From contig NZ_CP132543.1 of assembly GCF_030845195.1 (NCBI RefSeq), positions 2,001,501 through 2,065,500 of the forward strand: 64,000 bases of DNA, in the 5' to 3' direction. This DNA comes from Sanyastnella coralliicola. Its GTDB lineage: Bacteria > Bacteroidota > Bacteroidia > Flavobacteriales_D > Sanyastnellaceae. Below the pieces are notes generated by a model. It did no database searches. It was not told where the DNA came from and saw nothing but the letters and a program-made list of their open reading frames with translations. This document shows, in pieces, positions 1 to 64,000 of this stretch. The translations under genes were made by a program, and so were the position numbers. Each line of letters begins with the position of its first letter. Positions within the stretch are counted from its first letter, which is position 1.

Positions 1-465
1 ACCATCGAAGAAGCGCTGGCAGCCCAGAAGAAAGAACCTCGTAAGATCATGATTGACGTTTACACCAAATGGTGTGGGCCTTGTAAAATGATGGAGAAGA
101 ACACCTTCTCAAATCCTGATGTAGTGGAGTTCGTAAATGCGAACTACTACGCAGTGAAGTTTGACGCTGAATCACCAGATCCAGTGACATTCCAAGGTCA
201 AGAGTATGCGAACCCAGATTACGTTCCGAACAAAGCCGGACGTAACGGTGTACACCAATTAACTCGCGCAATGCGCGTAAGCGCCTACCCTACTGTTGTC
301 TTCCTTGATGAAGATCAAAAGATGATCACTGGGGTGCGAGGAATGCAGAGTCCGCAGCAGATTGAAATGTACCTGCGATTCTTTGCAGACGACGGTCATA
401 AAGCAGAAAACACACAACAGGCTTGGGAAGATTATCGAGACAACTTTAAACCAACTTTCCAATAG
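1..465 (+). CDS. Thioredoxin-family protein, 5' truncated by the window edge
   Basis: The frame is open from base 1, so the N-terminus (perhaps an export signal) lies outside the window; the internal ATG at 49 is not a convincing start because coding continues upstream of it. A WCGPC redox motif sits at bases 70-84, followed by the K-M-M-E-K-N-T-F stretch common in thioredoxin_7/DUF255-type proteins. A cis-Pro region (A-Y-P-T) lies near base 285. An insertion of about 25 residues between the redox motif and the later strands makes it longer than classical thioredoxin. It probably acts as a thiol-disulfide oxidoreductase, likely periplasmic, but compartment and partner cannot be seen. A strong terminator follows at 482-508. 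Confidence 0.85.
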   Translation, partial: TIEEALAAQKKEPRKIMIDVYTKWCGPCKMMEKNTFSNPDVVEFVNANYYAVKFDAESPDPVTFQGQEYANPDYVPNKAGRNGVHQLTRAMRVSAYPTVVFLDEDQKMITGVRGMQSPQQIEMYLRFFADDGHKAENTQQAWEDYRDNFKPTFQ

Positions 466-481
466 ACTGTTATATGAGATT

Positions 482-508
482 TGAGGCGTACACCGCCTCA
501 TTTTTTTT
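482..508 (+). terminator. Intrinsic terminator after the thioredoxin gene
   Basis: A 7-bp perfect stem (TGAGGCG/CGCCTCA, 482-488 with 494-500) with a 5-nt loop is followed by eight T. It sits 17 nt after the stop codon and separates the gene from citrate synthase. Confidence 0.85.
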
Positions 509-588
509 GATGAGAATCATGTGATATTCGCACTTTAATTCTTCCTATATTGCACACCCATTTAGACACCCCAAAAAACCAACAAATA

Positions 589-1875
589 ATGAGCGAAACG
601 GCGCGGATTATCCTCAATGGACAGGAATATGAACTCCCCGTTATTGAAGGATCTGAAGGAGAGAAAGCAATTGATATTTCCAAACTACGTGGAATGACGG
701 GGTACATCACCCTTGATTCCGGATTTAAGAACACTGGATCTACCAAGAGCGCAATTACTTTCCTCGACGGTGAAAAAGGAATTCTCCGTTACCGCGGTTA
801 TCCGATCGAACAGTTGGCAGAAAAGGCAAGCTTCCTCGAAGTAGCTTACCTCCTCATGTACGGTGAACTTCCGAATGCTGATCAGTTGAGCTACTTCACT
901 GACAGCATCACTCACCACACATTGGTACACGAAGACATGCGTCGCTTCTTCGAAGCGTTCCCTACGGATGCACACCCAATGGGAATTCTTTCGTCGATGA
1001 TCTCAAGCTTGTCTACGTTCTACCCAGAATCACAGAATCCAAATCGTCCGTTCAAAGACATTGAATTGACGATTCACCGCTTGATCGCAAAGCTACCAAC
1101 CCTAGCTGCTCAGGCATATAAGAACAACCTAGGTCACCCACTGACGTACCCAGACAACAAGCTCTCATACACTGAGAACTTCTTGAACATGATGTTCGGT
1201 CTACCGTCAAATGACTACACTATTGATCCAATTGTCAATGACGCTTTGAACAAGCTTTTGATCCTGCACGCAGATCACGAGCAAAACTGTTCGGCTTCAA
1301 CAGTGCGTATCGTAGGTTCTTCTCAAGCAAACCTCTACTCTTCTATCTCAGCTGGTATCGCTGCACTTTGGGGTCCACTACACGGTGGTGCTAACCAGGC
1401 AGTTATCGAAATGCTTGAGACTATTCGTGAAGATGGTAGCGGTCTCCAAACTTGGGTTGACAAAGCGAAGGATAAGACGGATAGCTTCCGCTTGATGGGC
1501 TTCGGACACCGAGTTTACAAGAACTTCGATCCACGAGCTAAGATCATTAAGAAAGCTGCTGACGACGTACTCGCTGCACTAGGAGTAAATGACCCTGTTC
1601 TTGACATTGCGAAGGAACTAGAAGAAGTTGCGTTGAAAGACGAATACTTCGTAGCACGCGGTCTATACCCTAACGTAGACTTCTACAGCGGTATCATCTA
1701 CCGTGCACTCGGTATCCCTACTGAGATGTTTACTGTGATGTTCGCTATCGGTCGTCTACCAGGATGGATCGCACAGTGGAAAGAAATGATCGAAAACGGA
1801 GACCCAATTGGTCGTCCACGTCAGATCTACACTGGAGCGAACGCTCGCGACTACGTTCCTGTAGAAAACAGATAA
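589..1875 (+). CDS. gltA: Citrate synthase
   Basis: This 428-residue enzyme condenses acetyl-CoA with oxaloacetate in the first step of the TCA cycle; it is cytoplasmic and of the type II length class. The citrate-synthase signature G-F-G-H-R-V-Y-K-x-F-D-P-R-A is present. The catalytic triad aligns with E. coli GltA: His265 (in L-H-G-G-A-N), His307 (in G-F-G-H-R) and Asp364 (in N-V-D-F-Y-S). I chose ATG 589, starting M-S-E-T-A, rather than the in-frame ATG at 550, because 550 overlaps a promoter-like TATATTGC (546-553) and would add 13 atypical residues. The gene is monocistronic, with terminators on both sides. Confidence 0.97.
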   Translation: MSETARIILNGQEYELPVIEGSEGEKAIDISKLRGMTGYITLDSGFKNTGSTKSAITFLDGEKGILRYRGYPIEQLAEKASFLEVAYLLMYGELPNADQLSYFTDSITHHTLVHEDMRRFFEAFPTDAHPMGILSSMISSLSTFYPESQNPNRPFKDIELTIHRLIAKLPTLAAQAYKNNLGHPLTYPDNKLSYTENFLNMMFGLPSNDYTIDPIVNDALNKLLILHADHEQNCSASTVRIVGSSQANLYSSISAGIAALWGPLHGGANQAVIEMLETIREDGSGLQTWVDKAKDKTDSFRLMGFGHRVYKNFDPRAKIIKKAADDVLAALGVNDPVLDIAKELEEVALKDEYFVARGLYPNVDFYSGIIYRALGIPTEMFTVMFAIGRLPGWIAQWKEMIENGDPIGRPRQIYTGANARDYVPVENR

Positions 1876-1892
1876 TAACTACCTCATTATAT

Positions 1893-1921
1893 GCCCTTCC
1901 GGTTTCGGAAGGGCTTTTTTA
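1893..1921 (+). terminator. Intrinsic terminator after gltA
   Basis: An 8-bp perfect stem (GCCCTTCC/GGAAGGGC, 1893-1900 with 1907-1914), a 6-nt loop and a run of seven T, 17 nt downstream of the gltA stop. Confidence 0.9.
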
Positions 1922-1930
1922 TTCCCTATC

Positions 1931-2692
1931 ATGGCACAAGAAGGCTACGTTAAAACAGAGATCAACGAATCGATCGCAACGATCGAATTCTATCACCCAG
2001 CGAGTAACTCACTTCCAGGTCACCTCTTGGCAGCGCTTGCTGAATCAATCACTGAAGCTGGTAAAAATGATGACATCAAGGTGATCATTCTAAAGTCAGC
2101 CGGAGACCGTGCATTCTGCGCTGGAGCGAGCTTTGATGAACTCATCGCTATTGACGACGAAGCCACAGGAAAAGCCTTTTTCTCTGGATTCGCGAACGTA
2201 ATCAACGCTGCTCGTAAGTGTCCGAAACTCATTATCGGCCGTGTGCAAGGGAAAGCCGTTGGTGGCGGTGTAGGAATGGCTAGCGCAGTAGACTACTGTC
2301 TAGCTACAAAATTTGCTGCTGTAAAGCTGAGCGAACTAGCAGTAGGTATCGGACCGTTTGTGGTAGGACCAGCCGTAGAGCGTAAAATTGGTACTTCATC
2401 AATGAGCCAATTGGCAATCAACGCTACTGAATGGCGCTCGGCAGAATGGGCTGCACAGAAAGGTTTGTACGCTGAGATCTTTGACGATGCTGAAGCCTTA
2501 GACCAAGGCGTTTCCGCGCTAGCGAATAAACTAGCTAACAGCAACCCGGAAGCAATGCGTATGTTAAAGGAGATCTTTTGGCAAGGAACAGATCATTGGG
2601 ACGAACTCCTCATGGAGCGTGCTGCCATGTCAGGAACCTTGGTCCTCTCTGATTTCACGCGAAATGCGATCAACGCATTCAAATCGCGCTAA
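1931..2692 (+). CDS. Enoyl-CoA hydratase/isomerase (crotonase) family protein
   Basis: A 253-residue crotonase-fold protein of usual family length. The oxyanion-hole segment A-F-C-A-G-A-S-F lies near residues 61-68, and the second glycine-rich block (V-G-G-G-V-G) at 110-115. At the position of the first catalytic Glu of classical hydratases (after G-G-G-x) there is Gly115, whereas the second acid, Glu135 (L-S-E-L-A), is kept. It therefore may be a hydratase of the methylglutaconyl-CoA type or an isomerase rather than a standard short-chain hydratase. HMG-CoA lyase lies 11 kb away, which would fit leucine breakdown; this is inference. The start ATG comes only 10 nt after the gltA terminator. 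The 3' end is 1 nt from the stop of the convergent gene at 2694. Confidence 0.88.
   Translation: MAQEGYVKTEINESIATIEFYHPASNSLPGHLLAALAESITEAGKNDDIKVIILKSAGDRAFCAGASFDELIAIDDEATGKAFFSGFANVINAARKCPKLIIGRVQGKAVGGGVGMASAVDYCLATKFAAVKLSELAVGIGPFVVGPAVERKIGTSSMSQLAINATEWRSAEWAAQKGLYAEIFDDAEALDQGVSALANKLANSNPEAMRMLKEIFWQGTDHWDELLMERAAMSGTLVLSDFTRNAINAFKSR
2512..2524 (-). repeat. 13-bp iterated motif, copy 1
   Basis: Exact CGCTAGCGCGGAA on the minus strand, inside and antisense to the crotonase gene, where the plus strand reads S-A-L-A. Confidence 0.8.
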
Positions 2693-2693
2693 G

Positions 2694-3395
2694 CTAGTGC
2701 TGAGCTAAACTCGACTCAATATTATACGATTCCACAGCCATCCATCGATAATCATCGATGGCTGCGTTGACAAAGAAGCTGCTTCCGGTTGAAATCAAAC
2801 CGAGGATGAGTTGCGGACTGATGGCAAAACCACCGTCCATGGTGATGATGCTGGCGGTGACTAAACCTCCGCCTCCGTAGAGAAGACCTCTCTTAATCCA
2901 TTGGTATTTTCGCATTTCCTTCAAGTGCCCCATAGCTCGGTCTGATGACTTGAGTGTTTGATTGAGATTCTGATAGGTTGGAACGAACAGCTCTCCGTCT
3001 TCCATAAGATAATCCATATTACCTCGGGCTAAATGACGACGTTCTTGACCGGTCCGCATTTCAGTTGGAAGTTCATCTTCCCCATAAACACTCATATCTA
3101 CCTTCTCGAAAATTGATAGTTCACCTTTGCGAATACGCATGGCGAATGAGGCTTTTCCTGAAGAGATATCCGAAACGTTGGCAAAGACACCATGCTGATT
3201 CCGCGCTAGCGAAATATCATCCCAATTAATCTGAACACTATCTAATAAGAAATACGGGTCCTTCATGATTGGGTCAACAAAAACCAAGGACTTACCGTTT
3301 AAGGTATCGCCTTCTTCTTTGACTATGTATTGCTGGCCCAGAGAACTGATAGAGAGGCACCCAATGAGCGCCGCTAAGCTGATTAGTCGTTTCAT
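2694..3395 (-). CDS. Secreted or membrane-associated hypothetical protein
   Basis: A 233-residue protein that I do not recognise. It begins with a clear signal peptide (M-K-R-L-I-S-L-A-A-L-I, cleavage around S-L-G-Q). The mature N-terminal half is mixed and polar; residues about 170-210 hold a glycine-rich hydrophobic stretch (L-L-Y-G-G-G-G-L and L-I-L-G-L-I-S) that could be one or two membrane segments. A heptad-like charged helix (L-K-E-M-R-K-Y-Q-W) precedes it. No catalytic motif is evident. It stands alone, convergent with the crotonase gene, and its upstream region shows no clear promoter box. Confidence 0.7.
   Translation of the reverse strand: MKRLISLAALIGCLSISSLGQQYIVKEEGDTLNGKSLVFVDPIMKDPYFLLDSVQINWDDISLARNQHGVFANVSDISSGKASFAMRIRKGELSIFEKVDMSVYGEDELPTEMRTGQERRHLARGNMDYLMEDGELFVPTYQNLNQTLKSSDRAMGHLKEMRKYQWIKRGLLYGGGGLVTASIITMDGGFAISPQLILGLISTGSSFFVNAAIDDYRWMAVESYNIESSLAQH
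3199..3211 (-). repeat. 13-bp iterated motif, copy 2
   Basis: Exact CGCTAGCGCGGAA, sense to the surrounding minus-strand gene, read as S-L-A-R-N. Confidence 0.8.
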
Positions 3396-3505
3396 GATGT
3401 CTCGGTTTGATTTCTCTAACGAGGAAATCGGCCCAAGAGTTTCAGCGAAACATGTCAGACATCGGACTATAAATGATTGAAAATGTGCACTTCAGCGTGA
3501 AAGGA

Positions 3506-4513
3506 TCAGAATAGACCAAGGAACTCGAGAATATCCATGACATTCACGATTCCATCTCCATTGATGTCTCCGATACAATCGAAGCCTTGACAGCCTTGAT
3601 TCTCGAGTAATTCGAGTAAGTCATTCACGTCAATATCTCCGTCGAAATCAAGGTCACCCGGGTCACCCACATTCTCGGTTGTAGAGTACGCCGAGAAAGA
3701 ACCTGCTTGCAGTGCTACAATCGACTCTAATGCCGTATCTGAACCATCTCCAAGGGCCAAGCGAATGTGGTAGGTCTCTCCTACTGTTAAGCCCGTCTTG
3801 TAGGCTGTCAGCACCGTGGTATAGCCGTTCACGTAGATTCCTTCATTGTCGATATTGTCAACGTAGAATTCGCTATTGGTCTGGTCATTGATTGAACTCA
3901 CCGTAATTGGAACGTTTGGATCCGTTCCAGGAACGAAAGCAATATTTTCAGCCCCATCAGGGAAACCATCAGGAGCACTATAAGGACCTGTGATACCGGG
4001 ACCGCTAATAAAGAATGCGAACGCATCGTTGAATGCCGTATTTACCCACACTGGATACTCGTCTGATCCGAAGATGTAATTGAACGCCAAACTATCTCCG
4101 TAGGGAATGAAGTCGAACTCAAGTGAAACCACATCGTTAATGGCCGAAATCGAGAAATTCTGACCGATAAGTGGAGGTACAGAGTTGGCGATATCTAACA
4201 AATCAGCATCACCACTAACGCCCTCTCCGAAAGGAACCTCTCCAAAAGCGGGAGCATCATTCCCTGCATCAATGTTTTCTACGTCTGCGGTAGACATGAC
4301 CAATCCACTGTCTAATCCGATGACGCCCATATCCATGAACGAACCAATTTGGATGTCTGCTCCACCGTATTCAACGTCTTCAATTAAGACTCCGCTTCCG
4401 AGCAAGAAGTCAAAGACAAGATCATTGGCTGAAACATCAGGCTCAACTGAAACTTGAGAGAAAGCTGCTACGCTGATAACACTAGCAGCAAAGAGAGAGA
4501 GTATCGGTTTCAT
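3506..4513 (-). CDS. Choice-of-anchor L domain protein with dockerin-like C-terminus
   Basis: A 335-residue exported protein: signal peptide at 1-19 (V-A-A-F-S-Q), then a beta-rich domain typical of the choice-of-anchor L family (markers S-G-L-V-M-S-T-A near residue 70, F-N-Y-I-F-G-S-D-E-Y-P near 145, F-F-I-S-G-P-G near 167). The last 50 or so residues carry two calcium-loop repeats of dockerin/EF-hand type (D-L-D-F-D-G-D-I-D-V-N-D and D-I-N-G-D-G-I-V-N-V-M-D) separated by a Cys-x4-Cys pair. No canonical type IX secretion tail is visible, so the dockerin-like end may take the place of the usual anchor. It is a surface or matrix protein by family analogy; substrate or partner unknown. Confidence 0.85.
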   Translation of the reverse strand: MKPILSLFAASVISVAAFSQVSVEPDVSANDLVFDFLLGSGVLIEDVEYGGADIQIGSFMDMGVIGLDSGLVMSTADVENIDAGNDAPAFGEVPFGEGVSGDADLLDIANSVPPLIGQNFSISAINDVVSLEFDFIPYGDSLAFNYIFGSDEYPVWVNTAFNDAFAFFISGPGITGPYSAPDGFPDGAENIAFVPGTDPNVPITVSSINDQTNSEFYVDNIDNEGIYVNGYTTVLTAYKTGLTVGETYHIRLALGDGSDTALESIVALQAGSFSAYSTTENVGDPGDLDFDGDIDVNDLLELLENQGCQGFDCIGDINGDGIVNVMDILEFLGLF

Positions 4514-4598
4514 AGCTCGTTGTATTGGAGCTTCAAGGTATGAAATTCAGACGATTGCACTGGATCAAGCTGCATGTCAAAATGGTTATCTTGAGTTC

Positions 4599-5273
4599 AT
4601 GAAACTCAAGCTGAAGAAACCAGGAGCTTATTTCATGGAGCTCCTGATCCTTATCGCCGGTATTACCATTTCCTTCATGCTAAATGAATGGCGAACCTCA
4701 CGCACAATGAGCGACGAACAAGCACGAATCATCGCTCAGCTGAAAACAGATCTTCAGCGAGACACAGCCTTGGCGCATCAGCAACTCAAATTCATGGAGC
4801 AAACGCGAGAAGCAGCTATCAGTTTATTAAAGTCAGAAGAACCGAAACCATTAGGTGATTATCGCAGCGATATTGCCATTATGGTTAACACGGTGTCGCA
4901 GCGATTTGCCTCTTCTACCTTCATTGAACTTGAGAGTACAGGAAAACTTGGTTTGATTGAAGACGATAATCTGAGAGGACGACTCATCTCTTATTACACA
5001 GCCGCTCAGCCAGCGATTTACGAGTGGCACGAGATTGATAAGTCGCAATACTTACCCATGATCACCAATTATATGAATACCTCGGTTCCATTCTCGCTGA
5101 ATTACAATTTCGCTGCCTTTTCTCCAGAAGATTCGGTCAAGTTCATTCAATCGATTCAAGCTGACGAATTCAAACACATTGTTCAGTTCAATGTCATCAT
5201 CAAAAGTGGTGTGGGCATGCATTGTCAAGCACTCTTGAGTGAGGCTGAAGCATTGCTCCAGGCTATCGAATAA
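4599..5273 (+). CDS. DUF6090-like single-pass membrane protein
   Basis: A 224-residue protein with one N-terminal membrane helix (residues about 10-28, L-L-I-L-I-A-G-I-T-I-S-F) directly followed by N-E-W-R, the hallmark of a Bacteroidota family annotated as DUF6090. The rest is a soluble, mostly helical domain with the F-I-E-L-E-S-T-G-K-L block near residues 107-116 that recurs in the family. Function is unknown. It is monocistronic, divergent from the gene at 3506-4513, and its stop codon abuts the terminator hairpin of the opposing cysteine-rich peptide unit. Confidence 0.75.
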   Translation: MKLKLKKPGAYFMELLILIAGITISFMLNEWRTSRTMSDEQARIIAQLKTDLQRDTALAHQQLKFMEQTREAAISLLKSEEPKPLGDYRSDIAIMVNTVSQRFASSTFIELESTGKLGLIEDDNLRGRLISYYTAAQPAIYEWHEIDKSQYLPMITNYMNTSVPFSLNYNFAAFSPEDSVKFIQSIQADEFKHIVQFNVIIKSGVGMHCQALLSEAEALLQAIE

Positions 5274-5302
5274 AAAAGGGCGGAAAAACTCCCACCCTTT
5301 TT
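5272..5302 (-). terminator. Intrinsic terminator of the sigma/Cys-rich unit
   Basis: On the minus strand the stem GGGTGG/CCGCCC closes completely if the U-G wobble is allowed, flanked by A5 and T6, and begins 4 nt after the stop of the Cys-rich ORF. On the plus strand the same hairpin has a C-A mismatch, so its better reading is as the end of the minus-strand unit, though it may stop both. Confidence 0.7.
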
Positions 5303-5305
5303 GCC

Positions 5306-5407
5306 TTAGCATTGGCAATTGCCACCTTGTTGATTCGGTGAACATTGGCAACAGCAGCAAGTACAACACCCGCTATCGTTACCACAACATGGATCATTTG
5401 ATTTCAT
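5306..5407 (-). CDS. 33-residue cysteine-rich peptide (11 Cys)
   Basis: A complete small ORF: ATG at 5407, TAA at 5306. Eleven of 33 residues are cysteine (positions 7, 8, 14, 15, 17, 18, 19, 20, 22, 31, 33), as a CC, a CC, a run of four, and CxC patterns, with the rest mostly Gly, Asn, Gln and Ser. No signal peptide is present. It lies 54 nt downstream of the sigma factor gene. A promoter copy matching the one before the sigma gene stands upstream of it and an intrinsic terminator directly follows. Metal or metalloid binding like metallothionein, or a thiol redox sensor for the sigma factor, are both plausible; neither can be decided from sequence. The sigma factor itself ends in C-S-C. I know of no named family for it. 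Confidence 0.75.
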   Translation of the reverse strand: MKSNDPCCGNDSGCCTCCCCQCSPNQQGGNCQC

Positions 5408-5434
5408 GAAGCTTTGTTTTAAGATTCACCCTAG

Positions 5435-5461
5435 TAGACGAAGGCAAATCAAAAAGACGCA
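5435..5461 (-). promoter_or_regulatory. Putative ECF-sigma promoter of the Cys-rich peptide gene
   Basis: A -35-like TGCGTCTTTTT (5461-5451), 10 nt, then a -10-like CGTCTA (5440-5435), all on the minus strand. The predicted start is near 5428, giving a leader of about 20 nt. The same two boxes with the same spacing precede the sigma gene. The -35 box begins directly after the sigma stop codon. Confidence 0.65.
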
Positions 5462-5983
5462 TTAGCAAGAACAATCCCGTGTTTTGGCGCTAACTATGTG
5501 ACCATACACATCTGACTCAATCTCACAACACTCGACAAACACATCCTTTAACCGTTGACGGGCACGTTGAACTCGTGATTTCAAAGCACTGTATCCAATC
5601 CCAAGCTCTTCGGCGATAGCCTTTTGAGAGCCACCTTCTAAATTTACCCGAGAAATAAGCTTCTGATCTTCCGTCGAAAGCTGCGTTAGCAGCGGTTGAA
5701 TACACGGAGAAAAATCAACGGATGACTCTTCTTCCATCCTTTCTGGAATATCCACGGTGAGTGAGGTATTCTGACGTTTAGTTCGGTAGTGATCAATGAT
5801 CGCATTTCGTGTGATTTGAAACACCCATGACTCTATCCGATCGTGCTCACGCACCGTGTGCACTTTCTGATGAATCTTCATGAAAACATCTTGAAGGAGA
5901 TCTTCCACCTCGTCCTGATGAACTTTGGTTCGGATAAATGCCTCAATCGGCTGTTTGAATTCTTCCCAGAGTGCTTCCGTCAT
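5462..5983 (-). CDS. SigZ-like ECF RNA polymerase sigma factor
   Basis: A 173-residue sigma-70 family protein with only regions 2 and 4. Region 2 has D-L-L-Q-D-V-F-M-K-I-H near residue 28 and the R-N-A-I-I-D-H-Y-R-T motif near 70; region 4 has the helix-turn-helix G-S-Q-K-A-I-A-E-E-L-G-I-G-Y-S-A-L-K-S-R-V. The C-terminal extension after region 4 carries E-C-C and ends D-C-S-C, as in SigZ-type factors, and could bind a metal or sense thiols. No anti-sigma gene is adjacent. The start M-T-E-A-L-W matches the family's usual N-terminus and leaves a leader of only a few nucleotides from the predicted promoter. It lies between a TonB receptor gene and the Cys-rich peptide gene on one strand. Confidence 0.9.
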   Translation of the reverse strand: MTEALWEEFKQPIEAFIRTKVHQDEVEDLLQDVFMKIHQKVHTVREHDRIESWVFQITRNAIIDHYRTKRQNTSLTVDIPERMEEESSVDFSPCIQPLLTQLSTEDQKLISRVNLEGGSQKAIAEELGIGYSALKSRVQRARQRLKDVFVECCEIESDVYGHIVSAKTRDCSC

Positions 5984-5994
5984 GTTTTCTTTGA

Positions 5995-6021
5995 TAGACG
6001 GCTACAATTGAAAAAGACGCA
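5995..6021 (-). promoter_or_regulatory. Putative autoregulated ECF promoter of the sigma gene
   Basis: TGCGTCTTTTT (6021-6011), 10 nt, then CGTCTA (6000-5995) on the minus strand, identical in boxes and spacing to the copy at 5435-5461, while flanks and spacer differ. The predicted start is about 5988, 5 nt before the ATG, so the message would be almost leaderless. Confidence 0.65.
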
Positions 6022-8400
6022 TTATCGACGCACCCTTCCGGAATATGTCATGGCCTCTCCCTTTCCGAAGCTGTAGCTAAAACCTAAGGTAAAGAATGTT
6101 CCACGCTGTGAAAAGCTGTAGAGGTAGAAGTCATCGCGATCAATAACGGTCTCACGAATTCGTGTAGCGAAAAGATCTCGCACGCTTGCGTTGATGACAC
6201 CTTTCCCCTTCCATAGCTTTTTACGTAAACCAAGATCAAGGCTCCAGGAAGCTGATTGCCTTCCTTGTACGGTGATTACGCTTGAGTTGTACTCTCCAGA
6301 CACTTCAAAATCAACGGTCTTTTGAAGCTTCATTTTCGCCGTCAACTCGCCTTCCCACTGATCTCCATTAAAATCAAAACGCTGGTCTTGGAACTCACCC
6401 CGGCGTTGGAAGAAACCATAATTGAAATCTCCCGTCAAGGTCAGCCACTTCATTGGCTCATACTTTCCGTTCAGTTCAATCCCTGTTTTATTCTCTGTTC
6501 CGATATTCAAAGGCATCGTCACATTGACGTTGTTCTCGAAGAATGAGACGCGTTCAACTACCTCGGTGGTGTAGAGATGGTATACACTTCCGTTCAATGA
6601 AACTTTTGGAAGGAGCATGATGGCCGTCAACTCATAGGAATCAGCAAACTCAGGCTGCAGATCCGGGTTTCCTTGACGAATGTTGAAGGCATTTCTGATG
6701 TTGAAGAATGGATTCAGATCCCATAAACGCGGACGGAAAATTCTTCGAGAGTATCCTGCCTGCAATGAGAATCGCTCCGTCGCTTTCCACGATGCATGGG
6801 CCGTCGGAAAGAGATTAGTGTAGTTCTGATCGTTCGCCTCTTCGGTATCAACCAGGAAGGTATTCAGGTCAGTGTTCTCTACGCGAAGTCCGAGCTTCAC
6901 ACCCCAGTTTGACTTTTCATAGGCCGCTGTTCCGTATACACCGAGCACTTTCTGATTCCATTCAAAGGTGTTCGTCAATCCGCTATCTACCACCCATACT
7001 CCATCAACGAGGTCAGAAACTTTGAATTCATTTCCTACATCATTGATTTGGTATTGAAAGCCCGTTTCAAGTGTTACCAGCTCAGACACAGGATCAGTAT
7101 AATCAAGCTTGAAGGTGTAATCAGACTGAAAGAAGTTCGATGCCGTTTGCTGAAATTCATCTTCAACTGCATTAGACAACGCGGTATTGGTGAATTCTGA
7201 TTCAAGGTCTTTTCCGAAGAAATTACCAAGTGCACTGAATTGAAGTTTGTGTTCTTTGTCGTCTTTGAACTGCTTCTCGTACTGCACATCATAACGCCAT
7301 TTCGGATTCACCGCACTTGTCACTTCTGTGCGTTCCCATGCTGGAATCGCCTCTTCCCCAATGCTGTAGAAATTGAAATCCGTTTCAGAAGGTTGATCTT
7401 CTAACTCAAGCGCGTAGTTTCCAGAAATCGTAATCGTATTGAAATCATTCAAGTAGAAGTCACTTCCAAGCAGAATATTTACAAACTGCTCGTTTCGGTA
7501 CGCCACCCCATCACTCTCAATGATCGTGCTGTCGAGCCTGTTGATATTCGTGCTCTCATTAAACCTTGGAAGTGAACGATACCCACCGCCCAATTGCGTG
7601 AACAGATTGAGTTTTTTGGTGCGGTAATTCAAACTAGCTCCAATGCTATGATTGTCTGGAATACCTGTATTAACTGAGATCGAGCCGTTAATTCCGGTCT
7701 TCTCCTCCTTCTTCAGAACGATATTTAGAATTCCAGAGGTCCCACCGGCCTCATACTTCGCAGAAGGATTGGTGATCACTTCTACCTTCTCAATCATATC
7801 TGAAGTAATGGTACCTAAAGCGTTGGCGCCGTCATCTGAAAGCACAGACGGTTTACCATCAATCAGAATTTGTACACCGCCATTTCCACGCAGCGTGATA
7901 TTCCCTTCAATATCAACGTTGACTGAGGGCACTTGATCTAGCACCTCTAATGCACCCGCTCCCGTGCTACTAATGTCTTTACCTACGTTAAACACGCGTT
8001 TATCGAGCTTGAATTCTACCGTCGATTTCTCGGCTGCTACTTCTGCTTCTTCTAGCGCTAGCGCGGAACGAGTGAGTCCTACTTCACCGAGATTATTCTC
8101 AGTAGCATTCAGACTTCGATTCTCTATCACCAGTGTTTCGTATCCAATGAATGAGATCTGAATCTTGATATCTTCAGCATTGACGCTAGCGCGGAATTGG
8201 CCACTTTCATCGGTACTGGTACCTCCAATGACTGAATCATCGGCCAATTGGAAGACCACTGTAGCGTAAGGAATCCCATCTCCAGAATCCGCATCGATCA
8301 CTTTCCCAGTGATGATTTTGGCGTCAGATTGACCCATAACAGTGCTGATGCAGCACAGGAGTGCGCCCAGAAAAAGTCCGATTCTAATGATGTAGCTCAT
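6022..8400 (-). CDS. TonB-dependent receptor, OMP_b-brl_3 type
   Basis: A 792-residue outer-membrane protein. A signal peptide ends near residue 23 (S-T-V-M-G-Q); residues about 30-115 form a carboxypeptidase-regulatory-like beta-sandwich (I-T-G-K-V-I-D, G-I-P-Y-A-T-V); the plug lies near 145-235 (Q-V-P-S-V-N-V-D, L-R-G-N-G-G-V-Q-I-L-I-D-G, K-V-E-V-I-T-N-P-S-A-K-Y) and a C-terminal barrel follows. No TonB box of SusC type and no SusD neighbour exist, so it is not a polysaccharide locus. The substrate is unknown; linkage to a thiol-rich sigma module hints at metal or metalloid but this is inference. It ends R-V-R-R rather than the usual terminal aromatic. The stop codon directly precedes the -35 box of the sigma promoter. 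Confidence 0.9.
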   Translation of the reverse strand: MSYIIRIGLFLGALLCCISTVMGQSDAKIITGKVIDADSGDGIPYATVVFQLADDSVIGGTSTDESGQFRASVNAEDIKIQISFIGYETLVIENRSLNATENNLGEVGLTRSALALEEAEVAAEKSTVEFKLDKRVFNVGKDISSTGAGALEVLDQVPSVNVDIEGNITLRGNGGVQILIDGKPSVLSDDGANALGTITSDMIEKVEVITNPSAKYEAGGTSGILNIVLKKEEKTGINGSISVNTGIPDNHSIGASLNYRTKKLNLFTQLGGGYRSLPRFNESTNINRLDSTIIESDGVAYRNEQFVNILLGSDFYLNDFNTITISGNYALELEDQPSETDFNFYSIGEEAIPAWERTEVTSAVNPKWRYDVQYEKQFKDDKEHKLQFSALGNFFGKDLESEFTNTALSNAVEDEFQQTASNFFQSDYTFKLDYTDPVSELVTLETGFQYQINDVGNEFKVSDLVDGVWVVDSGLTNTFEWNQKVLGVYGTAAYEKSNWGVKLGLRVENTDLNTFLVDTEEANDQNYTNLFPTAHASWKATERFSLQAGYSRRIFRPRLWDLNPFFNIRNAFNIRQGNPDLQPEFADSYELTAIMLLPKVSLNGSVYHLYTTEVVERVSFFENNVNVTMPLNIGTENKTGIELNGKYEPMKWLTLTGDFNYGFFQRRGEFQDQRFDFNGDQWEGELTAKMKLQKTVDFEVSGEYNSSVITVQGRQSASWSLDLGLRKKLWKGKGVINASVRDLFATRIRETVIDRDDFYLYSFSQRGTFFTLGFSYSFGKGEAMTYSGRVRR
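8056..8068 (+). repeat. 13-bp iterated motif, copy 3
   Basis: Exact copy, antisense to the TonB receptor gene, which reads S-A-L-A here. The base before it (G) breaks the usual T or A. Confidence 0.8.
8184..8196 (+). repeat. 13-bp iterated motif, copy 4
   Basis: Exact copy 128 bp from copy 3, antisense to the same gene but in a different phase: the protein reads F-R-A-S-V. Confidence 0.8.
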
Positions 8401-8513
8401 GCAAATTTGCTTGTCACTCCCTATTACAAAAACAAGCAGGCTTTGTTGCCTTGCTCGATAACGACGTTGTAAGTCAATGAAATGCGAAGGTAGATTCCGA
8501 CTTAAAACGACAC

Positions 8514-8547
8514 AAAAAAAGCCTTCCCGATCATGGGAAGGCTTTTT
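8514..8547 (-). terminator. Intrinsic terminator downstream of tRNA-Ser
   Basis: An 8-bp perfect stem (GCCTTCCC/GGGAAGGC) with a 6-nt loop, bordered by A7 and T5, so it can work in both directions. It lies 7 nt beyond the tRNA CCA end on the minus strand. Confidence 0.8.
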
Positions 8548-8554
8548 GAGCTAG

Positions 8555-8642
8555 TGGCGGAGAGTGAGGGATTCGAACCCCCGGTACCTCTCGGCACAAC
8601 GGTTTTCAAGACCGCCGCATTCGACCACTCTGCCAACTCTCC
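8555..8642 (-). tRNA. tRNA-Ser (anticodon UGA), CCA encoded
   Basis: An 88-nt class II tRNA. The 7-bp acceptor stem is GGAGAGT/ACTCTCC with discriminator G and genomically encoded CCA. The anticodon loop C-T-T-G-A-A-A-A gives UGA. The long variable arm (GTTGTGCCGAGAGGTAC) and the T-loop GTTCGAATCC are present. It decodes UCA and related serine codons. Confidence 0.97.
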
Positions 8643-8758
8643 GCGGCAAAAGTACTACTTTTTTATACTAGCATCCAAAGTTGAAGTGTGATTTTGGAGC
8701 AACATTTGCGTTGCGTAGCCTGTATGATTTGGTAATTTTATGATTCACAGATTATAGT

Positions 8759-10219
8759 ATGTCTCTGAAACCTGTATTCTTTTTTTTCCTGATGGCCATT
8801 TGCATGCAATCAAACGCTGCCATTCGAGCCACATTTGACAACAAACAGTTCTTTGTTCCAGGAGGAGGGCTCTTACTTGAGACCCATATTTCTTTCGATG
8901 GCGCTACCCTAACTTGGGCAGCTATTGATAGCACTTCCGCAAAGGCGACCATTGAATCGACGATCATCATCTCAAAAAATGATGAAGTGGTTGATTTTCG
9001 TAAAACGGTAGTATCCTCTTCCGCGCAAGCGACAGGGAGCTACGCAGACTTCATAGACTTGCAGCGCTTCTTACTCGATCCAGGATCATATACCATCGAC
9101 GTAGAGCTCACTGATGTGAACAATCCAAGTGCGCTCCCGATCACGATGAAGAAATCCGTGAACTTGTTTTTCCGAACGGATATTCCTCAGATTTCAAGCA
9201 TCACTTTTGTTGAGGCCTACGCAAAAGCAACGACCACGAGTGAGTTGACAAAATCAGGGTTCGATATCCTGCCGTTAGTTTCAGACTTCTTCCCTCCTAC
9301 GGCGAAGCAGTTGGTATTCTACGCTGAGGCCTATAACTCAGACAAGTACTTCACCAACGACGACAAATACCTGATCACGTATGCGTTGTGGAATGAGGGG
9401 CAGGCAGTAGAAAGCACGCGCAAGTATTTGCGCAAAGATGTCGCGACCGTAACTCCTCTTCTTGAACGCATTGACCTTGACGGACTTCCTGAGGGAGATT
9501 ACCGCTTGGTGATTGAAGTGCGCACAAGAGATAATGAAGAGGTGGCTTCACAAGCGATTGGTTTCTTCAAGGCAGGGCAACCTGTCTCAAGCTTTACTGA
9601 CGTTGAGAGTGATTATATGACGGAGCCTGGAATGGCCTTCAATAACCCTGACAGCATGCGTATGTATGTTGACTGCATCTACCCTATCGCTGGGAACATT
9701 GAAAGAGGTACTATCACCAACCTTGTGAAAACGGGCACAACCGACGTACAACGCGCCTACTTTGAGAACTTCTGGATGAGCTATGCTCCACAAGACCCGA
9801 TGGGTGAATGGAAAAAGTACATCCGTCAAGTTTGGCATGTGAATGCAGAGTATACAACACCTGTAATGCCGGGCTACCGCACTGACCGCGGACGTGTTTG
9901 GCTGCAATACGGGAAGCCGAACACCATCGTTATGCGTCATAACGAGACGGAGGTATTCCCTTATGAAATTTGGCACTACTACAAGATTGGTCGATTCAAC
10001 GACAAGCGATTCTTGTTCTACTCACGTGCCGTGTCTAATTACGATTTCGACCTTTTACATTCTGATATGCTTGGGGAAACGAAGAATGAAGATTGGCGTT
10101 CTGTCATGAGAACAAAAAATAACGATCTTCGCCCGACGGATACGCAGCTCAACTCAACCAATCAACGAGACACATACTCGTTTGATGAGCTGGAGGATCT
10201 GTTCTTCAACCCGAGATAG
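8759..10219 (+). CDS. GWxTD domain-containing protein
   Basis: A 486-residue exported protein. A signal peptide (F-F-F-F-L-M-A-I-C, cleavage near S-N-A) precedes beta-sandwich-like regions. The C-terminal third is the GWxTD-associated domain common in Bacteroidota, with G-R-V-W-L-Q-Y-G-K-P-N near residue 378 and E-I-W-H-Y near 405. Its biochemical role is not established; the family is annotated by domain only. The glycosyltransferase gene begins 4 nt after the stop codon, so the two are probably cotranscribed. Confidence 0.85.
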   Translation: MSLKPVFFFFLMAICMQSNAAIRATFDNKQFFVPGGGLLLETHISFDGATLTWAAIDSTSAKATIESTIIISKNDEVVDFRKTVVSSSAQATGSYADFIDLQRFLLDPGSYTIDVELTDVNNPSALPITMKKSVNLFFRTDIPQISSITFVEAYAKATTTSELTKSGFDILPLVSDFFPPTAKQLVFYAEAYNSDKYFTNDDKYLITYALWNEGQAVESTRKYLRKDVATVTPLLERIDLDGLPEGDYRLVIEVRTRDNEEVASQAIGFFKAGQPVSSFTDVESDYMTEPGMAFNNPDSMRMYVDCIYPIAGNIERGTITNLVKTGTTDVQRAYFENFWMSYAPQDPMGEWKKYIRQVWHVNAEYTTPVMPGYRTDRGRVWLQYGKPNTIVMRHNETEVFPYEIWHYYKIGRFNDKRFLFYSRAVSNYDFDLLHSDMLGETKNEDWRSVMRTKNNDLRPTDTQLNSTNQRDTYSFDELEDLFFNPR

Positions 10220-10223
10220 ACGA

Positions 10224-11258
10224 GTGCAGAAAATAGCGGTAGCAATACTTAATTGGAACGGAAGGCATTATCTAGAGAAGTTCCTTCCTTCGGTGGTGCA
10301 ACACAGCCGCGATCATGCTGAGGTCTGGATCATAGACAATGGGTCTACAGACGATTCGCTCGAATTACTTCGCACTCAATTTCCAGAGGTTAAAATTCAC
10401 GAGAACAAGAAGAACTATGGCTTTGCTCAGGGTTACAACGAAGGCCTGAAGCATATTCAAGCCGATATCTATGTTCTGCTGAATAGCGACGTCGAAGTGA
10501 CTGCTAATTGGATTCCGCCAGTAGTGGAATACATGGAGAGTTCAGACCTGACAGCGTGTCAACCGAAAATCCTGGATTACAATAAAAAGGAATGGTTTGA
10601 GCACGCGGGAGCAACCGGTGGATTCATCGATAAATATGGCTTCGTATTTTGCGCAGGTCGCATCTTTGATGGATTCGAGAAAGACGAAGGTCAGTACGAC
10701 GAAAACAAAGAGGTCTTTTGGGCCAGCGGAGCAAGCCTGTTCATACGAGCTGAAAAATACCACCTCGTGGGCGGACTGGATGAAGACTTCTTCGCTCACA
10801 TGGAGGAAATTGATCTATGCTGGCGTCTGAAGAACCGAGGCTACAAGATTGGAGCTTGCGGCAAGAGTGTAGTCTATCACGTTGGAGGTGGGACCTTAGA
10901 TAAGCTAAATCCATTCAAGACCTTCTTGAATTTCAGAAACAACCTCTTCATCCTCGTTAAGAATTACCACTACGGCTCCTTATTCATGCTCATCATGAAG
11001 CGATTGGTGCTTGATGGTATAGCAGGCATGCGTTTCCTTACAGAAGGAAAACTGAGCTACACCTTAGCTGTGTTGAAAGCTCATGGTTCTTTCTACGCCC
11101 ATCTTGGTGGAATGCGCAAAAAGCGAAAAGACATCCGTTCACGTATCACTGAACCGAACCGCGTTGGATGGTACGAAAGCAGCATCATTGTCGACTACTA
11201 TTTCAAGAAGAAAGCCCACTTCACTGAGCTCGATCGGACTGATTTCCCACACTCATAA
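10224..11258 (+). CDS. Family 2 glycosyltransferase
   Basis: A 344-residue GT-A fold enzyme transferring a sugar from a nucleotide donor. The N-terminal I-L-N-W-N-G and D-N-G-S-T-D-D-S segments bind the nucleotide; L-N-S-D-V-E is the metal-binding DxD-like site; W-A-S-G-A-S-L-F-I-R and F-F-A-H-M-E-E-I-D-L-C-W-R are typical acceptor and catalytic segments of rhamnosyl-type GT2s. I chose GTG 10224 (M-Q-K-I-A-V-A-I-L-N-W-N-G), 4 nt after the preceding stop, over the ATG at 10182 that overlaps the upstream gene. It probably acts on a cell-surface glycan at the inner membrane; the acceptor is unknown. Confidence 0.9.
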   Translation: MQKIAVAILNWNGRHYLEKFLPSVVQHSRDHAEVWIIDNGSTDDSLELLRTQFPEVKIHENKKNYGFAQGYNEGLKHIQADIYVLLNSDVEVTANWIPPVVEYMESSDLTACQPKILDYNKKEWFEHAGATGGFIDKYGFVFCAGRIFDGFEKDEGQYDENKEVFWASGASLFIRAEKYHLVGGLDEDFFAHMEEIDLCWRLKNRGYKIGACGKSVVYHVGGGTLDKLNPFKTFLNFRNNLFILVKNYHYGSLFMLIMKRLVLDGIAGMRFLTEGKLSYTLAVLKAHGSFYAHLGGMRKKRKDIRSRITEPNRVGWYESSIIVDYYFKKKAHFTELDRTDFPHS

Positions 11259-11335
11259 AGTTTAGACCGACGAGCGTAAAACGCTTGTAAAACCGAAGGT
11301 TCGAGCACATATCTTGCCTGCAAATCAGACCGAGA

Positions 11336-13219
11336 ATGCAGGCGCCAATGCTCCTTCCAGCTTGTTCTTTCGTACTGGGAATTGTTCTCAGTAATTTTCT
11401 TGAGCGTGGCTTCTGGTGGATGTTGGTTGTTCTTTTTATCGCGTCTTTCCTGATACTGCATCGTATCGGAAGGTCAACCTCAAGAAAACAAGCACTGCGA
11501 AGTAGTACAGCCTGCGTTCTCTTTCTTTCCCTAGGTGGCGCTTCCACTTCCGTGAAACAGCACAAAACTATACCAGAAGAGGAAATAGAGACGTGCCTCG
11601 TGATTGAATCTTTCAGGCAATCAACGTCCTCTTGGCGTGCCCAAGCTCGATGTGTTTGGGACAGCGAACCGATCAGACTTCAACTTATTCATTTTAGAAA
11701 TATTGACGAGGCATTGACTCCTGGCGATTCGCTTTGGGTTCGTGGGGTAATTTCGCCCTTCCCTGGCCCAGCCTACCCCCACGCCTTTGATCCCAGGGCG
11801 TTCTACCTCTCCAAAGATGTCTTAGCCCAATTGAAGGTTGACTCATTCAACGCCGTCTACCGGGCACCTATCCGTCTGCGAGCGACGTTGCAAGCATGGT
11901 TTCAGGATGAACTCATACAAGATGATCATGAAGAAGGAGCATTACTCTATGCCATGGTCACTGGCGATAAGCAATTACTCTCTTCATCTATTAAAGAGAA
12001 CTTTTCAAAATCAGGCACGATGCATTTGCTCGCCGTCAGTGGACTACATATCGGACTCATTGCTGCTTTGCCTTTGTACTTTCTGAAAAGGGCACGGAAA
12101 AAGAGCGTTCGAATCATATGGATCACGATCACTTTGATCATCACATCTGTCTTCTGTTGGTTCACTGGCACCTCTCCCTCAGCGCTAAGAGCAACGGGTA
12201 TGGTGGTGATTCTATGTGCTGCCTTAGGGCTGAGAAAAAAAGGGAACAGCCTAAACACCTTAGCAACAGTAGGACTCTTCATGATTGCCGCACAGCCCTC
12301 AGTAATCTTCAAGCTCGGATTTCAGCTGAGCTTCGCTGCCGTGGCTGGGATCGTACTCTGGCAAACACATTTCAGGTCATTCTTTCTCCGTTGTCGATTG
12401 CCTCGCAAGGTTGCGAGCGCATTGGGGACGAGCGTAGCTGCACAATTGAGTACGAGTGGCCTATCTATATTCTACTTCCGAATGTTTCCTGTCTACTTCT
12501 TGATAGCGAACTTCATCATGGTACCACTAGCCACTGTTACGATGTACGTGCTGTTGTTATCACTATCGATGAAGGCGCTTGGTATTCCTTCAAGTTGGAT
12601 AGATCAACTCATGTATTGGCTTAGTACATGTATGATTAATGTATCTGCCTTTATCGCTGATCTGCCGGGAGCGGTGATCAATGGCATTCAATCTTCTGGA
12701 TTGGAGATTGTCCTTGCGACCTTCTTTGCCATTCTCATCTTCACGATAAAAAGACGATGGATCCTCAAGGGCGCTTTGATGGCCAGTGTTCTCTTTTTGT
12801 ACCTGATACGACAAGATCCTAGACCGCAAGTTTTATTCTTCGGTGGGGCTGCAAAGGGCGATATAGCACTTACGATCAATGACCATTCATATTACCTACA
12901 AACCAAATGGGGCAAAGAAACTTGGGCAACGCGTGATTGGCGTGAACTCAATGACGCCGATTGGATTGATCTTCGAAAAGACACCCTCGTGAAATCGAAT
13001 GGATGCTTGTTCCATCGAGCAGACGGGGTATGTTCTGTCAATGGTCTATTTGTAGCTATTGGAAACAAAAAGATCGCATCATCACTGATAATCAGCGGAG
13101 ATACGATCACTTACGAGCAAACCCGATGGTCGCTCTATGATGGTCCGTTGTTGTTGCGGCTTAACTCAAATAGATCAATTGGCGAACGTTTCTATCAACA
13201 TAGGCCTCCCATTCCATAA
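11336..13219 (+). CDS. comEC: ComEC/Rec2 family DNA-uptake channel
   Basis: A 627-residue polytopic inner-membrane protein. The N-terminal DUF4131-type region has two membrane helices and a soluble OB-like part. The competence domain follows with the diagnostic H-L-L-A-V-S-G-L-H-I-G-L near residue 225 and seven to nine helices to about residue 480. ComEC forms the channel that passes single-stranded DNA into the cytoplasm during natural transformation. The C-terminal 120 residues (F-F-G-G-A-A-K-G-D onward) do not show the HxHxDH site of the metallo-beta-lactamase domain of full-length ComEC. The 3' end overlaps the convergent gene at 13161 by 59 nt. The presence of an iterated 13-mer in this genome makes an uptake role worth testing. 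Confidence 0.88.
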   Translation: MQAPMLLPACSFVLGIVLSNFLERGFWWMLVVLFIASFLILHRIGRSTSRKQALRSSTACVLFLSLGGASTSVKQHKTIPEEEIETCLVIESFRQSTSSWRAQARCVWDSEPIRLQLIHFRNIDEALTPGDSLWVRGVISPFPGPAYPHAFDPRAFYLSKDVLAQLKVDSFNAVYRAPIRLRATLQAWFQDELIQDDHEEGALLYAMVTGDKQLLSSSIKENFSKSGTMHLLAVSGLHIGLIAALPLYFLKRARKKSVRIIWITITLIITSVFCWFTGTSPSALRATGMVVILCAALGLRKKGNSLNTLATVGLFMIAAQPSVIFKLGFQLSFAAVAGIVLWQTHFRSFFLRCRLPRKVASALGTSVAAQLSTSGLSIFYFRMFPVYFLIANFIMVPLATVTMYVLLLSLSMKALGIPSSWIDQLMYWLSTCMINVSAFIADLPGAVINGIQSSGLEIVLATFFAILIFTIKRRWILKGALMASVLFLYLIRQDPRPQVLFFGGAAKGDIALTINDHSYYLQTKWGKETWATRDWRELNDADWIDLRKDTLVKSNGCLFHRADGVCSVNGLFVAIGNKKIASSLIISGDTITYEQTRWSLYDGPLLLRLNSNRSIGERFYQHRPPIP

Positions 13220-13427
13220 CATCGCGCAATGGCAAAATGGCGTCTACTCCATTATTGTTCTTGGAATATCTGGCTTCGACAAAGAAATTGTCAATGCTGA
13301 AGATGCAAACGATGTATTGGTTCTGGAACATGCGTTGTCCAAGACAAATACCATTGTCCCATAAATAATTCGTCTGCTCGTCGACCGGCATCTTTGTAAA
13401 CTGATCGAGTGTCATTTTTGTACTCAT
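13161..13427 (-). CDS. Small conserved-looking hypothetical protein
   Basis: An 88-residue soluble protein. The N-terminal segment M-T-L-D-Q-F-x-K-M-P-V-D-E-Q followed by Y-L-W-D-N-G, and the F-S-I-D-N-F-F-V-E-A-R-Y core with N-N-x-V-D-A-I-L, resemble a family of short uncharacterised Bacteroidota proteins that I recall by pattern only. No motif suggests a reaction. It overlaps the 3' end of comEC tail to tail by 59 nt; strong protein-like composition argues that it is real despite this. An internal Met at residue 5 is an alternative start. Confidence 0.6.
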   Translation of the reverse strand: MSTKMTLDQFTKMPVDEQTNYLWDNGICLGQRMFQNQYIVCIFSIDNFFVEARYSKNNNGVDAILPLRDVMEWEAYVDRNVRQLIYLS

Positions 13428-13501
13428 TAGGGTTAGACTTCTCCCTCTCGTTTCCCTAAACCCCGCGAGTACTTGTACGCCCTAATGGGCAAAAGGTTCC
13501 G

Positions 13502-13879
13502 CTATGCTACCATCTCCCTTGATGAAAAGAATAGCTGATCCAAAATGTGCGGTAGATTGATGTATTCTTTCCGCTTGCTAATGAGCCTCGCTGCTCCTAG
13601 CGCTTCTGCCTCCATTCGTGTGACTTCATCATCGTCAGCAGTCAGGAAGACAAATGGTGTATTGATAAAACACTTCTTCATGATCTTGAGAATATCAAAT
13701 CCTGCGAGACCTTGAAGTTGTGTATCTGACAACACCAGGTCAAACCTTGGTCGATTCAGACGGTCAAGCGCGTCTTTTCCTTCGGAAGTAACTTCCACTT
13801 CGTAACCGTAGTTTTTCAGAAACTTCTCAGTGAGGTTTGCTGTAACCGGATCGGAATCGATAACAAGGATAGTTTTCAT
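13502..13879 (-). CDS. Single-domain response regulator
   Basis: A 125-residue receiver (REC) domain without an output domain. Acidic pocket I-D-S-D (residues 6-9), phospho-acceptor Asp in V-L-S-D-T-Q-L near residue 52, conserved Thr in F-L-T-A-D-D near 82, and Lys in I-S-K-R-K near 103 are all in place. I chose ATG 13879 (M-K-T-I-L-V-I-D) over an ATG 24 nt upstream because REC domains start here. It probably relays phosphate or controls a partner protein. No histidine kinase is adjacent. Confidence 0.9.
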   Translation of the reverse strand: MKTILVIDSDPVTANLTEKFLKNYGYEVEVTSEGKDALDRLNRPRFDLVLSDTQLQGLAGFDILKIMKKCFINTPFVFLTADDDEVTRMEAEALGAARLISKRKEYINLPHILDQLFFSSREMVA

Positions 13880-13881
13880 AA

Positions 13882-13914
13882 TTGTTCTAAATCTCTGCAC
13901 CAAAACTATCTTTG
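13882..13914 (+). promoter_or_regulatory. Bacteroidota-type promoter for HMG-CoA lyase
   Basis: A perfect -7 box TATCTTTG (13907-13914) with TTG at 13882-13884, 22 nt upstream. It leaves a leader of roughly 60 nt before ATG 13984. Confidence 0.5.
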
Positions 13915-13983
13915 CTTTGTCGAACGGAGTGTAGGAGGCCTCTCTTCACACGATGTAAGACAAATCCTACATTCATAATCCCT

Positions 13984-14838
13984 ATGGAAATCAAGCTCAT
14001 AGAATGCCCTCGTGACGCCATGCAAGGAATGAAAGACTTCGTTCCTACAGCGACCAAGGCAGCTTACATTAATAGCCTACTCAAGGTGGGCTTTGACACC
14101 ATTGACTTTGGGAGCTTCGTCTCGCCTAAGGCGATTCCACAACTAAGAGACACAGCTGAAGTACTGGCGGCTTTGGATTTGAGTCATACGGAATCAAAGT
14201 TGCTAGCCATCGTTGCTAACAAGCGAGGAGCTGTTGATGCATGTGAGTTTGAGGAAATCGATTACCTAGGCTTCCCCTTCTCCATCTCAGAGACCTTTCA
14301 GCAACGAAATACAAACTCTTCCATCGAAGAATCACTGTCACGTGTTGAGGAAATTCAAGAGCTATGTACAAAGCACGGCAAAAAGGCTGTGATCTACATC
14401 TCAATGGCTTTTGGGAATCCATACGGTGAGCATTGGCATCCAGACATAGCCATTCAATGGAGTGAGCGTTTGCACAAAGATTTAGAGATCGACATTATCG
14501 CGCTCAGTGATACCATCGGTGTTTCTGCACCAGAGAATATCACCCCGATGTTCCAATCCGTCATTAAGGAACTGCCTGGAGTAGAGTTTGGCGCGCATTT
14601 GCATACGACTCCTACAACGTGGGAAGAGAAAGTTGAATCTGCTTATGACGCAGGATGTCGAAGATTCGACGGTGCTATCAAAGGCTTTGGTGGTTGTCCG
14701 ATGGCGAAAGACGAGCTCACAGGGAACATGCCAACGGAACGAATGGTGGAATGGTTTGGCACAAAAAAAATCCCTACCAGGGTGGATAGAGATCTATTTG
14801 AGTTAGCCATGAACCAATCAGCCAGTGTATTTGGCTAA
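13984..14838 (+). CDS. Hydroxymethylglutaryl-CoA lyase
   Basis: A 284-residue TIM-barrel enzyme that splits HMG-CoA into acetyl-CoA and acetoacetate, the last step of leucine breakdown. Family marks: E-C-P-R-D-A-M-Q-G near residue 7, F-D-T-I-D-F-G-S-F-V-S-P-K near 37-49, the metal-binding G-A-H-L-H-T near 204, and the catalytic-loop signature G-F-G-G-C-P-M-A near 237. The start M-E-I-K-L-I-E-C is the family norm; an in-frame ATG at 13912 would cover the promoter box. It is monocistronic, divergent from the receiver gene. Confidence 0.92.
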   Translation: MEIKLIECPRDAMQGMKDFVPTATKAAYINSLLKVGFDTIDFGSFVSPKAIPQLRDTAEVLAALDLSHTESKLLAIVANKRGAVDACEFEEIDYLGFPFSISETFQQRNTNSSIEESLSRVEEIQELCTKHGKKAVIYISMAFGNPYGEHWHPDIAIQWSERLHKDLEIDIIALSDTIGVSAPENITPMFQSVIKELPGVEFGAHLHTTPTTWEEKVESAYDAGCRRFDGAIKGFGGCPMAKDELTGNMPTERMVEWFGTKKIPTRVDRDLFELAMNQSASVFG

Positions 14839-15253
14839 TTAGTTCAGGCAATGATTAAATACTTCAAATCCGAATTTCTTTCGATATAGTTGGATCGACT
14901 CGAACTTTCGTACGTTGATCCTAATTCTGCAGCGTTTCACTTTTTCTAAAGTTTGGTCAGTAATCGTTATAACCAAATCTTACGGAAACAGCTATCAGAG
15001 GTTACAATATCAATTCAGGTAGTGAGCGAATACGAGAATTCTTTTCGAGGTTTTCTTCTTGATGAAGATGAACTCGACTTTCTCGTTCACCAGTTTTGTA
15101 CTAAAAGTCTTCATAGTAATCAGATAAGCAATTTGGTACTGCACTATTAACTAACATCAAGCCAAAACGTAAATAACTGTAGGACAGTGACTTACAAAAT
15201 TGATGTTTTCTCAATTCGGTTCAATAACGGAACTCTATTCCCATTGCGGGATA
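14839..15253 (+). other. 415-bp AT-rich intergenic region without a supported gene
   Basis: No tRNA, hairpin terminator or convincing ORF was found. Two short plus-strand open frames (TTG 14953 to 15150, and GTG 15187 onward, which overlaps the gene at 15254) lack a family pattern and start with rare codons. The sequence could hold the 3' UTR of the lyase mRNA and remnants of a lost gene. Confidence 0.4.
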
Positions 15254-15553
15254 TTATTTCGTTCCGAGACGAGTTGCTTTTAGAAGAGCTTCTTGCCAGC
15301 TCTTGCGATCATCTACCACAAAGTGTGTTAGTTCACCGCTTCTCAAGAATAAGGTCAAACCGTTGGGAATAATGGAGAGCGACTTAAAGTAATCGACCTT
15401 ATCGATATCATCAAGTGATATACAGATTGGCTTTTCGACTTCATCTCCCCCCTTGAACTCAAAGCACAGCTCTTTTTTAGTCAACGTGAGTTGTCCTGCT
15501 CGTGCAATAAATCCATCCATACAGCTTGCGCCTTCTTGTCTTAAGACCTCCAC
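15254..15553 (-). CDS. Small GRAM/PH-like domain protein
   Basis: A 99-residue protein with an alternating strand pattern reminiscent of GRAM/PH-type folds: G-Q-L-T-L-T-K-K-E-L-C-F-E-F, then I-S-L-D-D-I-D-K-V, then N-G-L-T-L-F-L-R-S-G-E, ending in a helix with W-Q-E-A-L-L. Such domains bind lipids or proteins, but nothing here shows which. There is no signal peptide or membrane segment. It stands alone, downstream of the ZIP/methyltransferase operon on the same strand with a gap of 74 nt, so cotranscription is possible only in the sense that all run leftward. Confidence 0.6.
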   Translation of the reverse strand: MEVLRQEGASCMDGFIARAGQLTLTKKELCFEFKGGDEVEKPICISLDDIDKVDYFKSLSIIPNGLTLFLRSGELTHFVVDDRKSWQEALLKATRLGTK

Positions 15554-15627
15554 AGCTCCGAATCGTTTGTTTAAAAATACTACAATTCAGTGGAGAATTT
15601 CCCGAAAGCGCTGAAGATTTTTTCGAC

Positions 15628-16392
15628 CTACAAGGTCAATGCAGCGATCAACATCCCTAGAATTACGACAGTTAGCTTCTGGATATTGAAGCGGTGTCCG
15701 TTGGAGGTTTCGAAGAGAATTGTGGTCGAAATATGGAATAGGATTCCGATCAACATTGCACTCAAACTCACCATCACGACGTTCGCATCAAATGCGTCCG
15801 CGTGAATCAGTCGGTCGCTCAGATACATTCCTACAACTGGCATCAGAGCGAACACTGCGAGGTAAATCCATCGCATGGTGGCCGAGATACCTGAACTCAA
15901 TAACATCCCTGCCAAGACGAGCGAAACGGGAAGTTTATGGATCAACAAGCCAATCAGCAGTGAATCTCCATCTAGGTGCATGTGTACATGACCATGGTCA
16001 TGGTCGTGCAGTCCTCCCGCCAGTGGCATGGCCTCAATGAGTGCATGCAAACAGAGACTAACAAAAATCATGAGCGGAAAGCCTTTTGAAACGGCATGTT
16101 CATGATAATGTCCGTGTTCTACACCCTGGCTCAGGTACTCTAAGAGCACTTGAAGCATAAAGCCTCCCAAAACAAACCAGCCCGCCGTGCGAACGGTAAA
16201 GGAATCATCGAAAGTTGCTCCAAAGACCTCAGGGACGAGATGCAAAAAGATCAACCCGATAAGGTAAGCGCCGCCAAAAGCCAGCATCAAGTTCAAATGC
16301 TTGAGCAGTTTCTTTCCGGTGAGCTGAATAACCAGGCCACCAACGAAAACCACTGCTAGCATTAACAATGTGTATTTAACGAACTCCGTCAT
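15628..16392 (-). CDS. ZIP family metal transporter
   Basis: A 254-residue inner-membrane protein with about eight helices. The TM4 metal site L-H-A-L-I-E-A-M-P lies near residue 115 and the TM5 site I-H-K-L-P-V near 150; the usual E after HKxP is replaced by V. A histidine-rich loop (H-D-H-D-H-G-H-V-H-M-H) joins TM4 and TM5, and a second His cluster (H-G-H-Y-H-E-H) lies earlier. It likely imports Zn(II) or a related divalent ion. The start codon overlaps the stop of the methyltransferase gene by 4 nt (ATGA), which shows cotranscription. Confidence 0.9.
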   Translation of the reverse strand: MTEFVKYTLLMLAVVFVGGLVIQLTGKKLLKHLNLMLAFGGAYLIGLIFLHLVPEVFGATFDDSFTVRTAGWFVLGGFMLQVLLEYLSQGVEHGHYHEHAVSKGFPLMIFVSLCLHALIEAMPLAGGLHDHDHGHVHMHLDGDSLLIGLLIHKLPVSLVLAGMLLSSGISATMRWIYLAVFALMPVVGMYLSDRLIHADAFDANVVMVSLSAMLIGILFHISTTILFETSNGHRFNIQKLTVVILGMLIAALTL

Positions 16393-17147
16393 TTCCGTGC
16401 AATCATAATCAAACGATTCGAATCTGCGCTATGTTCTTCTAAAGCATATGAACCATAGACAGCCTGAATCTCAAATCCCTCTCCTTCTAGTAAGCCTCGC
16501 ATTTGCTCTGCATCTATCGCCTGAACACGCTCTTGGTAGTGGTAGTCCTTTCCTTTGTCAGAGAACTCGATGTCCTTCAGAATATGACCGCCGTGGATTC
16601 TTCTTCTAATATGGAAACTCACCCCTCCGACTTCTTTTACCTCTTGTTCAACTAAGGTTGCGCGCACATAGTCAAGGTTCAAGAAATCGATCACGAAGAT
16701 GCCATTCCCGGTCAAGTGCTTCTTTACTTGGGCAATCACTCGTTGATTCTCCGATTCATCATCGAAGTATCCGAAGCTCGTAAACAGATTGGTTACGATA
16801 TTAAAATTCCGCGCTAGCGAGAAAGAACGCATATCAGCAACCTCAAAGGCGATGGAAGGAGATGACATTTCCTTGGCTTCTTTGATACTGTCTTCAGCAA
16901 GATCAACCCCCATGACATTCATACCGAGCTCGTACATAGCACGAGCATGACGCCCCTTACCGCATGCCAAATCGAGAACGCTTAGCTCACTTAAAGCCTG
17001 CGCTTCAAAATACTCTTGGTGAATATGTCTCATCAATTGCTGCACAAAAGAAGCCGCCTCTTCATCGCTACGATTCCCGTATAGGAGGTGGTAGTAAGGA
17101 GAGTTAAACCACTCAAAAAACCAATCTTGTAGGTGTTCTTCTGACAT
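16389..17147 (-). CDS. Class I SAM-dependent methyltransferase
   Basis: A 252-residue enzyme with the SAM-binding glycine motif V-L-D-L-A-C-G-K-G-R-H-A near residue 58 and the acidic end of strand 2 (M-G-V-D-L-A) near 80. Methyltransferase_25-type core, with an N-terminal helical part (W-F-F-E-W-F-N-S-P-Y-Y-H) typical of Bacteroidota homologues. The methyl acceptor is unknown. ATG 17147 (M-S-E-E-H-L) was chosen over an upstream ATG at 17234 because the 29 extra residues look non-coding and span the intergenic region. First gene of a two-gene operon with the ZIP transporter. Confidence 0.88.
   Translation of the reverse strand: MSEEHLQDWFFEWFNSPYYHLLYGNRSDEEAASFVQQLMRHIHQEYFEAQALSELSVLDLACGKGRHARAMYELGMNVMGVDLAEDSIKEAKEMSSPSIAFEVADMRSFSLARNFNIVTNLFTSFGYFDDESENQRVIAQVKKHLTGNGIFVIDFLNLDYVRATLVEQEVKEVGGVSFHIRRRIHGGHILKDIEFSDKGKDYHYQERVQAIDAEQMRGLLEGEGFEIQAVYGSYALEEHSADSNRLIMIARK
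16807..16819 (-). repeat. 13-bp iterated motif, copy 5
   Basis: Exact copy, sense to the methyltransferase gene, read as S-L-A-R-N. Confidence 0.8.
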
Positions 17148-17199
17148 GAGGTCGGGAAAGGTCTTACGTGTTCTGACTGGCGAAATTATGAATTGCCAA

Positions 17200-17207
17200 T
17201 AACTTTG
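17200..17207 (+). promoter_or_regulatory. -7 box upstream of siaB
   Basis: Perfect TAACTTTG, 57 nt before the ATG at 17265. No clear TTTG -33 element at the right distance. Confidence 0.4.
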
Positions 17208-17264
17208 TAGCACCAGACTATTTGATACTACCACTGTTGATCCGATGCGTTCATCATAAACCCT

Positions 17265-17810
17265 ATGAACGTGAAGAAATCAGGAGAAATATTTCAAGAG
17301 TTCAGTCGCTTCAGCGACGATAGCGTAATGCTTGCTTTCCGTGGGGAAGTATCAGGAACTCTGCTCGATTCACTGCTAGAGATTGCTGAAAAGCGATTAC
17401 ATCATCTAGGGTGTGAAAAGCCAACGCGTAAGAAAGCCTTCAACATTCTTGTGGAATGCTTACAGAATCTGTTCGTCCATGGAAATGAAGACTCGCCAGA
17501 AGAAGAATCTTCTGGGGTAATTATTATGATGGCCTCTGATGACGGTATCAGTATCGCTACCGGAAATAGTATTGATAAGAACGCTGCTGAGATGCTGAAA
17601 AGCAGACTAGAACGACTTGAAGCATTGCCGAAGGAGCTGATTCGAGAAGAATACAAAGAACAGCTTGTTAATGGAAAGTTCAGTAATGTAGGTGGAGCAG
17701 GCCTCGGTTTTCTCGATATTGCGCGTAAATCGGGAAGGCAGATGGAGTATCAGTTCTCTCCGATTGATGATGAGCGTTTATTCTTTACTTTCAACGTAAA
17801 AGTATCCTGA
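17265..17810 (+). CDS. siaB: SiaB family protein kinase (DUF6272)
   Basis: A 181-residue GHKL-type ATP-binding protein. The N-box-like segment F-N-I-L-V-E-C-L-Q-N-L-F-V-H-G lies near residues 60-74 and the late glycine loop G-G-A-G-L-G-F-L-D-I-A-R near 143-154. In Pseudomonas the SiaB kinase phosphorylates SiaC on a Thr, and the SiaA phosphatase reverses it; phosphorylation keeps SiaC off the diguanylate cyclase SiaD. Here siaC follows after 1 nt, but no siaA or siaD is present in the window. Cytoplasmic. The partner output is therefore unknown. Confidence 0.85.
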   Translation: MNVKKSGEIFQEFSRFSDDSVMLAFRGEVSGTLLDSLLEIAEKRLHHLGCEKPTRKKAFNILVECLQNLFVHGNEDSPEEESSGVIIMMASDDGISIATGNSIDKNAAEMLKSRLERLEALPKELIREEYKEQLVNGKFSNVGGAGLGFLDIARKSGRQMEYQFSPIDDERLFFTFNVKVS

Positions 17811-17811
17811 G

Positions 17812-18186
17812 ATGGAAGATATCAAGATCGAAGGCACACCGAAAACACCATCGGTTGACTTCAAAGCCGGAGATGGCACACTCGAGATCAAAGGAAGATC
17901 TATTCCAGAAAACTCAATTGAGTTCTACAAACCTTTGATGGACTGGATCGAGCATTATGCCAAGACTCCTCAGGACAAGTCTACTGTCAATATTCAATTA
18001 GAGTACTTCAATACAAGTAGCTCTAAGTGTATTCTTGACCTGTTTAAGAAACTAGAAGCGATCAACAACGAGATCGTAATCAACTGGTACTATGAAGAGG
18101 ATGATGAAGATATGCTCGAGGCCGGTGAAGATTACGATGCGATCATTAATATTCCTTTCAAGATGATCGAAGTAGAAGAGATCTAA
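17812..18186 (+). CDS. siaC: SiaC family regulatory phosphoprotein (DUF1987)
   Basis: A 124-residue STAS-like switch protein, the usual family length. The segment E-Y-F-N-T-S-S-S-K (residues 64-72) places Thr68 at the same number as the phosphorylated Thr of P. aeruginosa SiaC. The C-terminus is strongly acidic (Y-E-E-D-D-E-D-M-L-E). It follows siaB at 1 nt and ends at a terminator, forming a two-gene operon. It likely switches an unknown effector when dephosphorylated. Confidence 0.88.
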   Translation: MEDIKIEGTPKTPSVDFKAGDGTLEIKGRSIPENSIEFYKPLMDWIEHYAKTPQDKSTVNIQLEYFNTSSSKCILDLFKKLEAINNEIVINWYYEEDDEDMLEAGEDYDAIINIPFKMIEVEEI

Positions 18187-18219
18187 CACACCTTGTGATC
18201 ATGTAAAAATTCGCAGAAG

Positions 18220-18242
18220 ACCACCTGAATAGGTGGTTTTTT
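18220..18242 (+). terminator. Intrinsic terminator after siaBC
   Basis: A 7-bp perfect stem (ACCACCT/AGGTGGT), a 4-nt loop and six T, placed between siaC and the convergent ABC transporter gene. Confidence 0.85.
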
Positions 18243-18251
18243 GTTGCCCGA

Positions 18252-21200
18252 TTATTTTGATCGCAGACCCGCGATCTTTTGGCCTAGCACGCCAAAGAAA
18301 TGTCCTAAAGATTCTACGAAGAATCGCAGTCCGTCAAACCATAGCATGACAGCTAGGATGAAGGTCATTCCCCAGATCACAATCAAGTTGCCACTAAATG
18401 TGGTGATTTGAGTTCCGAAGAAGCTCTTCGACGGTGCATAGAAATGAGCCCCAAAGAATCCTTTGTGATGTGGAACGAGATAGATAGGATCTGTCTTTTG
18501 AACAATCTCCTCATTGTAGGTAACCAAACGTTTCACATCGTTCGCATTGGTCACAAACTCTTCTAGCTGATCGTTGTGATGATCATTCATCATCGCAAAC
18601 ATCGCGTCCCTCTTCTCTGTCGTTGAGGTCAAGTTGTTATTCAATTTGTCTTTCGAACGGGTGTTCAAACGACAATTAGCACGATAGTATTCATTCAATC
18701 GGTCAATCTCCACCAGCATACTATCAAGGTCGGCTACTGACGGCTTTCCACTCTCTAGTGCAGCGAAGTAGTCAAACTCAAAGCCTTTGACATCAACGAT
18801 CTCTTTGGAGAACTCATTGTAAAGGATTCTTAGGTTCACGTCTAGATTCGTCGCGTCCTTCTCCCCTTGCAACTGCTTGCGCACATCAGAAACGATGGAG
18901 CGCATTTCCTTTACCCAGAAATCTCGTTTCCAGCCATAGGTCTTGATCTTGGTATCAAAAGCGTAGAACTGATCGTCATAGGCGTTGTTCTTGTACTGAT
19001 ACACCGTCATCGCCTCATAAGCCCAACGCGAGGCCATAATGTTTCCAATCCATGGCACTCCAGATTGCGATGCAAATGCTGGGTACAGCTTATCAAACTT
19101 CACAATCACTCCACTGAAGAGCAGTTGAGGAATAATCAAGATTGGAATGATGATGTAGATTACCTTCGCACTGTTGAAACTTGCGGAGATATTCAATCCG
19201 AGAATATTCGCGAAACAGCTTGTACTGAACAGAATTGCCCAGAACGCGAGGTACATTCCTTTGATCTCGAGTACCGTATTCCCGACCAAAATGAACATCA
19301 AGGTCTGAATGGCTGAGATCACGAACATCACGCCGATTTTAGCCATTAAATAGCTACCTCGACTCAGGTTCAAGAACTTCTCGCGCTTAAGTATTTTCTG
19401 ATCTCGAATAATCTCTTCGGCACTTACCGTGAGTCCTAAGAATAGCGCCACAATAACACTAATGAATAGGAATTGCGGTATGTTTTCGCTCTCGCGGAAT
19501 AGGTAGCTCGCCTCTTCAGAACGATCGCTTTGATAGAACTTCAAGAAGAAACTCAACAACAAAGCAAGCATCGGGGCTTCAAGCATGTTGATCAGCATGT
19601 ACTGCTTGTTGCTCAACTTGCTCAAAACGTCACGCTTCAGGAATACACCTAGCTGTCTGATCAAGCCCGGAATTCTGAAGGCGGTATCCGGAGCTTCAAA
19701 TGATTCCTTCTTCGTCCTCAAGTGATTCCCAATAATCACATTGAAGAAGTTGTTCCACTCTCGTGGCGTGATCTTTCGGTGCTCGGTTAGATTACCGTAT
19801 TCATCAACGACCTTCGATTCAATGATATTAAAGAGCTGTTCCGGATTTACGTTACCACAAACCGGACATTCACTTTCGTTCAAGTTGACATGGTTCACCA
19901 GGCGTTTGAAGTAAATAATACTCTCAACTGGGTTACCATAATAGATTGGGTATCCACCCTGATCTAGCAAGAACAGCTTGTCGAACATCTTGAAAATGTC
20001 AGACGAAGGTTGGTGGATGACCACGAAGATGAGCTTACCTCTCAAGGTCAACTCTTTCAAGAGGTCCATGATATTCTCGCTATCGCGGGAAGAAAGACCA
20101 CTGGTTGGCTCATCAACGAATAAGACACTTGGCTCACGAATAAGCTCTAGTGCAATATTCAATCGTTTGCGCTGTCCTCCGGAAATCGTCTTATCCAGTG
20201 GAGAACCTACTTTTAGTTCTCGTGCTTCGTAAAGCCCAAGTTGCTGTAGAGTCTGATCCACCAAAGCTGAAATCTCATCGTCGGTTTTATCAGCGAAACA
20301 AAGTTTGGCATTGTAAAAGAGGTTTTGGAACACCGAGAGCTCCTCAATCAAGAGGTCATCTTGGGCTACATAACCAATCACTCCTTCCAACTGATCTCCG
20401 GAATGGTGAATGTCGATCCCGTTAATGGTTACTTGGCCGTAGGTTGGCGTGTAGTTTCCATTCATCACATTGAGCAAGGTCGATTTACCAGACCCAGATC
20501 CTCCCATAATTCCAATGAGGGATCCGTTCTCTTCAATGATGTTCAGTTGGTGCAGGGCTTGTTTATTCCCCCGCTTGAAGTAGTATGAAACGTTCTCAAC
20601 ACGGAAAACAATCTTCGAACTATCCGATGTATCCATGAAACGATGGATAACGTCGCTGTAGTAGATCGGAGAAATCTTAGAACCTCTGACCGAAGCTCCT
20701 TGGTTGAAAACGTGGCTATTTCCAGCACTTAAGACCTGTCCGTTCAAAAGGAGGTCGTCAGTACCGAAATAGCGAAGGAAGAACATGTTCTCTTTTTCCA
20801 GGCGGAAGAAGATCAACATTCCATTCAAAGCCGATGACTGGATGGAACGGGCATGTTCCATTTCCACTTCGACCTTAGGTACGATATAGAGGAAGTTTTC
20901 GAGGTCTTTGGTTTCACCTTCTTCGAGGCTAATCAGTTCTCGAATTCCACCATATACTTCTTTGTCAATGTTGAAGGTATCGGCAACAGTATGAATGAAT
21001 TCCCACTCTTGTTCTGTAGTGTCTTCAAACGCTACAATGAATTCCATCAACCGGATCAGTACGAAGTACTTCTCCTTCTGTGCTAATTCTTCATTAATAC
21101 GAGTACAGATACGAAGCACCTTCACTGAGCTTACTGCCAATCGTTTCTGGCTACGTTCTTTCTTGCCAGATTTACGAGTGTTCAGCTCTTCAATGAAGCT

Positions 21201-21362
21201 GTCATACATATCAAGATAGCGGTTCACCAACTCCTTATTCAGCTGCTGCCGAAGGAATATAGCGACGATATCTCGTCCGCTTTTTTGCGTTTTATCGCTA
21301 CCGCTTTCACGGGCGATTATGGCAAAAAGCTGCATTAAGGCACGGAGAATCCCTGCGCTCAT
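18252..21362 (-). CDS. ABCG-like ABC transporter, ATPase fused to permease
   Basis: A 1036-residue inner-membrane protein. Residues 1 to about 240 are a helical N-terminal region including a TerB-like part (I-V-A-F-E-D-T-T-E-Q-E-W). The nucleotide-binding domain follows with Walker A G-G-S-G-S-G-K-S-T near residue 288, signature S-G-G-Q-R-K-R-L-N near 393 and Walker B V-L-F-V-D-E-P-T-S-G-L near 411. A C-P-V-C-G-N element near 500 and an ABC2-type membrane domain (about residues 580-790) follow. A long polar insert (about 800-960) precedes the last helix. The order ATPase-then-permease in one chain is of the ABCG half-transporter type. Substrate unknown. Confidence 0.88.
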   Translation of the reverse strand: MSAGILRALMQLFAIIARESGSDKTQKSGRDIVAIFLRQQLNKELVNRYLDMYDSFIEELNTRKSGKKERSQKRLAVSSVKVLRICTRINEELAQKEKYFVLIRLMEFIVAFEDTTEQEWEFIHTVADTFNIDKEVYGGIRELISLEEGETKDLENFLYIVPKVEVEMEHARSIQSSALNGMLIFFRLEKENMFFLRYFGTDDLLLNGQVLSAGNSHVFNQGASVRGSKISPIYYSDVIHRFMDTSDSSKIVFRVENVSYYFKRGNKQALHQLNIIEENGSLIGIMGGSGSGKSTLLNVMNGNYTPTYGQVTINGIDIHHSGDQLEGVIGYVAQDDLLIEELSVFQNLFYNAKLCFADKTDDEISALVDQTLQQLGLYEARELKVGSPLDKTISGGQRKRLNIALELIREPSVLFVDEPTSGLSSRDSENIMDLLKELTLRGKLIFVVIHQPSSDIFKMFDKLFLLDQGGYPIYYGNPVESIIYFKRLVNHVNLNESECPVCGNVNPEQLFNIIESKVVDEYGNLTEHRKITPREWNNFFNVIIGNHLRTKKESFEAPDTAFRIPGLIRQLGVFLKRDVLSKLSNKQYMLINMLEAPMLALLLSFFLKFYQSDRSEEASYLFRESENIPQFLFISVIVALFLGLTVSAEEIIRDQKILKREKFLNLSRGSYLMAKIGVMFVISAIQTLMFILVGNTVLEIKGMYLAFWAILFSTSCFANILGLNISASFNSAKVIYIIIPILIIPQLLFSGVIVKFDKLYPAFASQSGVPWIGNIMASRWAYEAMTVYQYKNNAYDDQFYAFDTKIKTYGWKRDFWVKEMRSIVSDVRKQLQGEKDATNLDVNLRILYNEFSKEIVDVKGFEFDYFAALESGKPSVADLDSMLVEIDRLNEYYRANCRLNTRSKDKLNNNLTSTTEKRDAMFAMMNDHHNDQLEEFVTNANDVKRLVTYNEEIVQKTDPIYLVPHHKGFFGAHFYAPSKSFFGTQITTFSGNLIVIWGMTFILAVMLWFDGLRFFVESLGHFFGVLGQKIAGLRSK

Positions 21363-21395
21363 CTAATTGTACTCGGTGATTAAAATTGTTCTTGC

Positions 21396-21809
21396 TTACT
21401 GCTTAAAGCCAATCAGAAGCACAGCGCAACCGCTGTCTTGACGGTTTAAGTCTAGCTGTGATTCGATGGTGCAGTGCATGGTATTCTCCACCACAAAATC
21501 CCAGTAAGGCGCATTGCTGTAGTCAGCGTTCGTAAACAGAAGATTCTTCTGCTCATCGTAGATGCGGAAAATGAGGTTTCCCTCTTGTTCTCCACTACAT
21601 GCTGCAATGCGATATGTATTTCCTCCGAAGAAGGTTGTTTCAAATTCGGCTACCTGATCATTGTACAATAGTGCACGGTAGATCTGCCCGTCTGAGATGT
21701 AGGCACTTTCGAGGTAGTTTGCACAGTCATCAGCGATCGTCTCGCACTGTGCATTCGCTACATTCGCCGCCAAAAGGGCGAAAGCAAGGATGGATAGTAA
21801 CTTTTTCAT
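21396..21809 (-). CDS. Secreted cysteine-containing hypothetical protein
   Basis: A 137-residue protein: signal peptide 1-20 (L-A-A-N-V-A-N-A-Q), then a domain with Cys at C-E-T-I-A-D-D-C, A-C-S-G and H-C-T-I plus D-S-G-C, suggesting two disulfides. The core Y-I-S-D-G-Q-x-Y-R-A-L-L and G-N-T-Y-R-I-A-A-C recur in short exported Bacteroidota proteins that I recall only by pattern. ATG 21809 (M-K-K-L-L-S) is the start; the ATG two codons upstream is also possible. The next gene upstream on this strand ends 9 nt away, so they may share a transcript. Confidence 0.7.
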   Translation of the reverse strand: MKKLLSILAFALLAANVANAQCETIADDCANYLESAYISDGQIYRALLYNDQVAEFETTFFGGNTYRIAACSGEQEGNLIFRIYDEQKNLLFTNADYSNAPYWDFVVENTMHCTIESQLDLNRQDSGCAVLLIGFKQ

Positions 21810-21818
21810 GATCACTGA

Positions 21819-22721
21819 TTATTGAATAATGAATGCTCTGATTTCTCCAACTTGAGTTTTAATCGCCTCGAGCTGTTCATCTGTCATTTGAATATTAGAC
21901 TTGCTGTTCAAGTATGTCACGCGCTCCGTAGCATCAGTAATCGGCTTAACGTATTCGTAGTCGCGATTCAAGGCCTTGAACTCAGATGCCAATGCGGCTA
22001 GCTTAGATGCCAATTCCAAGGTTTGAGCGTCTTCGCTCTTTCCAAGTAGACTCACAAGGCTGCGTGCTGCATTCCCTTGCTCTCCAATACGAACGCGAAG
22101 CTCTTGGATATTCGCAGCTGGATCTAGAGACAAGTGAAGGGCCTCTACCCATCCACCTGCTAAGATTAGCGCGGCGAGTTCGTCGTCCTTATTGTCTTTC
22201 AAGTAACGGTCAGCCGTTTGGAACAGCGCTGCGTTCAAGTTGTACAATGAGTCTTGATTGTCAATATTGCTTGCAAATCGATCGATCAGCTGTTGGTCAA
22301 TCGCGTTACGCACGTTCAAGTCAGTAGCTAAGTCTTCTACCACCTTGAAATAATCGAGCTTTAGCTGCGCATTATTGAAATTAGATAAGTACGCTAGATC
22401 AGCGCCATACACTCCCATATTCAGGGCCTTCTGGAACTGATTCAAATACTTTTCAGTGTTTGCGGTTGAATTGAGAAGCTCCTCAGAATAAGGAATCTCG
22501 TTCTTTTTCAGCAGCATCGCAGTTTGCACAGGCGAAGGCAATGAGAAGATCTCACTGTCTAGCTTGAGCAGCGACGAAGTGACGGCGTTGTCGTTCGCCT
22601 CATCAACTGACACCTCTTGTTGTTCTTGTTCTGAATCCTGCGTCTTTTCATCAGCACAGGCTGTCAGCAACAGAAGTCCAATTCCGGTCCCAGCGAGCAA
22701 TCGATAGGTTATACGTTTCAT
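21819..22721 (-). CDS. Lipoprotein, hypothetical, helical
   Basis: A 300-residue lipoprotein: type II signal with lipobox L-L-L-T-A-C near residue 20, followed by an acidic linker (K-T-Q-D-S-E-Q-E-Q-Q-E). The mature part is rich in Leu, Ala, Asn and Asp and looks all-helical, with repeats such as L-N-V-R-N-A-I-D-Q-Q-L-I-D-R and E-L-A-S-K-L-A-A-L-A. ATG 22721 was chosen because the lipoprotein signal begins there. No enzymatic motif. It is probably anchored to the outer membrane facing the periplasm. It shares a likely operon with the secreted protein 9 nt downstream. Confidence 0.75.
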   Translation of the reverse strand: MKRITYRLLAGTGIGLLLLTACADEKTQDSEQEQQEVSVDEANDNAVTSSLLKLDSEIFSLPSPVQTAMLLKKNEIPYSEELLNSTANTEKYLNQFQKALNMGVYGADLAYLSNFNNAQLKLDYFKVVEDLATDLNVRNAIDQQLIDRFASNIDNQDSLYNLNAALFQTADRYLKDNKDDELAALILAGGWVEALHLSLDPAANIQELRVRIGEQGNAARSLVSLLGKSEDAQTLELASKLAALASEFKALNRDYEYVKPITDATERVTYLNSKSNIQMTDEQLEAIKTQVGEIRAFIIQ

Positions 22722-22849
22722 AGAGTGGATGTTTTCCCGGTTTCCGATACGTTCACGGTTCACCAAAGGTTACCAGAAAAGTACCGAAAAAATGAAAGTC
22801 TCCACGCGTAGGAATTCAAGACCTTGTTAACACCTTGATCTTAACAGAC

Positions 22850-24340
22850 TTATTGCTGTTCGTAGCAGCCTTTCGTTCCTGGAAGAAAGCGGAAGTTATT
22901 ACCCAAATCAAAATTCTCGGTCAGCGTAGGTCCGAGTGGCAATCCGCCAGTCCATAAGCTACCTCCTTGATTTAGTAAGGTAAAATCGAAATTCAGCACA
23001 TCTGTGAATGGAGGCGTATTTCCATTGACCATGCCGTTGTATCGATCGCTGTCTGCTACGCTTGACTCAGAGTCAACGCCACAGAACTCAAATCGATAGT
23101 CCTGCATTTCATCATCCTGCATATCGACGATGAACTCGCTGAAATCAGATAAGGCAGCGTTGTTACCATACATGATACAGTTATGGAACCAGGTATCGGA
23201 TATGGTTCGGGTCTGAATGTTCTGATTGATGTCTACGTAGTAGTTGTTGAGGACGAAAGCAGGCGTTTGACGCGTTCCGTCTGTCCAGTAATTGGCGAAT
23301 GTTGAATAAGCAAACTGGTAACGTCCACCAATAGTGAAAGCAGCGCAGTTTTGTCCGCAATTGGCTACCAGGTTATTTACCCCTGAAATGTGCGCTCCCT
23401 GGGCGAGAATACCAATAACTCCCATATTCTGGATCTTGGTATTGCGCATGACCAGTGCATCTGCTGTGGCGCTTCCTACGGTGTCTACTTGAACTCCGAT
23501 GTTACCATTCTTGATAATGGCCCAGTCGATCTCACAGTCTACGGTCTCAAATAACCATATCCCGCCACGAGCTACTGTCGCCTGCTCAATTCCCAGGTCT
23601 GTTTCGAACTCGAACTCAAGCTCGATTCCCCATTGGCCTGGCAATCCTTGATATTCCTGCTCTAAACGGTCCCCTTGGAAACAAACTTCGTTTCCAAATT
23701 GACCATTGACATCCAATGTTCCTTTATTCACAAAGATTCCAGAGCCGGCGTGACAATGGACTTGTGTTCCTTCATTAATCGTGAGGCTACAGCCTTCGTC
23801 AACCGCTACAATTCCATAAACGATGTGCGGCAAATCGGCATTCCAAACTTCATTGCATGGGAGTACCGTAATCTGATCTAAGGAACCATGGTAGTATGCG
23901 TTCTGTCCCCAGGCCACTAGCTCTACAAATTGTTCGTTCCCATTGAGTTCAAATCGCACTCGGTCTTCCACGATGAATGGTAGATTGAGAGCGTTCGGGT
24001 CAATGGTGACCTCCACGAACATCCACAAACTATCACCCGAAGCGATTTCCACGTTAGTGAATTCATCAGCAGCAATACCATCAACATTGATTCTGTATTG
24101 CGAAGACGTCCCTCCTTCCAACTCAATATTGGAAATTTGTACTGGGTTATCATTTGTGTTGTAAATCCTTACCAACTCAGTGATAGAGCCTATGGTAGTG
24201 AATACCGTATCAAACAAGACTGTGTCTTGTGAAAAGCTCAAAGTGGCATTGGGATCGGTAGTGAAATTATCTTTTCGGCATGACCAAAAAGCGGTAGCGA
24301 TCACAGTCAGAAAGAAAACGACAAGTGTTCCGGTTCTCAT
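22850..24340 (-). CDS. Lipoprotein with right-handed beta-helix
   Basis: A 496-residue lipoprotein with lipobox A-F-W-S-C at residues 17-21. After a beta-sandwich region (residues about 30-150, choice-of-anchor-like I-S-N-I-E-L-E-G) comes a parallel beta-helix (about 180-440) with turns such as L-T-I-N-E-G-T-Q-V-H-C-H-A-G-S-G-I, I-I-K-N-G-N-I-G-V and N-T-K-I-Q-N-M-G-V. Such proteins often bind or cleave polysaccharides, but no lyase site can be assigned. A reversed near-consensus -7 box (CATCTTTG) lies just upstream. Surface or periplasmic location is likely. Confidence 0.8.
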   Translation of the reverse strand: MRTGTLVVFFLTVIATAFWSCRKDNFTTDPNATLSFSQDTVLFDTVFTTIGSITELVRIYNTNDNPVQISNIELEGGTSSQYRINVDGIAADEFTNVEIASGDSLWMFVEVTIDPNALNLPFIVEDRVRFELNGNEQFVELVAWGQNAYYHGSLDQITVLPCNEVWNADLPHIVYGIVAVDEGCSLTINEGTQVHCHAGSGIFVNKGTLDVNGQFGNEVCFQGDRLEQEYQGLPGQWGIELEFEFETDLGIEQATVARGGIWLFETVDCEIDWAIIKNGNIGVQVDTVGSATADALVMRNTKIQNMGVIGILAQGAHISGVNNLVANCGQNCAAFTIGGRYQFAYSTFANYWTDGTRQTPAFVLNNYYVDINQNIQTRTISDTWFHNCIMYGNNAALSDFSEFIVDMQDDEMQDYRFEFCGVDSESSVADSDRYNGMVNGNTPPFTDVLNFDFTLLNQGGSLWTGGLPLGPTLTENFDLGNNFRFLPGTKGCYEQQ

Positions 24341-24428
24341 AAGTTGCTGGCAAAGATGCGAAGATTCTACATTCGAACGCTGAATTGTCTTTCTTAGCGT
24401 ACAAATGCATTTCTAATTTCTTTCCGAC

Positions 24429-25031
24429 ATGGAAATCTCATCGATCAAAAACCATCTAAAATCCGCAGATAGCAAGCTTGCCAGCATCATTCATGACGAT
24501 GAATTGTCATGGCCGATTTACAGTAGCCCGTTCGAATCATTGAGTAAAGCTATTGTCGGACAACAGCTTTCGGTAAAGGCTGCTGATACGATCTATAAGC
24601 GCTTCAGTGAACTCTTAGAACTTCAGCTAACGCCGGAATCCCTAGACAAAGTGACAGACGACGAACTGAGAGGCATTGGCCTAAGCCGCCAGAAAACGAG
24701 TTACATGCGCGATTTGGCTCGCTATTTCTCTGATCCGGCAAAGAATGACCCAAGTTTATGGAACGGTTCAGATGAAGAAATCATCAAAGAACTCACGTCC
24801 ATCAAAGGACTCGGCGTATGGACGGTTCAGATGTTCTTGATGTTTGATTTGCGTAGACTCGACATCCTTCCACTCGATGACCTGGGCATTAAAATGGGCA
24901 TGTGCAAGCTGTACGATCTGGACCCTAAAGAACGTGGAGTCAAGAAGAAGCTTGAAGTCGTAGCTGAGCCTTGGCGTCCTTATCGAAGTGTAGCCTGTAG
25001 ATACATCTGGCGCTATCAGAACAACTCATAA
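24429..25031 (+). CDS. DNA-3-methyladenine glycosylase, AlkA-like
   Basis: A 200-residue HhH-GPD base-excision repair enzyme that removes alkylated purines from DNA. The helix-hairpin-helix reads L-T-S-I-K-G-L-G-V-W-T-V near residues 121-132, and the catalytic Asp lies in L-P-L-D-D-L-G-I near 152-153. The N-terminal F-E-S-L-S-K-A-I-V-G-Q-Q-L-S is family-typical. No iron-sulphur cluster cysteines are present, which separates it from Nth/MutY. Shorter than E. coli AlkA because the N-terminal domain is absent. Convergent with rpoD, with a shared terminator. Confidence 0.9.
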   Translation: MEISSIKNHLKSADSKLASIIHDDELSWPIYSSPFESLSKAIVGQQLSVKAADTIYKRFSELLELQLTPESLDKVTDDELRGIGLSRQKTSYMRDLARYFSDPAKNDPSLWNGSDEEIIKELTSIKGLGVWTVQMFLMFDLRRLDILPLDDLGIKMGMCKLYDLDPKERGVKKKLEVVAEPWRPYRSVACRYIWRYQNNS

Positions 25032-25034
25032 AAG

Positions 25035-25062
25035 AAAAAGTCCCGCAGTTGCGGGACTTTTT
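25035..25062 (+). terminator. Bidirectional terminator between the glycosylase gene and rpoD
   Basis: A 12-bp perfect stem including A5/T5 arms around GTCCCGC/GCGGGAC with a 4-nt loop. It serves both convergent genes. Confidence 0.9.
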
Positions 25063-25066
25063 AATC

Positions 25067-25936
25067 TTATCCGAGGTAAGATTTCAGGATCTTACTTCTC
25101 GATGTATGCTTTAATCGTCTGATCGCTTTCTCTTTTATCTGACGTACGCGTTCACGTGTCAGGTCAAAACGTTCTCCGATCTCTTCAAGAGTCATCGGGT
25201 GTTCACCATTCAAACCAAAGTAAAGGCGAATTACATCTGCCTCACGAGTGGTTAGTGTACGTAGTGAACGTTCGATCTCCTTACGAAGTGATTCATTCAT
25301 CAAGTCTGTATCTGGTGATGGCGTATCTCCTGTTTGAAGAACGTCATACATCGTACTTGAAGAATCGTCTCCGTCTTTCAATGGCGCATCCATCGATACG
25401 TGGCGTCCTGCATTCTTCAATGACTGCTTCACTTCGTCTAGTGTCATTTCAAGAACTTCCGCTAGCTCAGCCGCGGTTGGAGGACGTTCGTACTCTTGTT
25501 CGAGTTTCGCGAACGCTTTATTGATTTTGTTGATCGAACCGATCTTGTTCAATGGAAGACGTACAATACGAGACTGCTCAGCTAGTGCTTGCAGAATCGA
25601 CTGACGGATCCACCAAACTGCATACGAAATGAATTTGAAACCTCGGGTTTCATCAAAACGTTGAGCGGCCTTAATAAGGCCAAGGTTACCTTCATTGATC
25701 AGGTCAGGAAGCGAAAGCCCCTGATTCTGATATTGCTTTGAAACAGATACTACGAACCTCAAGTTTGCTTTTGTAAGCTTTTCAAGGGCGAGCTGATCTC
25801 CCTGCTTGATGCGGCGCGCTAGCTCCACTTCTTCCTCAGCAGTGATAAGGTCTACCCTTCCGATTTCCTGCAAATACTTATCTAGAGAGGCCGTCTCTCT
25901 GTTCGTAACCTGCTTGGTTATTTTTAACTGTCTCAT
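25067..25936 (-). CDS. rpoD: Primary RNA polymerase sigma factor
   Basis: A 289-residue sigma-70 of the short Bacteroidota type that lacks region 1.1. It starts M-R-Q-L-K-I-T-K-Q. Regions 1.2 (L-D-K-Y-L-Q-E-I-G), 2 ([27 protein letters not shown]), 3 and 4.2 ([19 protein letters not shown]) are all present. It directs housekeeping transcription from the TAnnTTTG/TTTG promoters seen throughout this window. The order rpsO-pnp-rpoD is conserved in the phylum. The upstream hairpin at 26033-26059 may separate or process the pnp and rpoD messages. Confidence 0.97.
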
Positions 25937-26032
25937 TGCCTTTCCTTGATGGGGCTATCCCAAACAGCCCCTTTATATAACGCAAAATGCCGTAATGGCT
26001 TCCGTTAAAACATCAAAAATGATGCAAGAATT

Positions 26033-26059
26033 GAAGGAATGCCAAGTTGGCACTCCTTC
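26033..26059 (-). other. Strong hairpin between pnp and rpoD
   Basis: An 11-bp stem (GAAGGAGTGCC with GGCATTCCTTC on the minus strand, one G-U wobble) with a 5-nt loop, 14 nt after the pnp stop. It lacks an immediate T-run (the next bases are AATTCTTGC), so RNA processing, mRNA stabilisation or weak attenuation is more likely than full termination. Confidence 0.55.
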
Positions 26060-26073
26060 AAGACCCAGATTTA

Positions 26074-28347
26074 TTATTCAGAACCTTTAGACTCTTCGCG
26101 ACGATTGTTGTCACGACGATCTCCGCGATCTCCACGATCACGACGATCTCCACGGTCACGTCCTCCGCGTCCACGGCGGTCTCCACGATCTCCACGGTCT
26201 TCACGCTCTACGTAGCCTTCTGGCTTCGGAAGCAAGACTTTACGAGAAAGCTTCACCTTGTTTGTCTTCGGGTCGCGTCCAGTTACTTTGAACTTCACAA
26301 CGTCACCTTGCTTGATGACATCTTCCACATTTTGGACACGGTGCCACTCCAATTCCGATACGTGGAGTAGTCCGTCTTGACCAGGAACGATCTCTACGAA
26401 CGCTCCGTACGGCATGATTGACTTCACTACACCTTCGTATACTTCACCGATTTCGATGGTTGGAGGGAATACGATAGTCTTAATTCGAGTGATGGCTGCA
26501 GTAATCGCATCAAGGTTGCTCGCAGATACTTCCACAATTCCTTTTCCATCTCTTTCGTCGATAGAAATCGTTGTTTCTGTCTCAGCTTGAATCTCTTGAA
26601 TGATCTTACCACCAGGGCCGATTACAGCACCGATCATATCCGTAGGAATTTCGAATGCTTCGATACGTGGAGCGTGCGGCTTGTAATCCTCACGTGGCTC
26701 ACTCATCGTCTTCAACATCTCACCTAGGATGTGAGCACGTCCTTCTTTCGCTTGAATCAAGGCCTCAGTCAACACTTTCATTGAAAGTCCTGCGATCTTG
26801 ATATCCATCTGACATGCAGTAATACCCTTCGCTGTACCTGTTACTTTGAAGTCCATATCTCCAAGGTGATCTTCATCTCCTAGGATATCGCTCAAGACAG
26901 CGTACTTATCTGAATCCTTATCAGTGATCAATCCCATCGCGATTCCAGATACTGGAGCCTTGATCGGCACACCACCATCCATCAACGCCAATGTTCCTGC
27001 ACAAACAGTTGCCATAGAAGACGAACCGTTTGATTCAAGAATCTCAGAAACGAGACGGATTGTGTAAGGACATTCTTCTGTTTCAGGTAGGATTGGCTTC
27101 AATGCACGAAGTGCAAGGTTACCGTGTCCTACTTCACGACGGCTTGTTCCACGCAACGGACGCTCCTCTCCTGTAGAGAATGGAGGGAAGTTGTAGTGAA
27201 GCAAAAATTTGTCGCTACGCTGCTGAAGCGCTCCGTCGATCGTTTGTTCGTCGAGCTTAGTACCCAATGTCAATGTAGTCAAAGACTGGGTCTCACCACG
27301 CGTAAACAATGCAGATCCGTGAGGAGCTGGTAGGTAGTCAACTTCTGACCAGATAGGACGAACCTCGTTCGTTGCGCGACCGTCAAGACGACGTCCTTCG
27401 TCTAGTACTAGACGACGAATGGCATCTTTCTGTGCAGCTTTAATGTACCCGCTCAACATTCCCTTCACTTCTTCAAGCTCTTCTTCAGAGAATGTTGCGA
27501 TGTATTCTTCTTTGATTGCTCCGAACGCTTCAGCGCGCTCTTCTTTTGAAGAACCCTGCTTCGCAGCGTCGTAGAATTTCTGGTAAAGGTCACCGTGAAC
27601 TCGTGTACGAAGTGCGTCATCGTGCACTTCGTGTGAGTACTCGCGCTTAGGGTAAGCTTTTCCAACTGCTTCAGCAAGCTCTTTCTGAGCCTGGCAGTGA
27701 ACCTTGATTGCAGCATGTGCCGCTTCAATAGCTTCTACCATCTCTTCTTCGCTTACTTCTAGCATCTCTCCTTCTACCATGACAATGCTGTCATCAGAAC
27801 CAGCTACCATCAAATCGATGTCAGCGTTTTCAAGTTCTGAACGTAGAGGGTTGATCACCATTTTACCGTCGATACGAGCAACACGAACTTCTGAGATTGG
27901 TCCGTTGAACGGAATATCAGAAATCGAGATTGCTGCAGAGGCAGCCAGACCTGCAAGGCAGTCAGGCATGATGTCTTCTTCTGAGCTCATTACCTGGATC
28001 ATCACCTGTGTTCCAGCGTGGTAATCGTCAGGGAAGGTAGGGCGTAGCGCTCGGTCAACGAGACGCATTACAAGAACTTCGTCATCAGAAGGACGAGCTT
28101 CTCGTTTGAAGAAACCGCCTGGGAATCGTCCGGCAGCGGCATACTTTTCACGGTAATCAACCGTCAACGGAAGGAAGTCTACTCCATCCGCTGCTTGGTG
28201 ATTTGATACCGCAGTTGCTAGGAGCATCGTGTCTCCTTGGCGTACAACCACTGAACCGTGGGCCTGCTTTGCTAGCTTCCCAGTCTCGATGGTGATAGCT
28301 TTTCCATCACCAAGATCAATGGTTTTTGTGTGTAACGTGTAATTCAT
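26074..28347 (-). CDS. pnp: Polyribonucleotide nucleotidyltransferase (PNPase)
   Basis: A 757-residue 3'-5' exoribonuclease of the RNA degradosome type. Two RNase PH domains, with [11 protein letters not shown] in the first and [13 protein letters not shown] and [10 protein letters not shown] in the second, are followed by KH ([13 protein letters not shown]) and S1 ([13 protein letters not shown]) domains. An unusual Arg-Gly-Asp-rich disordered tail of about 45 residues ([12 protein letters not shown]) ends the protein and probably binds RNA. The gene lies 90 nt downstream of rpsO on the same strand, as is common. Confidence 0.97.
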
Positions 28348-28437
28348 CTAAGGTGTACGTGTAAACATGCGAAGAGGAGCAATGGATTTCCTTTGCCCCC
28401 CTTCACAATAATTCTATATCGTCTTAATCTTCTTCAA

Positions 28438-28707
28438 TTACTTACGCAGACCTAGCTCCTTAATAATTGCACGGTATCGCTCGATATCGTTATCCTTTAG
28501 GTAATTAAGTAGCTTACGACGCTTTCCTACTAGGTTGATGAGCGATCGCTGCGTGTTGTAGTCTTTTTTGTTTTGTTTGAGGTGACCTGTTAGGTGTGCG
28601 ATGCGGTATGTGAACAACGCAATCTGTCCCTCTGCTGAGCCGGTATCATTTTCTGATTTTCCGTGCTTCTTAAAGATTTCTCTTTTCTTTTCTTGACTTA
28701 GGTACAT
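28438..28707 (-). CDS. rpsO: 30S ribosomal protein S15
   Basis: An 89-residue protein of exact family length with the S15 signature: D-T-G-S-A-E-G-Q-I-A-L-F-T-Y-R-I near residues 21-36, L-T-G-H-L-K and the R-S-L-I-N-L-V-G-K-R-R-K-L-L-N-Y-L-K block near 54-71. It binds 16S rRNA in the central domain. A perfect -7 box stands upstream. In many bacteria S15 represses its own mRNA through the leader; the 45-nt leader here is too short to judge. Confidence 0.97.
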   Translation of the reverse strand: MYLSQEKKREIFKKHGKSENDTGSAEGQIALFTYRIAHLTGHLKQNKKDYNTQRSLINLVGKRRKLLNYLKDNDIERYRAIIKELGLRK

Positions 28708-28757
28708 TCCAATATCGTATTAGATAATTATTATGTAACCGCTTTTAAACGGAAGTG

Positions 28758-28765
28758 CAAAGGTA
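28758..28765 (-). promoter_or_regulatory. -7 box of rpsO
   Basis: Perfect TACCTTTG on the minus strand, 51 nt before the rpsO ATG. No clear -33 TTTG was seen. Confidence 0.5.
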
Positions 28766-28791
28766 ATCTTTTCTTTTTGAAAAGTGATTCC

Positions 28792-29634
28792 TTATGACAA
28801 CATTTTAAAGATGAGTGCTAGCTTGTCTTTCAAGTCTTTGCGCTCCACGATCAAATCGAGGAAGCCATGCTCAAGAACAAACTCTGAACGCTGGAAGCCT
28901 TCAGGAAGATCTTTTCCAATCGTTTCCTTTACTACACGCGGACCAGCGAAGCCGATCAACGCCTTTGGTTCAGCGATATTCAAATCTCCTAGCATCGCGA
29001 AACTTGCCGTGACCCCACCAGTTGTTGGATCCGTCAAGAAGCTGATGTATGGCAACCCAGCATTTGATAGCTGAGTCAGCTTTGCAGAAGTCTTCGCCAT
29101 TTGCATTAGCGAGAAACCTGCTTCCATCATTCGTGCTCCACCTGACTTTGAGATACAGATGAAAGGACATTTGTTCTTAATAGCGTAGTCGATTGCACGA
29201 GCGATCTTCTCTCCTACTACAGATCCCATCGAACCTCCGATGAAACGGAAATCCATCGCAGCGATCACCACTTTTTCTCCATGAATAGTACCAGAGGCAC
29301 AACGAATCGCATCACGCAGTCCCGTTTTCTCCATGGAGCTTTTGACACGGTCAGTGTACTTCTTAGTATCTACGAATTCGAGTGGGTCACCACTTGTTAG
29401 GTTCACAGCCAATTCTCTGAATTTGCCCTCATCGAATAGTAGCGCGAAGTATTCTCCGGCTCCAATTCGTTCGTGATGCTGACATGACGGACATACCCAG
29501 TAATTCTGTGCATGCTCCAGAGAGGTGAGTACGTGATTGCACTCCGGACACTTATACCAGTTCCCTTCTGGGATCTCTCTTTTCTCTTGCGAAGGTGTGG
29601 TAATACCTTCTTTGATTCTCTTAAACCAACCCAT
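28792..29634 (-). CDS. accD: Acetyl-CoA carboxylase carboxyltransferase subunit beta
   Basis: A 280-residue subunit for malonyl-CoA synthesis, the committed step of fatty acid synthesis. The N-terminal zinc ribbon (C-P-E-C near residues 28-31, C-P-S-C near 47-50) is complete. The carboxyltransferase part shows [11 protein letters not shown] near 156 and T-T-G-G-V-T-A-S near 204, with G-F-A-G-P-R-V-V near 227. Cytoplasmic; partners AccA, AccB and AccC are not in this window. Monocistronic or first of a unit with rpsO downstream. Confidence 0.96.
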
Positions 29635-29654
29635 TTAGTATGATTTGGAAGCTG

Positions 29655-29662
29655 CAAATATA
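29655..29662 (-). promoter_or_regulatory. -7 box of accD
   Basis: Perfect TATATTTG on the minus strand, 21 nt before the accD ATG, giving a leader of about 15 nt. Confidence 0.5.
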
Positions 29663-29704
29663 GCAAAGCAATGTTCGCTCTAACACCGAAGTTTTGCACC
29701 TTGT

Positions 29705-32221
29705 TTAGAACGGATAGCCAATTCCTAAGTTAAAGTTAAGCTCTGGAAAGAAATTATACTCTTGTCCAGGACGAATCGTCTGGTAGAAATCAGCGTATTC
29801 ATCCTTCGGTTCCCAGAACCAACGCTCGCCACTGATTTTCGCTGGATCCTTCAACTGAGCCCCCAAGTCTAATCGCAACAAGAAGAAGTCAAAGTCAAAA
29901 CGAAGACCTAATCCTCCTCCCCAAGCCAACTCGTCAAAGAAGGTATTGGCACTAATGCCACTACCCGGACGATTTTCATCTTCCTCGAGCAACCAGATGT
30001 TACCAATATCCAAGAATAAGGCCCCCTCGAGTGTTTGCGTCATTTTGAAACGATATTCCAAACTCGTTTCGAGAATAACCTCGGCTATGTTATTAAAGGT
30101 AGTCAAGGCTGTAGTGTCACGATAGCTACCCGGCCCCAGCGTTCGAGGTTCCCAAGCACGGATACCATTCGAACCTCCTCCATAGTAACTCTTCTCAAAA
30201 GGAAGTACACTCAAGTTCGCACCAGGGATACCAATTCCCCCGTGAAGACGAAGCGCTGTGCTATTCTTTTCATCAATGCGCTGATACAAACGGAAGTCGT
30301 TCTCAATCTTAAAATATTGAGCGAAACGGATCCCTCCAATTTGGTAGCTCCCAACCTCATCTTGTGTAGCTCCAGCCAATTGAAAGCCAAGTCGAGGCAG
30401 GTTACCAGCAGCTTCAAAGGTTACTTGATTGAACATGTACCTCCGTTGATTCTGCGAACGCTGTGTATTCATCTGCCAAGCGATTCGCCCCAACGAGATC
30501 AAGTGGTTCTGATAACTCGTTGACAAGAAGTCGTCATTCAAATTATCAAGCAACTGCTGGAACGCTTCACTCTTGGTAATCTTAATGGTACTAAGCTCCC
30601 AGATGTCCCAGAAAATTCTTGAACCGTTTGACTGGTTCTCAATGAAGGTGGTACCATACCTGAACTGGTAGAGTTGCCTTTCATAATCTGGACGATCCTG
30701 GTAGTTGAAACCTGCACTGATCGTGGTTCGTGGAGCATTCGATCTCCGGAAACTATTCATGCTCAACGGGAAAAAGCGATTGAAGTTGAACGAAACTTCC
30801 GGTCCGATCTCAAAAGTGTTGAATCGAATGTTGTCCGCAACGTCCCCACCGCTGATCTCCTCTCCTTCTGTCAAGGTCAACGGCTGCTGGGCTTCGATGG
30901 CTCCAGAAATCCTGAACTGACCAGTTTCACCGCCGCGGAACATATTTCGGTTCGAGAAATTCAATGATCCAGATAGACCAAAAAGTCCGTCACGATGCGT
31001 CACACCAGCCTCCGAGGAGATGAACTTGCGCTTCATCTGCGTGAGGTAAATGTCACAGTTCAAGACATTGAATTCACTCTTATCATCCTCAGACAGTACA
31101 ATGGAAGCAGATCGGAAGATGGGCATCTGCACAAACTTTCGATACGTCTTATCCAAGCGGTCTTTTTGGTAGAGGTCCCCCTTCTTGAATTCCATGAGGT
31201 AGGCGATGAGCTCTGGCTTGAAGTTTAGCTCATCGACGTACAACAGCTTGATCTCACCGAAATCAAGTGTATCTGTTGGAGCATAATCCGAATTCGTCAG
31301 GCTGTAATCGGTATGGATGAAAATGTCGCCAATGAAATAGCGTTTGTGATCTACCGCTACTAAAGAGTCTGTCCCCGCAATTGGCGCTCGTGGTCTACGA
31401 ATAATCATCTCTACGGCCACCTTATGATCTCCACGGGTGCTATCTGCTTGGAAGGTGATGTAGTCTTTGGTGAATGAATAATACCCGCGATTATTCAAGT
31501 AATCAGCAATGCGATCACGCTCCTTATCCATGGCCTCAACAGAAAATCGTTCCCCAACGGATATAGAAGAGGTTGATTCAATGAAGTCAATACGTCGCGC
31601 TATGCCACGATCTTTCACATTAAAAGCAAGGCTATCAATAATGTATGGTTCCTTTGGCGTGATGGTATATACCAACGGCTTCACCCTCTTCCCTTTCCTT
31701 CGATACTTTACTTCGTAGGAAACGTCATTGTTGAAGTAGCCGTTCTTCGCTAACAAAATGCGCAACTGATCAACACTCTTTTCTGCTTTGGTGCTATCAA
31801 AAACGACAGGAGCCTCACCTACGGTGGTGGTCAACCAATCTCTCCACCCTGTTGTATCTGCGCGCATTTCACGTAGGTCCTTTGGAGAAAGTTCTTTGCC
31901 TTTGGCCACCTTTCGGTCAATCTTCTTCTCAATGTGCTCCTTCTTTCGCTGATGGACCTTTTTTTGTTTCTCAGGATTTACCATGTTATACACCCCCAAG
32001 TGAAAACGTAGCAATAGGATCTTCCTATTTGGACGTTGTTTCAATACACCTTCAAGGTCATCTTCGTCTAGTGAGAAATTGGCTGGAGGATTCTCCAACT
32101 TCAATTTTTGTTTCATGAGTAGAGATTGCCCCTCTTGCAACCTTCGCGTTGGGTTACAAGAAGAGAGTACCATCAAAACCACGATGGTGGATAGGATCAA
32201 ATGTCCGAACTTCGCTCTCAT
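29705..32221 (-). CDS. tamL: TamL-like BamA/TamA family outer-membrane lipoprotein
   Basis: An 838-residue protein. A lipoprotein signal ends V-L-S-S-C at about residue 22, followed by N-P-T-R-R-L, the TamL hallmark. POTRA-like repeats fill residues about 130-370 (L-L-A-K-N-G-Y-F, I-A-D-Y-L-N-N-R-G-Y-Y). A 16-stranded Omp85 barrel forms the C-terminal half, with the lid-lock motif region G-G-S-N-G-I-R-A-W near residue 680 and a C-terminal aromatic. It inserts or assembles outer-membrane components; in Bacteroidota the lipoprotein form pairs with TamB. The gene is divergent from a TrmH-like gene, a common neighbour. Confidence 0.88.
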   Translation of the reverse strand: MRAKFGHLILSTIVVLMVLSSCNPTRRLQEGQSLLMKQKLKLENPPANFSLDEDDLEGVLKQRPNRKILLLRFHLGVYNMVNPEKQKKVHQRKKEHIEKKIDRKVAKGKELSPKDLREMRADTTGWRDWLTTTVGEAPVVFDSTKAEKSVDQLRILLAKNGYFNNDVSYEVKYRRKGKRVKPLVYTITPKEPYIIDSLAFNVKDRGIARRIDFIESTSSISVGERFSVEAMDKERDRIADYLNNRGYYSFTKDYITFQADSTRGDHKVAVEMIIRRPRAPIAGTDSLVAVDHKRYFIGDIFIHTDYSLTNSDYAPTDTLDFGEIKLLYVDELNFKPELIAYLMEFKKGDLYQKDRLDKTYRKFVQMPIFRSASIVLSEDDKSEFNVLNCDIYLTQMKRKFISSEAGVTHRDGLFGLSGSLNFSNRNMFRGGETGQFRISGAIEAQQPLTLTEGEEISGGDVADNIRFNTFEIGPEVSFNFNRFFPLSMNSFRRSNAPRTTISAGFNYQDRPDYERQLYQFRYGTTFIENQSNGSRIFWDIWELSTIKITKSEAFQQLLDNLNDDFLSTSYQNHLISLGRIAWQMNTQRSQNQRRYMFNQVTFEAAGNLPRLGFQLAGATQDEVGSYQIGGIRFAQYFKIENDFRLYQRIDEKNSTALRLHGGIGIPGANLSVLPFEKSYYGGGSNGIRAWEPRTLGPGSYRDTTALTTFNNIAEVILETSLEYRFKMTQTLEGALFLDIGNIWLLEEDENRPGSGISANTFFDELAWGGGLGLRFDFDFFLLRLDLGAQLKDPAKISGERWFWEPKDEYADFYQTIRPGQEYNFFPELNFNLGIGYPF

Positions 32222-32264
32222 TCGGTCCGAAATTTCGTTTTTACTTTGTCAGCAATCAAAAAGC

Positions 32265-32978
32265 ATGCTATCTAAAAACCAATTTAAGCTGTTCAAAAGC
32301 CTAAAAAGCAAGAAAGGACGGGTAGAACACGGCGCTTTTTTAGTTGAAGGCGTGAAATCTGTTGAAGAAGCATTGAAGGCAAATCTTGAGATTGAATGTG
32401 TCTTGCACGTAGCCTCAGTTACACCTCCGCAGGCTAGTCGTGTTGAGCTGATTGAAGAAGCCGACATGAAATTTCTCTCCTCGCTTTCGACTCCTCCAGG
32501 CTTGATGGCTGTCGTTCGATTTCCACATTGGTATCAGTCTGCTAATTTCCCTGCTGATCTCGCTAGCGCGGAATTCTTATTGGTCTTAGATGGAATTAGA
32601 GATCCTGGAAACTTGGGTACAATCATTCGCACAGCAGATTGGTTCGGACACACAAGAATTGCCCTCAGCAAAGATTGCGTTGATTGCCTCAACCCAAAAG
32701 TAGTGCAGGCTTCAATGGGTTCTGTATTCCGAATTGAATGCCACTATTTGAACATTGAAGATCTTCCTCAAGAACGCTTGGTTGCACTCGATTTGAACGG
32801 TGACAATCTCTACCAAGAGACCTCATTGAATGGACTCTACGTTATAGGATCGGAAAGTCATGGGGTTCGCCACCACTGCGACAAAGCAATTACGATTCCT
32901 GGAAAAGGAAAGGCCGAGTCATTAAACGCAGCGGTAAGCGCCTCTATACTCCTATCACAGCAATTCAGCCTGGCTTAA
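32265..32978 (+). CDS. TrmH/SpoU family RNA methyltransferase
   Basis: A 237-residue 2'-O-ribose methyltransferase with a trefoil knot. The N-terminal substrate-binding domain (K-G-R-V-E-H-G-A-F-L-V-E-G) precedes the SPOUT core: motif 1 D-G-I-R-D-P-G-N-L-G-T-I-I-R-T near residue 110, motif 2 I-G-S-E-S-H-G-V near 198 and motif 3 I-P-G-K-G-K-A-E-S-L-N-A-A-V-S near 213. ATG 32265 was chosen; upstream in-frame codons overlap the divergent tamL gene. A near-consensus -7 box TTACTTTG (32241-32248) stands 16 nt upstream. The rRNA or tRNA target is unknown. The stop overlaps the convergent stop by 2 nt. Confidence 0.9.
   Translation: MLSKNQFKLFKSLKSKKGRVEHGAFLVEGVKSVEEALKANLEIECVLHVASVTPPQASRVELIEEADMKFLSSLSTPPGLMAVVRFPHWYQSANFPADLASAEFLLVLDGIRDPGNLGTIIRTADWFGHTRIALSKDCVDCLNPKVVQASMGSVFRIECHYLNIEDLPQERLVALDLNGDNLYQETSLNGLYVIGSESHGVRHHCDKAITIPGKGKAESLNAAVSASILLSQQFSLA
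32561..32573 (+). repeat. 13-bp iterated motif, copy 6
   Basis: Exact copy, sense to the TrmH-like gene, read as L-A-S-A-E. Confidence 0.8.
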
Positions 32979-34186
32979 TAAACAGGCTCTTCAGAAGCGT
33001 CACGTTGGTTAACAACTGGATTCGCATACATCTGAAGCATCACTTCTCTGGCTTGGCGAATGAAGCCTTCACGTTTCAAGATTCCTCCTCCCTTTCGCAT
33101 CAACAACAACTTCACAATACGTCCGCGAATGTAATTGCGGAAGGCGATACGCTGAAGCTTGGTATAATGACCATTGTGCTCTCTTGTTCCATGGAGAATA
33201 TCGTAGGCAATGTAATTGGTTGGCCACAGTTTGTACATCAAGTGCATTCTGCGGTCAATTTCCTGAGACAGCAATTTGTAGAGTTCATTCTTAGGCGCGT
33301 CGGCTGGAAGACGTTCCAGTGATCGTTCGAGCTTTCTTCCAATAGCAATGTTAACTCTTCCCTTGTGGCCAGTGATACCTGCCAAAGCACTCATATAATC
33401 TTCACCTTCACGCTTATTATAACTGCCGTGTTCGCGAACAGCCATCAATTCATTGGCTTTGAAAATGTCACATGGATCATATTCATAGCTCACCACCATA
33501 GGCACAATGTTCAAGGCGCTCAATGCCTCATCAATGGATTCATCCGTTCCGCTAACCAACATCTTTAATAGTCCAGACGCAGTGCGGTCATCTCCATCTT
33601 TGGAACGACCTTCTTTATGTGCGATCCAAATCGAGGTTTCATCTTCGCGGATAGTCTTGTGAATGTAGTTCCCCAAACGCTTACTTGAAGCTAACATCTC
33701 TTTCGGATTCACGCTACGATTAACAATGAAGCTCTTGTTCAAACGCACGAGATCGTGAATCAGTTGGTGTCGAAGAAGGTTGTCGCCTATGGCGATTTCA
33801 GTAGTACTGTATCCTTTCTCAAGAAGACTCACATTCAATAAAGCACTATCAAGGATGATGTCTCGGTGATTACTCAAGTACAAATAAGCCTTGCCATGTT
33901 CAATGTGATCAAGATTCGAAATTGACAGACCGTTGGTCGTTGTTTGCGTAATCACCTTGAAAGCCGGGCCACTAATCTCTTCTTGGAATTGCTCTGGCGT
34001 CTTAATATCAGCCATCATCTCCTTGATATCCTCCTCGTCTAGATCAGGATAGATGTATTTCATGATCTTGAAAAACGATGGCTGATCTAGAACGCGTTCG
34101 ATTACTTCAGGCAATTCGTCTGTACGATACGGACGAATGCTATCAAATTCATTCACGTCAATTGCGCTTCCGGTGCTTGCTTCCAT
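32975..34186 (-). CDS. Glycerol-3-phosphate/lysophospholipid acyltransferase-like protein
   Basis: A 403-residue PlsC/PlsB-superfamily acyltransferase. The block I motif reads L-S-N-H-R-D-I-I-L-D, with five rather than four residues between His and Asp. Block II is F-I-V-N-R and block III K-E-G-R-S-K-D-G. The long N-terminal (about 120 residues) and C-terminal helical regions make it longer than PlsC, in the direction of PlsB-like enzymes. It probably works in membrane lipid synthesis. ATG 34186 was chosen; its codon overlaps the divergent gene's upstream ATG in the palindrome CATG, and 57 further upstream codons lie in the helicase gene. Confidence 0.8.
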   Translation of the reverse strand: MEASTGSAIDVNEFDSIRPYRTDELPEVIERVLDQPSFFKIMKYIYPDLDEEDIKEMMADIKTPEQFQEEISGPAFKVITQTTTNGLSISNLDHIEHGKAYLYLSNHRDIILDSALLNVSLLEKGYSTTEIAIGDNLLRHQLIHDLVRLNKSFIVNRSVNPKEMLASSKRLGNYIHKTIREDETSIWIAHKEGRSKDGDDRTASGLLKMLVSGTDESIDEALSALNIVPMVVSYEYDPCDIFKANELMAVREHGSYNKREGEDYMSALAGITGHKGRVNIAIGRKLERSLERLPADAPKNELYKLLSQEIDRRMHLMYKLWPTNYIAYDILHGTREHNGHYTKLQRIAFRNYIRGRIVKLLLMRKGGGILKREGFIRQAREVMLQMYANPVVNQRDASEEPVY

Positions 34187-34214
34187 GAAAGCGAAATTAC
34201 GACATTCAAAAGAG

Positions 34215-34222
34215 TACCTTTG
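34215..34222 (+). promoter_or_regulatory. -7 box that decides the helicase start
   Basis: Perfect TACCTTTG, 4 nt before GTG 34227. It lies downstream of the in-frame ATG 34185, so transcripts from it cannot use that ATG. Confidence 0.5.
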
Positions 34223-34226
34223 CGTC

Positions 34227-35522
34227 GTGAACTTCGAAGAACTCGGAATAAAGAGGCAATTCTTGAATGCGCTGGAAGATATGGGGATTACCACCCCAAC
34301 TGAAATCCAGGAAAAATCCATTCCAAGAGTGCGCAGTGGGCAAGACCTCATCGGCATTGCTCAAACCGGAACAGGTAAAACTGCTGCGTATGTATTGCCT
34401 GTGCTTGGTCATCTTCGCTATGCTCAAGACAATGCCCCTCGCTGTTTGATTTTGGTTCCTACGAAGGAGCTTGTTATTCAGGTAAGTGACCATACACGAC
34501 GCATGGCCAACTACACAGACCTACGTGTAGTTAGTTTGTACGGAGGTATTGGTCCGAAAGCCCAAATGGCAGAGGTCGAAGCAGGCTGTGACATCATTGT
34601 CGCCACTCCAGGAAGATTCATGGAGATCTATTTGAAGGGATCGATCGTAGTGAAGAAACTGAAGTACCTGGTCTTGGATGAGGCTGACCGAATGATGGAT
34701 ATGGGCTTCATGCCACAGCTCCGTCAAATCCTTGAGGTTATTCCACGAAAGCGTCAGAACCTACTTTTCTCTGCTACCTTTCCTCCTCGAGTTGAAAAGC
34801 TGAGTGAAGAATTTCTTCTTTGGCCTCAACGTGTAGAGGTAACTCCTGAATCGACCCCGGTTGAAACGGTAGAGCAAGTTTTCTATCGAGTTCCGAATTT
34901 CCGAACGAAGCTGAATCTGCTCACTCAACTCCTTGAAGATTTCGAGGAGTTCAAGCGAGTCATCATCTTCAGCCGCACCAAAGACTATGCGGAAAACATC
35001 TCCCGCTACCTCGATCGTCTTGATCTTGGGGAAGTGCGTGTGATTCACTCAAATAAAGGGCAGAATTCTCGTCTGAACGCTATGGATGATTTCCGAACGG
35101 GTGACGTGCGTATTCTGGTGAGTACCGATGTGTCAGCTCGTGGAATTGACATTCCAGAAGTGAGCCACGTGATCAACTTCTCGGTTCCAAGAGATTACCT
35201 TGACTACGTGCACCGTATTGGTAGAACTGGTCGAGCATTTAAAGCCGGAAAAGCGATCACCTTTGTTGATCCTGCTGAGACCTATCACTTGAAAAAAATC
35301 GAAGGGATCATCCGAATGCAAGTTCCTTCGGTTGAACTACCTGAAAATCTAGAAGTACTAGAGACAACAAAACAGGAGAAGCAAGAACAAGCGCGCGAAA
35401 TCGATCACCAAAAGCGTAAAGAAGACCCGAACTACAAGGGAGCCTTCCACGATAAGAAACGCAAGCCTAAACCTGGGAATAGTAAGTTCAACTCAGGCCG
35501 ATCGAAGCGTCGGAGGAGATAA
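34227..35522 (+). CDS. DEAD-box ATP-dependent RNA helicase
   Basis: A 431-residue RhlE-type helicase. The Q motif region T-P-T-E-I-Q-E, Walker A A-Q-T-G-T-G-K-T near residue 45, P-T-K-E-L, V-L-D-E-A-D near 148, S-A-T near 180, and the C-terminal A-R-G-I-D and H-R-I-G-R-T-G-R-A are all present. The tail is basic and disordered (K-R-K-P-K-P-G, ending R-S-K-R-R-R-R) as in ribosome-assembly or cold-adaptation helicases. The start GTG gives the family N-terminus x-N-F-E-E-L; the message would be almost leaderless given the box at 34215. It is divergent from the acyltransferase. Confidence 0.92.
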   Translation: MNFEELGIKRQFLNALEDMGITTPTEIQEKSIPRVRSGQDLIGIAQTGTGKTAAYVLPVLGHLRYAQDNAPRCLILVPTKELVIQVSDHTRRMANYTDLRVVSLYGGIGPKAQMAEVEAGCDIIVATPGRFMEIYLKGSIVVKKLKYLVLDEADRMMDMGFMPQLRQILEVIPRKRQNLLFSATFPPRVEKLSEEFLLWPQRVEVTPESTPVETVEQVFYRVPNFRTKLNLLTQLLEDFEEFKRVIIFSRTKDYAENISRYLDRLDLGEVRVIHSNKGQNSRLNAMDDFRTGDVRILVSTDVSARGIDIPEVSHVINFSVPRDYLDYVHRIGRTGRAFKAGKAITFVDPAETYHLKKIEGIIRMQVPSVELPENLEVLETTKQEKQEQAREIDHQKRKEDPNYKGAFHDKKRKPKPGNSKFNSGRSKRRRR

Positions 35523-35560
35523 CTCTTCTACACGAGCTATGCGTCGTTGATCATTGTGCC

Positions 35561-35674
35561 ATGATGACCGGCACCATCCATTACAAAACTTCTGATCTGC
35601 TCTTCCTTGAAGTTCCGTTTGACATTGAAGACATTTTCGCTTCATGTTTTTCTTTCAAGGCTACGGAAATGTAA
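35561..35674 (+). CDS. Possible 37-residue small protein
   Basis: A short open frame from ATG 35561 to TAA 35674. The peptide has a central L-L-F-L-E-V-P-F-D-I-E-D-I-F segment that looks protein-like, and it has no signal peptide. No family is known to me and no promoter box is evident. It could equally be a chance frame in the 3' region of the helicase transcript. Confidence 0.2.
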   Translation: MMTGTIHYKTSDLLFLEVPFDIEDIFASCFSFKATEM

Positions 35675-35736
35675 GGTGCGCGCGACAAGCGATTTACCTG
35701 TGTAGGGTAAAACTTTGTGAAAAGTGAAAGGTGCAG

Positions 35737-35766
35737 TTGAACATTCAAGCCAAAGGTGTACTTTTA
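35737..35766 (+). promoter_or_regulatory. Putative promoter of the small lipoprotein gene
   Basis: TTG at 35737-35739, 19 nt, then TACTTTTA (35759-35766; 7 of 8 to TAnnTTTG). The box covers the ATG at 35766, which favours the next ATG at 35772 as the start. Confidence 0.4.
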
Positions 35767-35771
35767 TGCAC

Positions 35772-35912
35772 ATGAAAAACCTAACGAATTTTTCTCTCGC
35801 CCTTCTACTAGTGGTTGCCTGCCTTGCGACTTCATGCAAGTCTCAAAAGAAATGCGCTGCTTACCAATCTATCGAACTAACGAAGATTGATCATACGGTT
35901 CCTCAACCGTAA
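35772..35912 (+). CDS. Small lipoprotein, 46 residues
   Basis: A complete short protein: signal M-K-N-L-T-N-F-S-L-A-L-L-L-V-V, lipobox L-A-T-S-C at about residues 18-22, then K-S-Q-K-K-C-A-A-Y and a mature tail of only about 25 residues. It is presumably membrane-anchored in the periplasm. Two in-frame ATGs (35766 and 35772) are candidates. The 3' end overlaps the convergent phosphorylase gene by 10 nt. Function unknown; a second Cys in the tail could form a disulfide. Confidence 0.65.
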   Translation: MKNLTNFSLALLLVVACLATSCKSQKKCAAYQSIELTKIDHTVPQP

Positions 35913-36715
35913 GTCGCTACCAATTCCTCAAGAAGCGCTGTCAAGAATACTTCTGCCTTACCGGCGGTCTCAATGATATCTTGAATATCTACGGGCTTCA
36001 GGTTGTCTGGATCACACTCATCTGTAAGTACGCTGATTGCTGCACAAGGCACCCCCATGTGGTTACATGCAATCACCTCAGGAACGGTAGACATTCCTAC
36101 TGCGTCTGCACCGATGATTCTCAAGAATCGGTACTCTGCTCTCGTTTCCAAATTAGGTCCCATTACAGAAACATAGACACCTTCATTTAAGTCAATCTCC
36201 TTAGCCTTCGCGATCTCTTTAATCTTCGCATTGAGACTAGGATCATAAGGAGCACTCATATCAGGGAAGCGAGGCCCAAGATCGTCATAGTTTGGTCCTC
36301 GGAGTGGGTTGTCTGGTTGAAGATTGATATGATCATCTAACAGCATCAAACTCCCCTTCTTCATATCAGGATTGATTGCTCCAGCTGCATTTGACAATAA
36401 AATGTATTTCACTCCCAGCATCTTCATCACACGAACAGGGAATACGATCTGTTCCATCGTATATCCTTCGTAGTAATGGTATCTGCCTTGAAGTGCTAGA
36501 ACCTTCTTTCCTCCAAGTTCACCGTAAATGAGTTTACCGAAGTGAAACTCTACTGTTGCAATCGGGAAGTGAGGAATCACATTGTAGCTCAGCTCTTTGA
36601 TTACCTTGATCTTGGTTACCAAGTTTCCCAAACCGGTTCCCAATACTATACCTACTTCTGCATCGTCGATTCCGCGTGAGCGAAGAAATGCAACTGTCTC
36701 TTTAAGATTCTTCAT
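35903..36715 (-). CDS. Purine-nucleoside phosphorylase (trimeric type)
   Basis: A 270-residue enzyme that splits inosine and guanosine with phosphate into base and ribose-1-phosphate. The phosphate loop L-G-T-G-L-G-N-L near residue 25, G-R-Y-H-Y-Y-E-G-Y near 78, N-A-A-G-A-I-N near 110 and the purine site V-M-G-P-N-L-E-T-R-A-E near 185 with G-M-S-T-V-P-E near 208 are intact. It is the last gene of a four-gene leftward run (DUF547, rhodanese, TIGR04282, phosphorylase). In arsenosugar clusters a phosphorylase of this family is a frequent companion, which may explain its position here; this is inference. Confidence 0.93.
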   Translation of the reverse strand: MKNLKETVAFLRSRGIDDAEVGIVLGTGLGNLVTKIKVIKELSYNVIPHFPIATVEFHFGKLIYGELGGKKVLALQGRYHYYEGYTMEQIVFPVRVMKMLGVKYILLSNAAGAINPDMKKGSLMLLDDHINLQPDNPLRGPNYDDLGPRFPDMSAPYDPSLNAKIKEIAKAKEIDLNEGVYVSVMGPNLETRAEYRFLRIIGADAVGMSTVPEVIACNHMGVPCAAISVLTDECDPDNLKPVDIQDIIETAGKAEVFLTALLEELVATYG

Positions 36716-36717
36716 AA

Positions 36718-37332
36718 TTAGTGTGAGATGAAAGCTTGAACCTCATTCCAAACGAGGGAGCTCTTCAAGTCTTCGAATGTATCAATATCATTTAATGTAT
36801 CAATCGTTGCCACCGAACGACCCAACGATTCCGCGTTAGCGATAGCATCAGACAAAACATCTTCATGACTCCACTTCTTACCAATGAAAAGCGGAGCAAG
36901 TGGTTCAGTCATACCAATCAGATAGTACCCCCCATCTTCACTCGGACCAAGCACCACGTCATGATCATCTAACGCATCAATGGCACGTTGAATTATTTCT
37001 TGGCTTAGCCCGGGAATATCAGCACCTACCAATAACATTTTGTGGCGCTTCTTGCCCTCGTACATTTCCATAAAAGCCGCCAACATGCGTTCTCCGAGAT
37101 CGCCCTTGATTTGCTCTGCCTTCAAGAATGCGTGTGGAAGACGAATCAGTCCTTCACCAGTCAAAAAGGTGAACACTTGAGCGTCACAAGCATCCAGCGT
37201 GCGAATCGTTCGCGCTAATAAGAACTCGTAAACTTCTAGGGCATTGTGATGGCCAATGGTCGCGGCCAAACGAGTCTTGACCTTGCCCAGTTCAGGACGC
37301 TTGGCTAAAAAAGCAATGGAGTATTTACTCAT
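36718..37332 (-). CDS. TIGR04282-family (DUF2064) glycosyltransferase
   Basis: A 204-residue GT-A-like protein. Family signatures: A-K-R-P-E-L-G-K-V-K-T-R-L-A near residues 9-22, D-L-G-E-R-M near 86, G-A-D-I-P-G-L near 108 and G-P-S-E-D-G-G-Y-Y-L-I-G near 134. The family is named for arsenosugar biosynthesis, but many members occur outside such clusters. ATG 37332 (M-S-K-Y-S-I) overlaps the rhodanese gene's 3' end by 8 nt; an ATG seven codons upstream is possible. Two nucleotides separate it from the phosphorylase gene, so the set is one operon. Confidence 0.85.
   Translation of the reverse strand: MSKYSIAFLAKRPELGKVKTRLAATIGHHNALEVYEFLLARTIRTLDACDAQVFTFLTGEGLIRLPHAFLKAEQIKGDLGERMLAAFMEMYEGKKRHKMLLVGADIPGLSQEIIQRAIDALDDHDVVLGPSEDGGYYLIGMTEPLAPLFIGKKWSHEDVLSDAIANAESLGRSVATIDTLNDIDTFEDLKSSLVWNEVQAFISH
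36829..36841 (-). repeat. One-mismatch variant of the 13-bp motif
   Basis: CGCTAACGCGGAA on the minus strand (G to A at position 6), inside the glycosyltransferase gene. Two other one-mismatch variants lie at 9019-9031 (minus) and 53099-53111 (plus). Confidence 0.5.
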
Positions 37333-37819
37333 AGACTTTCTCTCCACGCTCAAGCCATTTTGACCATTTCTTATTGTACGTATGTACTTTATCAGTCTTC
37401 TCGCCTTCGTCGTTTTCCACCTCGTTACCAGTATTTACCCAGTGAAAAATTCCTCCGTAGAGATTGTAAACATCGCCATAGCCTGCCTCTTGGAGATTCT
37501 CTCCAATCTTTTCACTGCGGTAGCCAACGCTACAATAAACGATCACCGTAGCGTCTTTTGGAATATGTTTCACATTGTCCATCGAGAAATCATCATAGCC
37601 AATGTATTGCGCACCAGGTATGTGAGAAATCTCGAACTCCTCTAATTCTCGGGCATCTAAAAGGTAAACCATGCCGTCTTTTGGCAAAGAATCAGGGGTG
37701 ATGACTTCCACAGTTCCTGAGGTCATGCGTTGGAACATGCCGTCGAAATTCTCGTCTTGGGCGCAGCTACTCATGCTTAGCGTGATGAATGCAAACAGAA
37801 TGGAAATCGTTCGCGTCAT
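37325..37819 (-). CDS. Rhodanese-domain lipoprotein
   Basis: A 164-residue protein. The lipobox S-M-S-S-C near residue 19 follows a short hydrophobic signal. The rhodanese domain has Y-L-L-D-A-R-E-L-E-E-F near 52 and the active-site loop V-Y-C-S-V-G-Y-R-S-E near 94, with the catalytic Cys. The C-terminal tail is charged. It may carry sulfur or act on thiols in the periplasm. It is placed between DUF547 and TIGR04282 genes with a spacing of 7 nt and an overlap of 8 nt, so an operon is almost certain. Confidence 0.88.
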   Translation of the reverse strand: MTRTISILFAFITLSMSSCAQDENFDGMFQRMTSGTVEVITPDSLPKDGMVYLLDARELEEFEISHIPGAQYIGYDDFSMDNVKHIPKDATVIVYCSVGYRSEKIGENLQEAGYGDVYNLYGGIFHWVNTGNEVENDEGEKTDKVHTYNKKWSKWLERGEKVYE

Positions 37820-37826
37820 GAAGGAT

Positions 37827-38531
37827 TTATTTTGAATTGAGACTCCAATCGTAGTCTAGGTAGCTCAAGTTAGCACCATTTTCAATGTTTGCCCCATGTT
37901 TCTTCATAAAAGCAATCACACCTCCCTCCTTCTCAAAATCAACGCTGAACCACTCGAAGATCTTTGATACTTGAGCTGAACTACCTTGAAACTTATTTCT
38001 CTTGGTGTCTTTCATGAAAGCGCGAGCTAGTCTATCGAGTTCACTGTTTACGTTCGTTCCTGTAAATGCAGTTCGAGAAATCGGCGGACAAGATTCACTG
38101 GCGCAGTTGATACCGAAGTGAATACGAGCATCTTTAAACGTAGGACGAATGATCTCATTCTCAATCTGATCTAGACTGTAGCTCTTGCCTGCGATCTTGA
38201 TGGTTTTCTGTTTCCAAGGGTTGTCAATATCATTGATCGACTTCACCGGATAGTGATCTACCACCAGTTTAATAGCGAATACGTTGTACGCATTCATCCA
38301 ATAAGCAAGCGACTCGTTCTTCGTCCAAGTACCGTCTGGAATTTGCTTTTGAAACAGCGAAACAACTTGACTGAACTCCTTGTCTACTTTAATACCTGCG
38401 TAATCAACTCTTCCGTCAGTGGTTACATGGCGCTTAAGCACACGGTCCCAGATCACGGTCATTTCATCACCAGGGTCTGCTTGAGCAGTCATTCCTAGCA
38501 AAAGAGCGAATATGAAGAGTAGCTGTTTCAT
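37827..38531 (-). CDS. DUF547 domain protein, secreted
   Basis: A 234-residue protein with a signal peptide (cleavage near A-Q-A-D) and the DUF547 pattern: A-Y-W-M-N-A-Y-N-V-F-A-I-K near residue 72, I-E-N-E-I-I-R near 121, and the cysteine site I-N-C-A-S-E-S-C-P-P near 142-151. The N-x-A-S-x-S-C-P segment suggests a Cys-based enzymatic or binding site. Role unknown. First gene of the four-gene run; the next gene starts 7 nt after its stop. Confidence 0.88.
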   Translation of the reverse strand: MKQLLFIFALLLGMTAQADPGDEMTVIWDRVLKRHVTTDGRVDYAGIKVDKEFSQVVSLFQKQIPDGTWTKNESLAYWMNAYNVFAIKLVVDHYPVKSINDIDNPWKQKTIKIAGKSYSLDQIENEIIRPTFKDARIHFGINCASESCPPISRTAFTGTNVNSELDRLARAFMKDTKRNKFQGSSAQVSKIFEWFSVDFEKEGGVIAFMKKHGANIENGANLSYLDYDWSLNSK

Positions 38532-38639
38532 GATATTTCTTTTCAGCGAAGATAGCGGGGAGCTGTCACAGTTTGTTCACGATTAAATCTCACTTTTCAT
38601 CTACCAAAAAAAGGGCCAACTTCGCGGCAAAGTTTTTCT

Positions 38640-39800
38640 ATGAAGACCATCGGAGTTGTAGGTGCCGGAGCCATGGGTTCTGGAATTGCCCAAGTAGCGG
38701 CGCAGAACGGACATCAAGTTGTGCTTTCAGATACAAGCACTGACGTTTTAGATAAAAGCAAAGCCAAGCTAGCTAAGATTATGGCTCGTTTGGTTGAAAA
38801 AGGTAAGCTTGATAACGCTAGCGCGGAAGCAATTCAGGGTAGAATCAAATACACTACTGACCTCAACGACTTTGCCCCTTGCGGATTAATCATCGAAGCG
38901 ATCATCGAACGACTCGATATTAAGAAGCAGGTTTTCGAGACACTTGAAGGCATTGTTGCCGAGGATTGCGTCTTGGCTAGTAATACCTCTTCTCTTTCCA
39001 TTGCTGCCATCGCCGCATCGGTAAAGCTGTCTCATCGCGTACTCGGAATCCACTTCTTCAACCCTGCGCCATTGATGCCTTTGGTTGAGATCATTCCTGC
39101 GGTTCAGACAGATCCAGAAGTTCTTGCGTCTTCAAAAGCACTCATCGATTCATGGAAGAAAGTCACGGTAATTGCTAAAGATACACCGGGCTTCATTGTG
39201 AATCGTGTCGCTCGTCCGTTCTACGGAGAAGCACTTCGTATCTATGAAGAGGGCTTTGCCGATTTCGCGACCATTGATTGGGCCATGCGCGACATGGGAG
39301 GATTCCGAATGGGACCATTCCAGTTGATGGACTTCATCGGGAACGATGTCAACTACGCGGTTACAGAGAGTGTTTTCGCGGCCTTCTACTATGATCCGAG
39401 ATACAAACCTTCATTCACGCAAAAGCGTCATTCTGAAGCCGGTTGGTATGGTAGAAAATCTGGACGTGGTTACTATGACTACGCTGAAGGTGCTGAACAA
39501 CCAGAACCTACGAAAGACAAGGAGCTCGGTGAAATGATCCTTTGGCGCATCTTGGTAATGCTCATCAACGAAGCAGCGGATGCCCTGCACTTAAATATTG
39601 CGTCTAAAGAAGACATCGACTTGGCGATGACAAAAGGAGTGAACTACCCTAAAGGTTTGCTTGCTTGGGCTGATGAGAAAGGGATCAACCACTGTGTTGA
39701 AACACTCGACGGCCTGTACAACGAATATCACGAGGATCGTTACCGCTGCTCACCTATTCTCCGCAAGATGGCGCGAGAAGGGAAGAAATTCCTTGCTTGA
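38640..39800 (+). CDS. 3-hydroxyacyl-CoA dehydrogenase
   Basis: A 386-residue PaaH/Hbd-like enzyme that oxidises 3-hydroxyacyl-CoA with NAD+. The Rossmann motif G-A-G-A-M-G-S-G-I-A near residues 8-17, the catalytic His in G-I-H-F-F-N-P-A-P near 138-146, P-G-F-I-V-N-R-V near 181-188 and R-K-S-G-R-G-Y-Y-D-Y near 275 are present. The C-terminal domain is duplicated, as in PaaH-type enzymes, which explains the extra length over 280-residue Hbd. It acts in beta-oxidation or phenylacetate breakdown. Its stop is directly followed, with no gap, by the stop of the convergent symporter gene. Confidence 0.93.
   Translation: MKTIGVVGAGAMGSGIAQVAAQNGHQVVLSDTSTDVLDKSKAKLAKIMARLVEKGKLDNASAEAIQGRIKYTTDLNDFAPCGLIIEAIIERLDIKKQVFETLEGIVAEDCVLASNTSSLSIAAIAASVKLSHRVLGIHFFNPAPLMPLVEIIPAVQTDPEVLASSKALIDSWKKVTVIAKDTPGFIVNRVARPFYGEALRIYEEGFADFATIDWAMRDMGGFRMGPFQLMDFIGNDVNYAVTESVFAAFYYDPRYKPSFTQKRHSEAGWYGRKSGRGYYDYAEGAEQPEPTKDKELGEMILWRILVMLINEAADALHLNIASKEDIDLAMTKGVNYPKGLLAWADEKGINHCVETLDGLYNEYHEDRYRCSPILRKMAREGKKFLA
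38816..38828 (+). repeat. 13-bp iterated motif, copy 7
   Basis: Exact copy, sense to the dehydrogenase gene, read as N-A-S-A-E. Confidence 0.8.
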
Positions 39801-41537
39801 TTACCTGTTCAAACGCACCAACACCATTCCAGCGATAGCTGAAAAAGCCAGGAGAACGATAGCTAACATCGTCTCACCGTAAAGTAGCTTTCCGAATCCA
39901 AAAAGCACGGCATAAACCAAAAAGGTTCCAATGACCATGCTCAAAATCTGGCGAGGTAATTTACCTTGAGCTGGAGCGATGTCGTTACCTAATTTCTTAC
40001 GCCAACCTTTTCCTGCTGGCTGGACTGTGTTATAGAAGTTTGTCAATGTCTCGGTAGAAGTTGGTCTTGTCATAAAAGTTGCGACCAACCAACAAATAGT
40101 GGTCAAAACTACGCCAAGGACTAAAACTTGATATGGTTCCAAACCGTGGTCAACATTCAACATTGCAATGGCGTAGATAAAGGAAGACACCATGCCGGTG
40201 ATTTCAGTGTAGGCATTGATTCGCCACCAGAACCAACGAAGGATGAAGATCAATCCTGTACCTGCTCCAATCTGCAATAACACATTGAAACCAGCACTTG
40301 CCGTCCCGATTTTATAAGACAATAACGCAGCAAGTACCATGAGAACTACGGTAGAAATCCGTCCTACATTCACCTGCTTCTTATCAGACGCTTCAGGGTC
40401 AACAAATCGGAGATAGAAATCATTCACGATGTAGCTCGCTCCCCAGTTGAGGTGCGTAGAAATGGTGCTCATGAAAGCGGCAATCAACGAGGCAACTACA
40501 AGTCCTAACAATCCATGAGGTAGATATGTCAACATTGCTGAGTACGCCAAGTCATCACCGATCACATCACTATCAACATTTGGGAAGGCCGCTTGGATGT
40601 CGCTCAACTGTGGGAATACGATCATCGAAGCCAGGGCTATCAAAATCCAAGGCCACGGACGAAGTGCATAGTGAGCAATGTTAAATAAGAAGGTGGCACC
40701 TAAGGCGTGGTCTTCGTCTTTTGCAGAAAGCATACGCTGAGCCACATATCCTCCTCCACCTGGCTCCGCGCCCGGGTACCAAACACTCCACCATTGCACC
40801 GCAATGGGAATCAAGAAGACCATAATGAAGGTCTCTTTATCATCCCAAGAGGGAATCAAATCCAACGAAGGTTTGACGTTTTCATGAGAAAGCATGGCAT
40901 CTAACCCGCCTACTTCAGGCAGGTTGACAATGACAATCGCTGCTCCAACAGAACCAATCATCGCGAGGATGAATTGAACGAAATCAGTCAAAATCACACT
41001 TCGGATGCCTCCAAGCGCACTGTAGATCACTGTCACCACAGAAGCCAACAGGAGCGTTTTCCACGGTGCAAGACCGAGCAGAACACTACCAATTTTGACG
41101 GCCGCTAAACATACGGTGGCCATGATCACCACGTTAAAGAATACACCTAGATAGATGGCTCTAAAGCCACGTAAGAAAGATGCTTCCTTTCCACTGTACC
41201 GAAGCTCGTAGAACTCGATGTCGGTCATGACGCCGCTGCGTCGCCATAGACGAGCATAAACAAATACCGTCAGCATACCCGTTAGCAAAAACGCCCACCA
41301 GGCCCAGTTACCGCTTACTCCATTTTGTCTGACAAGATCCGCCACCAGGTTGGGTGTATCGGCCGAAAAGGTGGTGGCCACCATCGAAACTCCGAGCAGC
41401 CACCAGGGCATATTTCTACCTGAAAGAAAGAACTCTGCAGCGCTGCTTCCAGCGCGTCGCATCGATAGCACACCGATGATTAATGAAATAAGAAAGAAGC
41501 CGATAATGATCGACCAGTCTGAAATGGATAACTGCAT
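39801..41537 (-). CDS. Sodium:solute symporter
   Basis: A 578-residue inner-membrane transporter of the SSS family with about 14 helices. G-R-N-M-P-W-W near residue 42, S-A-D-T-P near 60, Y-S-A-L-G-G-I-R-S-V near 170 and the late S-T-I-S-T-H-L-N-W-G near 355 mark the family. It moves an organic solute (sugar, amino acid or similar) with Na+. The long 13- to 14-TM form with a W-W-S-V-W-Y-P-G-A-E segment is typical of Bacteroidota and planctomycete sugar-type members. ATG 41537 was chosen over one three codons upstream. Confidence 0.9.
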   Translation of the reverse strand: MQLSISDWSIIIGFFLISLIIGVLSMRRAGSSAAEFFLSGRNMPWWLLGVSMVATTFSADTPNLVADLVRQNGVSGNWAWWAFLLTGMLTVFVYARLWRRSGVMTDIEFYELRYSGKEASFLRGFRAIYLGVFFNVVIMATVCLAAVKIGSVLLGLAPWKTLLLASVVTVIYSALGGIRSVILTDFVQFILAMIGSVGAAIVIVNLPEVGGLDAMLSHENVKPSLDLIPSWDDKETFIMVFLIPIAVQWWSVWYPGAEPGGGGYVAQRMLSAKDEDHALGATFLFNIAHYALRPWPWILIALASMIVFPQLSDIQAAFPNVDSDVIGDDLAYSAMLTYLPHGLLGLVVASLIAAFMSTISTHLNWGASYIVNDFYLRFVDPEASDKKQVNVGRISTVVLMVLAALLSYKIGTASAGFNVLLQIGAGTGLIFILRWFWWRINAYTEITGMVSSFIYAIAMLNVDHGLEPYQVLVLGVVLTTICWLVATFMTRPTSTETLTNFYNTVQPAGKGWRKKLGNDIAPAQGKLPRQILSMVIGTFLVYAVLFGFGKLLYGETMLAIVLLAFSAIAGMVLVRLNR

Positions 41538-41649
41538 AATCGCCAATTGCTGGCTGAAACTACATTTTTTTCAGCGACAGACTAAACTTCCGAAGAATCC
41601 GACAGTCTTTGAATTGCGTTCTTGCTTGAGGTAGGTTAAATTGCTGGAA

Positions 41650-42165
41650 ATGAGAATAGGAAACTACTTGTGTATCGTTGCTTGCGCTGCACTTCTTCTA
41701 TTGAGTTCGAGCTTCAAGCCAGCCGAGCCTAGCTACGAGGTGGTCTTTTTCCTCGCCCCTAAGTGTCCTATTTGTCAAGATTACGCGTTACAAATGCGAA
41801 CGCTCCACAACGAATTCAGCGATGCTGGGTTCAATTTCGTAGGCGTGTTCCCTAACGACCACACAAAACAAGAAGACATTGCATGGTTCAAGGAGTACTA
41901 TGAAATTCCTTTTTCGTTAAAGAAGGGTGACCAATCGCTAGCGCGGAAACTCAATGCCTCCGTCACTCCGGAAGTATTTGTCTTGGATAGTGAGGGAAAT
42001 GTCCTTTATGAAGGACGCATAGACAACACCTATGCACGCATAGGTCAGCGAAGAACTAAGACCACAACGAGTGAGTTGCGTGATGCCATTGAAGCGCTGA
42101 ACGAAAACCGAACAATCGAAATCTCCAAAACACAGTCAGTTGGCTGCATAATCGAATACCGATGA
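41650..42165 (+). CDS. Redoxin/thioredoxin-like exported protein
   Basis: A 171-residue protein with a signal or anchor segment (residues 5-20), then a peroxiredoxin/thioredoxin fold. The site A-P-K-C-P-I-C-Q-D near residue 39 is C-P-I-C in place of CGPC; the cis-Pro segment S-V-T-P-E-V-F-V-L-D is near 105. A late Cys lies at S-V-G-C. Similar redoxins are found next to copper monooxygenase-like cytochromes. The ATG is preceded by in-frame TTG 41641, which is less likely. The stop overlaps the next start by 4 nt (ATGA). Confidence 0.8.
   Translation: MRIGNYLCIVACAALLLLSSSFKPAEPSYEVVFFLAPKCPICQDYALQMRTLHNEFSDAGFNFVGVFPNDHTKQEDIAWFKEYYEIPFSLKKGDQSLARKLNASVTPEVFVLDSEGNVLYEGRIDNTYARIGQRRTKTTTSELRDAIEALNENRTIEISKTQSVGCIIEYR
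41936..41948 (+). repeat. 13-bp iterated motif, copy 8
   Basis: Exact copy, sense to the redoxin gene, read as S-L-A-R-K. Confidence 0.8.
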
Positions 42166-43718
42166 AAAGAATTGCTTTCCTCTTGACCATGATTGGTCTC
42201 GCCACACAGATGAATGCTCAAACCGTTACGTGGGCAGATGATATTGCTCCTATGGTTTTTGATCACTGTACGAAGTGCCATAGACCAGGAGAGATTGGTC
42301 CGATGCCATTCACGACCTACGACGAGGTGGCAGGATATGCTTCAATCATCGAATATGTGACTTCGATTAAATACATGCCACCTTGGTCACCCGAGCCTGG
42401 TTATGGAAACTTCCGTGATGAGAACGTGCTCACTGATGAACAGATCGCACTTTTCGCGACTTGGGTAGACGAAGGCATGCCGACAGGGAACCTTGACAAC
42501 GCCCCAGATGCTCCGGTCTATGCGGAAGGAAGCCAAATTGGTACTCCAGACCTCATCTTGACGATGGAGGAGGCTTACTTGCATGAAGGAGATATGACAG
42601 ATCAATATCAGGTATTTGTTTTAGAAACTGGTCTTGAGGAAGATCAAGATGTACGTGCCATTGAGGTGCGACAAGACAACAACTTGATTTGTCACCACGC
42701 CATCATTGGACAAGACACTACGGATTACGCTTACCAGCTCGACGCAGAAGATCCAGATTACGGTTATGAGAACTTTGGTGGGTTCGGTTTCGAACCACTT
42801 CAACCTTTCTTAAGCGCTTGGGTTCCTGGATCAAATCCTATTGACTACCCTCCTACCATTGGATCGAAGCTTTTTGCCAACAGTAAACTCTTGCTGCAGA
42901 TGCACTATGGCCCAACTTCAGTAGACGAATATGACCAGACTTCAATCAACATCTTCTTCTCTGAAGAACCGATTGAACGCTATGCAATCACCTTCCCTAT
43001 GTCGCCTCAGCATTTAGATGAGTCGTTTGTGATTCCACCGAATGAGATTTCCTCTTTCCATGGTACCATCGAAATGCCTACCGATGTCTCTCTTATTGGT
43101 ATTGCGCCACACAGTCACCTACTAGGTAAAAGCTGGGAAGTGTTTGCGGTTAGTCCAGATGAAACAGATACGATTCCTCTGATTAACATTCCTGAATGGG
43201 AATTTAATTGGCAAGGATTCTATGCCTATGAGAATCTAGTTCATATTCCTGGAGACTACGTAGTTCATGCTATTGGTGAGTACGATAACACTTCAGACAA
43301 TCCTTACAATCCGAATGATCCACCAGAATGGTCATGGTGGGGAGAAGACACAGAAGACGAAATGTACTTGGTGTACTTCACGGTCATCCCATATCAAGAA
43401 GGTGATGAAGATATCAGTCTATCTGGTCCGGATGCGACAGATCTCTTCGTATATCCAGGAACGCAGCTATTCCCGAGTTACCCGAATCCAACGACCAGTG
43501 AATTCACTTTTGGATTTAGCCTTGAGGAATCTCAAAAGGTCAATGTAGACTTGGTTTCTAGTGAAGGTAAAGTGATTGAAACCATCATTAGCAACGCTAA
43601 TTATGCGCCAGGCAGGCACCAATCTACTATTAATGTGAGTGGGTTAGCTACGGGAACTTATTACTACGTATTGTGGTTTGATGACTTCCGTCAGAGCAGG
43701 CCGATTATCATCCGTTAA
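42162..43718 (+). CDS. Cytochrome-c/copper type II monooxygenase-like protein with T9SS tail
   Basis: A 518-residue secreted protein. A signal peptide (cleavage near M-N-A-Q) precedes a c-type haem motif C-T-K-C-H near residue 36 (D-H-C-T-K-C-H-R-P-G). The central part resembles the copper type II ascorbate-dependent monooxygenase fold: C-H-H-A-I near 184, L-Q-M-H-Y-G near 245, and H-S-H-L-L-G near 318 supply copper-ligand histidines. The C-terminal 80 or so residues are a type IX secretion sorting tail (F-P-S-Y-P-N-P-T, G-T-Y-Y-Y-V-L). The substrate is not known. The 3' end overlaps the convergent peptidase gene by 11 nt. The redoxin upstream may keep its thiols or copper site reduced. Confidence 0.85.
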   Translation: MKRIAFLLTMIGLATQMNAQTVTWADDIAPMVFDHCTKCHRPGEIGPMPFTTYDEVAGYASIIEYVTSIKYMPPWSPEPGYGNFRDENVLTDEQIALFATWVDEGMPTGNLDNAPDAPVYAEGSQIGTPDLILTMEEAYLHEGDMTDQYQVFVLETGLEEDQDVRAIEVRQDNNLICHHAIIGQDTTDYAYQLDAEDPDYGYENFGGFGFEPLQPFLSAWVPGSNPIDYPPTIGSKLFANSKLLLQMHYGPTSVDEYDQTSINIFFSEEPIERYAITFPMSPQHLDESFVIPPNEISSFHGTIEMPTDVSLIGIAPHSHLLGKSWEVFAVSPDETDTIPLINIPEWEFNWQGFYAYENLVHIPGDYVVHAIGEYDNTSDNPYNPNDPPEWSWWGEDTEDEMYLVYFTVIPYQEGDEDISLSGPDATDLFVYPGTQLFPSYPNPTTSEFTFGFSLEESQKVNVDLVSSEGKVIETIISNANYAPGRHQSTINVSGLATGTYYYVLWFDDFRQSRPIIIR

Positions 43719-44403
43719 CTCGGCGGATGATTCTAAGCTTGTGCGTGTAGCGCTGTTGGTCTTCACGGAAAATTCCTTGGTGATCAAATCGATCAATCCG
43801 TACTTCGCCTGCTGCATGTATAATGAAGCGTTGACCTTCATTCTCTAAGATCACCCCGACGTGGATGATGTTCCCTTCTTCATTATCAAAGAAGGCGAGG
43901 TCGTTTTCTTCAGCGAGATCAGCGAATGGGATCTCCTCTCCTACTTGCGCTTGATCACGCGCATCGCGTGACAGCTGAATTCCGACGAGCTGTGAGGCTA
44001 CTTGTGTAAGCCCAGAACAATCGATCCCCATAATTGACTTCCCTCCCCATAAATAAGGAGCACCTAGGAACATCTTAGCGGCTTGAGAGATGGATTCTAG
44101 CGGTGTCTCCTCCAAATCCTCCGCGATTCGACTCCCGGCGGGAACAACTTTATTGCCTGAAGGCAATGAAATAGTGGTCATTGGACTCTTCACTAGATAA
44201 TCACCTGATTGTATTTCCCCGATCATTTTCGAATCGAGCCAGCCTTCGTACCCGTCTTGTAACGAACGACAACGTCTCCATTGCGCATGTTCTTCAAGCA
44301 CTTCAATGTGTTCTCCATAAAGGAACTGGGTAACCTGTTCTGCAGGGTCTCTGGGCTCCGAGCGAACAGGTACAAGTGGGGTGATCACCTGGTACTTTTC
44401 CAT
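43708..44403 (-). CDS. C40 (NlpC/P60) peptidase with SH3 domain
   Basis: A 231-residue hydrolase. An N-terminal SH3b-like domain (V-P-V-R-S-E-P-R-D near residue 11, Y-E-G-W near 52) precedes the NlpC/P60 domain with catalytic Cys in G-I-D-C-S-G-L-T near residue 132 and His in I-H-V-G-V near 183. It cleaves gamma-D-Glu-L-diaminopimelate bonds in peptidoglycan stem peptides by family analogy. No signal peptide is seen; cytoplasmic recycling is possible. Divergent from the giant protein gene. Confidence 0.9.
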   Translation of the reverse strand: MEKYQVITPLVPVRSEPRDPAEQVTQFLYGEHIEVLEEHAQWRRCRSLQDGYEGWLDSKMIGEIQSGDYLVKSPMTTISLPSGNKVVPAGSRIAEDLEETPLESISQAAKMFLGAPYLWGGKSIMGIDCSGLTQVASQLVGIQLSRDARDQAQVGEEIPFADLAEENDLAFFDNEEGNIIHVGVILENEGQRFIIHAAGEVRIDRFDHQGIFREDQQRYTHKLRIIRRVNG

Positions 44404-44478
44404 GGTTACAAGAAAGCCAATAATTTAGACGTAGGAGGAATTTATATCGACGAATCCCACTTTTTTATCGAAGAATTC

Positions 44479-44508
44479 TTTGTGTTTATCGAAAAAGCCG
44501 TATATTTG
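44479..44508 (+). promoter_or_regulatory. Promoter of the giant secreted protein
   Basis: TTTG at 44479-44482, 18 nt, then perfect TATATTTG (44501-44508). It is the best full -33/-7 pair in the window. A leader of about 110 nt follows before ATG 44625, with no obvious riboswitch. Confidence 0.6.
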
Positions 44509-44624
44509 CACTGAAAACAACGCCAAAGTGTTCTGCTTCGGCACTATCATCTGACTCCCTATTTGAGGCTTACAATCAGCTTACTGTTTGCTTAATAACT
44601 GATTGTTTAACTAACGTTTTTACC

Positions 44625-47600
44625 ATGAAACATTCTACTGTTGTTGCAACAACTGCAACACGATGTAGCGTGAAAGGTTTGGCTTCAAATTTCCTAGCTG
44701 CCCTATTCACGTTTGCTCTTGTAGCTTTCGCATTTACCATGGCGAATGCTCAGGGGGCTTTTGTACGTTCTACTGCTAGCTTGTGGGGCGATGATCATAG
44801 TGGACACATTGTCGCTATGGATGCTAACTTCGGTGCAGGTAACTGGACTGATGAGCGCTTTGAGACGGTTAACGTAGCCGATCTTCTAGCGAATCACTCT
44901 TTTATCTACCTCGAAGGTGGAGACAACGGAACAAATGAAATGGCTGCGTTTATCGCTGCGAACCAAGCGGATATTGAAGCATGGGTAAGCAACGGTGGTC
45001 ACATCCTCATTAATGCTGCTCCAAACGAAGGTGGAAACCAAGATCTAGGTTTCGGAGTAACTCTATTGTACTCTAACCTTCATGACAACGGTCAGGCAAC
45101 TGATCCAGCTCACCCAGTGGTTGACGGTCTTGCAACGGTATACGAAGGAAACTACTTCGGACACGCGTTGATTTGTCCTGCTGGAATGGTTTCTATCATG
45201 CACGAGGAGAACGTTCCTGGGAACGTAAGCCTTGCTGGTATGAACTACGGAGACGGATACGCACTATTTGGTGGTATCACTCTTCCTTGGTTTGATTACG
45301 AGGATTGGAACCCACAACCAGACTTCACTCAGTTGGCAATCAACATCGTTGGTTTCGCTGCTGAAGGAGCTGAAGTGGTTTGTACTCCTGAATTGACAAT
45401 TGATTGTCCTGCTGACGTAACACTTGCTTGTGGTGATGACTACTCTCCAGAAATGGGCGGTGGTCTTCCTGTTATCACAGCGAATGAGTGTGTTGGTGAT
45501 CTTGACATTTCTTTCATGGATGACCAGATCTCTAACAACAACTGTCCGTTGATCATCGCACGTACGTGGGTTGCAACTGACGGTGAGAACACTGAAATGT
45601 GTACTCAGACGATCACAATCGTTGATGATGAAGCACCAGTAATCACTAACTACCCTGAAGATATGACGATCGAATGTTCGGAAGGACAGACGATCGATGA
45701 GGTACTTGCTTACCTAGATAACAACGTACCTTTCCCAACGATTGAAGATTGTAATTCTTTTGAGGTACTTGTTGAGCCAGCTTTGGCAACTGAAGGACTT
45801 GAGTGCCCTGTAGTTGCAGTTTGTTCAAAGACTATCACTGCTATTGATGAGTGTGGAAACGAATCATCGATCACGTTCTCTGTAACGATCGAAGATCACA
45901 CAGCTCCTGAGTTCTCTGATTTTGAAGAAGAGATCCTAGTTGACTGTCTAGAAGACGTTCCTGCTCCTGCAGACCTTACTGCTTACGATTCATGCTCTGA
46001 CGAGGATGTTGATGTAGAAGTATTTGAATCTAACACAGGTGAGTTGATCGAGTCTTGTGACTTGGCAACTGCATTTGGTCCTGGTGATGACTGGGCAATC
46101 TGGCTACCTTCTCTAGCTAACGAAGGACTTCTAAGCTCTGCGAACTTCCACTTCGACGATAACGGTGGTACGTTCGATCGTTTCGCTGATGGAACTGGAC
46201 ACATCTACGGTGTTGTTGTAAACGACGTTAACCCAGGTGAGCAGTTCATGGTTGATTTCTGGTTCGAAAACGAATCTGATTGGAACGCATGGTCTGCACT
46301 TGGACGTTCTTACAAAGACGATCTAGGATGTGCTGAAGACGGAAACCTATACGAAGGATGGACTTACTTCGAAATGGTAAACGGATTCTCAACAATGACA
46401 GGTCTAGCTGACAATGCTGGTGACGTTCTTTACTTCTACCACATGCCAGATAGCTACTACTTCGGTTTCCAGATCGGAGAAGGTGCTAACAACAAGAACT
46501 GTGATTACGGTATCTCTGGATGGTTCACGTACGATGGATTCATCGGTGGAGAAGCTGTTGAAGGTCATGGTGACTTGAACGCTGACGCTTCTTGTGAGCC
46601 TAACAATGAGCAAGATTGTGTACACAATACTGAGTTCACTTACTTCTACCGCGCAGAAGACGAGTGTGGAAACGTGAACATCGATTCTCAACTAATCATC
46701 GTTGATGATCAAGTTGCTCCAGAATTTACAAACCTACCGGAAGATCTTACTCTTCCTTGTGACGACGTGAACTACGAGCTTCCAATGGTAGAAGCAGTAG
46801 ATAACTGTGTTGGTGAAGTTGTGGTTGAATACCTAGGTGAAGAAATCATCGATGGTGATTGCCCACACAACTACCAAATCGTACATGCTTGGGCTGCATT
46901 TGACGTTTGTGGAAACCGTGCTGACGGTGAATGGACAATCACTGTAGTTGACGAAGAAGCTCCAGAACTAGTTGGACTTCCAGAAGCTGAAATCACTGTA
47001 GAGTGTGATATGGTTGAAGCTGCTGCTGACGTTACTGTAATGGATAACTGTTCAGAAGAAGCGAACATCGAATTCTCATTCAACGAAGAGATTATTGATG
47101 GAGATTGTCCTGGAAACTACACTATCATCCGTAACTGGTACGCGATGGACGAGTGTGGTAACGAAAGCTCATTCGAGCAGATCGTAAACGTACAAGATAC
47201 TACTGCACCTGAATTCAACGATTACGAATTCTACACTGCGGTTCCTTGTGAGGACATCGACGCATACACTTTGACTGCATCTGATAACTGCGGAGAAGCT
47301 ACAGTAGAGATCGTAGAAGAGATTCTACAATCAGGTGGCTGCCTCGGAGTACTATACCGTGTATACGAGGCTACTGACGAGTGCGGAAACACTTCTACTG
47401 TAGAACAATACATTACTATCACTGATACGACAGCGCCTGAGTTGGTAAATATCCCAGCGGATGAGACGCTGGAATGCTCAGACGTAGCTCTTGGAGACGA
47501 CGGTAACTACTTTGACGCTGGTGATGTTTATGGAGTTGACAACTGTGGAAACGAAGTAACAATCGAATACAGCGAAGAAATTGCTGAAGATGGTGATGAC

Positions 47601-50600
47601 TGTGAGCAGTCTTACTTAATCATCCGTACTTGGGTTGCTATCGATTACTGTGAGAATGAGTCTATGGCTCAGCAAACTGTAACTATCGTTGATACAACTT
47701 CACCTGAATTCGTTGAATTCCCTGCTGATGAAACAGTAGAGTGTGACGAAGAACTTCCTGCAGTGGTTTTCCCAATCGCTGAAGATAACTGTGATGATGT
47801 TGTTTCTATCGAATTGACTGAAGAAATCGTTGACGGAGAGTGTGAGAACGAATACGTTCTTAACCGCATCTTCCGCGCATTCGATGATTGTGGAAACGAA
47901 GTGATGGGTGTACAGACAATCAACGTTGTTGATACAACTGCTCCTGAATTCACTATGGTTCCTGAAGCAATCAATGTTGAGTGTGACGAAGAAGTTCCTG
48001 CAACTGAAGCTACTGCTATCGATAACTGTGGTGATGTAACCATCACTTACGACGATCAGTTCCTTGCACAAGGAGATTGTCCACAGGAATTCAGCATGAT
48101 CCGTACGTTTACTGCAGTTGATGCTTGTGGAAACTCTTCTACAGCTACACAGCAGATCAACATCGTAGATACTACTGCTCCTGTATTCGACGAGTACCCA
48201 GCAGAAGTTGAAGTACCGTGTGACGATATCAACGCTGATATCCTAACTGCTACTGATAACTGTGGTGATGTAACTGTTACTTACGAAGATACTATGGTGT
48301 CTGGTGGATGTGCAGGTACGATCATCCGTGATTACCTTGCAGTTGACGAGTGTGGAAATGAAACTGCTGTTCAGCAGATCCTTTCTCTATACGATAACGA
48401 AGCACCTGAATTTACAAACGGTCCTGCTGACGTAACTGTTGAGTGTGATAACATTCCTGCAGTTGGTGAAGTAGTTGACGGTGGAGATGACAACAACGGT
48501 GAACTAGGAGCTGGAGCGTTTGTACGTTCTAACGCTAGCCTATGGGGCGGAGTTGACGCTCACGTTGTAGCAATGGACGCATTGTACGGAGCAGGAAACT
48601 GGTCTGACCTACGCTTCGAAGACGTTGATATCAACGATCTATTGAATGACCACGGATTCATCTACCTAGAAGGTGGAGATGCTGGAGCCACTGCAATGGC
48701 TACATTCCTTGCAGCTAACCTTCCAGCTCTTGAGAACTGGGTTGACAACGGTGGACGTCTATTGATGAATGCTTCTCCAAACGTTGGTGGAAACATCAAC
48801 CTAGGATTCGGTGGTGTAGAATTGGTTTACCCAAGCTTTACTGAAATCGCTGAAGCATCTGACGCAGCGCACCCAATCTTCAACGGAATCGCTACTACTT
48901 ACACTGGTAACTGGTTCGGTCACTCGTTGATCTGTCCTGCTGGAATGAGCGCGATCATGAACGCTCAAGGTGCACCTTCAGATGTAGTTCTTGCTGAAAT
49001 GGCGTACGGAAACGGACGTGTAGTATTCGGTGGAACAACACTACCATTCTTCAGCGAGCCTAGCTGGGATCCTCAGCCAGACTTCCAATTGCTTGCAAAC
49101 TCAATCGTTGCTTACGCAGCAGACGGAGCAGCAGCAGTTGCAACTGATATTTCAGCTGAAGACAACTGTGACGACGACGTAGAGATTGAATACGTAGGAG
49201 AGGAAATCATCCCTGGTGATTGTCCAAACAACTACACAATCGTTCGTACTTGGGTTGCTACAGATAACTGTGACAACGAAGCATTCTACACTCAGAACAT
49301 CACTGTAGAAGACACTACAGCTCCTGAATTCGAATTCGTAGCTGAAGATGTAACGCTAGAGTGTGACGAAGAACTACCTGCTCCTGAAGCACTAGCATTC
49401 GATAACTGTGGTGAAGTAACGATCGAAGTATCTCCTGAGATCATCGATGGTGAGTGTGACAACGAGTACACAATGATCCGCACATACACAGCGACTGATG
49501 AGTGTGGTAACAGTACAACTGCTACTCAAACTCTAACAATCGTAGATACTACTGCTCCTGAGTTCACTTTCGTACCGGAAGATGCAACTTACGAGTGTGA
49601 CGAAGAAGTACCAGCTATCAACGCTGAAGCTTCTGATAACTGTGGTGACGTTACTGTTACTTTCGAAGACGAAATCATTACCAATGGTGGTGAAGGAGAA
49701 GAGTGTGAGCACTTCGGATTCAACGGTTACTACGCTGGTGCTAATTGGACTGAAACTTACGATGGTGGTGACGGTACAATTACATTCACTGAATCGAATG
49801 TAACTATCGTAGGAACAGACAACGGAATCGCTGGTGACACTGAAATTTCAATCGTAGCAGAAGGTACAGGTACTTACGCATTCGATTGGGATTACGTAAC
49901 AACTGACGTTGGTGGAAACACATGGGATGTTGCTTACTACATCAATGGAGAGCGTTTCGCTATGTCTCTTGAGTCAGCTGAATTAGATCAGTTCGGATCA
50001 ATCGACTTTGAAGCGAACGCAGGAGATATCATCGGATTCGGTATCGAATCAATCGACGGATCTCTTGGTGCAGCGACACTTATGATTGAAGACTTCTCAT
50101 TCGAAGGTACTTGTGGAGGTTGTCCACAAGCTTACCAGATCGAACGTACGTTCACTGCGGTTGACGCTTGTGGAAATGAATCTTCAACAACTCAGATCAT
50201 CTCTGTAGTTGATACTACTGCTCCTGTATTCGATGAGTACCCGGCAGAAGTTGAAGTACCATGTGACGACATCAATGCAGAACTATTGACTGCATCTGAT
50301 AACTGTGGTGAAGTAACAATCACATACGAAGATACATTCGTATCAGGTGGATGTGCAGGTACTATCATCCGTGACTACCTTGCAGTTGACGAGTGTGGAA
50401 ATGAGGCTACAGCTCAGCAGATCCTTTCTCTATACGACAACACTGCTCCTGAATTCGTAGAGTTCCCATCTGATATGGACGTTGAATGTGACGACATTCC
50501 AGCGGTAGCTCAAGAATTGGCTGCAGAAGACAACTGTGACGAAGAAGTAGAGATCGAATACCTAGGTGAAGAAATCATCGAAGGTGACTGTCCTCAGTCT

Positions 50601-53228
50601 TACACAATCGTTCGTACTTGGGTAGCTATCGACAACTGTGATAACGAGACTGAAATGTCTCAGAACATCAACGTTAGCGATAACGAAGCTCCTGAATTCG
50701 AATTCGTTGCTGAAGACGTAACTCTAGAGTGTGACGAAGAGCTACCTGCTCCTGAAGCACTAGCGTTCGATAACTGTGGTGAAGTAACTATCGAAGTATC
50801 TCCAGAGATCATCGATGGTGAGTGTGACAACGAGTACACTATGATCCGCACGTACACAGCGACTGATGAGTGTGGTAACAGTGCAACTGCTACGCAAACT
50901 CTAACAATCGTTGATACTACTGCTCCTGAATTCACTTTCGTACCAGCTGATGCTACTTACGAGTGTGACGAAGAAGTACCAGCTATCAACGCTGAGGCTA
51001 TCGATAACTGTGGTGACGTTGAAGTGTCTTACACTGACGACGTAGCGGAAGGTGAATGTGCAAATGAGTACAGCATCGTACGTCTATTCACTGCGGTTGA
51101 CGCTTGTGGAAACTCTTCTACAGCAGTACAGAACATCACTGTAGTTGACACTACTGCTCCTGTATTCGATGCATTCGAAATCGAAGTAGAGACAGCTTGT
51201 GATAACGTTGACGTACCATTCTTGACAGCTACAGATAACTGTGGTGACGTTGAGATCACTTTCGAAGATACTTACGTATCAGGTGGATGTGCAGGTACTA
51301 TCGTACGTGACTACGTTGCGGTTGACGAATGTGGAAACGAAGCTTACGCTCAGCAGATTCTATCTCTTGTTGACGAAGTAGCTCCTGTATTCACAATGTC
51401 TCCTGCTGACATGGATGCTGATTGTGATGATATCCCAGCTGTATCTGATGCACTTGCTGCTGAAGACAACTGTGATGAAGAGGTAGAGATCTCTTACCTA
51501 GGTGAAGAAATCCTACCAGGTGACTGTCCACAGTCATACACTATCGTTCGTACTTGGGTCGCTATTGACAACTGTGACAACGAAACAATAGTTTCACAGA
51601 ACATCAACGTTAGCGATAACGAAGCTCCTGAATTCGAATTCGTAGCTGAAGATGAAACACTAGAGTGTGACGAAGAGCTTCCTGCACCATTTGCAGTAGC
51701 ATTCGATAACTGTGGTGAGGTTACTATCGACGTAACTGCTGAGATCATCGACGGTGAGTGTGCAAATGAGTACACAATGATCCGTACGTACGTTGCAACT
51801 GACGAGTGTGGAAACAGCACATCTGCTACGCAGACGTTGACTGTAGTTGATACAACTGCTCCTGAATTCACTTTCGTACCAGCTGACGTTACTTACGAGT
51901 GTGACGAAGAGATCGTTGACATGAACGCTGAAGCATCTGACAACTGTGGTGACGTAACAGTTACTTACACTGACGATGTAGCGGATAGCGATTGTGATAG
52001 CGAGTACAGCATTGTACGTGTGTTCACTGCAACTGACGCTTGTGGAAACACTGCAACTGCATCACAGAACATCACTGTAGTTGATACTACTGCTCCTGTT
52101 CTTGATGGTACTCCTGACGCTGAACTAGCTCTTGACTGTGAAGATGAGGTTCCTGCAGCAGCAGATGTAACTGCATTCGACGCATGTGAAGGAGACGTTG
52201 AAGTAAGCTACACTGAAGAGTTGATTGGTGACCTACCAGCTGAAGGTTCTTCTGCTGACTGTGTTGCAATGACTCCAGAAGCATACGAAGACGGAGAGAC
52301 TTGTGCAGGTACTGAACTATGGAGCGTTGTACTATTCAACTTCGACGGTCAGTCGGCTTCATACTACAGCACACTTGATGCAAACTGGGTAGAGTACCCT
52401 GATGGAACTGCTACTTTGACTGGTACTGTTTACAACAACGAAAACGCGAACGCTGGATGGGTGATCGACGTTGAGTTCGAAAACGGTCTACCATGGGAAG
52501 AGTGGTCAACTCAAGGATTCCCAACTAGCTTCAAAGATGACTGTGGAATCTCAGGTGACAACCACCTAGATTGGATGTACTACATCATGTCTGAAGGAGC
52601 TACTTTGACAGGATGGGGTGATTACGATGGGTCTTCATTGAACCTATCTCACGCGCCAGCTAACTACTACTACGGTTACCAGGTTGGTATCGCTGCAAAC
52701 AACGTAAACGAGAACTACGGTTCTGGTGGTTGGTTCACTTACAGCGGGTCATTCCTTGGAGCGGACGTAAACGGATCAGGTGACTTCGCCTTCGATCACG
52801 ATTGTTGTCCACAGTACAGCATCGAGCGCACTTGGTGTGCAGTTGACTGTGCAGGTAACGAAACTTGTTTCACTCAGGTGATCTACTTCGAAGATCAGAG
52901 TGGTTCAAACCCAGTTATCGGTGTTGACGCAGACGAGTACGTTCCTGTAGCGTTCAAAGGTGGAGAAGAGACACGTGTAAATGTGTACCCTAACCCAGCT
53001 ATCGATCGCGCAACTGTAGAGTTCAACGTAGAAAACGACGGAATGACTGTAGTTGAGATCATCAGCTTGAACGGTCAGAAAGTTGCTGAAGTTTACAACG
53101 CTAACGCGGAAGCAGGTACGAACTACCGTATCGATCTGGACGCGCGTAACCTTCCAACTGGAGTTTACCTCTACCGTCTAACAACAGAGAACGATGTAAT
53201 CACTGGACGACTAGTGGTTAACAAATAA
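44625..53228 (+). CDS. Giant secreted HYR-like repeat protein with T9SS C-terminal tail
   Basis: A 2867-residue protein. The signal peptide ends near A42 (M-A-N-A-Q). Residues 44 to about 256 form a ThuA/glutamine-amidotransferase-like domain (W-G-D-D-H-S-G-H, Y-L-E-G-G-D-N-G), and a second copy lies at about 1297-1505. Twenty-two HYR-like units of about 80 residues, each with D-T-T-A-P-E-F, an E-C-D, a D-N-C-G, a G-x-C and a D-x-C-G-N (four Cys), fill the rest. Three inserted domains interrupt units: about 476-662, 1691-1831 and 2546-2727; the first and last are related. A V-N-V-Y-P-N-P sorting tail (2784 to end) is of type IX secretion. Probably a surface adhesin or matrix protein. Codons are strongly biased and repeats are nearly identical in DNA. 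Confidence 0.9.
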   Translation: MKHSTVVATTATRCSVKGLASNFLAALFTFALVAFAFTMANAQGAFVRSTASLWGDDHSGHIVAMDANFGAGNWTDERFETVNVADLLANHSFIYLEGGDNGTNEMAAFIAANQADIEAWVSNGGHILINAAPNEGGNQDLGFGVTLLYSNLHDNGQATDPAHPVVDGLATVYEGNYFGHALICPAGMVSIMHEENVPGNVSLAGMNYGDGYALFGGITLPWFDYEDWNPQPDFTQLAINIVGFAAEGAEVVCTPELTIDCPADVTLACGDDYSPEMGGGLPVITANECVGDLDISFMDDQISNNNCPLIIARTWVATDGENTEMCTQTITIVDDEAPVITNYPEDMTIECSEGQTIDEVLAYLDNNVPFPTIEDCNSFEVLVEPALATEGLECPVVAVCSKTITAIDECGNESSITFSVTIEDHTAPEFSDFEEEILVDCLEDVPAPADLTAYDSCSDEDVDVEVFESNTGELIESCDLATAFGPGDDWAIWLPSLANEGLLSSANFHFDDNGGTFDRFADGTGHIYGVVVNDVNPGEQFMVDFWFENESDWNAWSALGRSYKDDLGCAEDGNLYEGWTYFEMVNGFSTMTGLADNAGDVLYFYHMPDSYYFGFQIGEGANNKNCDYGISGWFTYDGFIGGEAVEGHGDLNADASCEPNNEQDCVHNTEFTYFYRAEDECGNVNIDSQLIIVDDQVAPEFTNLPEDLTLPCDDVNYELPMVEAVDNCVGEVVVEYLGEEIIDGDCPHNYQIVHAWAAFDVCGNRADGEWTITVVDEEAPELVGLPEAEITVECDMVEAAADVTVMDNCSEEANIEFSFNEEIIDGDCPGNYTIIRNWYAMDECGNESSFEQIVNVQDTTAPEFNDYEFYTAVPCEDIDAYTLTASDNCGEATVEIVEEILQSGGCLGVLYRVYEATDECGNTSTVEQYITITDTTAPELVNIPADETLECSDVALGDDGNYFDAGDVYGVDNCGNEVTIEYSEEIAEDGDDCEQSYLIIRTWVAIDYCENESMAQQTVTIVDTTSPEFVEFPADETVECDEELPAVVFPIAEDNCDDVVSIELTEEIVDGECENEYVLNRIFRAFDDCGNEVMGVQTINVVDTTAPEFTMVPEAINVECDEEVPATEATAIDNCGDVTITYDDQFLAQGDCPQEFSMIRTFTAVDACGNSSTATQQINIVDTTAPVFDEYPAEVEVPCDDINADILTATDNCGDVTVTYEDTMVSGGCAGTIIRDYLAVDECGNETAVQQILSLYDNEAPEFTNGPADVTVECDNIPAVGEVVDGGDDNNGELGAGAFVRSNASLWGGVDAHVVAMDALYGAGNWSDLRFEDVDINDLLNDHGFIYLEGGDAGATAMATFLAANLPALENWVDNGGRLLMNASPNVGGNINLGFGGVELVYPSFTEIAEASDAAHPIFNGIATTYTGNWFGHSLICPAGMSAIMNAQGAPSDVVLAEMAYGNGRVVFGGTTLPFFSEPSWDPQPDFQLLANSIVAYAADGAAAVATDISAEDNCDDDVEIEYVGEEIIPGDCPNNYTIVRTWVATDNCDNEAFYTQNITVEDTTAPEFEFVAEDVTLECDEELPAPEALAFDNCGEVTIEVSPEIIDGECDNEYTMIRTYTATDECGNSTTATQTLTIVDTTAPEFTFVPEDATYECDEEVPAINAEASDNCGDVTVTFEDEIITNGGEGEECEHFGFNGYYAGANWTETYDGGDGTITFTESNVTIVGTDNGIAGDTEISIVAEGTGTYAFDWDYVTTDVGGNTWDVAYYINGERFAMSLESAELDQFGSIDFEANAGDIIGFGIESIDGSLGAATLMIEDFSFEGTCGGCPQAYQIERTFTAVDACGNESSTTQIISVVDTTAPVFDEYPAEVEVPCDDINAELLTASDNCGEVTITYEDTFVSGGCAGTIIRDYLAVDECGNEATAQQILSLYDNTAPEFVEFPSDMDVECDDIPAVAQELAAEDNCDEEVEIEYLGEEIIEGDCPQSYTIVRTWVAIDNCDNETEMSQNINVSDNEAPEFEFVAEDVTLECDEELPAPEALAFDNCGEVTIEVSPEIIDGECDNEYTMIRTYTATDECGNSATATQTLTIVDTTAPEFTFVPADATYECDEEVPAINAEAIDNCGDVEVSYTDDVAEGECANEYSIVRLFTAVDACGNSSTAVQNITVVDTTAPVFDAFEIEVETACDNVDVPFLTATDNCGDVEITFEDTYVSGGCAGTIVRDYVAVDECGNEAYAQQILSLVDEVAPVFTMSPADMDADCDDIPAVSDALAAEDNCDEEVEISYLGEEILPGDCPQSYTIVRTWVAIDNCDNETIVSQNINVSDNEAPEFEFVAEDETLECDEELPAPFAVAFDNCGEVTIDVTAEIIDGECANEYTMIRTYVATDECGNSTSATQTLTVVDTTAPEFTFVPADVTYECDEEIVDMNAEASDNCGDVTVTYTDDVADSDCDSEYSIVRVFTATDACGNTATASQNITVVDTTAPVLDGTPDAELALDCEDEVPAAADVTAFDACEGDVEVSYTEELIGDLPAEGSSADCVAMTPEAYEDGETCAGTELWSVVLFNFDGQSASYYSTLDANWVEYPDGTATLTGTVYNNENANAGWVIDVEFENGLPWEEWSTQGFPTSFKDDCGISGDNHLDWMYYIMSEGATLTGWGDYDGSSLNLSHAPANYYYGYQVGIAANNVNENYGSGGWFTYSGSFLGADVNGSGDFAFDHDCCPQYSIERTWCAVDCAGNETCFTQVIYFEDQSGSNPVIGVDADEYVPVAFKGGEETRVNVYPNPAIDRATVEFNVENDGMTVVEIISLNGQKVAEVYNANAEAGTNYRIDLDARNLPTGVYLYRLTTENDVITGRLVVNK
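47700..52080 (+). repeat. Four-unit super-repeat inside the giant gene
   Basis: HYR-like units recur in the order A-B-C-D, three full times and once as A-B. A units begin near 47700, 49315, 50686 and 51622. Without inserted domains the period is about 935-970 nt. A2 and A3 are almost identical in DNA, so recent duplication or gene conversion is likely. Confidence 0.75.
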
Positions 53229-53256
53229 GCAATAGCTCGCTTAACTGAATAAAAAG

Positions 53257-53285
53257 AGCCGTCTCGCTTGCGAGGCGGCTTTTTT
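53257..53285 (+). terminator. Intrinsic terminator after the giant gene
   Basis: An 11-bp stem (AGCCGTCTCGC with GCGAGGCGGCT, one U-G pair), a 2-nt loop and T5-6. Confidence 0.85.
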
Positions 53286-53291
53286 GTTTCA

Positions 53292-53356
53292 GGTATGCGG
53301 TATGCGGTATGCGGTATGCGGTATGCGGTATGCGGTATGCGGTATGCGGTATGCGG
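53292..53356 (+). repeat. Perfect GGTATGC heptamer array
   Basis: Nine perfect tandem copies of GGTATGC plus GG, starting 6 nt after the terminator. The minus strand has a spurious frame of H-T-A-Y-R-I-P repeats from it. Confidence 0.95.
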
Positions 53357-53404
53357 AACCAATTCAATTCCTACGTTTAATGTTGTCAGTGGTACGGAAA
53401 GTTA

Positions 53405-53488
53405 TTAGTTATTGGTTATTGGTTCTTAGTCTTTAGTTATAGATTATCGTCTATCGATTATCGATTCTAGCCCCTAGACCCTCGTCTC
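53405..53488 (+). repeat. Degenerate 7-bp-phased array A
   Basis: Twelve consecutive heptamers in strict phase that drift from TTAGTTA through TTGGTTA, TAGATTA and TCGATTA to TAGCCCC and TAGACCC. It ends 20 nt before the -7 box at 53509. Confidence 0.75.
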
Positions 53489-53508
53489 ACGTTTCCCCCG
53501 CATTTGCC

Positions 53509-53516
53509 TAGATTTG
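53509..53516 (+). promoter_or_regulatory. -7 box of the gene at 53521
   Basis: Perfect TAGATTTG, 4 nt before the GTG start, so the transcript would be nearly leaderless. Confidence 0.5.
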
Positions 53517-53520
53517 TTTC

Positions 53521-53952
53521 GTGCGTCGCATATCAGTAAATAGTCGGCCTTGGAAGTATTTCGCCCTTGCTCAAGGACTTTGCTTCGTGATCCTCATTCT
53601 TTTCTTAGAAGATCAGCATAAGCTTGGATGGGCACATTTCTTTATTGTGCTTCTCATCATTTCAGTGACGGCTTTGGCATATTATGTTCTAGACAATTCT
53701 CGCACCTTCTTCTGTGATGAATCTTTTCTTTACATCAAGAGGAAGAATAAAGTAGCACACATTCCACTTTACCGAATTCAATCTATTAAGACTAGCCTAG
53801 TAACCTTAGGAAACACTCGTTTTCGAAAGGTGAAATTCATCGATGACGACGGCAACGAACGTTTGATTGAAATCATTCCAGCACCTTTCTCCGAAAATTT
53901 CACTTGGTTCGAACGGCAAGTAGAACGAGCTAGTTATTCTCGCGAGCAGTAA
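53521..53952 (+). CDS. Small two-helix membrane protein with PH-like tail
   Basis: A 143-residue protein that I do not recognise. Two membrane helices lie at residues about 15-28 (F-A-L-A-Q-G-L-C-F-V-I-L-I-L) and 40-55 (F-F-I-V-L-L-I-I-S-V). The rest resembles a bPH-like fold: F-C-D-E-S-F-L-Y-I-K, then I-P-L-Y-R-I-Q-S-I-K, R-K-V-K-F-I-D-D-D-G. The start is GTG, supported by the -7 box directly upstream. The flanking intergenic regions are heptamer arrays. Confidence 0.65.
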   Translation: MRRISVNSRPWKYFALAQGLCFVILILFLEDQHKLGWAHFFIVLLIISVTALAYYVLDNSRTFFCDESFLYIKRKNKVAHIPLYRIQSIKTSLVTLGNTRFRKVKFIDDDGNERLIEIIPAPFSENFTWFERQVERASYSREQ

Positions 53953-53967
53953 TTGACTAGGGAGGCG

Positions 53968-54051
53968 TAAGACGATAGGCGTTAGGCTTTAGTTATTGGT
54001 CGTTGGTTCTTGGTGATAGTTTATCGATTATCGATTCTAGCCCCCCGTCCA
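53968..54051 (+). repeat. Degenerate 7-bp-phased array B
   Basis: Twelve heptamers in phase: TAAGACG, ATAGGCG, TTAGGCT, TTAGTTA, TTGGTCG and so on to TCGATTA, TCGATTC, TAGCCCC. The final order matches array A. It ends 11 nt before the ATG at 54063. Confidence 0.75.
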
Positions 54052-54062
54052 TATATTGCGTT

Positions 54063-54863
54063 ATGTTCAAGCTTGCATTGCTCCTGTCGATATACCTACT
54101 CTCCTTTCAGTCCGATCGACCAAGTTTCGAAATCATTCAGCATAATGATGAAGGCTTCGATTATTTCAACCGCAAAATCGTGGTCTTTGGTGTTGACATA
54201 TATGCTGCGCCTGGGGTTGAGGAGGAAAGGCTACTTCACGCTGCGAATGTGATGGCTCAATACCTCGACAACGATGAAGATGGAGTGCCTGATAACCAGT
54301 TGGTGCTCGAAAGCATGCTGGCTTCCAAGGCGTTTATGATCATGTGGGAAAACCCCAAAGACCTTCGACGTGAAGCGTCACCAAGTGATCGCGAAGGTCA
54401 AGACCTGGGAAACGATGAAACGCAACCTGAATTCGTGGCGAATGGAATGACCGGTCGTTTCGACGCTAGTCTGGAGGAGGTCTTGCACATTATTACACAT
54501 GCCGGTTACGCAAAAGCCTACCCTCAAATTTTCGGAGAAGTGAAAGGAACTTCCATCGCCAACGCTATGGATCAAGCGCGAGGTGGTCACCACAAGAAAA
54601 TCCCAAGACAGTATCCTGAATCTTCTTGGTACAGCTATAACGACAGAACATGCGCCTACGCTTGCCAAATCACCGAGTACCATTACTGGGCCCTCACCTC
54701 CCTCCTAGGCGCCCAAATCAACCGTAATAAAGAGATTAACGATGAATGGCAATTAAACACCCCAGAACTCCTCTCTGAGCGTGATACAGCGGTTTATGAG
54801 CTCCTCACCGACCCGAAGTATGCGTTTCCGAAGGTATTACCTGATGGGCGGTATGGGCTCTAG
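54063..54863 (+). CDS. Secreted hypothetical protein with EF-like loop
   Basis: A 266-residue exported protein: signal peptide M-F-K-L-A-L-L-L-S-I-Y-L-L-S-F. The mature part has a calcium-loop-like D-N-D-E-D-G-V-P-D-N near residue 72, and an E-E-V-L-H-I-I-T-H-A-G-Y segment near 138, which recalls zinc-peptidase helices (H-x3-H) but lacks the HExxH order. A Cys pair lies at C-A-Y-A-C. I do not recognise the family. ATG 54063 was chosen; 20 upstream in-frame codons are array B sequence. The stop codon TAG is the first triplet of array C. Confidence 0.7.
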   Translation: MFKLALLLSIYLLSFQSDRPSFEIIQHNDEGFDYFNRKIVVFGVDIYAAPGVEEERLLHAANVMAQYLDNDEDGVPDNQLVLESMLASKAFMIMWENPKDLRREASPSDREGQDLGNDETQPEFVANGMTGRFDASLEEVLHIITHAGYAKAYPQIFGEVKGTSIANAMDQARGGHHKKIPRQYPESSWYSYNDRTCAYACQITEYHYWALTSLLGAQINRNKEINDEWQLNTPELLSERDTAVYELLTDPKYAFPKVLPDGRYGL

Positions 54864-54986
54864 GTGTTAGGCTTTAGGCTTTAGGCTTTAGGCGTTGGGC
54901 TATAGGCTTTAGGCTTTAGGCTTTAGGCTTTAGTTGTTGGTGATTAGTTATCGATTATCGATTATCGTTTCTAGACCCTTGTCTAA
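54861..54986 (+). repeat. TAGGCTT heptamer array C
   Basis: Eighteen heptamers in phase: eight are TAGGCTT or one base away, then TAGTTGT, TGGTGAT, CGATTAT (twice), CGTTTCT and AGACCCT. The upstream gene's stop codon is the first three bases. Confidence 0.85.
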
Positions 54987-55012
54987 ATTTCTCCTACATT
55001 AGTAAGACTCAC

Positions 55013-55040
55013 GCCTAAAGCCCAACGCCTAAAGCCTAAA
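55013..55040 (-). repeat. Inverted partner of array C
   Basis: 28 bp that pair with 54880-54907 with one mismatch (22 bp perfect at the outer end), across a spacer of about 105 bp. It ends 2 nt before the ATG of the next gene. Confidence 0.8.
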
Positions 55041-55042
55041 CG

Positions 55043-55408
55043 ATGTCTTCAACAGCCCATCACGACGAACGAATTGCGAAGATGACCTTCGCCTCTGTTT
55101 ATCCTCACTATGTAACTAAGGTTGAAAAGAAAGGAAAAACAGTAGATGAACTGCATCAGGTGATTACTTGGTTGACGGGGTATTCTGAAGACGACTTGAA
55201 GAAGCATATTGAAGCAAAGTCAACCTTTAAAGACTTCTTTGAGCAGGCGAATTTGAATCCAAATGCTTCGTTGATCAAAGGTGTGATTTGTGGCTATCGT
55301 GTAGAAGAAATTGAAAATAAGCTGACGCAACAATGCCGTTACCTCGATAAGGTGATTGATGAGCTTGCTCGTGGCAAAAAAATGACGAGCATCCTTCGTA
55401 CCCCATGA
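55043..55408 (+). CDS. DUF2200 family protein
   Basis: A 121-residue soluble protein of a single uncharacterised domain (DUF2200). Marks: [14 protein letters not shown] near residues 10-23, V-I-T-W-L-T-G-Y near 40-47, [10 protein letters not shown] near 60-69 and [12 protein letters not shown] near 78-89. It is of usual family length. The start ATG follows the inverted heptamer array by 2 nt, so its mRNA leader may be structured. Function unknown. Confidence 0.85.
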
Positions 55409-55441
55409 AACCACTGGAAGAACTCTCTCTTCTGGAAAGGA

Positions 55442-55636
55442 ATGCTAACAATCATTGTCTTTTTCGCCCTCATCATTTCTACAGGACTCTTCATTTTTTC
55501 GGCCAAAGGCCTCATAGAAATGGAACCAAATGACCCCGACCTAAATCTGCAGAAAGGCATGACTGTAGGTTTCTTCTTGTTCGCTGCACTCGTATGGTTC
55601 CTAGCAGGAAAGCTTCGAAAGGCGATGAATGTTTAA
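55442..55636 (+). CDS. Small two-helix membrane protein
   Basis: A 64-residue protein with hydrophobic helices at 2-20 (I-I-V-F-F-A-L-I-I-S-T-G-L-F-I-F) and 41-56 (V-G-F-F-L-F-A-A-L-V-W-F-L). The connecting loop holds E-P-N-D-P-D. No family recognised. It lies 33 nt downstream of the DUF2200 gene on the same strand, probably in the same transcript. Confidence 0.6.
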   Translation: MLTIIVFFALIISTGLFIFSAKGLIEMEPNDPDLNLQKGMTVGFFLFAALVWFLAGKLRKAMNV

Positions 55637-55719
55637 CCTCATTGCAAAACCAATGGTCACTTATCTGTGATATCCTTGTCTATTACTCGTTTCATCTTTG
55701 AAGACAGATTTTGAGAACT

Positions 55720-56610
55720 ATGAAATCCGTCAAACAACCTGGAATCTTAGCAATTACTGCCTTTGTGTTCTACTCTCTTCTTTCAATTGACTCCAGCGCT
55801 CAGGGACCGTGGGCCCAGGGAAAGGGAAAGGGATATTCGCAGTTAGTATTCAACTCAATTTCGAATTATTCGAGTCTGTACGATGAACGCACAGGAACTG
55901 GTGATACCCGTCCGACCGAGAGAATTCTCTCTGAGGTTGTCTTGGCCGCTTATGGCGAATTCGGGATCAGTGACAAGCTTACGGTTGGTGCTAATATCCC
56001 ATTCGGAATGGCTAATAGCGGTTCTGCACGGGTTGACAGCATCCCCCCTCAATTCGATGAGGGAAGATTGTCGGCATTTGGCAACATTAGTGCTTTTGCG
56101 AAGTATACTGTCATAGATAAGAAGTGGAAAGCGGCGTTCTTGACTCAGGTTGGTTTGGCTACCGCCGAACGCGATACTTCCACCGGATTAGCCACAGGGG
56201 TTGACGCCTATTCAATTCAGCCTACACTCTCTTTCGGAAGCAGCAGTGGTGATTGGTATTACTTTGGATACTTCGGATATGGATACCGGACCAATGACTA
56301 TCATGATTACTTGACAATGGGCGCCGAGGTGGGAAAGCGACTGCCGAATGACAAAATCCTTTTAATCCTGAATATCCATCGACTTCACAACCTCGGAAAT
56401 GGCAGTGCTTTGGTAGATGCTCCAGCCATTATAGAAACAGGACTTCACACAAGCTTTCAGGAGTACTCAGCTTTTTTGGCGAAGATCTTTGTTGAAGACT
56501 TGTACAAAGGCGTAGGCGCCTTCGGTTCGATTGGAGGTGCTTTCCCCGGGGAAAAGGTCTCCGTTGCCGCTGCCCCAGCGATGAGCTTAGGGCTTTTCTA
56601 TAAGTGGTAA
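55720..56610 (+). CDS. Outer-membrane beta-barrel-like exported protein
   Basis: A 296-residue protein: signal peptide to about residue 28 (S-I-D-S-S-A-Q), then alternating strands with aromatic girdles (W-Y-Y-F-G-Y-F-G-Y-G-Y), ending A-M-S-L-G-L-F-Y-K-W with a terminal aromatic typical of outer-membrane proteins. It resembles DUF3187/transporter-like porins. ATG 55720 was chosen over TTG 55711. No substrate can be assigned. Confidence 0.75.
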   Translation: MKSVKQPGILAITAFVFYSLLSIDSSAQGPWAQGKGKGYSQLVFNSISNYSSLYDERTGTGDTRPTERILSEVVLAAYGEFGISDKLTVGANIPFGMANSGSARVDSIPPQFDEGRLSAFGNISAFAKYTVIDKKWKAAFLTQVGLATAERDTSTGLATGVDAYSIQPTLSFGSSSGDWYYFGYFGYGYRTNDYHDYLTMGAEVGKRLPNDKILLILNIHRLHNLGNGSALVDAPAIIETGLHTSFQEYSAFLAKIFVEDLYKGVGAFGSIGGAFPGEKVSVAAAPAMSLGLFYKW

Positions 56611-56665
56611 AAACAAGAATCCCCAGCCGAGGCCAGGGATTCAGTATTTCAAAAAGGAATAACCT

Positions 56666-57841
56666 TTAGAGATTCTCAATCACAATTGCAGAGGCTCCAC
56701 CTCCACCGTTGCAGATTCCTGCTGCACCGTACTTACCGCCGTTCTGCTTCAGTACGTTCATCAATGTCACTACGATACGACTTCCAGAAGACCCCAGTGG
56801 GTGTCCGAGTGCTACGGCACCACCGTTAACGTCCACTTTCGAAGCATCAAGTCCGAGTTCTGCAATGTTCGCTAGACCTACTACAGAGAATGCTTCATTC
56901 AATTCCCAGTAATCGATATCATCGTTTGAAAGGCCTGCTTTACCTAATGCAATTGGAAGTGCTTTTGAAGGAGCTGTAGTGAACCACTCTGGCTCTTGTG
57001 CTGCATCAGCAGTAGCAACGACACGTGCAAGTGGCTTCAAACCTAGTTCAGCTGCTTTTTCAGCGCTCATCAATACAACTGCAGAAGCTCCATCATTCAA
57101 TGTCGAAGCGTTCGCTGCGGTTACAGTTCCTTCCTTGTCAAACGCCGGACGTAGATTCGGGATCTTGTCCATACGTACGTTCTTGTACTCTTCGTCTTCA
57201 CTCACTATGATGGCATCGCCACGACGCTGTGGTACTTCAACAGGAACTACCTCATCGTTGAATTTACCCTCGCTCCAAGCTTTCGCAGAGCGGTTGTAAG
57301 ATTCGATAGCGAAAGCATCTTGTTCTTCACGAGAGATGTTCTTCTCTTTAGCGCAAAGCTCAGCGCAATTCCCCATGTGCACCTTGTTGTAAACGTCAGT
57401 CAAGCCGTCTTTCAACATACCGTCTTGCATCTTTATATCACCGAATTTGCTTCCGTTACGGGCGCTAAAGTAGTGAGGTACAGAGCTCATGTTTTCCATA
57501 CCACCGGCAATTACGATGTCATTATCGCCTGCTTTGATGGTTTGAACAGCCATGCTGATTGACTTCATCCCTGAAGCACATACTTTGTTTACTGTAGTAC
57601 ATGGTACGTTATTTCCAATACCTGCTCCCATTGCCGCCTGACGAGCAGGTGCTTGACCGAGACCAGCTTGGAGAACATTCCCCATAAATACTTCTTGAAC
57701 AAGTGCAGGATCAACTCCTGCTTTATCGAGGGCTCCTTTGATCGCAACCGACCCGAGCTTAGTTGCTGGAACACTGCTCAACGCTCCAAGGAAACTTCCC
57801 ATTGGCGTACGTGCCGCTCCAACAATTACTACTTCTTTCAT
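56666..57841 (-). CDS. Acetyl-CoA C-acyltransferase (thiolase)
   Basis: A 391-residue thiolase of the biosynthetic/degradative class. The nucleophile Cys is in [10 protein letters not shown] near residue 88; N-E-A-F-S near 315; the catalytic His in [11 protein letters not shown] near 347; and the second Cys in G-I-C-N-G-G-G-G near 377. It makes or cleaves acetoacetyl-CoA, which fits with HMG-CoA lyase and the dehydrogenase elsewhere in this window. A -7 box lies upstream. Monocistronic. Confidence 0.94.
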
Positions 57842-57867
57842 GAGATGAGTGTTTTCATTTAACGCCG

Positions 57868-57875
57868 CAAAGATA
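57868..57875 (-). promoter_or_regulatory. -7 box of the thiolase gene
   Basis: Perfect TATCTTTG on the minus strand, 26 nt before the ATG. A clear -33 element was not seen. Confidence 0.5.
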
Positions 57876-57968
57876 GCAAAGCAGATCGGGTAATCTATCT
57901 CAGAAGTGTCTCGGGCAAACCCACAACAACGCAGATTTTTAACGCTTGTTTAGAAATTCAGATCATTT

Positions 57969-57985
57969 TTGGCACGGCACTTGCA
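57969..57985 (+). promoter_or_regulatory. Sigma-54 (RpoN) promoter
   Basis: TTGGCACG-GCAC-TTGCA matches the sigma-54 consensus YTGGCACG-N4-TTGCW at every fixed position. GG lies at 57971-57972 (-24) and GC at 57983-57984 (-12), predicting a start near 57996. The rest of the 302-bp gap 57842-58143 holds the thiolase promoter to the left and the transcript below to the right. Confidence 0.75.
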
Positions 57986-57995
57986 ATACTCCAAG

Positions 57996-58089
57996 CAACA
58001 TTACTTCTCTAGTAAGTTTTGGTTTTGGTTAATAGTTATTTTGGTTAAGGTTGGTAAGGTCCGAAAACGTTCGGGCCTTATCCTTTTTA
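57996..58089 (+). ncRNA. Putative sigma-54-driven small RNA (about 95 nt)
   Basis: The stretch from the predicted sigma-54 start to an intrinsic terminator holds no ATG-started frame. It is rich in GGTT repeats (TTTTGGTT twice close together, GGTTAAGGTTGG later), which could pair with AACC-rich mRNA sites. An alternative is a leader with an attenuator for the acyltransferase gene, which begins 55 nt after the terminator. Confidence 0.5.
58056..58088 (+). terminator. Intrinsic terminator of the putative small RNA
   Basis: A 10-bp stem (AAGGTCCGAA with TTCGGGCCTT, one U-G pair), loop AACG, then ATCCTTTTT. Confidence 0.7.
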
Positions 58090-58143
58090 TAAGCTTTCGT
58101 ATCCAGAACGTATGCTTAGCAGAGAATCAAGTATCTTGGGGGC

Positions 58144-58878
58144 ATGAAGCGCAACGCTTTTGGACAACCACTGTGGGTAAAGAGAAGCTTGATCCGAATC
58201 TTCGGAGCAGCGAGTTGGCCTCGATTCAACTGGAAGTATGAGGCTGAAATTGAAGGAGCTGAAGTCTTTCAAGAGGTACGAGACAAAAACGTACTCATTG
58301 TGAGCAATCACCAGACCTACTTCGCTGATGTTACCTTCATGTTTCATGTGATTCAATCAGCTATCGCTGGAAAACCGAACAACATTCGTTTCCCGGGATT
58401 CCTGTTGGCTAAGAAGACGAACATCTATTTCGTCGCTGCCGAAGAAACCATGTCGAAAGGATTCCTTCCTAAACTGATGAGAGCTGGTGGTGCTATAACT
58501 GTAAAACGAACTTGGCGTAAAGACGGCGAGAATACCAAGCGAGAGGTTGATCCAAAAGATCCTGAAAAAGTAGTCACTGCGTTAAATGATGGATGGGTAG
58601 TCTCTTTCCCTCAAGGTACTACTACCCCGTTCGTTCAAGGAAGAAAAGGAACAGCTCACTTGATCAAACAAACCGAGGCTTTGGTTGTCCCAGTGGTCAT
58701 TGATGGATTCCGAAGAGCATTTGATAAAAAAGGACTGGTGAAGAAGAAGAAAGGCACCACCCTGAAGATGCAAGTAAAGGAGCCTTTGAAGATCAACTAC
58801 GACGCTCCTGTTGACGACATTCTACATCAAATCATGGATGCCATTGAGCAGACCGAAGATTTTTTGATGGTGAAGTGA
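58144..58878 (+). CDS. Lysophospholipid acyltransferase-like protein
   Basis: A 244-residue PlsC-superfamily protein. The motif is V-S-N-H-Q-T-Y-F-A-D, again with five residues between His and Asp. Block III is F-P-Q-G-T-T (near residue 156) in place of PEGTR, and V-P-V-V-I-D-G-F near 186 marks block IV. It probably acylates lysophosphatidate or a related lipid at the inner membrane. ATG 58144 fits the hairpin upstream and the family N-terminus (M-K-R-N-A-F-G). Confidence 0.85.
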   Translation: MKRNAFGQPLWVKRSLIRIFGAASWPRFNWKYEAEIEGAEVFQEVRDKNVLIVSNHQTYFADVTFMFHVIQSAIAGKPNNIRFPGFLLAKKTNIYFVAAEETMSKGFLPKLMRAGGAITVKRTWRKDGENTKREVDPKDPEKVVTALNDGWVVSFPQGTTTPFVQGRKGTAHLIKQTEALVVPVVIDGFRRAFDKKGLVKKKKGTTLKMQVKEPLKINYDAPVDDILHQIMDAIEQTEDFLMVK

Positions 58879-58904
58879 AACCCTTATTCCCCTAGTGGCG
58901 TATA

Positions 58905-58912
58905 TAATTTTG
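58905..58912 (+). promoter_or_regulatory. -7 box upstream of the 48-residue protein gene
   Basis: Perfect TAATTTTG, 66 nt before ATG 58979. No clear -33 element. Confidence 0.4.
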
Positions 58913-58978
58913 GTTTCGGAACAATCTACTATCTAAGCTTACACGCACTAACCAATAACTTAATTTTTCTGACGCTAT

Positions 58979-59125
58979 ATGTTGGAGTACTATAAGACTG
59001 TTCTGGGCAAAGTGAGTTTTGACCCGATCCTATTTAGAAAAGAATTGAGAAAAGCCTTCCGACACCTCGGAGGTGATGAAAGACTAGCATTAAGAGATTG
59101 GCTGAAAGATAGCAGCTACATTTAA
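58979..59125 (+). CDS. Small conserved-looking protein, 48 residues
   Basis: A complete short ORF with its own terminator. The sequence starts M-L-E-Y-Y-K-T-V-L-G-K-V-S-F-D and has L-F-R-K-E-L-R-K-A near residues 18-26, a pattern I recall from short Bacteroidota proteins. It is basic, helical and has no signal or membrane segment. Function unknown. It is flanked by a -7 box and a strong hairpin, so it is probably a separate transcription unit. Confidence 0.7.
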   Translation: MLEYYKTVLGKVSFDPILFRKELRKAFRHLGGDERLALRDWLKDSSYI

Positions 59126-59140
59126 CCCAATTACTACAAG

Positions 59141-59166
59141 ATCCCGCACCTGCGGGATTTTTTTTT
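59141..59166 (+). terminator. Intrinsic terminator after the 48-residue protein gene
   Basis: An 8-bp perfect stem (ATCCCGCA/TGCGGGAT) with a 2-nt loop and nine T. Confidence 0.9.
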
Positions 59167-59258
59167 ATCGAATAATTCCGATCTCCTAACGGATTCTAGG
59201 AATGCCCCATCAGCAGCGTATCACTGGCTTAACTTCACCGTTAACAAAGAAAAAGATC

Positions 59259-60086
59259 ATGAAGAAGTTAGCCTACATACTCATTCTTTCCTTCGGAATT
59301 ATGGCCTGCAATGACGACCAGGTTGCCGTTGAAGAACTCCAAGCAGAAAACGCCGTGATGGCAGAAGAAGTAGATATACTTCGTTCCGCGCTCAGCGAAA
59401 AGAAAAACTACGTAGCTCAAGTGCATCGCGAACTCAATGCCTTGCTACCCTCTGTTCTCAACAGCGAAGAAGAGATCACACAAGAAGTTTCAACGAAAAT
59501 CGCGCAACTCGCGACGATTCTCGAACGCTACGAGACAGACATTGATAGTCTAGAGCTCAAACTCTGGGATTACAAAACTGAGAATCAGTCGATTCGAATG
59601 GACCTTGGTCAGTTAATGGCACAGACAGAGCAACAAGAGTCAGAAATTTCTAGCCTCCTCAATGATTTGGAGCAAGCTACTTTTGACATTGTTTTCCTTG
59701 AACAAGAACTCGCTAGCGCGGAATCGGAAATCTGCAATTTGGAAGACCGCGTGAGTATGGTGAATGAAGCGTATAATCGACGTTTAGTAGCCATTGGTAG
59801 CGCTGAAGAACTCGAAGCGGCTGGTTTTATCGAACGCAAAGGACTCCCCTTATTTAAGAAGACAATGGTCAGTACTGAACAACCGACGACAGCACGTTGG
59901 GAAAGCATTGACGCCTCTACCACTCGCTCTCTTGCACTGTTCAGCAAGAAGGCTGAGATCCATACTGAGCATCCGAAATCAAGCTACGAAATGAGCGCAG
60001 ATGAGAACGGATCCCTCACCTTGTTGATCAAAGATCCCGCAGCATTTTGGTTGTACTCACGATGCCTGGTGATCACGACGAAGTGA
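59259..60086 (+). CDS. Coiled-coil lipoprotein
   Basis: A 275-residue lipoprotein with a lipobox F-G-I-M-A-C near residue 17. Residues about 25-185 are a long coiled coil of Glu, Leu, Gln and Asn heptads (L-Q-A-E-N-A-V-M-A-E-E-V, S-S-L-L-N-D-L-E-Q). The C-terminal 90 residues are globular (L-P-L-F-K-K-T, T-T-A-R-W-E-S-I-D). ATG 59259 (M-K-K-L-A-Y) was chosen since the signal starts there. It is probably periplasmic and structural. No enzymatic motif. Confidence 0.75.
   Translation: MKKLAYILILSFGIMACNDDQVAVEELQAENAVMAEEVDILRSALSEKKNYVAQVHRELNALLPSVLNSEEEITQEVSTKIAQLATILERYETDIDSLELKLWDYKTENQSIRMDLGQLMAQTEQQESEISSLLNDLEQATFDIVFLEQELASAESEICNLEDRVSMVNEAYNRRLVAIGSAEELEAAGFIERKGLPLFKKTMVSTEQPTTARWESIDASTTRSLALFSKKAEIHTEHPKSSYEMSADENGSLTLLIKDPAAFWLYSRCLVITTK
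59711..59723 (+). repeat. 13-bp iterated motif, copy 9
   Basis: Exact copy, sense to the coiled-coil lipoprotein gene, read as L-A-S-A-E. A near copy with one inserted base lies 320 bp upstream, near 59386. Confidence 0.8.
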
Positions 60087-60137
60087 CACAGGTAAAGTTT
60101 TGACTAACAGCGGTAAAACGCTTGTTGGAGCTGCGGT

Positions 60138-60587
60138 TTAATTCTTCAACTTGGTCATCGAGAGAGCAGCGGGCGTTTTGGAAGGAGTCTTCGGATTTCC
60201 GGAAAAAGCGCCCTTGTTTTTTAGCCTGCGCTCGAGTAAAAAACACCCGGCTCCGAAAGCATAAGCCAAGCCATCCCACGGATCTGCCGTTGCGAAGGAG
60301 TAGTACTTCGGCGCTAGCCATTCCATGACAATAAAAAGATATACGGTGGTGAAGAGTACCTGAAGCGTTGAAATACGAATGCGACGGCGATACAGGAAGC
60401 TTAAGATTTCTTCCATGATAGGCAGCAGAACAATCAAGGTAAGTACATCCGCGAAATAGGAACTCATCCATTGTGGTACCCCTCCGGCTCCCCATTGCCA
60501 GGAGCGAAAAATCAAATAAGCGGCCCAACTGAGATTGAAGAGCACGCCATTGGTGGCAACTAACCCGGTGACGCTGCGATTGCCCAT
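60138..60587 (-). CDS. Small polytopic membrane protein
   Basis: A 149-residue protein with about four membrane helices (F-N-L-S-W-A-A-Y-L-I-F, V-L-T-L-I-V-L-L-P-I, L-F-T-T-V-Y-L-F-I-V, G-L-A-Y-A-F-G-A). The segment A-P-K-Y-Y-S-F-A-T-A-D-P-W-D recalls VanZ-like or DUF2809-like membrane proteins. The C-terminus is basic. ATG 60587 (M-G-N-R-S-V) lies within the zinc-ribbon gene (28-nt overlap). Last gene of the four-gene operon with the pseudouridine-synthase-like gene. Confidence 0.65.
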   Translation of the reverse strand: MGNRSVTGLVATNGVLFNLSWAAYLIFRSWQWGAGGVPQWMSSYFADVLTLIVLLPIMEEILSFLYRRRIRISTLQVLFTTVYLFIVMEWLAPKYYSFATADPWDGLAYAFGAGCFLLERRLKNKGAFSGNPKTPSKTPAALSMTKLKN

Positions 60588-60862
60588 AGAATGAATGAGA
60601 GAATGACCCAATACACAAACCAAAGTGCCGAAAGTACGAGGTAGATGAGTTTCAAAAATGGATTCTTGGTGGTTTTGAAATGGTTCACCACCTTATCTAA
60701 ACGTGACTTCGGACCATTTGCTCTGGCCAACTCACGCTTTTCGCTTTCAACAACTAGTTTCTTTTGAGGATCGATGAGCGCACCGCAAGATTCACAGTGT
60801 TCGTGATGACCAACATTCCAATGGCCGCATTCACTGCATTTGCGTTCGATCTGTTGGCTCAT
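60560..60862 (-). CDS. Zinc-ribbon membrane protein
   Basis: A 100-residue protein. Residues about 8-27 form a zinc ribbon with C-S-E-C-G-H-W and C-E-S-C-G-A (two CxxC pairs). A membrane helix near the C-terminus (L-I-Y-L-V-L-S-A-L-W-F-V-Y-W-V-I-L) follows a basic linker. ATG 60862 overlaps the upstream stop codon by 4 nt (ATGA). An ATG 11 codons upstream is less likely. Function unknown. Confidence 0.75.
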   Translation of the reverse strand: MSQQIERKCSECGHWNVGHHEHCESCGALIDPQKKLVVESEKRELARANGPKSRLDKVVNHFKTTKNPFLKLIYLVLSALWFVYWVILSFILWAIAASPG

Positions 60863-61029
60863 TGCTGCTTTTTTGCCCGTTCTAAGAAGATCCATCTAAC
60901 GATGAGAATCAATCCCAAGATGATGATGGCTCCAATAATAATCGCCAGCACATTGATTTGATCAGTGATCTGTTTGTGCCCTTGAGCAACATTAGTGCTA
61001 TCTGCGATATTCAACAACAACGACGTCAT
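60859..61029 (-). CDS. Small single-pass membrane protein, 56 residues
   Basis: A complete ORF not longer than 60 codons. One membrane helix (residues about 26-46, I-N-V-L-A-I-I-I-G-A-I-I-I-L-G-L-I-L-I-V) is followed by R-W-I-F-L-E-R and a basic end. It starts with ATG overlapping the stop of the upstream gene and ends with TGA overlapping the next ATG. The two 4-nt overlaps argue that it is a real, translationally coupled gene. Function unknown. Confidence 0.75.
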   Translation of the reverse strand: MTSLLLNIADSTNVAQGHKQITDQINVLAIIIGAIIILGLILIVRWIFLERAKKQQ

Positions 61030-61865
61030 GCGTGGTTGAATTTAACAAGATTGAGGAACTCTTTTGGCATCTTGGTACGAATCATCTCGTCTCCTTTCGC
61101 CGTAGGAATTTCAATGCTAAAGAAGTGCAGACCAAGTCGGCCCAGCGGATTATCTGCCTTACCTCGACGTGCATAACCTGGTACTGGTGTGCCTCCAGAA
61201 TCAAGCATAGAGAAAAGCTCCGAGAACGACTCCTTCTTCATCTCTACACGAAGGATGGCGTAACGATCGCCCTGCATCATCGTGCGAAAAGGAAACACAA
61301 AGGTCTCTTCCTCTTTCTTGTAATTCGAACGGTATCCAATTTCACCGTCTTCTTCGAAACCACCGCGAGCTAGTACGTAGAAACGTTTGTTCAAGCGGTT
61401 CCACTCCCCTTGCAAACGAACACGAGTAACAGCGTCTTTGGCTACAACAACAATCCCACTGGCATCCTTTGGAAGCTTATTCACGAAGAATACCTCATCC
61501 AACTCCGGATCTTTATCGAGCAACCACTTTTTCACCACCGAGAAAGCTGTCCGCTTTTTACGATCAGGTGAAGCCGTAATCCAACCTGCAGGCTTCTCAA
61601 AAGCAAGCACGCTCTCGTCTTCATGAAGGATGACAAAAGGAAGATTCTTCGTTGGTTTCGCCTCACGCTCCACCTTTGGTTCATCGAGCACTTTAATGTG
61701 CGCTCCCTTCTCCACCATACGTGAAGGATAGTTGTCAATGTTGCCATTGACCATGACCTGCTTCGCCTTGATGAGCTTGCGGCCTTTGTTCTTGGAAGCG
61801 TAGCCGAATTCCTCGATGATCAAGTCAAGAAGTGTGGCGTCTTCTGCTGCTTTAAATTCTCGCAT
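61026..61865 (-). CDS. RluA-like RNA-binding protein with altered catalytic site
   Basis: A 279-residue protein with an N-terminal S4 domain (L-L-D-L-I-I-E-E-F, K-A-K-Q-V-M-V-N-G near residues 34-42) and a pseudouridine-synthase fold (L-A-F-E-K-P-A-G-W near 87). The catalytic segment that in RluA-family enzymes is H-R-L-D-R-x-T-S-G reads N-K-L-P-K-D-A-S-G (129-137). Pro132 thus replaces the catalytic Asp. It therefore may bind RNA without forming pseudouridine. ATG 61865 was chosen; the divergent -7 box at 61872 supports it. First gene of a tightly overlapped four-gene operon. Confidence 0.85.
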   Translation of the reverse strand: MREFKAAEDATLLDLIIEEFGYASKNKGRKLIKAKQVMVNGNIDNYPSRMVEKGAHIKVLDEPKVEREAKPTKNLPFVILHEDESVLAFEKPAGWITASPDRKKRTAFSVVKKWLLDKDPELDEVFFVNKLPKDASGIVVVAKDAVTRVRLQGEWNRLNKRFYVLARGGFEEDGEIGYRSNYKKEEETFVFPFRTMMQGDRYAILRVEMKKESFSELFSMLDSGGTPVPGYARRGKADNPLGRLGLHFFSIEIPTAKGDEMIRTKMPKEFLNLVKFNHA

Positions 61866-61871
61866 TTGATG

Positions 61872-61879
61872 CAAAAGTA
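61872..61879 (-). promoter_or_regulatory. -7 box of the RluA-like operon
   Basis: Perfect TACTTTTG on the minus strand, 6 nt before ATG 61865, giving a nearly leaderless mRNA. Confidence 0.5.
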
Positions 61880-61905
61880 CTGCTCCGAAATGAATCACTA
61901 TTCCT

Positions 61906-61913
61906 TACCTTTG
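61906..61913 (+). promoter_or_regulatory. -7 box of ndh, deciding its start
   Basis: Perfect TACCTTTG. It lies downstream of the in-frame ATG 61890 and 15 nt before TTG 61929, so the TTG is the more likely start. Together with 61872 it forms a divergent promoter pair. Confidence 0.5.
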
Positions 61914-61928
61914 GAAAAAGTTTTCTTT

Positions 61929-63227
61929 TTGAACATTCCGGACGCCAACGTACCCCGGATCGTCATCATCGGCGGGGGATTTGCCGGACTAGAATTAGCC
62001 CGGTCGCTTAAAAACAAAGCGGTACAAATCGTATTGCTTGATAAGCACAACTACCACACTTTCCAACCACTTCTTTATCAGGTCGCAACTGCAGGACTGG
62101 AGCCCGATTCCATCGGTCACCCCTTGCGTAAGATCTTCAAAGGACAGAAGAATCTTTTCTTCCGACTGACTGAAGTATCGCACATTGATCCCGAGAAGAA
62201 AGTAGTGTACAGCTCCATCGGTGAGCTCGCCTATGACAAGGTGGTCATCGCTACGGGAAGCGACACGAACTTCTTTGGCAACAGTGAACTTCAACATCAC
62301 GGAATGTCGATGAAGTCAATTCCTGAGGCATTGGATATTCGAAGCTTGATTCTACAAAACTTCGAAGAGGCCTTACTGACTTCTGATTTGAACGAACGTG
62401 AGGCCCTGATGAATGTGATCATTGTTGGCGCTGGTCCAACTGGTGTAGAACTCGCGGGTGCCATCTCTGAATTGAGAAAACATATCCTGCCGCGAGATTA
62501 CCCAGATCTCGATGTACGACGCATGTCTATTCGCCTTATAGAGGCTTCTCCACGAGTTTTAAGTGCCATGAGCGAGAAATCATCTGCGGATGCCCTGCAG
62601 GCATTGGAATCGCTTGATGTGGAGGTATGGCTCGATACGCTGGTTGAGTCTTACGACGGACGTGTTGTCAAAACAAAGAATGGTAAATCATTCGTAGCGA
62701 AGACGCTCATTTGGTCTGCAGGTGTGAAGGGTGCTCCGGTCAAAGGAATTAACGCGGAGGCGCTGACACGAAATGACCGCATCGAAGTGGATGAATTCAA
62801 CCGAGTAAAAGGCATCGAAGACGCTTACGCGGTTGGAGACGTCTCGGCGATGATTGATGAAGAGAACCCTCGAGGCCATGCGATGGTTGCTCAAGTGGCC
62901 ATTCAACAGGCGGCGAACCTCGCTAAAAACATTCTAGCTGAAAGCAAAGGCAAAGAACCCACCCCATTCAAATATAAAGACCTAGGATCTATGGCCACTA
63001 TTGGCCGTAACAGAGCGGTAGTTGACCTCCCTAAAGGTCATTTCCGCGGGTTCTTCGCTTGGGTTATTTGGATGGTTGTGCACGTTGTGCAGCTTATCGG
63101 ATTCAGAAACAAAGTACTTGTACTGGTCAACTGGACATGGAACTATGTTCAATATGCGAGGGATGCGCGGTTGATCATTCGCCCTTTCAAGAGGAGCGCG
63201 GAACGCGGAACGCAGAACGCGGAATAG
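61929..63227 (+). CDS. ndh: Type II NADH dehydrogenase (NDH-2)
   Basis: A 432-residue NAD(P)H:quinone oxidoreductase of the inner membrane. FAD-binding motif I-I-G-G-G-F-A-G-L-E-L-A near residue 12, the family segment N-Y-H-T-F-Q-P-L-L-Y-Q-V-A near 42, NAD-binding I-V-G-A-G-P-T-G-V-E-L-A near 162 and A-V-G-D near 300 are present. A hydrophobic segment near residue 378 (F-F-A-W-V-I-W-M-V-V-H-V-V-Q) anchors it. The start TTG (M-N-I-P-D-A-N-V) agrees with homologues and with the -7 box. The last 12 or so codons and the stop lie in heptamer repeat sequence, so the C-terminus (S-A-E-R-G-T-Q-N-A-E) is atypical. Confidence 0.92.
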   Translation: MNIPDANVPRIVIIGGGFAGLELARSLKNKAVQIVLLDKHNYHTFQPLLYQVATAGLEPDSIGHPLRKIFKGQKNLFFRLTEVSHIDPEKKVVYSSIGELAYDKVVIATGSDTNFFGNSELQHHGMSMKSIPEALDIRSLILQNFEEALLTSDLNEREALMNVIIVGAGPTGVELAGAISELRKHILPRDYPDLDVRRMSIRLIEASPRVLSAMSEKSSADALQALESLDVEVWLDTLVESYDGRVVKTKNGKSFVAKTLIWSAGVKGAPVKGINAEALTRNDRIEVDEFNRVKGIEDAYAVGDVSAMIDEENPRGHAMVAQVAIQQAANLAKNILAESKGKEPTPFKYKDLGSMATIGRNRAVVDLPKGHFRGFFAWVIWMVVHVVQLIGFRNKVLVLVNWTWNYVQYARDARLIIRPFKRSAERGTQNAE

Positions 63228-63285
63228 GAGCGCGGAACGCGGATTGCGGTGATAGGAGCGCAGATCGCGGATCGCGATCCACCCT
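63194..63285 (+). repeat. GGAACGC-type heptamer array D
   Basis: About thirteen units of 6-7 bp (GAGCGCG, GAACGCG, GAACGCA, GAATAG, GATTGCG, GATCGCG and others) ending in CTAGCCC, like arrays A and B. The ndh stop codon lies within it. The 9-mer AGCGCGGAA, also part of the 13-bp motif, occurs twice here. Confidence 0.75.
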
Positions 63286-63335
63286 AGCCCCCAAATATTC
63301 GTGTACCTTCACCCAAACTTCTCACTTTCCAAGTC

Positions 63336-64000
63336 ATGTTGAAACGCATCATCAAACGCTTCTTCGCCTTCCTTAGTATTCTCATTCTATTGATCACCAT
63401 TATCGGTGTGGCCTTTGTGAATTTGAGTCCGCAGTTTGGTGGGCAAGCTTCTGAGGAGCAAAAGGAAGCATACGCTGCTACCGGACATTATGAAGATGGA
63501 GTCTTCACCAATAAGGAGATGATTGTCATGGAAATGAACTGTCACAGCATTTCGGCAATGATCAAGGAGACAATGAATCCAGATCCAAATGTGGCGCCTC
63601 CAGATAACATTGAGGTAGAGAAGTTCGACCCAAAAGAACTGTTGAACATTGATGCCGAATCTTCACGCGTTACCTGGCTTGGGCATTCATCCTTTCTTCT
63701 CGAAACGGCCGGGAAAGTGATTCTTTTGGACCCTGTGTTTGGACAATATGCCGCACCTCACCCTCTATTGGGTAGAGCTCGCTTCCATAAAGAAATGCCA
63801 ATCACTATTGCAGACATTCCTCATGTGGATGCCGTCATTATTTCTCACGACCACTACGATCACCTCGATTACGAATCGATTGTAGAATTGCGTGATAAGG
63901 TGGATCATTTCTTCGTCCCTCTTGGGGTAGGAAACCACTTAAGACGCTGGGAAATTGCCGAAGACAAGATTTCTGAAATGGACTGGTGGCAGGAAGTCCA
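63336..64000 (+). CDS. MBL-fold metal-dependent hydrolase, 3' truncated by the window
   Basis: The ORF starts at ATG 63336 and is open to the window end (221 codons). An N-terminal membrane helix (F-A-F-L-S-I-L-I-L-L-I-T-I-I-G-V) anchors or exports it. The lactamase-like domain begins at W-L-G-H-S-S-F-L-L near residue 113 and has the metal motif S-H-D-H-Y-D-H-L-D near 169. It resembles the NAPE-PLD/UlaG-like group, which includes phospholipid and lactone hydrolases. Substrate unknown. The array D region upstream is its promoter-proximal sequence. Confidence 0.85.
   Translation, partial: MLKRIIKRFFAFLSILILLITIIGVAFVNLSPQFGGQASEEQKEAYAATGHYEDGVFTNKEMIVMEMNCHSISAMIKETMNPDPNVAPPDNIEVEKFDPKELLNIDAESSRVTWLGHSSFLLETAGKVILLDPVFGQYAAPHPLLGRARFHKEMPITIADIPHVDAVIISHDHYDHLDYESIVELRDKVDHFFVPLGVGNHLRRWEIAEDKISEMDWWQEV

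Follow-up and report, generated by a model that had tools for sequence, protein, structure and literature searches.

In ArsR/SmtB-metallothionein and ars operons, a metal(loid) sensor controls both itself and the metallothionein or ars genes. Among ECF sigma factors, CorE of Myxococcus has a Cys-rich tail, is copper dependent and has no linked anti-sigma factor, and its C-terminal cysteines are needed for copper control (PMC3107203). CorE and CorE2 of Myxococcus xanthus (ECF44, now ECF238) drive metal-resistance genes without a linked anti-sigma factor (PMC3107203, PMC8999054), a logic that we propose for SigZ as well; they also resemble it in having a Cys-rich C-terminal extension and a linker Cys. 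Two further groups with abundant C-terminal cysteines, ECF287 and ECF288, have been proposed to be CorE-like in action (PMC8999054), and the 2011 CorE survey listed no member from Bacteroidota. SigZ of Bacillus subtilis appears with no function in the table of a 2023 review (PMC10141391). In the open-licence literature we found neither a micropeptide partner nor a promoter motif described for SigZ, and nothing linking SigZ with arsenic, metallothionein or Cys-rich peptides.

The locus described here lies in a 64,000-nucleotide stretch of DNA (the window), part of a host genome that consists of one contig of 4.10 Mb (4,097,636 bases); the nearest relative found was a Flavobacteriales MAG. Its sequence and its counterparts in other genomes suggest that the SigZ encoded here is probably a one-component, thiol- or metal(loid)-sensing ECF sigma factor that needs no anti-sigma factor and drives both itself and a metallothionein-like micropeptide. 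Reading along the minus strand, one meets a TonB-type receptor gene, a box, sigZ, a second box, a 33-codon Cys-rich ORF and a terminator hairpin, with the following coordinates:

6022-8400, minus strand: outer-membrane TonB-type receptor gene, upstream neighbor of the sigZ box.
5995-6021, minus strand: SigZ box before sigZ, TGCGTCTTTTTCAATTGTAGCCGTCTA, a putative -35/-10 pair; exact, one of two in the genome.
5462-5983, minus strand: SigZ-type ECF sigma factor, 173 aa; TIGR02959 match of 179.2 bits, Cys conservation across 69 SigZ proteins.
5435-5461, minus strand: SigZ box before the micropeptide, TGCGTCTTTTTGATTTGCCTTCGTCTA; exact, one of two in the genome.
5306-5407, minus strand: Cys-rich micropeptide ORF, MKSNDPCCGNDSGCCTCCCCQCSPNQQGGNCQC, 33 aa with 11 Cys; ORF call, conservation and selection in relatives.
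5273-5302, minus strand: terminator hairpin 3' of the peptide; -17.3 kcal/mol, z -3.4, none of 200 shuffles as stable.

The first-pass annotation, made from the letters of the window, had placed a terminator after the peptide stop, and the stability of the hairpin running from 5302 to 5273 bears this out; the hairpin is common to the peptide and to a convergent gene at 4599-5273.

The same annotation had called the sigma factor SigZ-like, with a cysteine-rich C-terminus, and both descriptions are correct. The ORF scored 179.2 bits against TIGR02959, above the cut-off of 168.65, which places it in the SigZ family; against the narrower model NF007215 it scored 189.3, below the cut-off of 212. 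It shares with B. subtilis SigZ and TIGR02959 the match across sigma regions 2 and 4 and cysteines in the C-terminal extension. Cys94 lies in the linker between sigma2 and sigma4, Cys152-Cys153 follow region 4, and Cys171 and Cys173 stand at the C-terminal end of a tail that reads ECC...CSC. In an alignment of 69 SigZ proteins, from which we defined the trait of a C-terminal CC plus a terminal Cys, C152, C153 and C173 were present in 66, 64 and 66 sequences, respectively (93-96%). The last 35 residues of SigZ proteins held 4.1 Cys on average, against 0-1 in seven further ECFs encoded by the host genome. AlphaFold placed a beta-hairpin (153-157/163-168) in the tail with modest confidence (pLDDT 54-68), and this predicted hairpin would bring C152-C153 next to C171/C173. 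The tail spacing, CC-x17-C-x-C, differs from the C-x2-C-x7-C-x-C of CorE (Cys181/184/192/194; PMC3107203), and the single linker Cys94 (SPCIQ) differs from the CorE-like CXC (PMC8999054). We therefore suggest that SigZ works like CorE but do not file it as a CorE member. The outputs differ as well, since the targets of CorE are copper enzymes and transporters and include no micropeptide, unlike those proposed for SigZ here. Among 71 genes flanking loci of the peptide type, no Pfam family occurred more than four times and no partner was held in common; no anti-sigma family was among the 25 listed of the 86 Pfam families matched.

Upstream of both genes stands the sequence TGCGTCTTTTT-N10-CGTCTA, of which exactly two exact matches occur in the 4,097,636 bases, one before sigZ and one before the 11-Cys ORF. 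The duplication had been noted from the window alone and is exact (5995-6021 and 5435-5461, minus strand), with the hexamers 15 nt apart in both copies and unrelated spacers between them. A search of the host genome at up to two mismatches yielded no further box sites, and hence no additional regulon members; at three mismatches sites occurred at the level of chance (9, versus 10 for a reversed control). A looser match at C1:3928531, identical in the congeneric genome G048, was set aside as chance or coding. The putative -10 of the sigma box ends 11 nt before the ATG of the window sigZ, and in 18 of the 20 loci sharing this layout its distance from the start codon is 7-15 nt. Such short distances predict a leaderless or near-leaderless sigZ mRNA. 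Peptide messages from these loci are predicted to have longer leaders than the sigma messages.

SigZ, defined as a match to TIGR02959 at E<=1e-36, is patchily distributed: within the order, 26 of 399 genomes have it, and in the phylum-wide sample, 43 of 395. Each species is represented by one genome, and related genera and species within these counts are not independent. The SigZ loci that we assembled numbered 73. ORFs rich in Cys (6 or more Cys, making up 15% or more of the residues) had a density next to SigZ 65 times that in the remainder of these loci (39 in 119 kb versus 4 in 797 strand-kb), and two layouts recurred. The layout of the window, box-sigZ-box-peptide, was found at 20 loci, with the box recognized by PWM before sigZ at all 20 and before the peptide at 19; at 18 others the order was box-peptide-sigZ in one operon, with the box before the peptide in every case. 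Thus, in related genomes, SigZ genes with a linked Cys-rich ORF almost always have the box, and the SigZ-peptide pair recurs across Bacteroidota. The first-pass annotation had staked its proposal on conservation of the ORF and the box pair next to SigZ homologues, and these 20 and 18 loci supply it. The Fluviicola locus L016, in which the sigma frame is broken in the MAG, was left out of the Cys tables, and SigZ-like matches on enterobacterial plasmids (about 31% identity) were taken to be other ECFs.

Of the 26 genomes of the order that have SigZ, 14 contain a strict version of the box (TGCGTCYTTTTN9-11CGTCT), as do 5 of the 373 that lack SigZ (Fisher p=4e-15). All 19 strict-box sites in the SigZ-bearing genomes adjoin sigZ. 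Four of the five genomes with a strict box and no SigZ have a 9-nt gap, which is absent from the sites that gave rise to the motif. One genome without SigZ, G265, carries an orphan box (L178), and no peptide was seen beside it.

The window peptide has 11 Cys among 33 residues and neither aromatic residues nor His, while peptides of relatives range from 26 to 61 aa and vary in Cys spacing around conserved Cys columns. Three species of one genus encode an identical peptide from genes that differ pairwise by 5, 5 and 4 synonymous codons and by no nonsynonymous ones, or 14 to 0 when the pairs are summed. Peptides of other genera keep their Cys columns almost unchanged, and the residues between these columns drift. 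By this codon and column evidence, the peptides of relatives are under purifying selection and the peptide is a genuine gene. The suspicion raised from the window, that a real and conserved Cys-rich micropeptide shares the box of sigZ, is thus well founded, given the box at 19 of 20 loci, the purifying selection and the 65-fold enrichment. Eight peptides had no Pfam match at E<=1, metallothionein and anti-sigma domains included, and neither the window peptide nor those of two relatives matched NCBIfam. Profiles as short as these peptides rarely score. In composition the peptide is like a metallothionein, being short, about one-third Cys arranged as CC, CxC and CxxC, and free of aromatics and His, which suggests a metallothionein-like effector that would bind metal.

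About half of the SigZ family lacks the peptide, and much of that half has the box before resistance genes. At peptide-less loci the same box precedes arsM (L101, L102 and gammaproteobacterial L015, L017), ArsI/CadI genes (L057-L059, L062, L068, L105, L106 and L180) or ArsI-ACR3-ArsC gene sets (L108 and L182), and at L103 ArsC and an aquaporin lie nearby. Representatives scored over the curated cut-offs for arsenite methyltransferase, the ArsI/CadI family and ACR3; the ArsC-like protein matches arsenate-reductase models at scores below their cut-offs. A gene that we take to be ArsO had no NCBIfam match, and the pattern was unchanged when it was dropped. A significant box lay downstream of sigZ in 24 of the 35 peptide-less loci and before sigZ in 4. 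In one SigZ subclade, a sequence resembling the box precedes the genes of a Thioredoxin_3 protein and a permease.

With arsenic genes called by similarity to single queries, the 73 loci divided into 37 with the peptide only, 21 with arsenic genes only, 14 with neither and 1 with both (Fisher p=4e-8); that is, SigZ loci almost never combine the peptide with arsenic genes, and near loci of the peptide type no arsenic gene was found save for one probable case (L088). The two states interleave on the SigZ tree, with 15 changes where 3 would be possible, so that the exclusion is not the effect of a single lineage. Since the same putative promoter precedes arsenic and heavy-metal genes where the peptide is missing, the peptide fills the slot of a regulated output, and the fact that it changes places with arsenic resistance genes speaks for its being an output, or effector, itself. 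The recurrence of the pair in a slot otherwise held by arsenic and heavy-metal genes suggests a metal-detoxification module. The proposed sensor also differs between the two types, with linker C94 present in 36 of 36 peptide-linked SigZ proteins versus 5 of 20 arsenic-linked ones.

We propose that the activity of SigZ would be set by its own cysteines, without an anti-sigma partner. Arsenite, cadmium, copper or a similar thiophilic metal or metalloid would bind directly to Cys152-Cys153 and the C-terminal C-x-C tail, joined by linker Cys94 in peptide-linked members, and the metal-bound SigZ would open the promoter TTTGCGTCYTTTT-N10/11-CGTCTW. This would raise sigZ itself, in positive feedback through the near-leaderless message, and yield a Cys-rich peptide of 26-60 aa acting as a cytoplasmic metal(loid) sink in the manner of a minimal metallothionein. 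Uptake of metal by the peptide would then lower the signal and switch the loop off. Unlike the ArsR/SmtB sensors, which are repressors, SigZ would thus be sensor and activator in one, the sigma factor itself detecting the metal. The earlier suggestion that the sigma factor drives itself and a thiol peptide stands insofar as a conserved box precedes both genes; that SigZ reads this box, and that the box is an active promoter, we infer.

SigZ, so far listed without a function, thereby acquires a specific candidate promoter, candidate targets and a role open to testing, and a family of Cys-rich genes of 26-60 aa, probably often unannotated, can be found via that promoter. If the proposal is true, direct metal sensing by sigma factors would extend beyond CorE to another family and another phylum, and the Cys-rich genes would offer metal sinks of a metallothionein-like kind from a new bacterial source. 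More tentatively, and as a generalization we are inclined to doubt somewhat, the whole SigZ family may consist of one-component Cys-based metal(loid) sensors with exchangeable outputs: a three-Cys arsenite type (C152, C153 and C173) driving arsM, ArsI/CadI and ACR3, and a four-Cys type (with C94 added), responding to another thiophilic metal, that drives itself and unannotated metallothionein-like micropeptides across Bacteroidota.

The roles first imagined for the peptide were metal buffer, redox sensor or feedback regulator in place of an anti-sigma factor, and of these metal buffering is favored. That the peptide is mainly a feedback regulator, which binds SigZ or withdraws its metal and so replaces an anti-sigma factor, we regard as unlikely. 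It is the only conserved partner, shares its box with sigZ and at some loci comes first in a common operon; the uneven occurrence of C94 in peptide-linked and arsenic-type SigZ resembles a co-evolving contact; and no anti-sigma family recurs among the neighbor matches listed. Yet about half of the SigZ proteins have no peptide, and where their box drives resistance enzymes SigZ must be controlled without one. The variable length (26 to 61 aa) and Cys spacing are also unlike a protein-protein interface, and in G048 the sigma factor survives without an intact peptide. Replacement of an anti-sigma factor is therefore the less likely role beside that of a regulated detoxification product, and feedback through competition for metal could accompany the effector role. 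Slightly less probable still is the idea that SigZ senses disulfide or electrophile stress and not metal, the peptide being a thiol redox buffer. The Cys-only signature of both proteins would fit, as would the subclade in which the box precedes a thioredoxin-like gene and a permease, but the alternative targets that recur (ArsM, ArsI/CadI, ACR3 and ArsC) are specific to arsenic and heavy metals.

It is very improbable that the box pair is no promoter at all but a translational device, in which TAATG couples the upstream stop to a short ORF beginning MRLF..., or a chance or copied repeat. Each of the two window boxes does overlap the stop codon of the gene before it (TAATGCGTC), which would allow a coupled start. 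The leader-ORF idea was rejected on the lack of conservation of the ATG: by PWM, most relatives have TTTGCGTC at this place. The spacers of the boxes differ, and the box is intergenic, keeps the spacing of a -35/-10 pair (10-11 nt between blocks) and precedes unrelated genes. A chance repeat was rejected on the genome-wide counts and the recurrence across the phylum.

Within the genus, G048 has a sigma factor that is 90% identical to that of the window, with a dN/dS of 0.14, and its sigma box is kept with one mismatch and CGTCTA intact. The peptide ORF, in contrast, breaks off at about 13 codons, and the box before it has lost the -10 sequence; the peptide and its promoter decayed together. 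With sigZ intact and its sole box-linked target broken, either this target was lost recently or SigZ acts on further genes.

The end of the -10 element of the putative sigma promoter, which lies at 5995-6021 in the window, falls 7-15 nt before the start codon of the sigma gene in 18 of the 20 loci (the window and its relatives), and from this spacing the sigma mRNA is predicted to be conserved as leaderless or nearly so.

Two further features of the window lie beyond the sigma and peptide genes:

4599-5273, gene convergent to the peptide gene; weak DUF6090 match, under the cut-off
3506-4513, protein that looks secreted and has no match in Pfam; its C-terminus carries a dockerin-like repeat (DLDFDGDIDVNDLLELL...GDINGDGIVNVMDILEFL)

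The convergent gene and the peptide gene have a common terminator. At the SigZ locus of a same-genus genome (G048/L014), the broken peptide gene is apparently fused to sequence similar to the interior of this convergent gene, which suggests a local deletion or rearrangement.

Two SigZ relatives (L077 and L181) lack most of the C-terminal Cys cluster, and their box precedes a PhzF-like isomerase gene (named by eye); putative metal sensing may thus have been lost in a few SigZ. A SigZ-type box with normal spacing was also observed at an intergenic site (L178, G265:C43:58875); the genome concerned yielded no SigZ match at the threshold used (E<=1e-36 to TIGR02959). In a SigZ subclade of four loci (L050, L114, L192, and L202), the putative downstream target is a Thioredoxin_3-like protein, with its gene followed by a permease in L050, L192, and L202; the last of these is located on a mobilizable Arenibacter plasmid, with recombinases close by.

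Follow-up and report, generated by a model that had tools for sequence, protein, structure and literature searches.

A predicted sigma-54-dependent small RNA gene, conserved among relatives of Sanyastnella coralliicola, and its putative target leader

The question raised by this locus is what a sigma-54 promoter of exact consensus controls when the transcript expected from it holds no open reading frame. The window, i.e., the whole stretch of 64,000 nucleotides that was analysed, corresponds to positions 2,001,501-2,065,500 in a genome of 4,097,636 bases (4.10 Mb) that consists of one contig, and the -24/-12 promoter TTGGCACGGCACTTGCA lies at 57969-57985 on the forward strand, a position that is conserved together with the RNA. 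The site reads TTGGCACG-N4-TTGCA with zero mismatches, and its GG and GC dinucleotides stand ten bases apart as in the TGGCAC-N5-TTGCW rule, so that the full match to the RpoN consensus claimed by the first-pass annotation is confirmed. The annotation also described the site as the only one of its kind, and this holds for the window, where no other match with fewer than three mismatches was found and matches within three mismatches numbered 10 versus 17 expected. The pattern TTGGCACGN4TTGCW occurred three times in the whole 4.10-Mb genome and not at all in its backward reading. The looser pattern YTGGCAYN5TTGCW showed no genome-wide enrichment (5 versus 8 in the backward control), therefore the match alone is weak and conservation has to decide. 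Both the sigma factor and the activators that such a promoter calls for are encoded in the genome, which carries one copy of rpoN and encodes four activators whose sigma-54-interaction domain is complete, a receiver domain being present in three of these. Elsewhere in the same genome, a second good sigma-54 site (L261 937-1136, G000:C1:3809438 onward) stands directly before a 48-aa ORF (MKELRKKYMALKSQ...), which is followed by a terminator-like hairpin.

Transcription from sigma-54 promoters starts about 12 nt after the C of the -12 element, and on this spacing the predicted RNA would start at about 57994-57997, while the T run of the terminator puts its end at about 58088. The result is a predicted small RNA of about 93-95 nt (57994-58088, forward strand), which contains no ATG and is ORF-free. 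The fold, all on the forward strand, is composed of a 5' stem-loop TTACT-TCTCT-AGTAA at 58001-58015, which is present in the centroid structure, followed by the GGTT repeats at 58016-58050 and an intrinsic terminator at 58053-58088 with a 13-bp stem (58053-58082), an AACG loop and a T run. The RNA had been described as about 95 nt long and ending at a 10-bp hairpin with a T run; the length and the T run agree with our analysis, but the stem is longer than stated, and the GGTT repeats and the missing start codon were both correctly noted. The fold of the whole RNA was more stable than most shuffled sequences (z -2.17; 5 of 200 shuffles were equally good). No Rfam family was matched at the gathering score in the loci scanned, and the listed matches were unrelated. 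A small peptide and a riboswitch were considered as other readings and both dropped, in view of the missing ATG, of indels between copies and of the lack of an Rfam match.

The RNA is widely conserved. In a search of 60 relatives with 341 bp, it was also recovered (E of 1e-5 or lower) from other genera than that of the window. A covariance model was based on an alignment (A1) of the RNA part of 21 copies, from which five of the 26 listed copies (L030, L041, L042, L074 and L078) were omitted for an extra hairpin or a long insert. This model, which holds no promoter sequence, matched 87 of the 114 genomes of the bacterial family, 42 of its 50 good genomes and 19 of its 21 genera. The loci examined, which represent part of all matches, gave 131 model matches and, after 10 identical ones were dropped, 121 unique copies. 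Of these 121 copies, 37 have the pattern TGGYAYN5TKG at a distance of 40-115 nt upstream of the core, versus 0.24 expected, a figure derived from ten such sites in the other 384,501 nt scanned, which shows that the promoter is kept together with the RNA and argues for a conserved sRNA gene. Among the 100 of these copies that were outside the model seed, 17 carry the site. A second set, defined by a different pattern, held 37 sigma-54-linked copies, of which 36 non-redundant ones remained after one near-identical copy was dropped; they span at least 15 genera, and their -12 element is often TTGA, TTGG or TTGT rather than TTGC. The TGGYAYN5TKG set and the 36-copy set differ slightly because of the different search patterns; for instance, L192 and L202 are only in the former, and L074 and L122 only in the latter.

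The structure is conserved as well. All seven predicted terminator pairs in A1 (21 sequences) have changed on both sides with pairing kept, none is broken, and the loop is AACG in most copies. A simple 5' hairpin is formed in 34 of the 36 sigma-54-linked copies, with stems that vary while pairing is kept (e.g., ACTTGC/GCAAGT, GCATAC/GTATGC and CAACTGC/GCAGTTG). The shuffle test of this hairpin is only partly convincing, as it beats 95% of shuffles in only 17 of the 36 copies and gives a p of about 0.16 for the focal copy. Upstream of the -24 element, TTAAC occurs within 80 nt in 27 of the 36 promoters versus 1.5 expected, and in the window it is found as TTTAACG at 57938-57944 on the forward strand. 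TTAAC may be the activator site, and we list it only as a candidate because it coincides with the thiolase promoter box in six copies of genus g5.

These data bear on the possibility that the sigma-54 site is a fossil or a chance match and that a different promoter gives rise to the conserved RNA. Such a reading could draw on the looser-site genome counts, which do not exceed the backward control, and on the 84 of 121 unique model matches in which TGGYAYN5TKG is missing from the scanned interval; L122 and L074 carry a variant sigma-54 pattern, and most of the 84 copies are paralogues with other upstream regions. We consider it highly improbable, since the position-specific conservation of the site in at least 15 genera is far above expectation and no sigma-70-like site was found in 57800-58300. 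The presence of rpoN in 109 of the 114 family genomes could not separate those with the RNA from those without. The RpoN-dependent small RNA proposed by the first-pass annotation is supported by rpoN, by the four activators and by the promoter, GGUU core and terminator kept across genera, and we hold it very probable that this stretch is a sigma-54 sRNA gene.

The first-pass annotation had offered another reading, in which the acyltransferase gene has this transcript as its attenuated leader, and cis control of the neighbouring thiolase is a related idea. The thiolase, of the acetyl-CoA acetyltransferase type (Pfam Thiolase_N/C), is the divergent neighbour at 56666-57841 on the reverse strand, and the acyltransferase (Pfam PF01553) lies downstream of the sRNA and outside it, at 58144-58878 on the forward strand. 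The gene order thiolase-sRNA-acyltransferase is kept in several genera, and in L121 and L123 the sRNA is located upstream of a thiolase in the same direction, which speaks for leader or cis control. On the other hand, only 8 of the 36 sigma-54-linked copies have the acyltransferase at 313 nt or less downstream; there is no constant downstream gene, and the attenuated-leader reading therefore fails. In 22 of the 36 copies (20 divergent, 2 co-directional), no more than 0.42 kb separates the thiolase from the sRNA promoter; the DNA fetched around 13 copies contains no thiolase. The neighbours also seem to have their own promoters. TAnnTTTG is the consensus of the sigma-A-type box of Bacteroidota, and the thiolase has such a box, TATCTTTG, at 57868-57875 on the reverse strand, 34 nt upstream of its ATG, with similar boxes 27-35 nt before the start in most copies of the relatives. 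The acyltransferase perhaps has its own box too in G000, G001, G016, G017 and G034, namely TATCTTGG at 58132-58139, 12 nt before the ATG, in the window, and TAACTTTG at the same place in G016. The focal RNA did not show an antiterminator fold. We regard leader or cis control as quite improbable, and the focal RNA is a gene of its own, with its own promoter and terminator and no ORF, rather than a leader.

As for the function of this sRNA, its GGUU-rich part points to a candidate target. Over 19 nt, the sRNA sequence GUUUUGGUUUUGGUUAAUA is perfectly complementary to a leader in the same genome, that of a protein of 1355 aa whose N-terminus resembles a signal peptide; the putative antisense seed GTTTTGGTTTTGGTTAATA is located at 58016-58034 on the forward strand, and the complementary leader at G000:C1:2911410-2911431 on the reverse strand, where only 2 nt separate the end of TATTAACCAAAACCAAAAC from the ATG. 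Eight genera have the block TTAACCAAAACC, mostly in the form TATTAACCAAAACCA, in front of ORFs with a signal peptide, and the ORFs behind it belong to different families, with a proprotein-convertase P domain, a T9SS-associated galactose-binding domain, or none. Leaders were counted only with an ORF downstream (longer than 150 aa in the flank comparison), the target ORFs of the relatives being cut by the fetched stretch. In all 10 genomes compared, the longest perfect run of a genome's own RNA was 10-19 nt in the leader and 7-8 nt in the flank (about 750 nt), and because the target loci were found by their match to the focal RNA, this complementarity is partly by construction. The RNA of G002 has lost GGTTTTGGTTAA and kept a 10-nt match. 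Coadaptation of sRNA and leader is weak: own pairs are stronger on average than swapped ones (-22.4 versus -21.1 kcal/mol, permutation p 0.021 with kinship ignored), but the own pair ranks 13, 12 and 14 of 15 in G003, G007 and G032, respectively.

Counts and energies are less telling than the position of the match. Targets with AACC-rich sites had been suggested as a search by the first-pass annotation, and a conserved leader candidate was indeed found, but neither the genome nor the family counts rise above the backward control. AACC-rich sites showed no target enrichment genome-wide (13 versus 14 backward), and TTAACCAAAACCN{0,16}ATG was not commoner than its control over the 114 genomes (56 versus 59), several of the 56 matches being sRNA genes on the opposite strand. 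The duplex energy screen was not selective, since the reversed core reached -32.8 kcal/mol on some start site versus -34.2 for the target, and energy alone thus does not single the target out. Given these counts, the case for the target rests on the position of the sites and their recurrence at leaders, and we lean slightly towards an action of the sRNA on the leader of the secreted protein.

The best explanation as a whole, which we favour with reasonable though not strong confidence, is a trans-acting sigma-54 sRNA that represses a large secreted protein by pairing with its leader. The sigma-54 polymerase, driven by one of the enhancer-binding proteins of the cell, would transcribe an RNA of about 93 nt, in which a 5' stem-loop is followed by a GGUU-rich stretch, unpaired for the most part, and by the terminator. 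The first half of the GGUU stretch would pair with the greater part of the 5' leader UAUUAACCAAAACCAAAAC, a short sequence that stops 2 nt ahead of the AUG; this would block ribosome entry on the mRNA of the very large secreted protein, and its synthesis would drop in the presence of the sigma-54 signal. The other half, UUUUGGUUAAGG, would form with the terminator a 3' end that also occurs in several families of sRNAs and in some mRNAs. This end may be a handle to which an RNA-binding protein docks, the single RRM protein being the most likely one, or may act as a weak seed common to these RNAs.

This 3' module was found well beyond the sigma-54-linked genes. The sequence TTTTGGTTAAGGT at 58039-58051 on the forward strand is invariant or nearly so in A1 and has eight exact copies in the genome, and in six of them the next 55 nt fold at -15 kcal/mol or better, namely in the focal RNA, in two copies of an array at 781-782 kb, and at 350 kb, 641 kb and 1.11 Mb. 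Near-copies at 1.33, 3.12, 3.58 and 4.05 Mb are also followed by terminators. The array (L045 3329-4072, G000:C1:781328-782071) contains three RNAs in tandem with the same 3' module and terminator and no sigma-54 sites, and similar arrays are present in G001, G002, G003, G007 and G026. At L098 and L099 (G000:C1:350401 and 640848, reverse strand), GTAAGCAGTTAGTTTGGTTTTGGTTAAGGT and a terminator lie just past the apparent stop codon of genes, which makes these loci possible 3'-UTR sRNAs; one of the host genes presumably resembles a small heat-shock protein, judging by its C-terminus. The combination of UUUUGGUUAAGG and terminator, common to sRNAs without sigma-54 sites and to mRNA 3' ends, is therefore characteristic of a class of 3' ends of RNAs. 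A 19-mer scan of a collection of 84,980 species gave 20 stretches, and those with a terminator are nearly all in Flavobacteriales MAGs. At L102 (G000:C1:1046755-1046767), the start codon of a likely secreted protein is preceded by an exact complement of the shared module, a site that is possibly a target of the whole RNA family.

No Hfq was detected in the genome at E 0.001, with a search that detects Hfq in 5 of 14 control genomes, and one single RRM protein with an RGG-like tail is encoded; the RRM protein is the most likely partner of the module because no Hfq was found. That it docks on the module as a handle is a tentative idea. A stronger form of protein binding is a CsrB-like sponge, in which the GGUU repeats and the 3' module titrate the RRM protein, no mRNA is paired, and sigma-54 sets the amount of the RNA. 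A module shared with mRNA 3' ends and with sRNAs of other promoters would fit a sponge, as would one RRM protein and no detected Hfq, and according to the available part of one report, RbpB of Bacteroides attaches to unpaired regions in the sRNAs of a multi-copy family (PMC11697453). A sponge does not predict a 19-nt complement in a recurring leader, nor a terminator on nearly every copy, and we consider it unlikely. Leader pairing, as the preferred reading, may be joined with the shared module in a wider and rather speculative proposal: in this Hfq-less branch, UUUUGGUUAAGG and the AACG-looped terminator might be the hallmark of an entire class of regulatory RNAs that dock on the RRM protein, whether they come from a sigma-54 promoter, a sigma-A promoter or the 3' end of an mRNA, and sigma-54 signalling might set the output of surface proteins largely via this RNA layer.

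The focal RNA may be compared with several known systems. The Qrr sRNAs of Vibrio (LuxO/sigma-54) have sigma-54 promoters, occur in several copies in some genomes and pair with the 5' UTR of targets, as far as described in the part of PMC2680268 available to us, and the focal sRNA resembles them in its predicted sigma-54 promoter, its multiple copies and its putative 5'-leader pairing. Unlike Qrr, which acts with Hfq, it is encoded in a genome without detected Hfq, has a two-hairpin layout, belongs to a different phylum and has no Rfam match, and its candidate target is a secreted protein instead of a quorum-sensing regulator. In the available text of PMC11697453, FopS/GibS of Bacteroides thetaiotaomicron is a multi-copy family with a conserved single-stranded seed before the terminator, the RRM partner RbpB, one 3'-UTR-derived member and surface-protein targets. 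The focal RNA likewise belongs to a multi-copy set with possible 3'-UTR-derived members, has a putative single-stranded seed before its terminator and a secreted protein as its candidate target, and is accompanied in its genome by an RRM protein that may be its partner. However, FopS has sigma-A-type promoters and a seed at the very 5' end, and the same part of that report describes no 5' hairpin (PMC11697453). FopS was not matched among the Rfam hits at E up to 1 in the loci scanned (release 15, which may not hold FopS). Rfp18 of Flavobacterium psychrophilum, compared by description only, is a Flavobacteriales sRNA acting on secreted-protein genes, with pairing predicted via its third stem-loop and no sigma-54 promoter named in the part of the paper available (PMC9723704). 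The focal RNA is not filed as Qrr because of the missing Hfq and Rfam match, nor as FopS because of the different promoter type; by analogy it is Qrr-like in promoter and FopS-like in layout, and belongs to neither.

To our knowledge, little is known of the role of sigma-54 in Bacteroidota or of the Hfq-independent action of sRNAs there. With a conserved sigma-54 sRNA for which a seed, a candidate leader and a shared 3' module are defined, both questions become testable in one organism, and if the proposal is true, sigma-54 signalling reaches surface-protein output largely through an RNA layer in an Hfq-less branch of Bacteroidota. The accessible portions of the open-licence PMC literature yielded no description of an sRNA of Bacteroidota that depends on sigma-54, and a paper on the bacterial sigma-54 regulon that covers Flavobacteriia does not use the terms sRNA, small RNA or non-coding in its text (PMC12316311).

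RNAs of the family or a 19-nt match were also found in records titled Chryseobacterium gleum (L081 and L160), a title that looks wrong, and Akkermansiaceae (L067). Another conserved sRNA-like family, observed at L109, L077, L080 and L081, carries GTAGTTATTTTGGTTAAGGTTTC and a terminator; several of its members have an upstream box that resembles TAnnTTTG.
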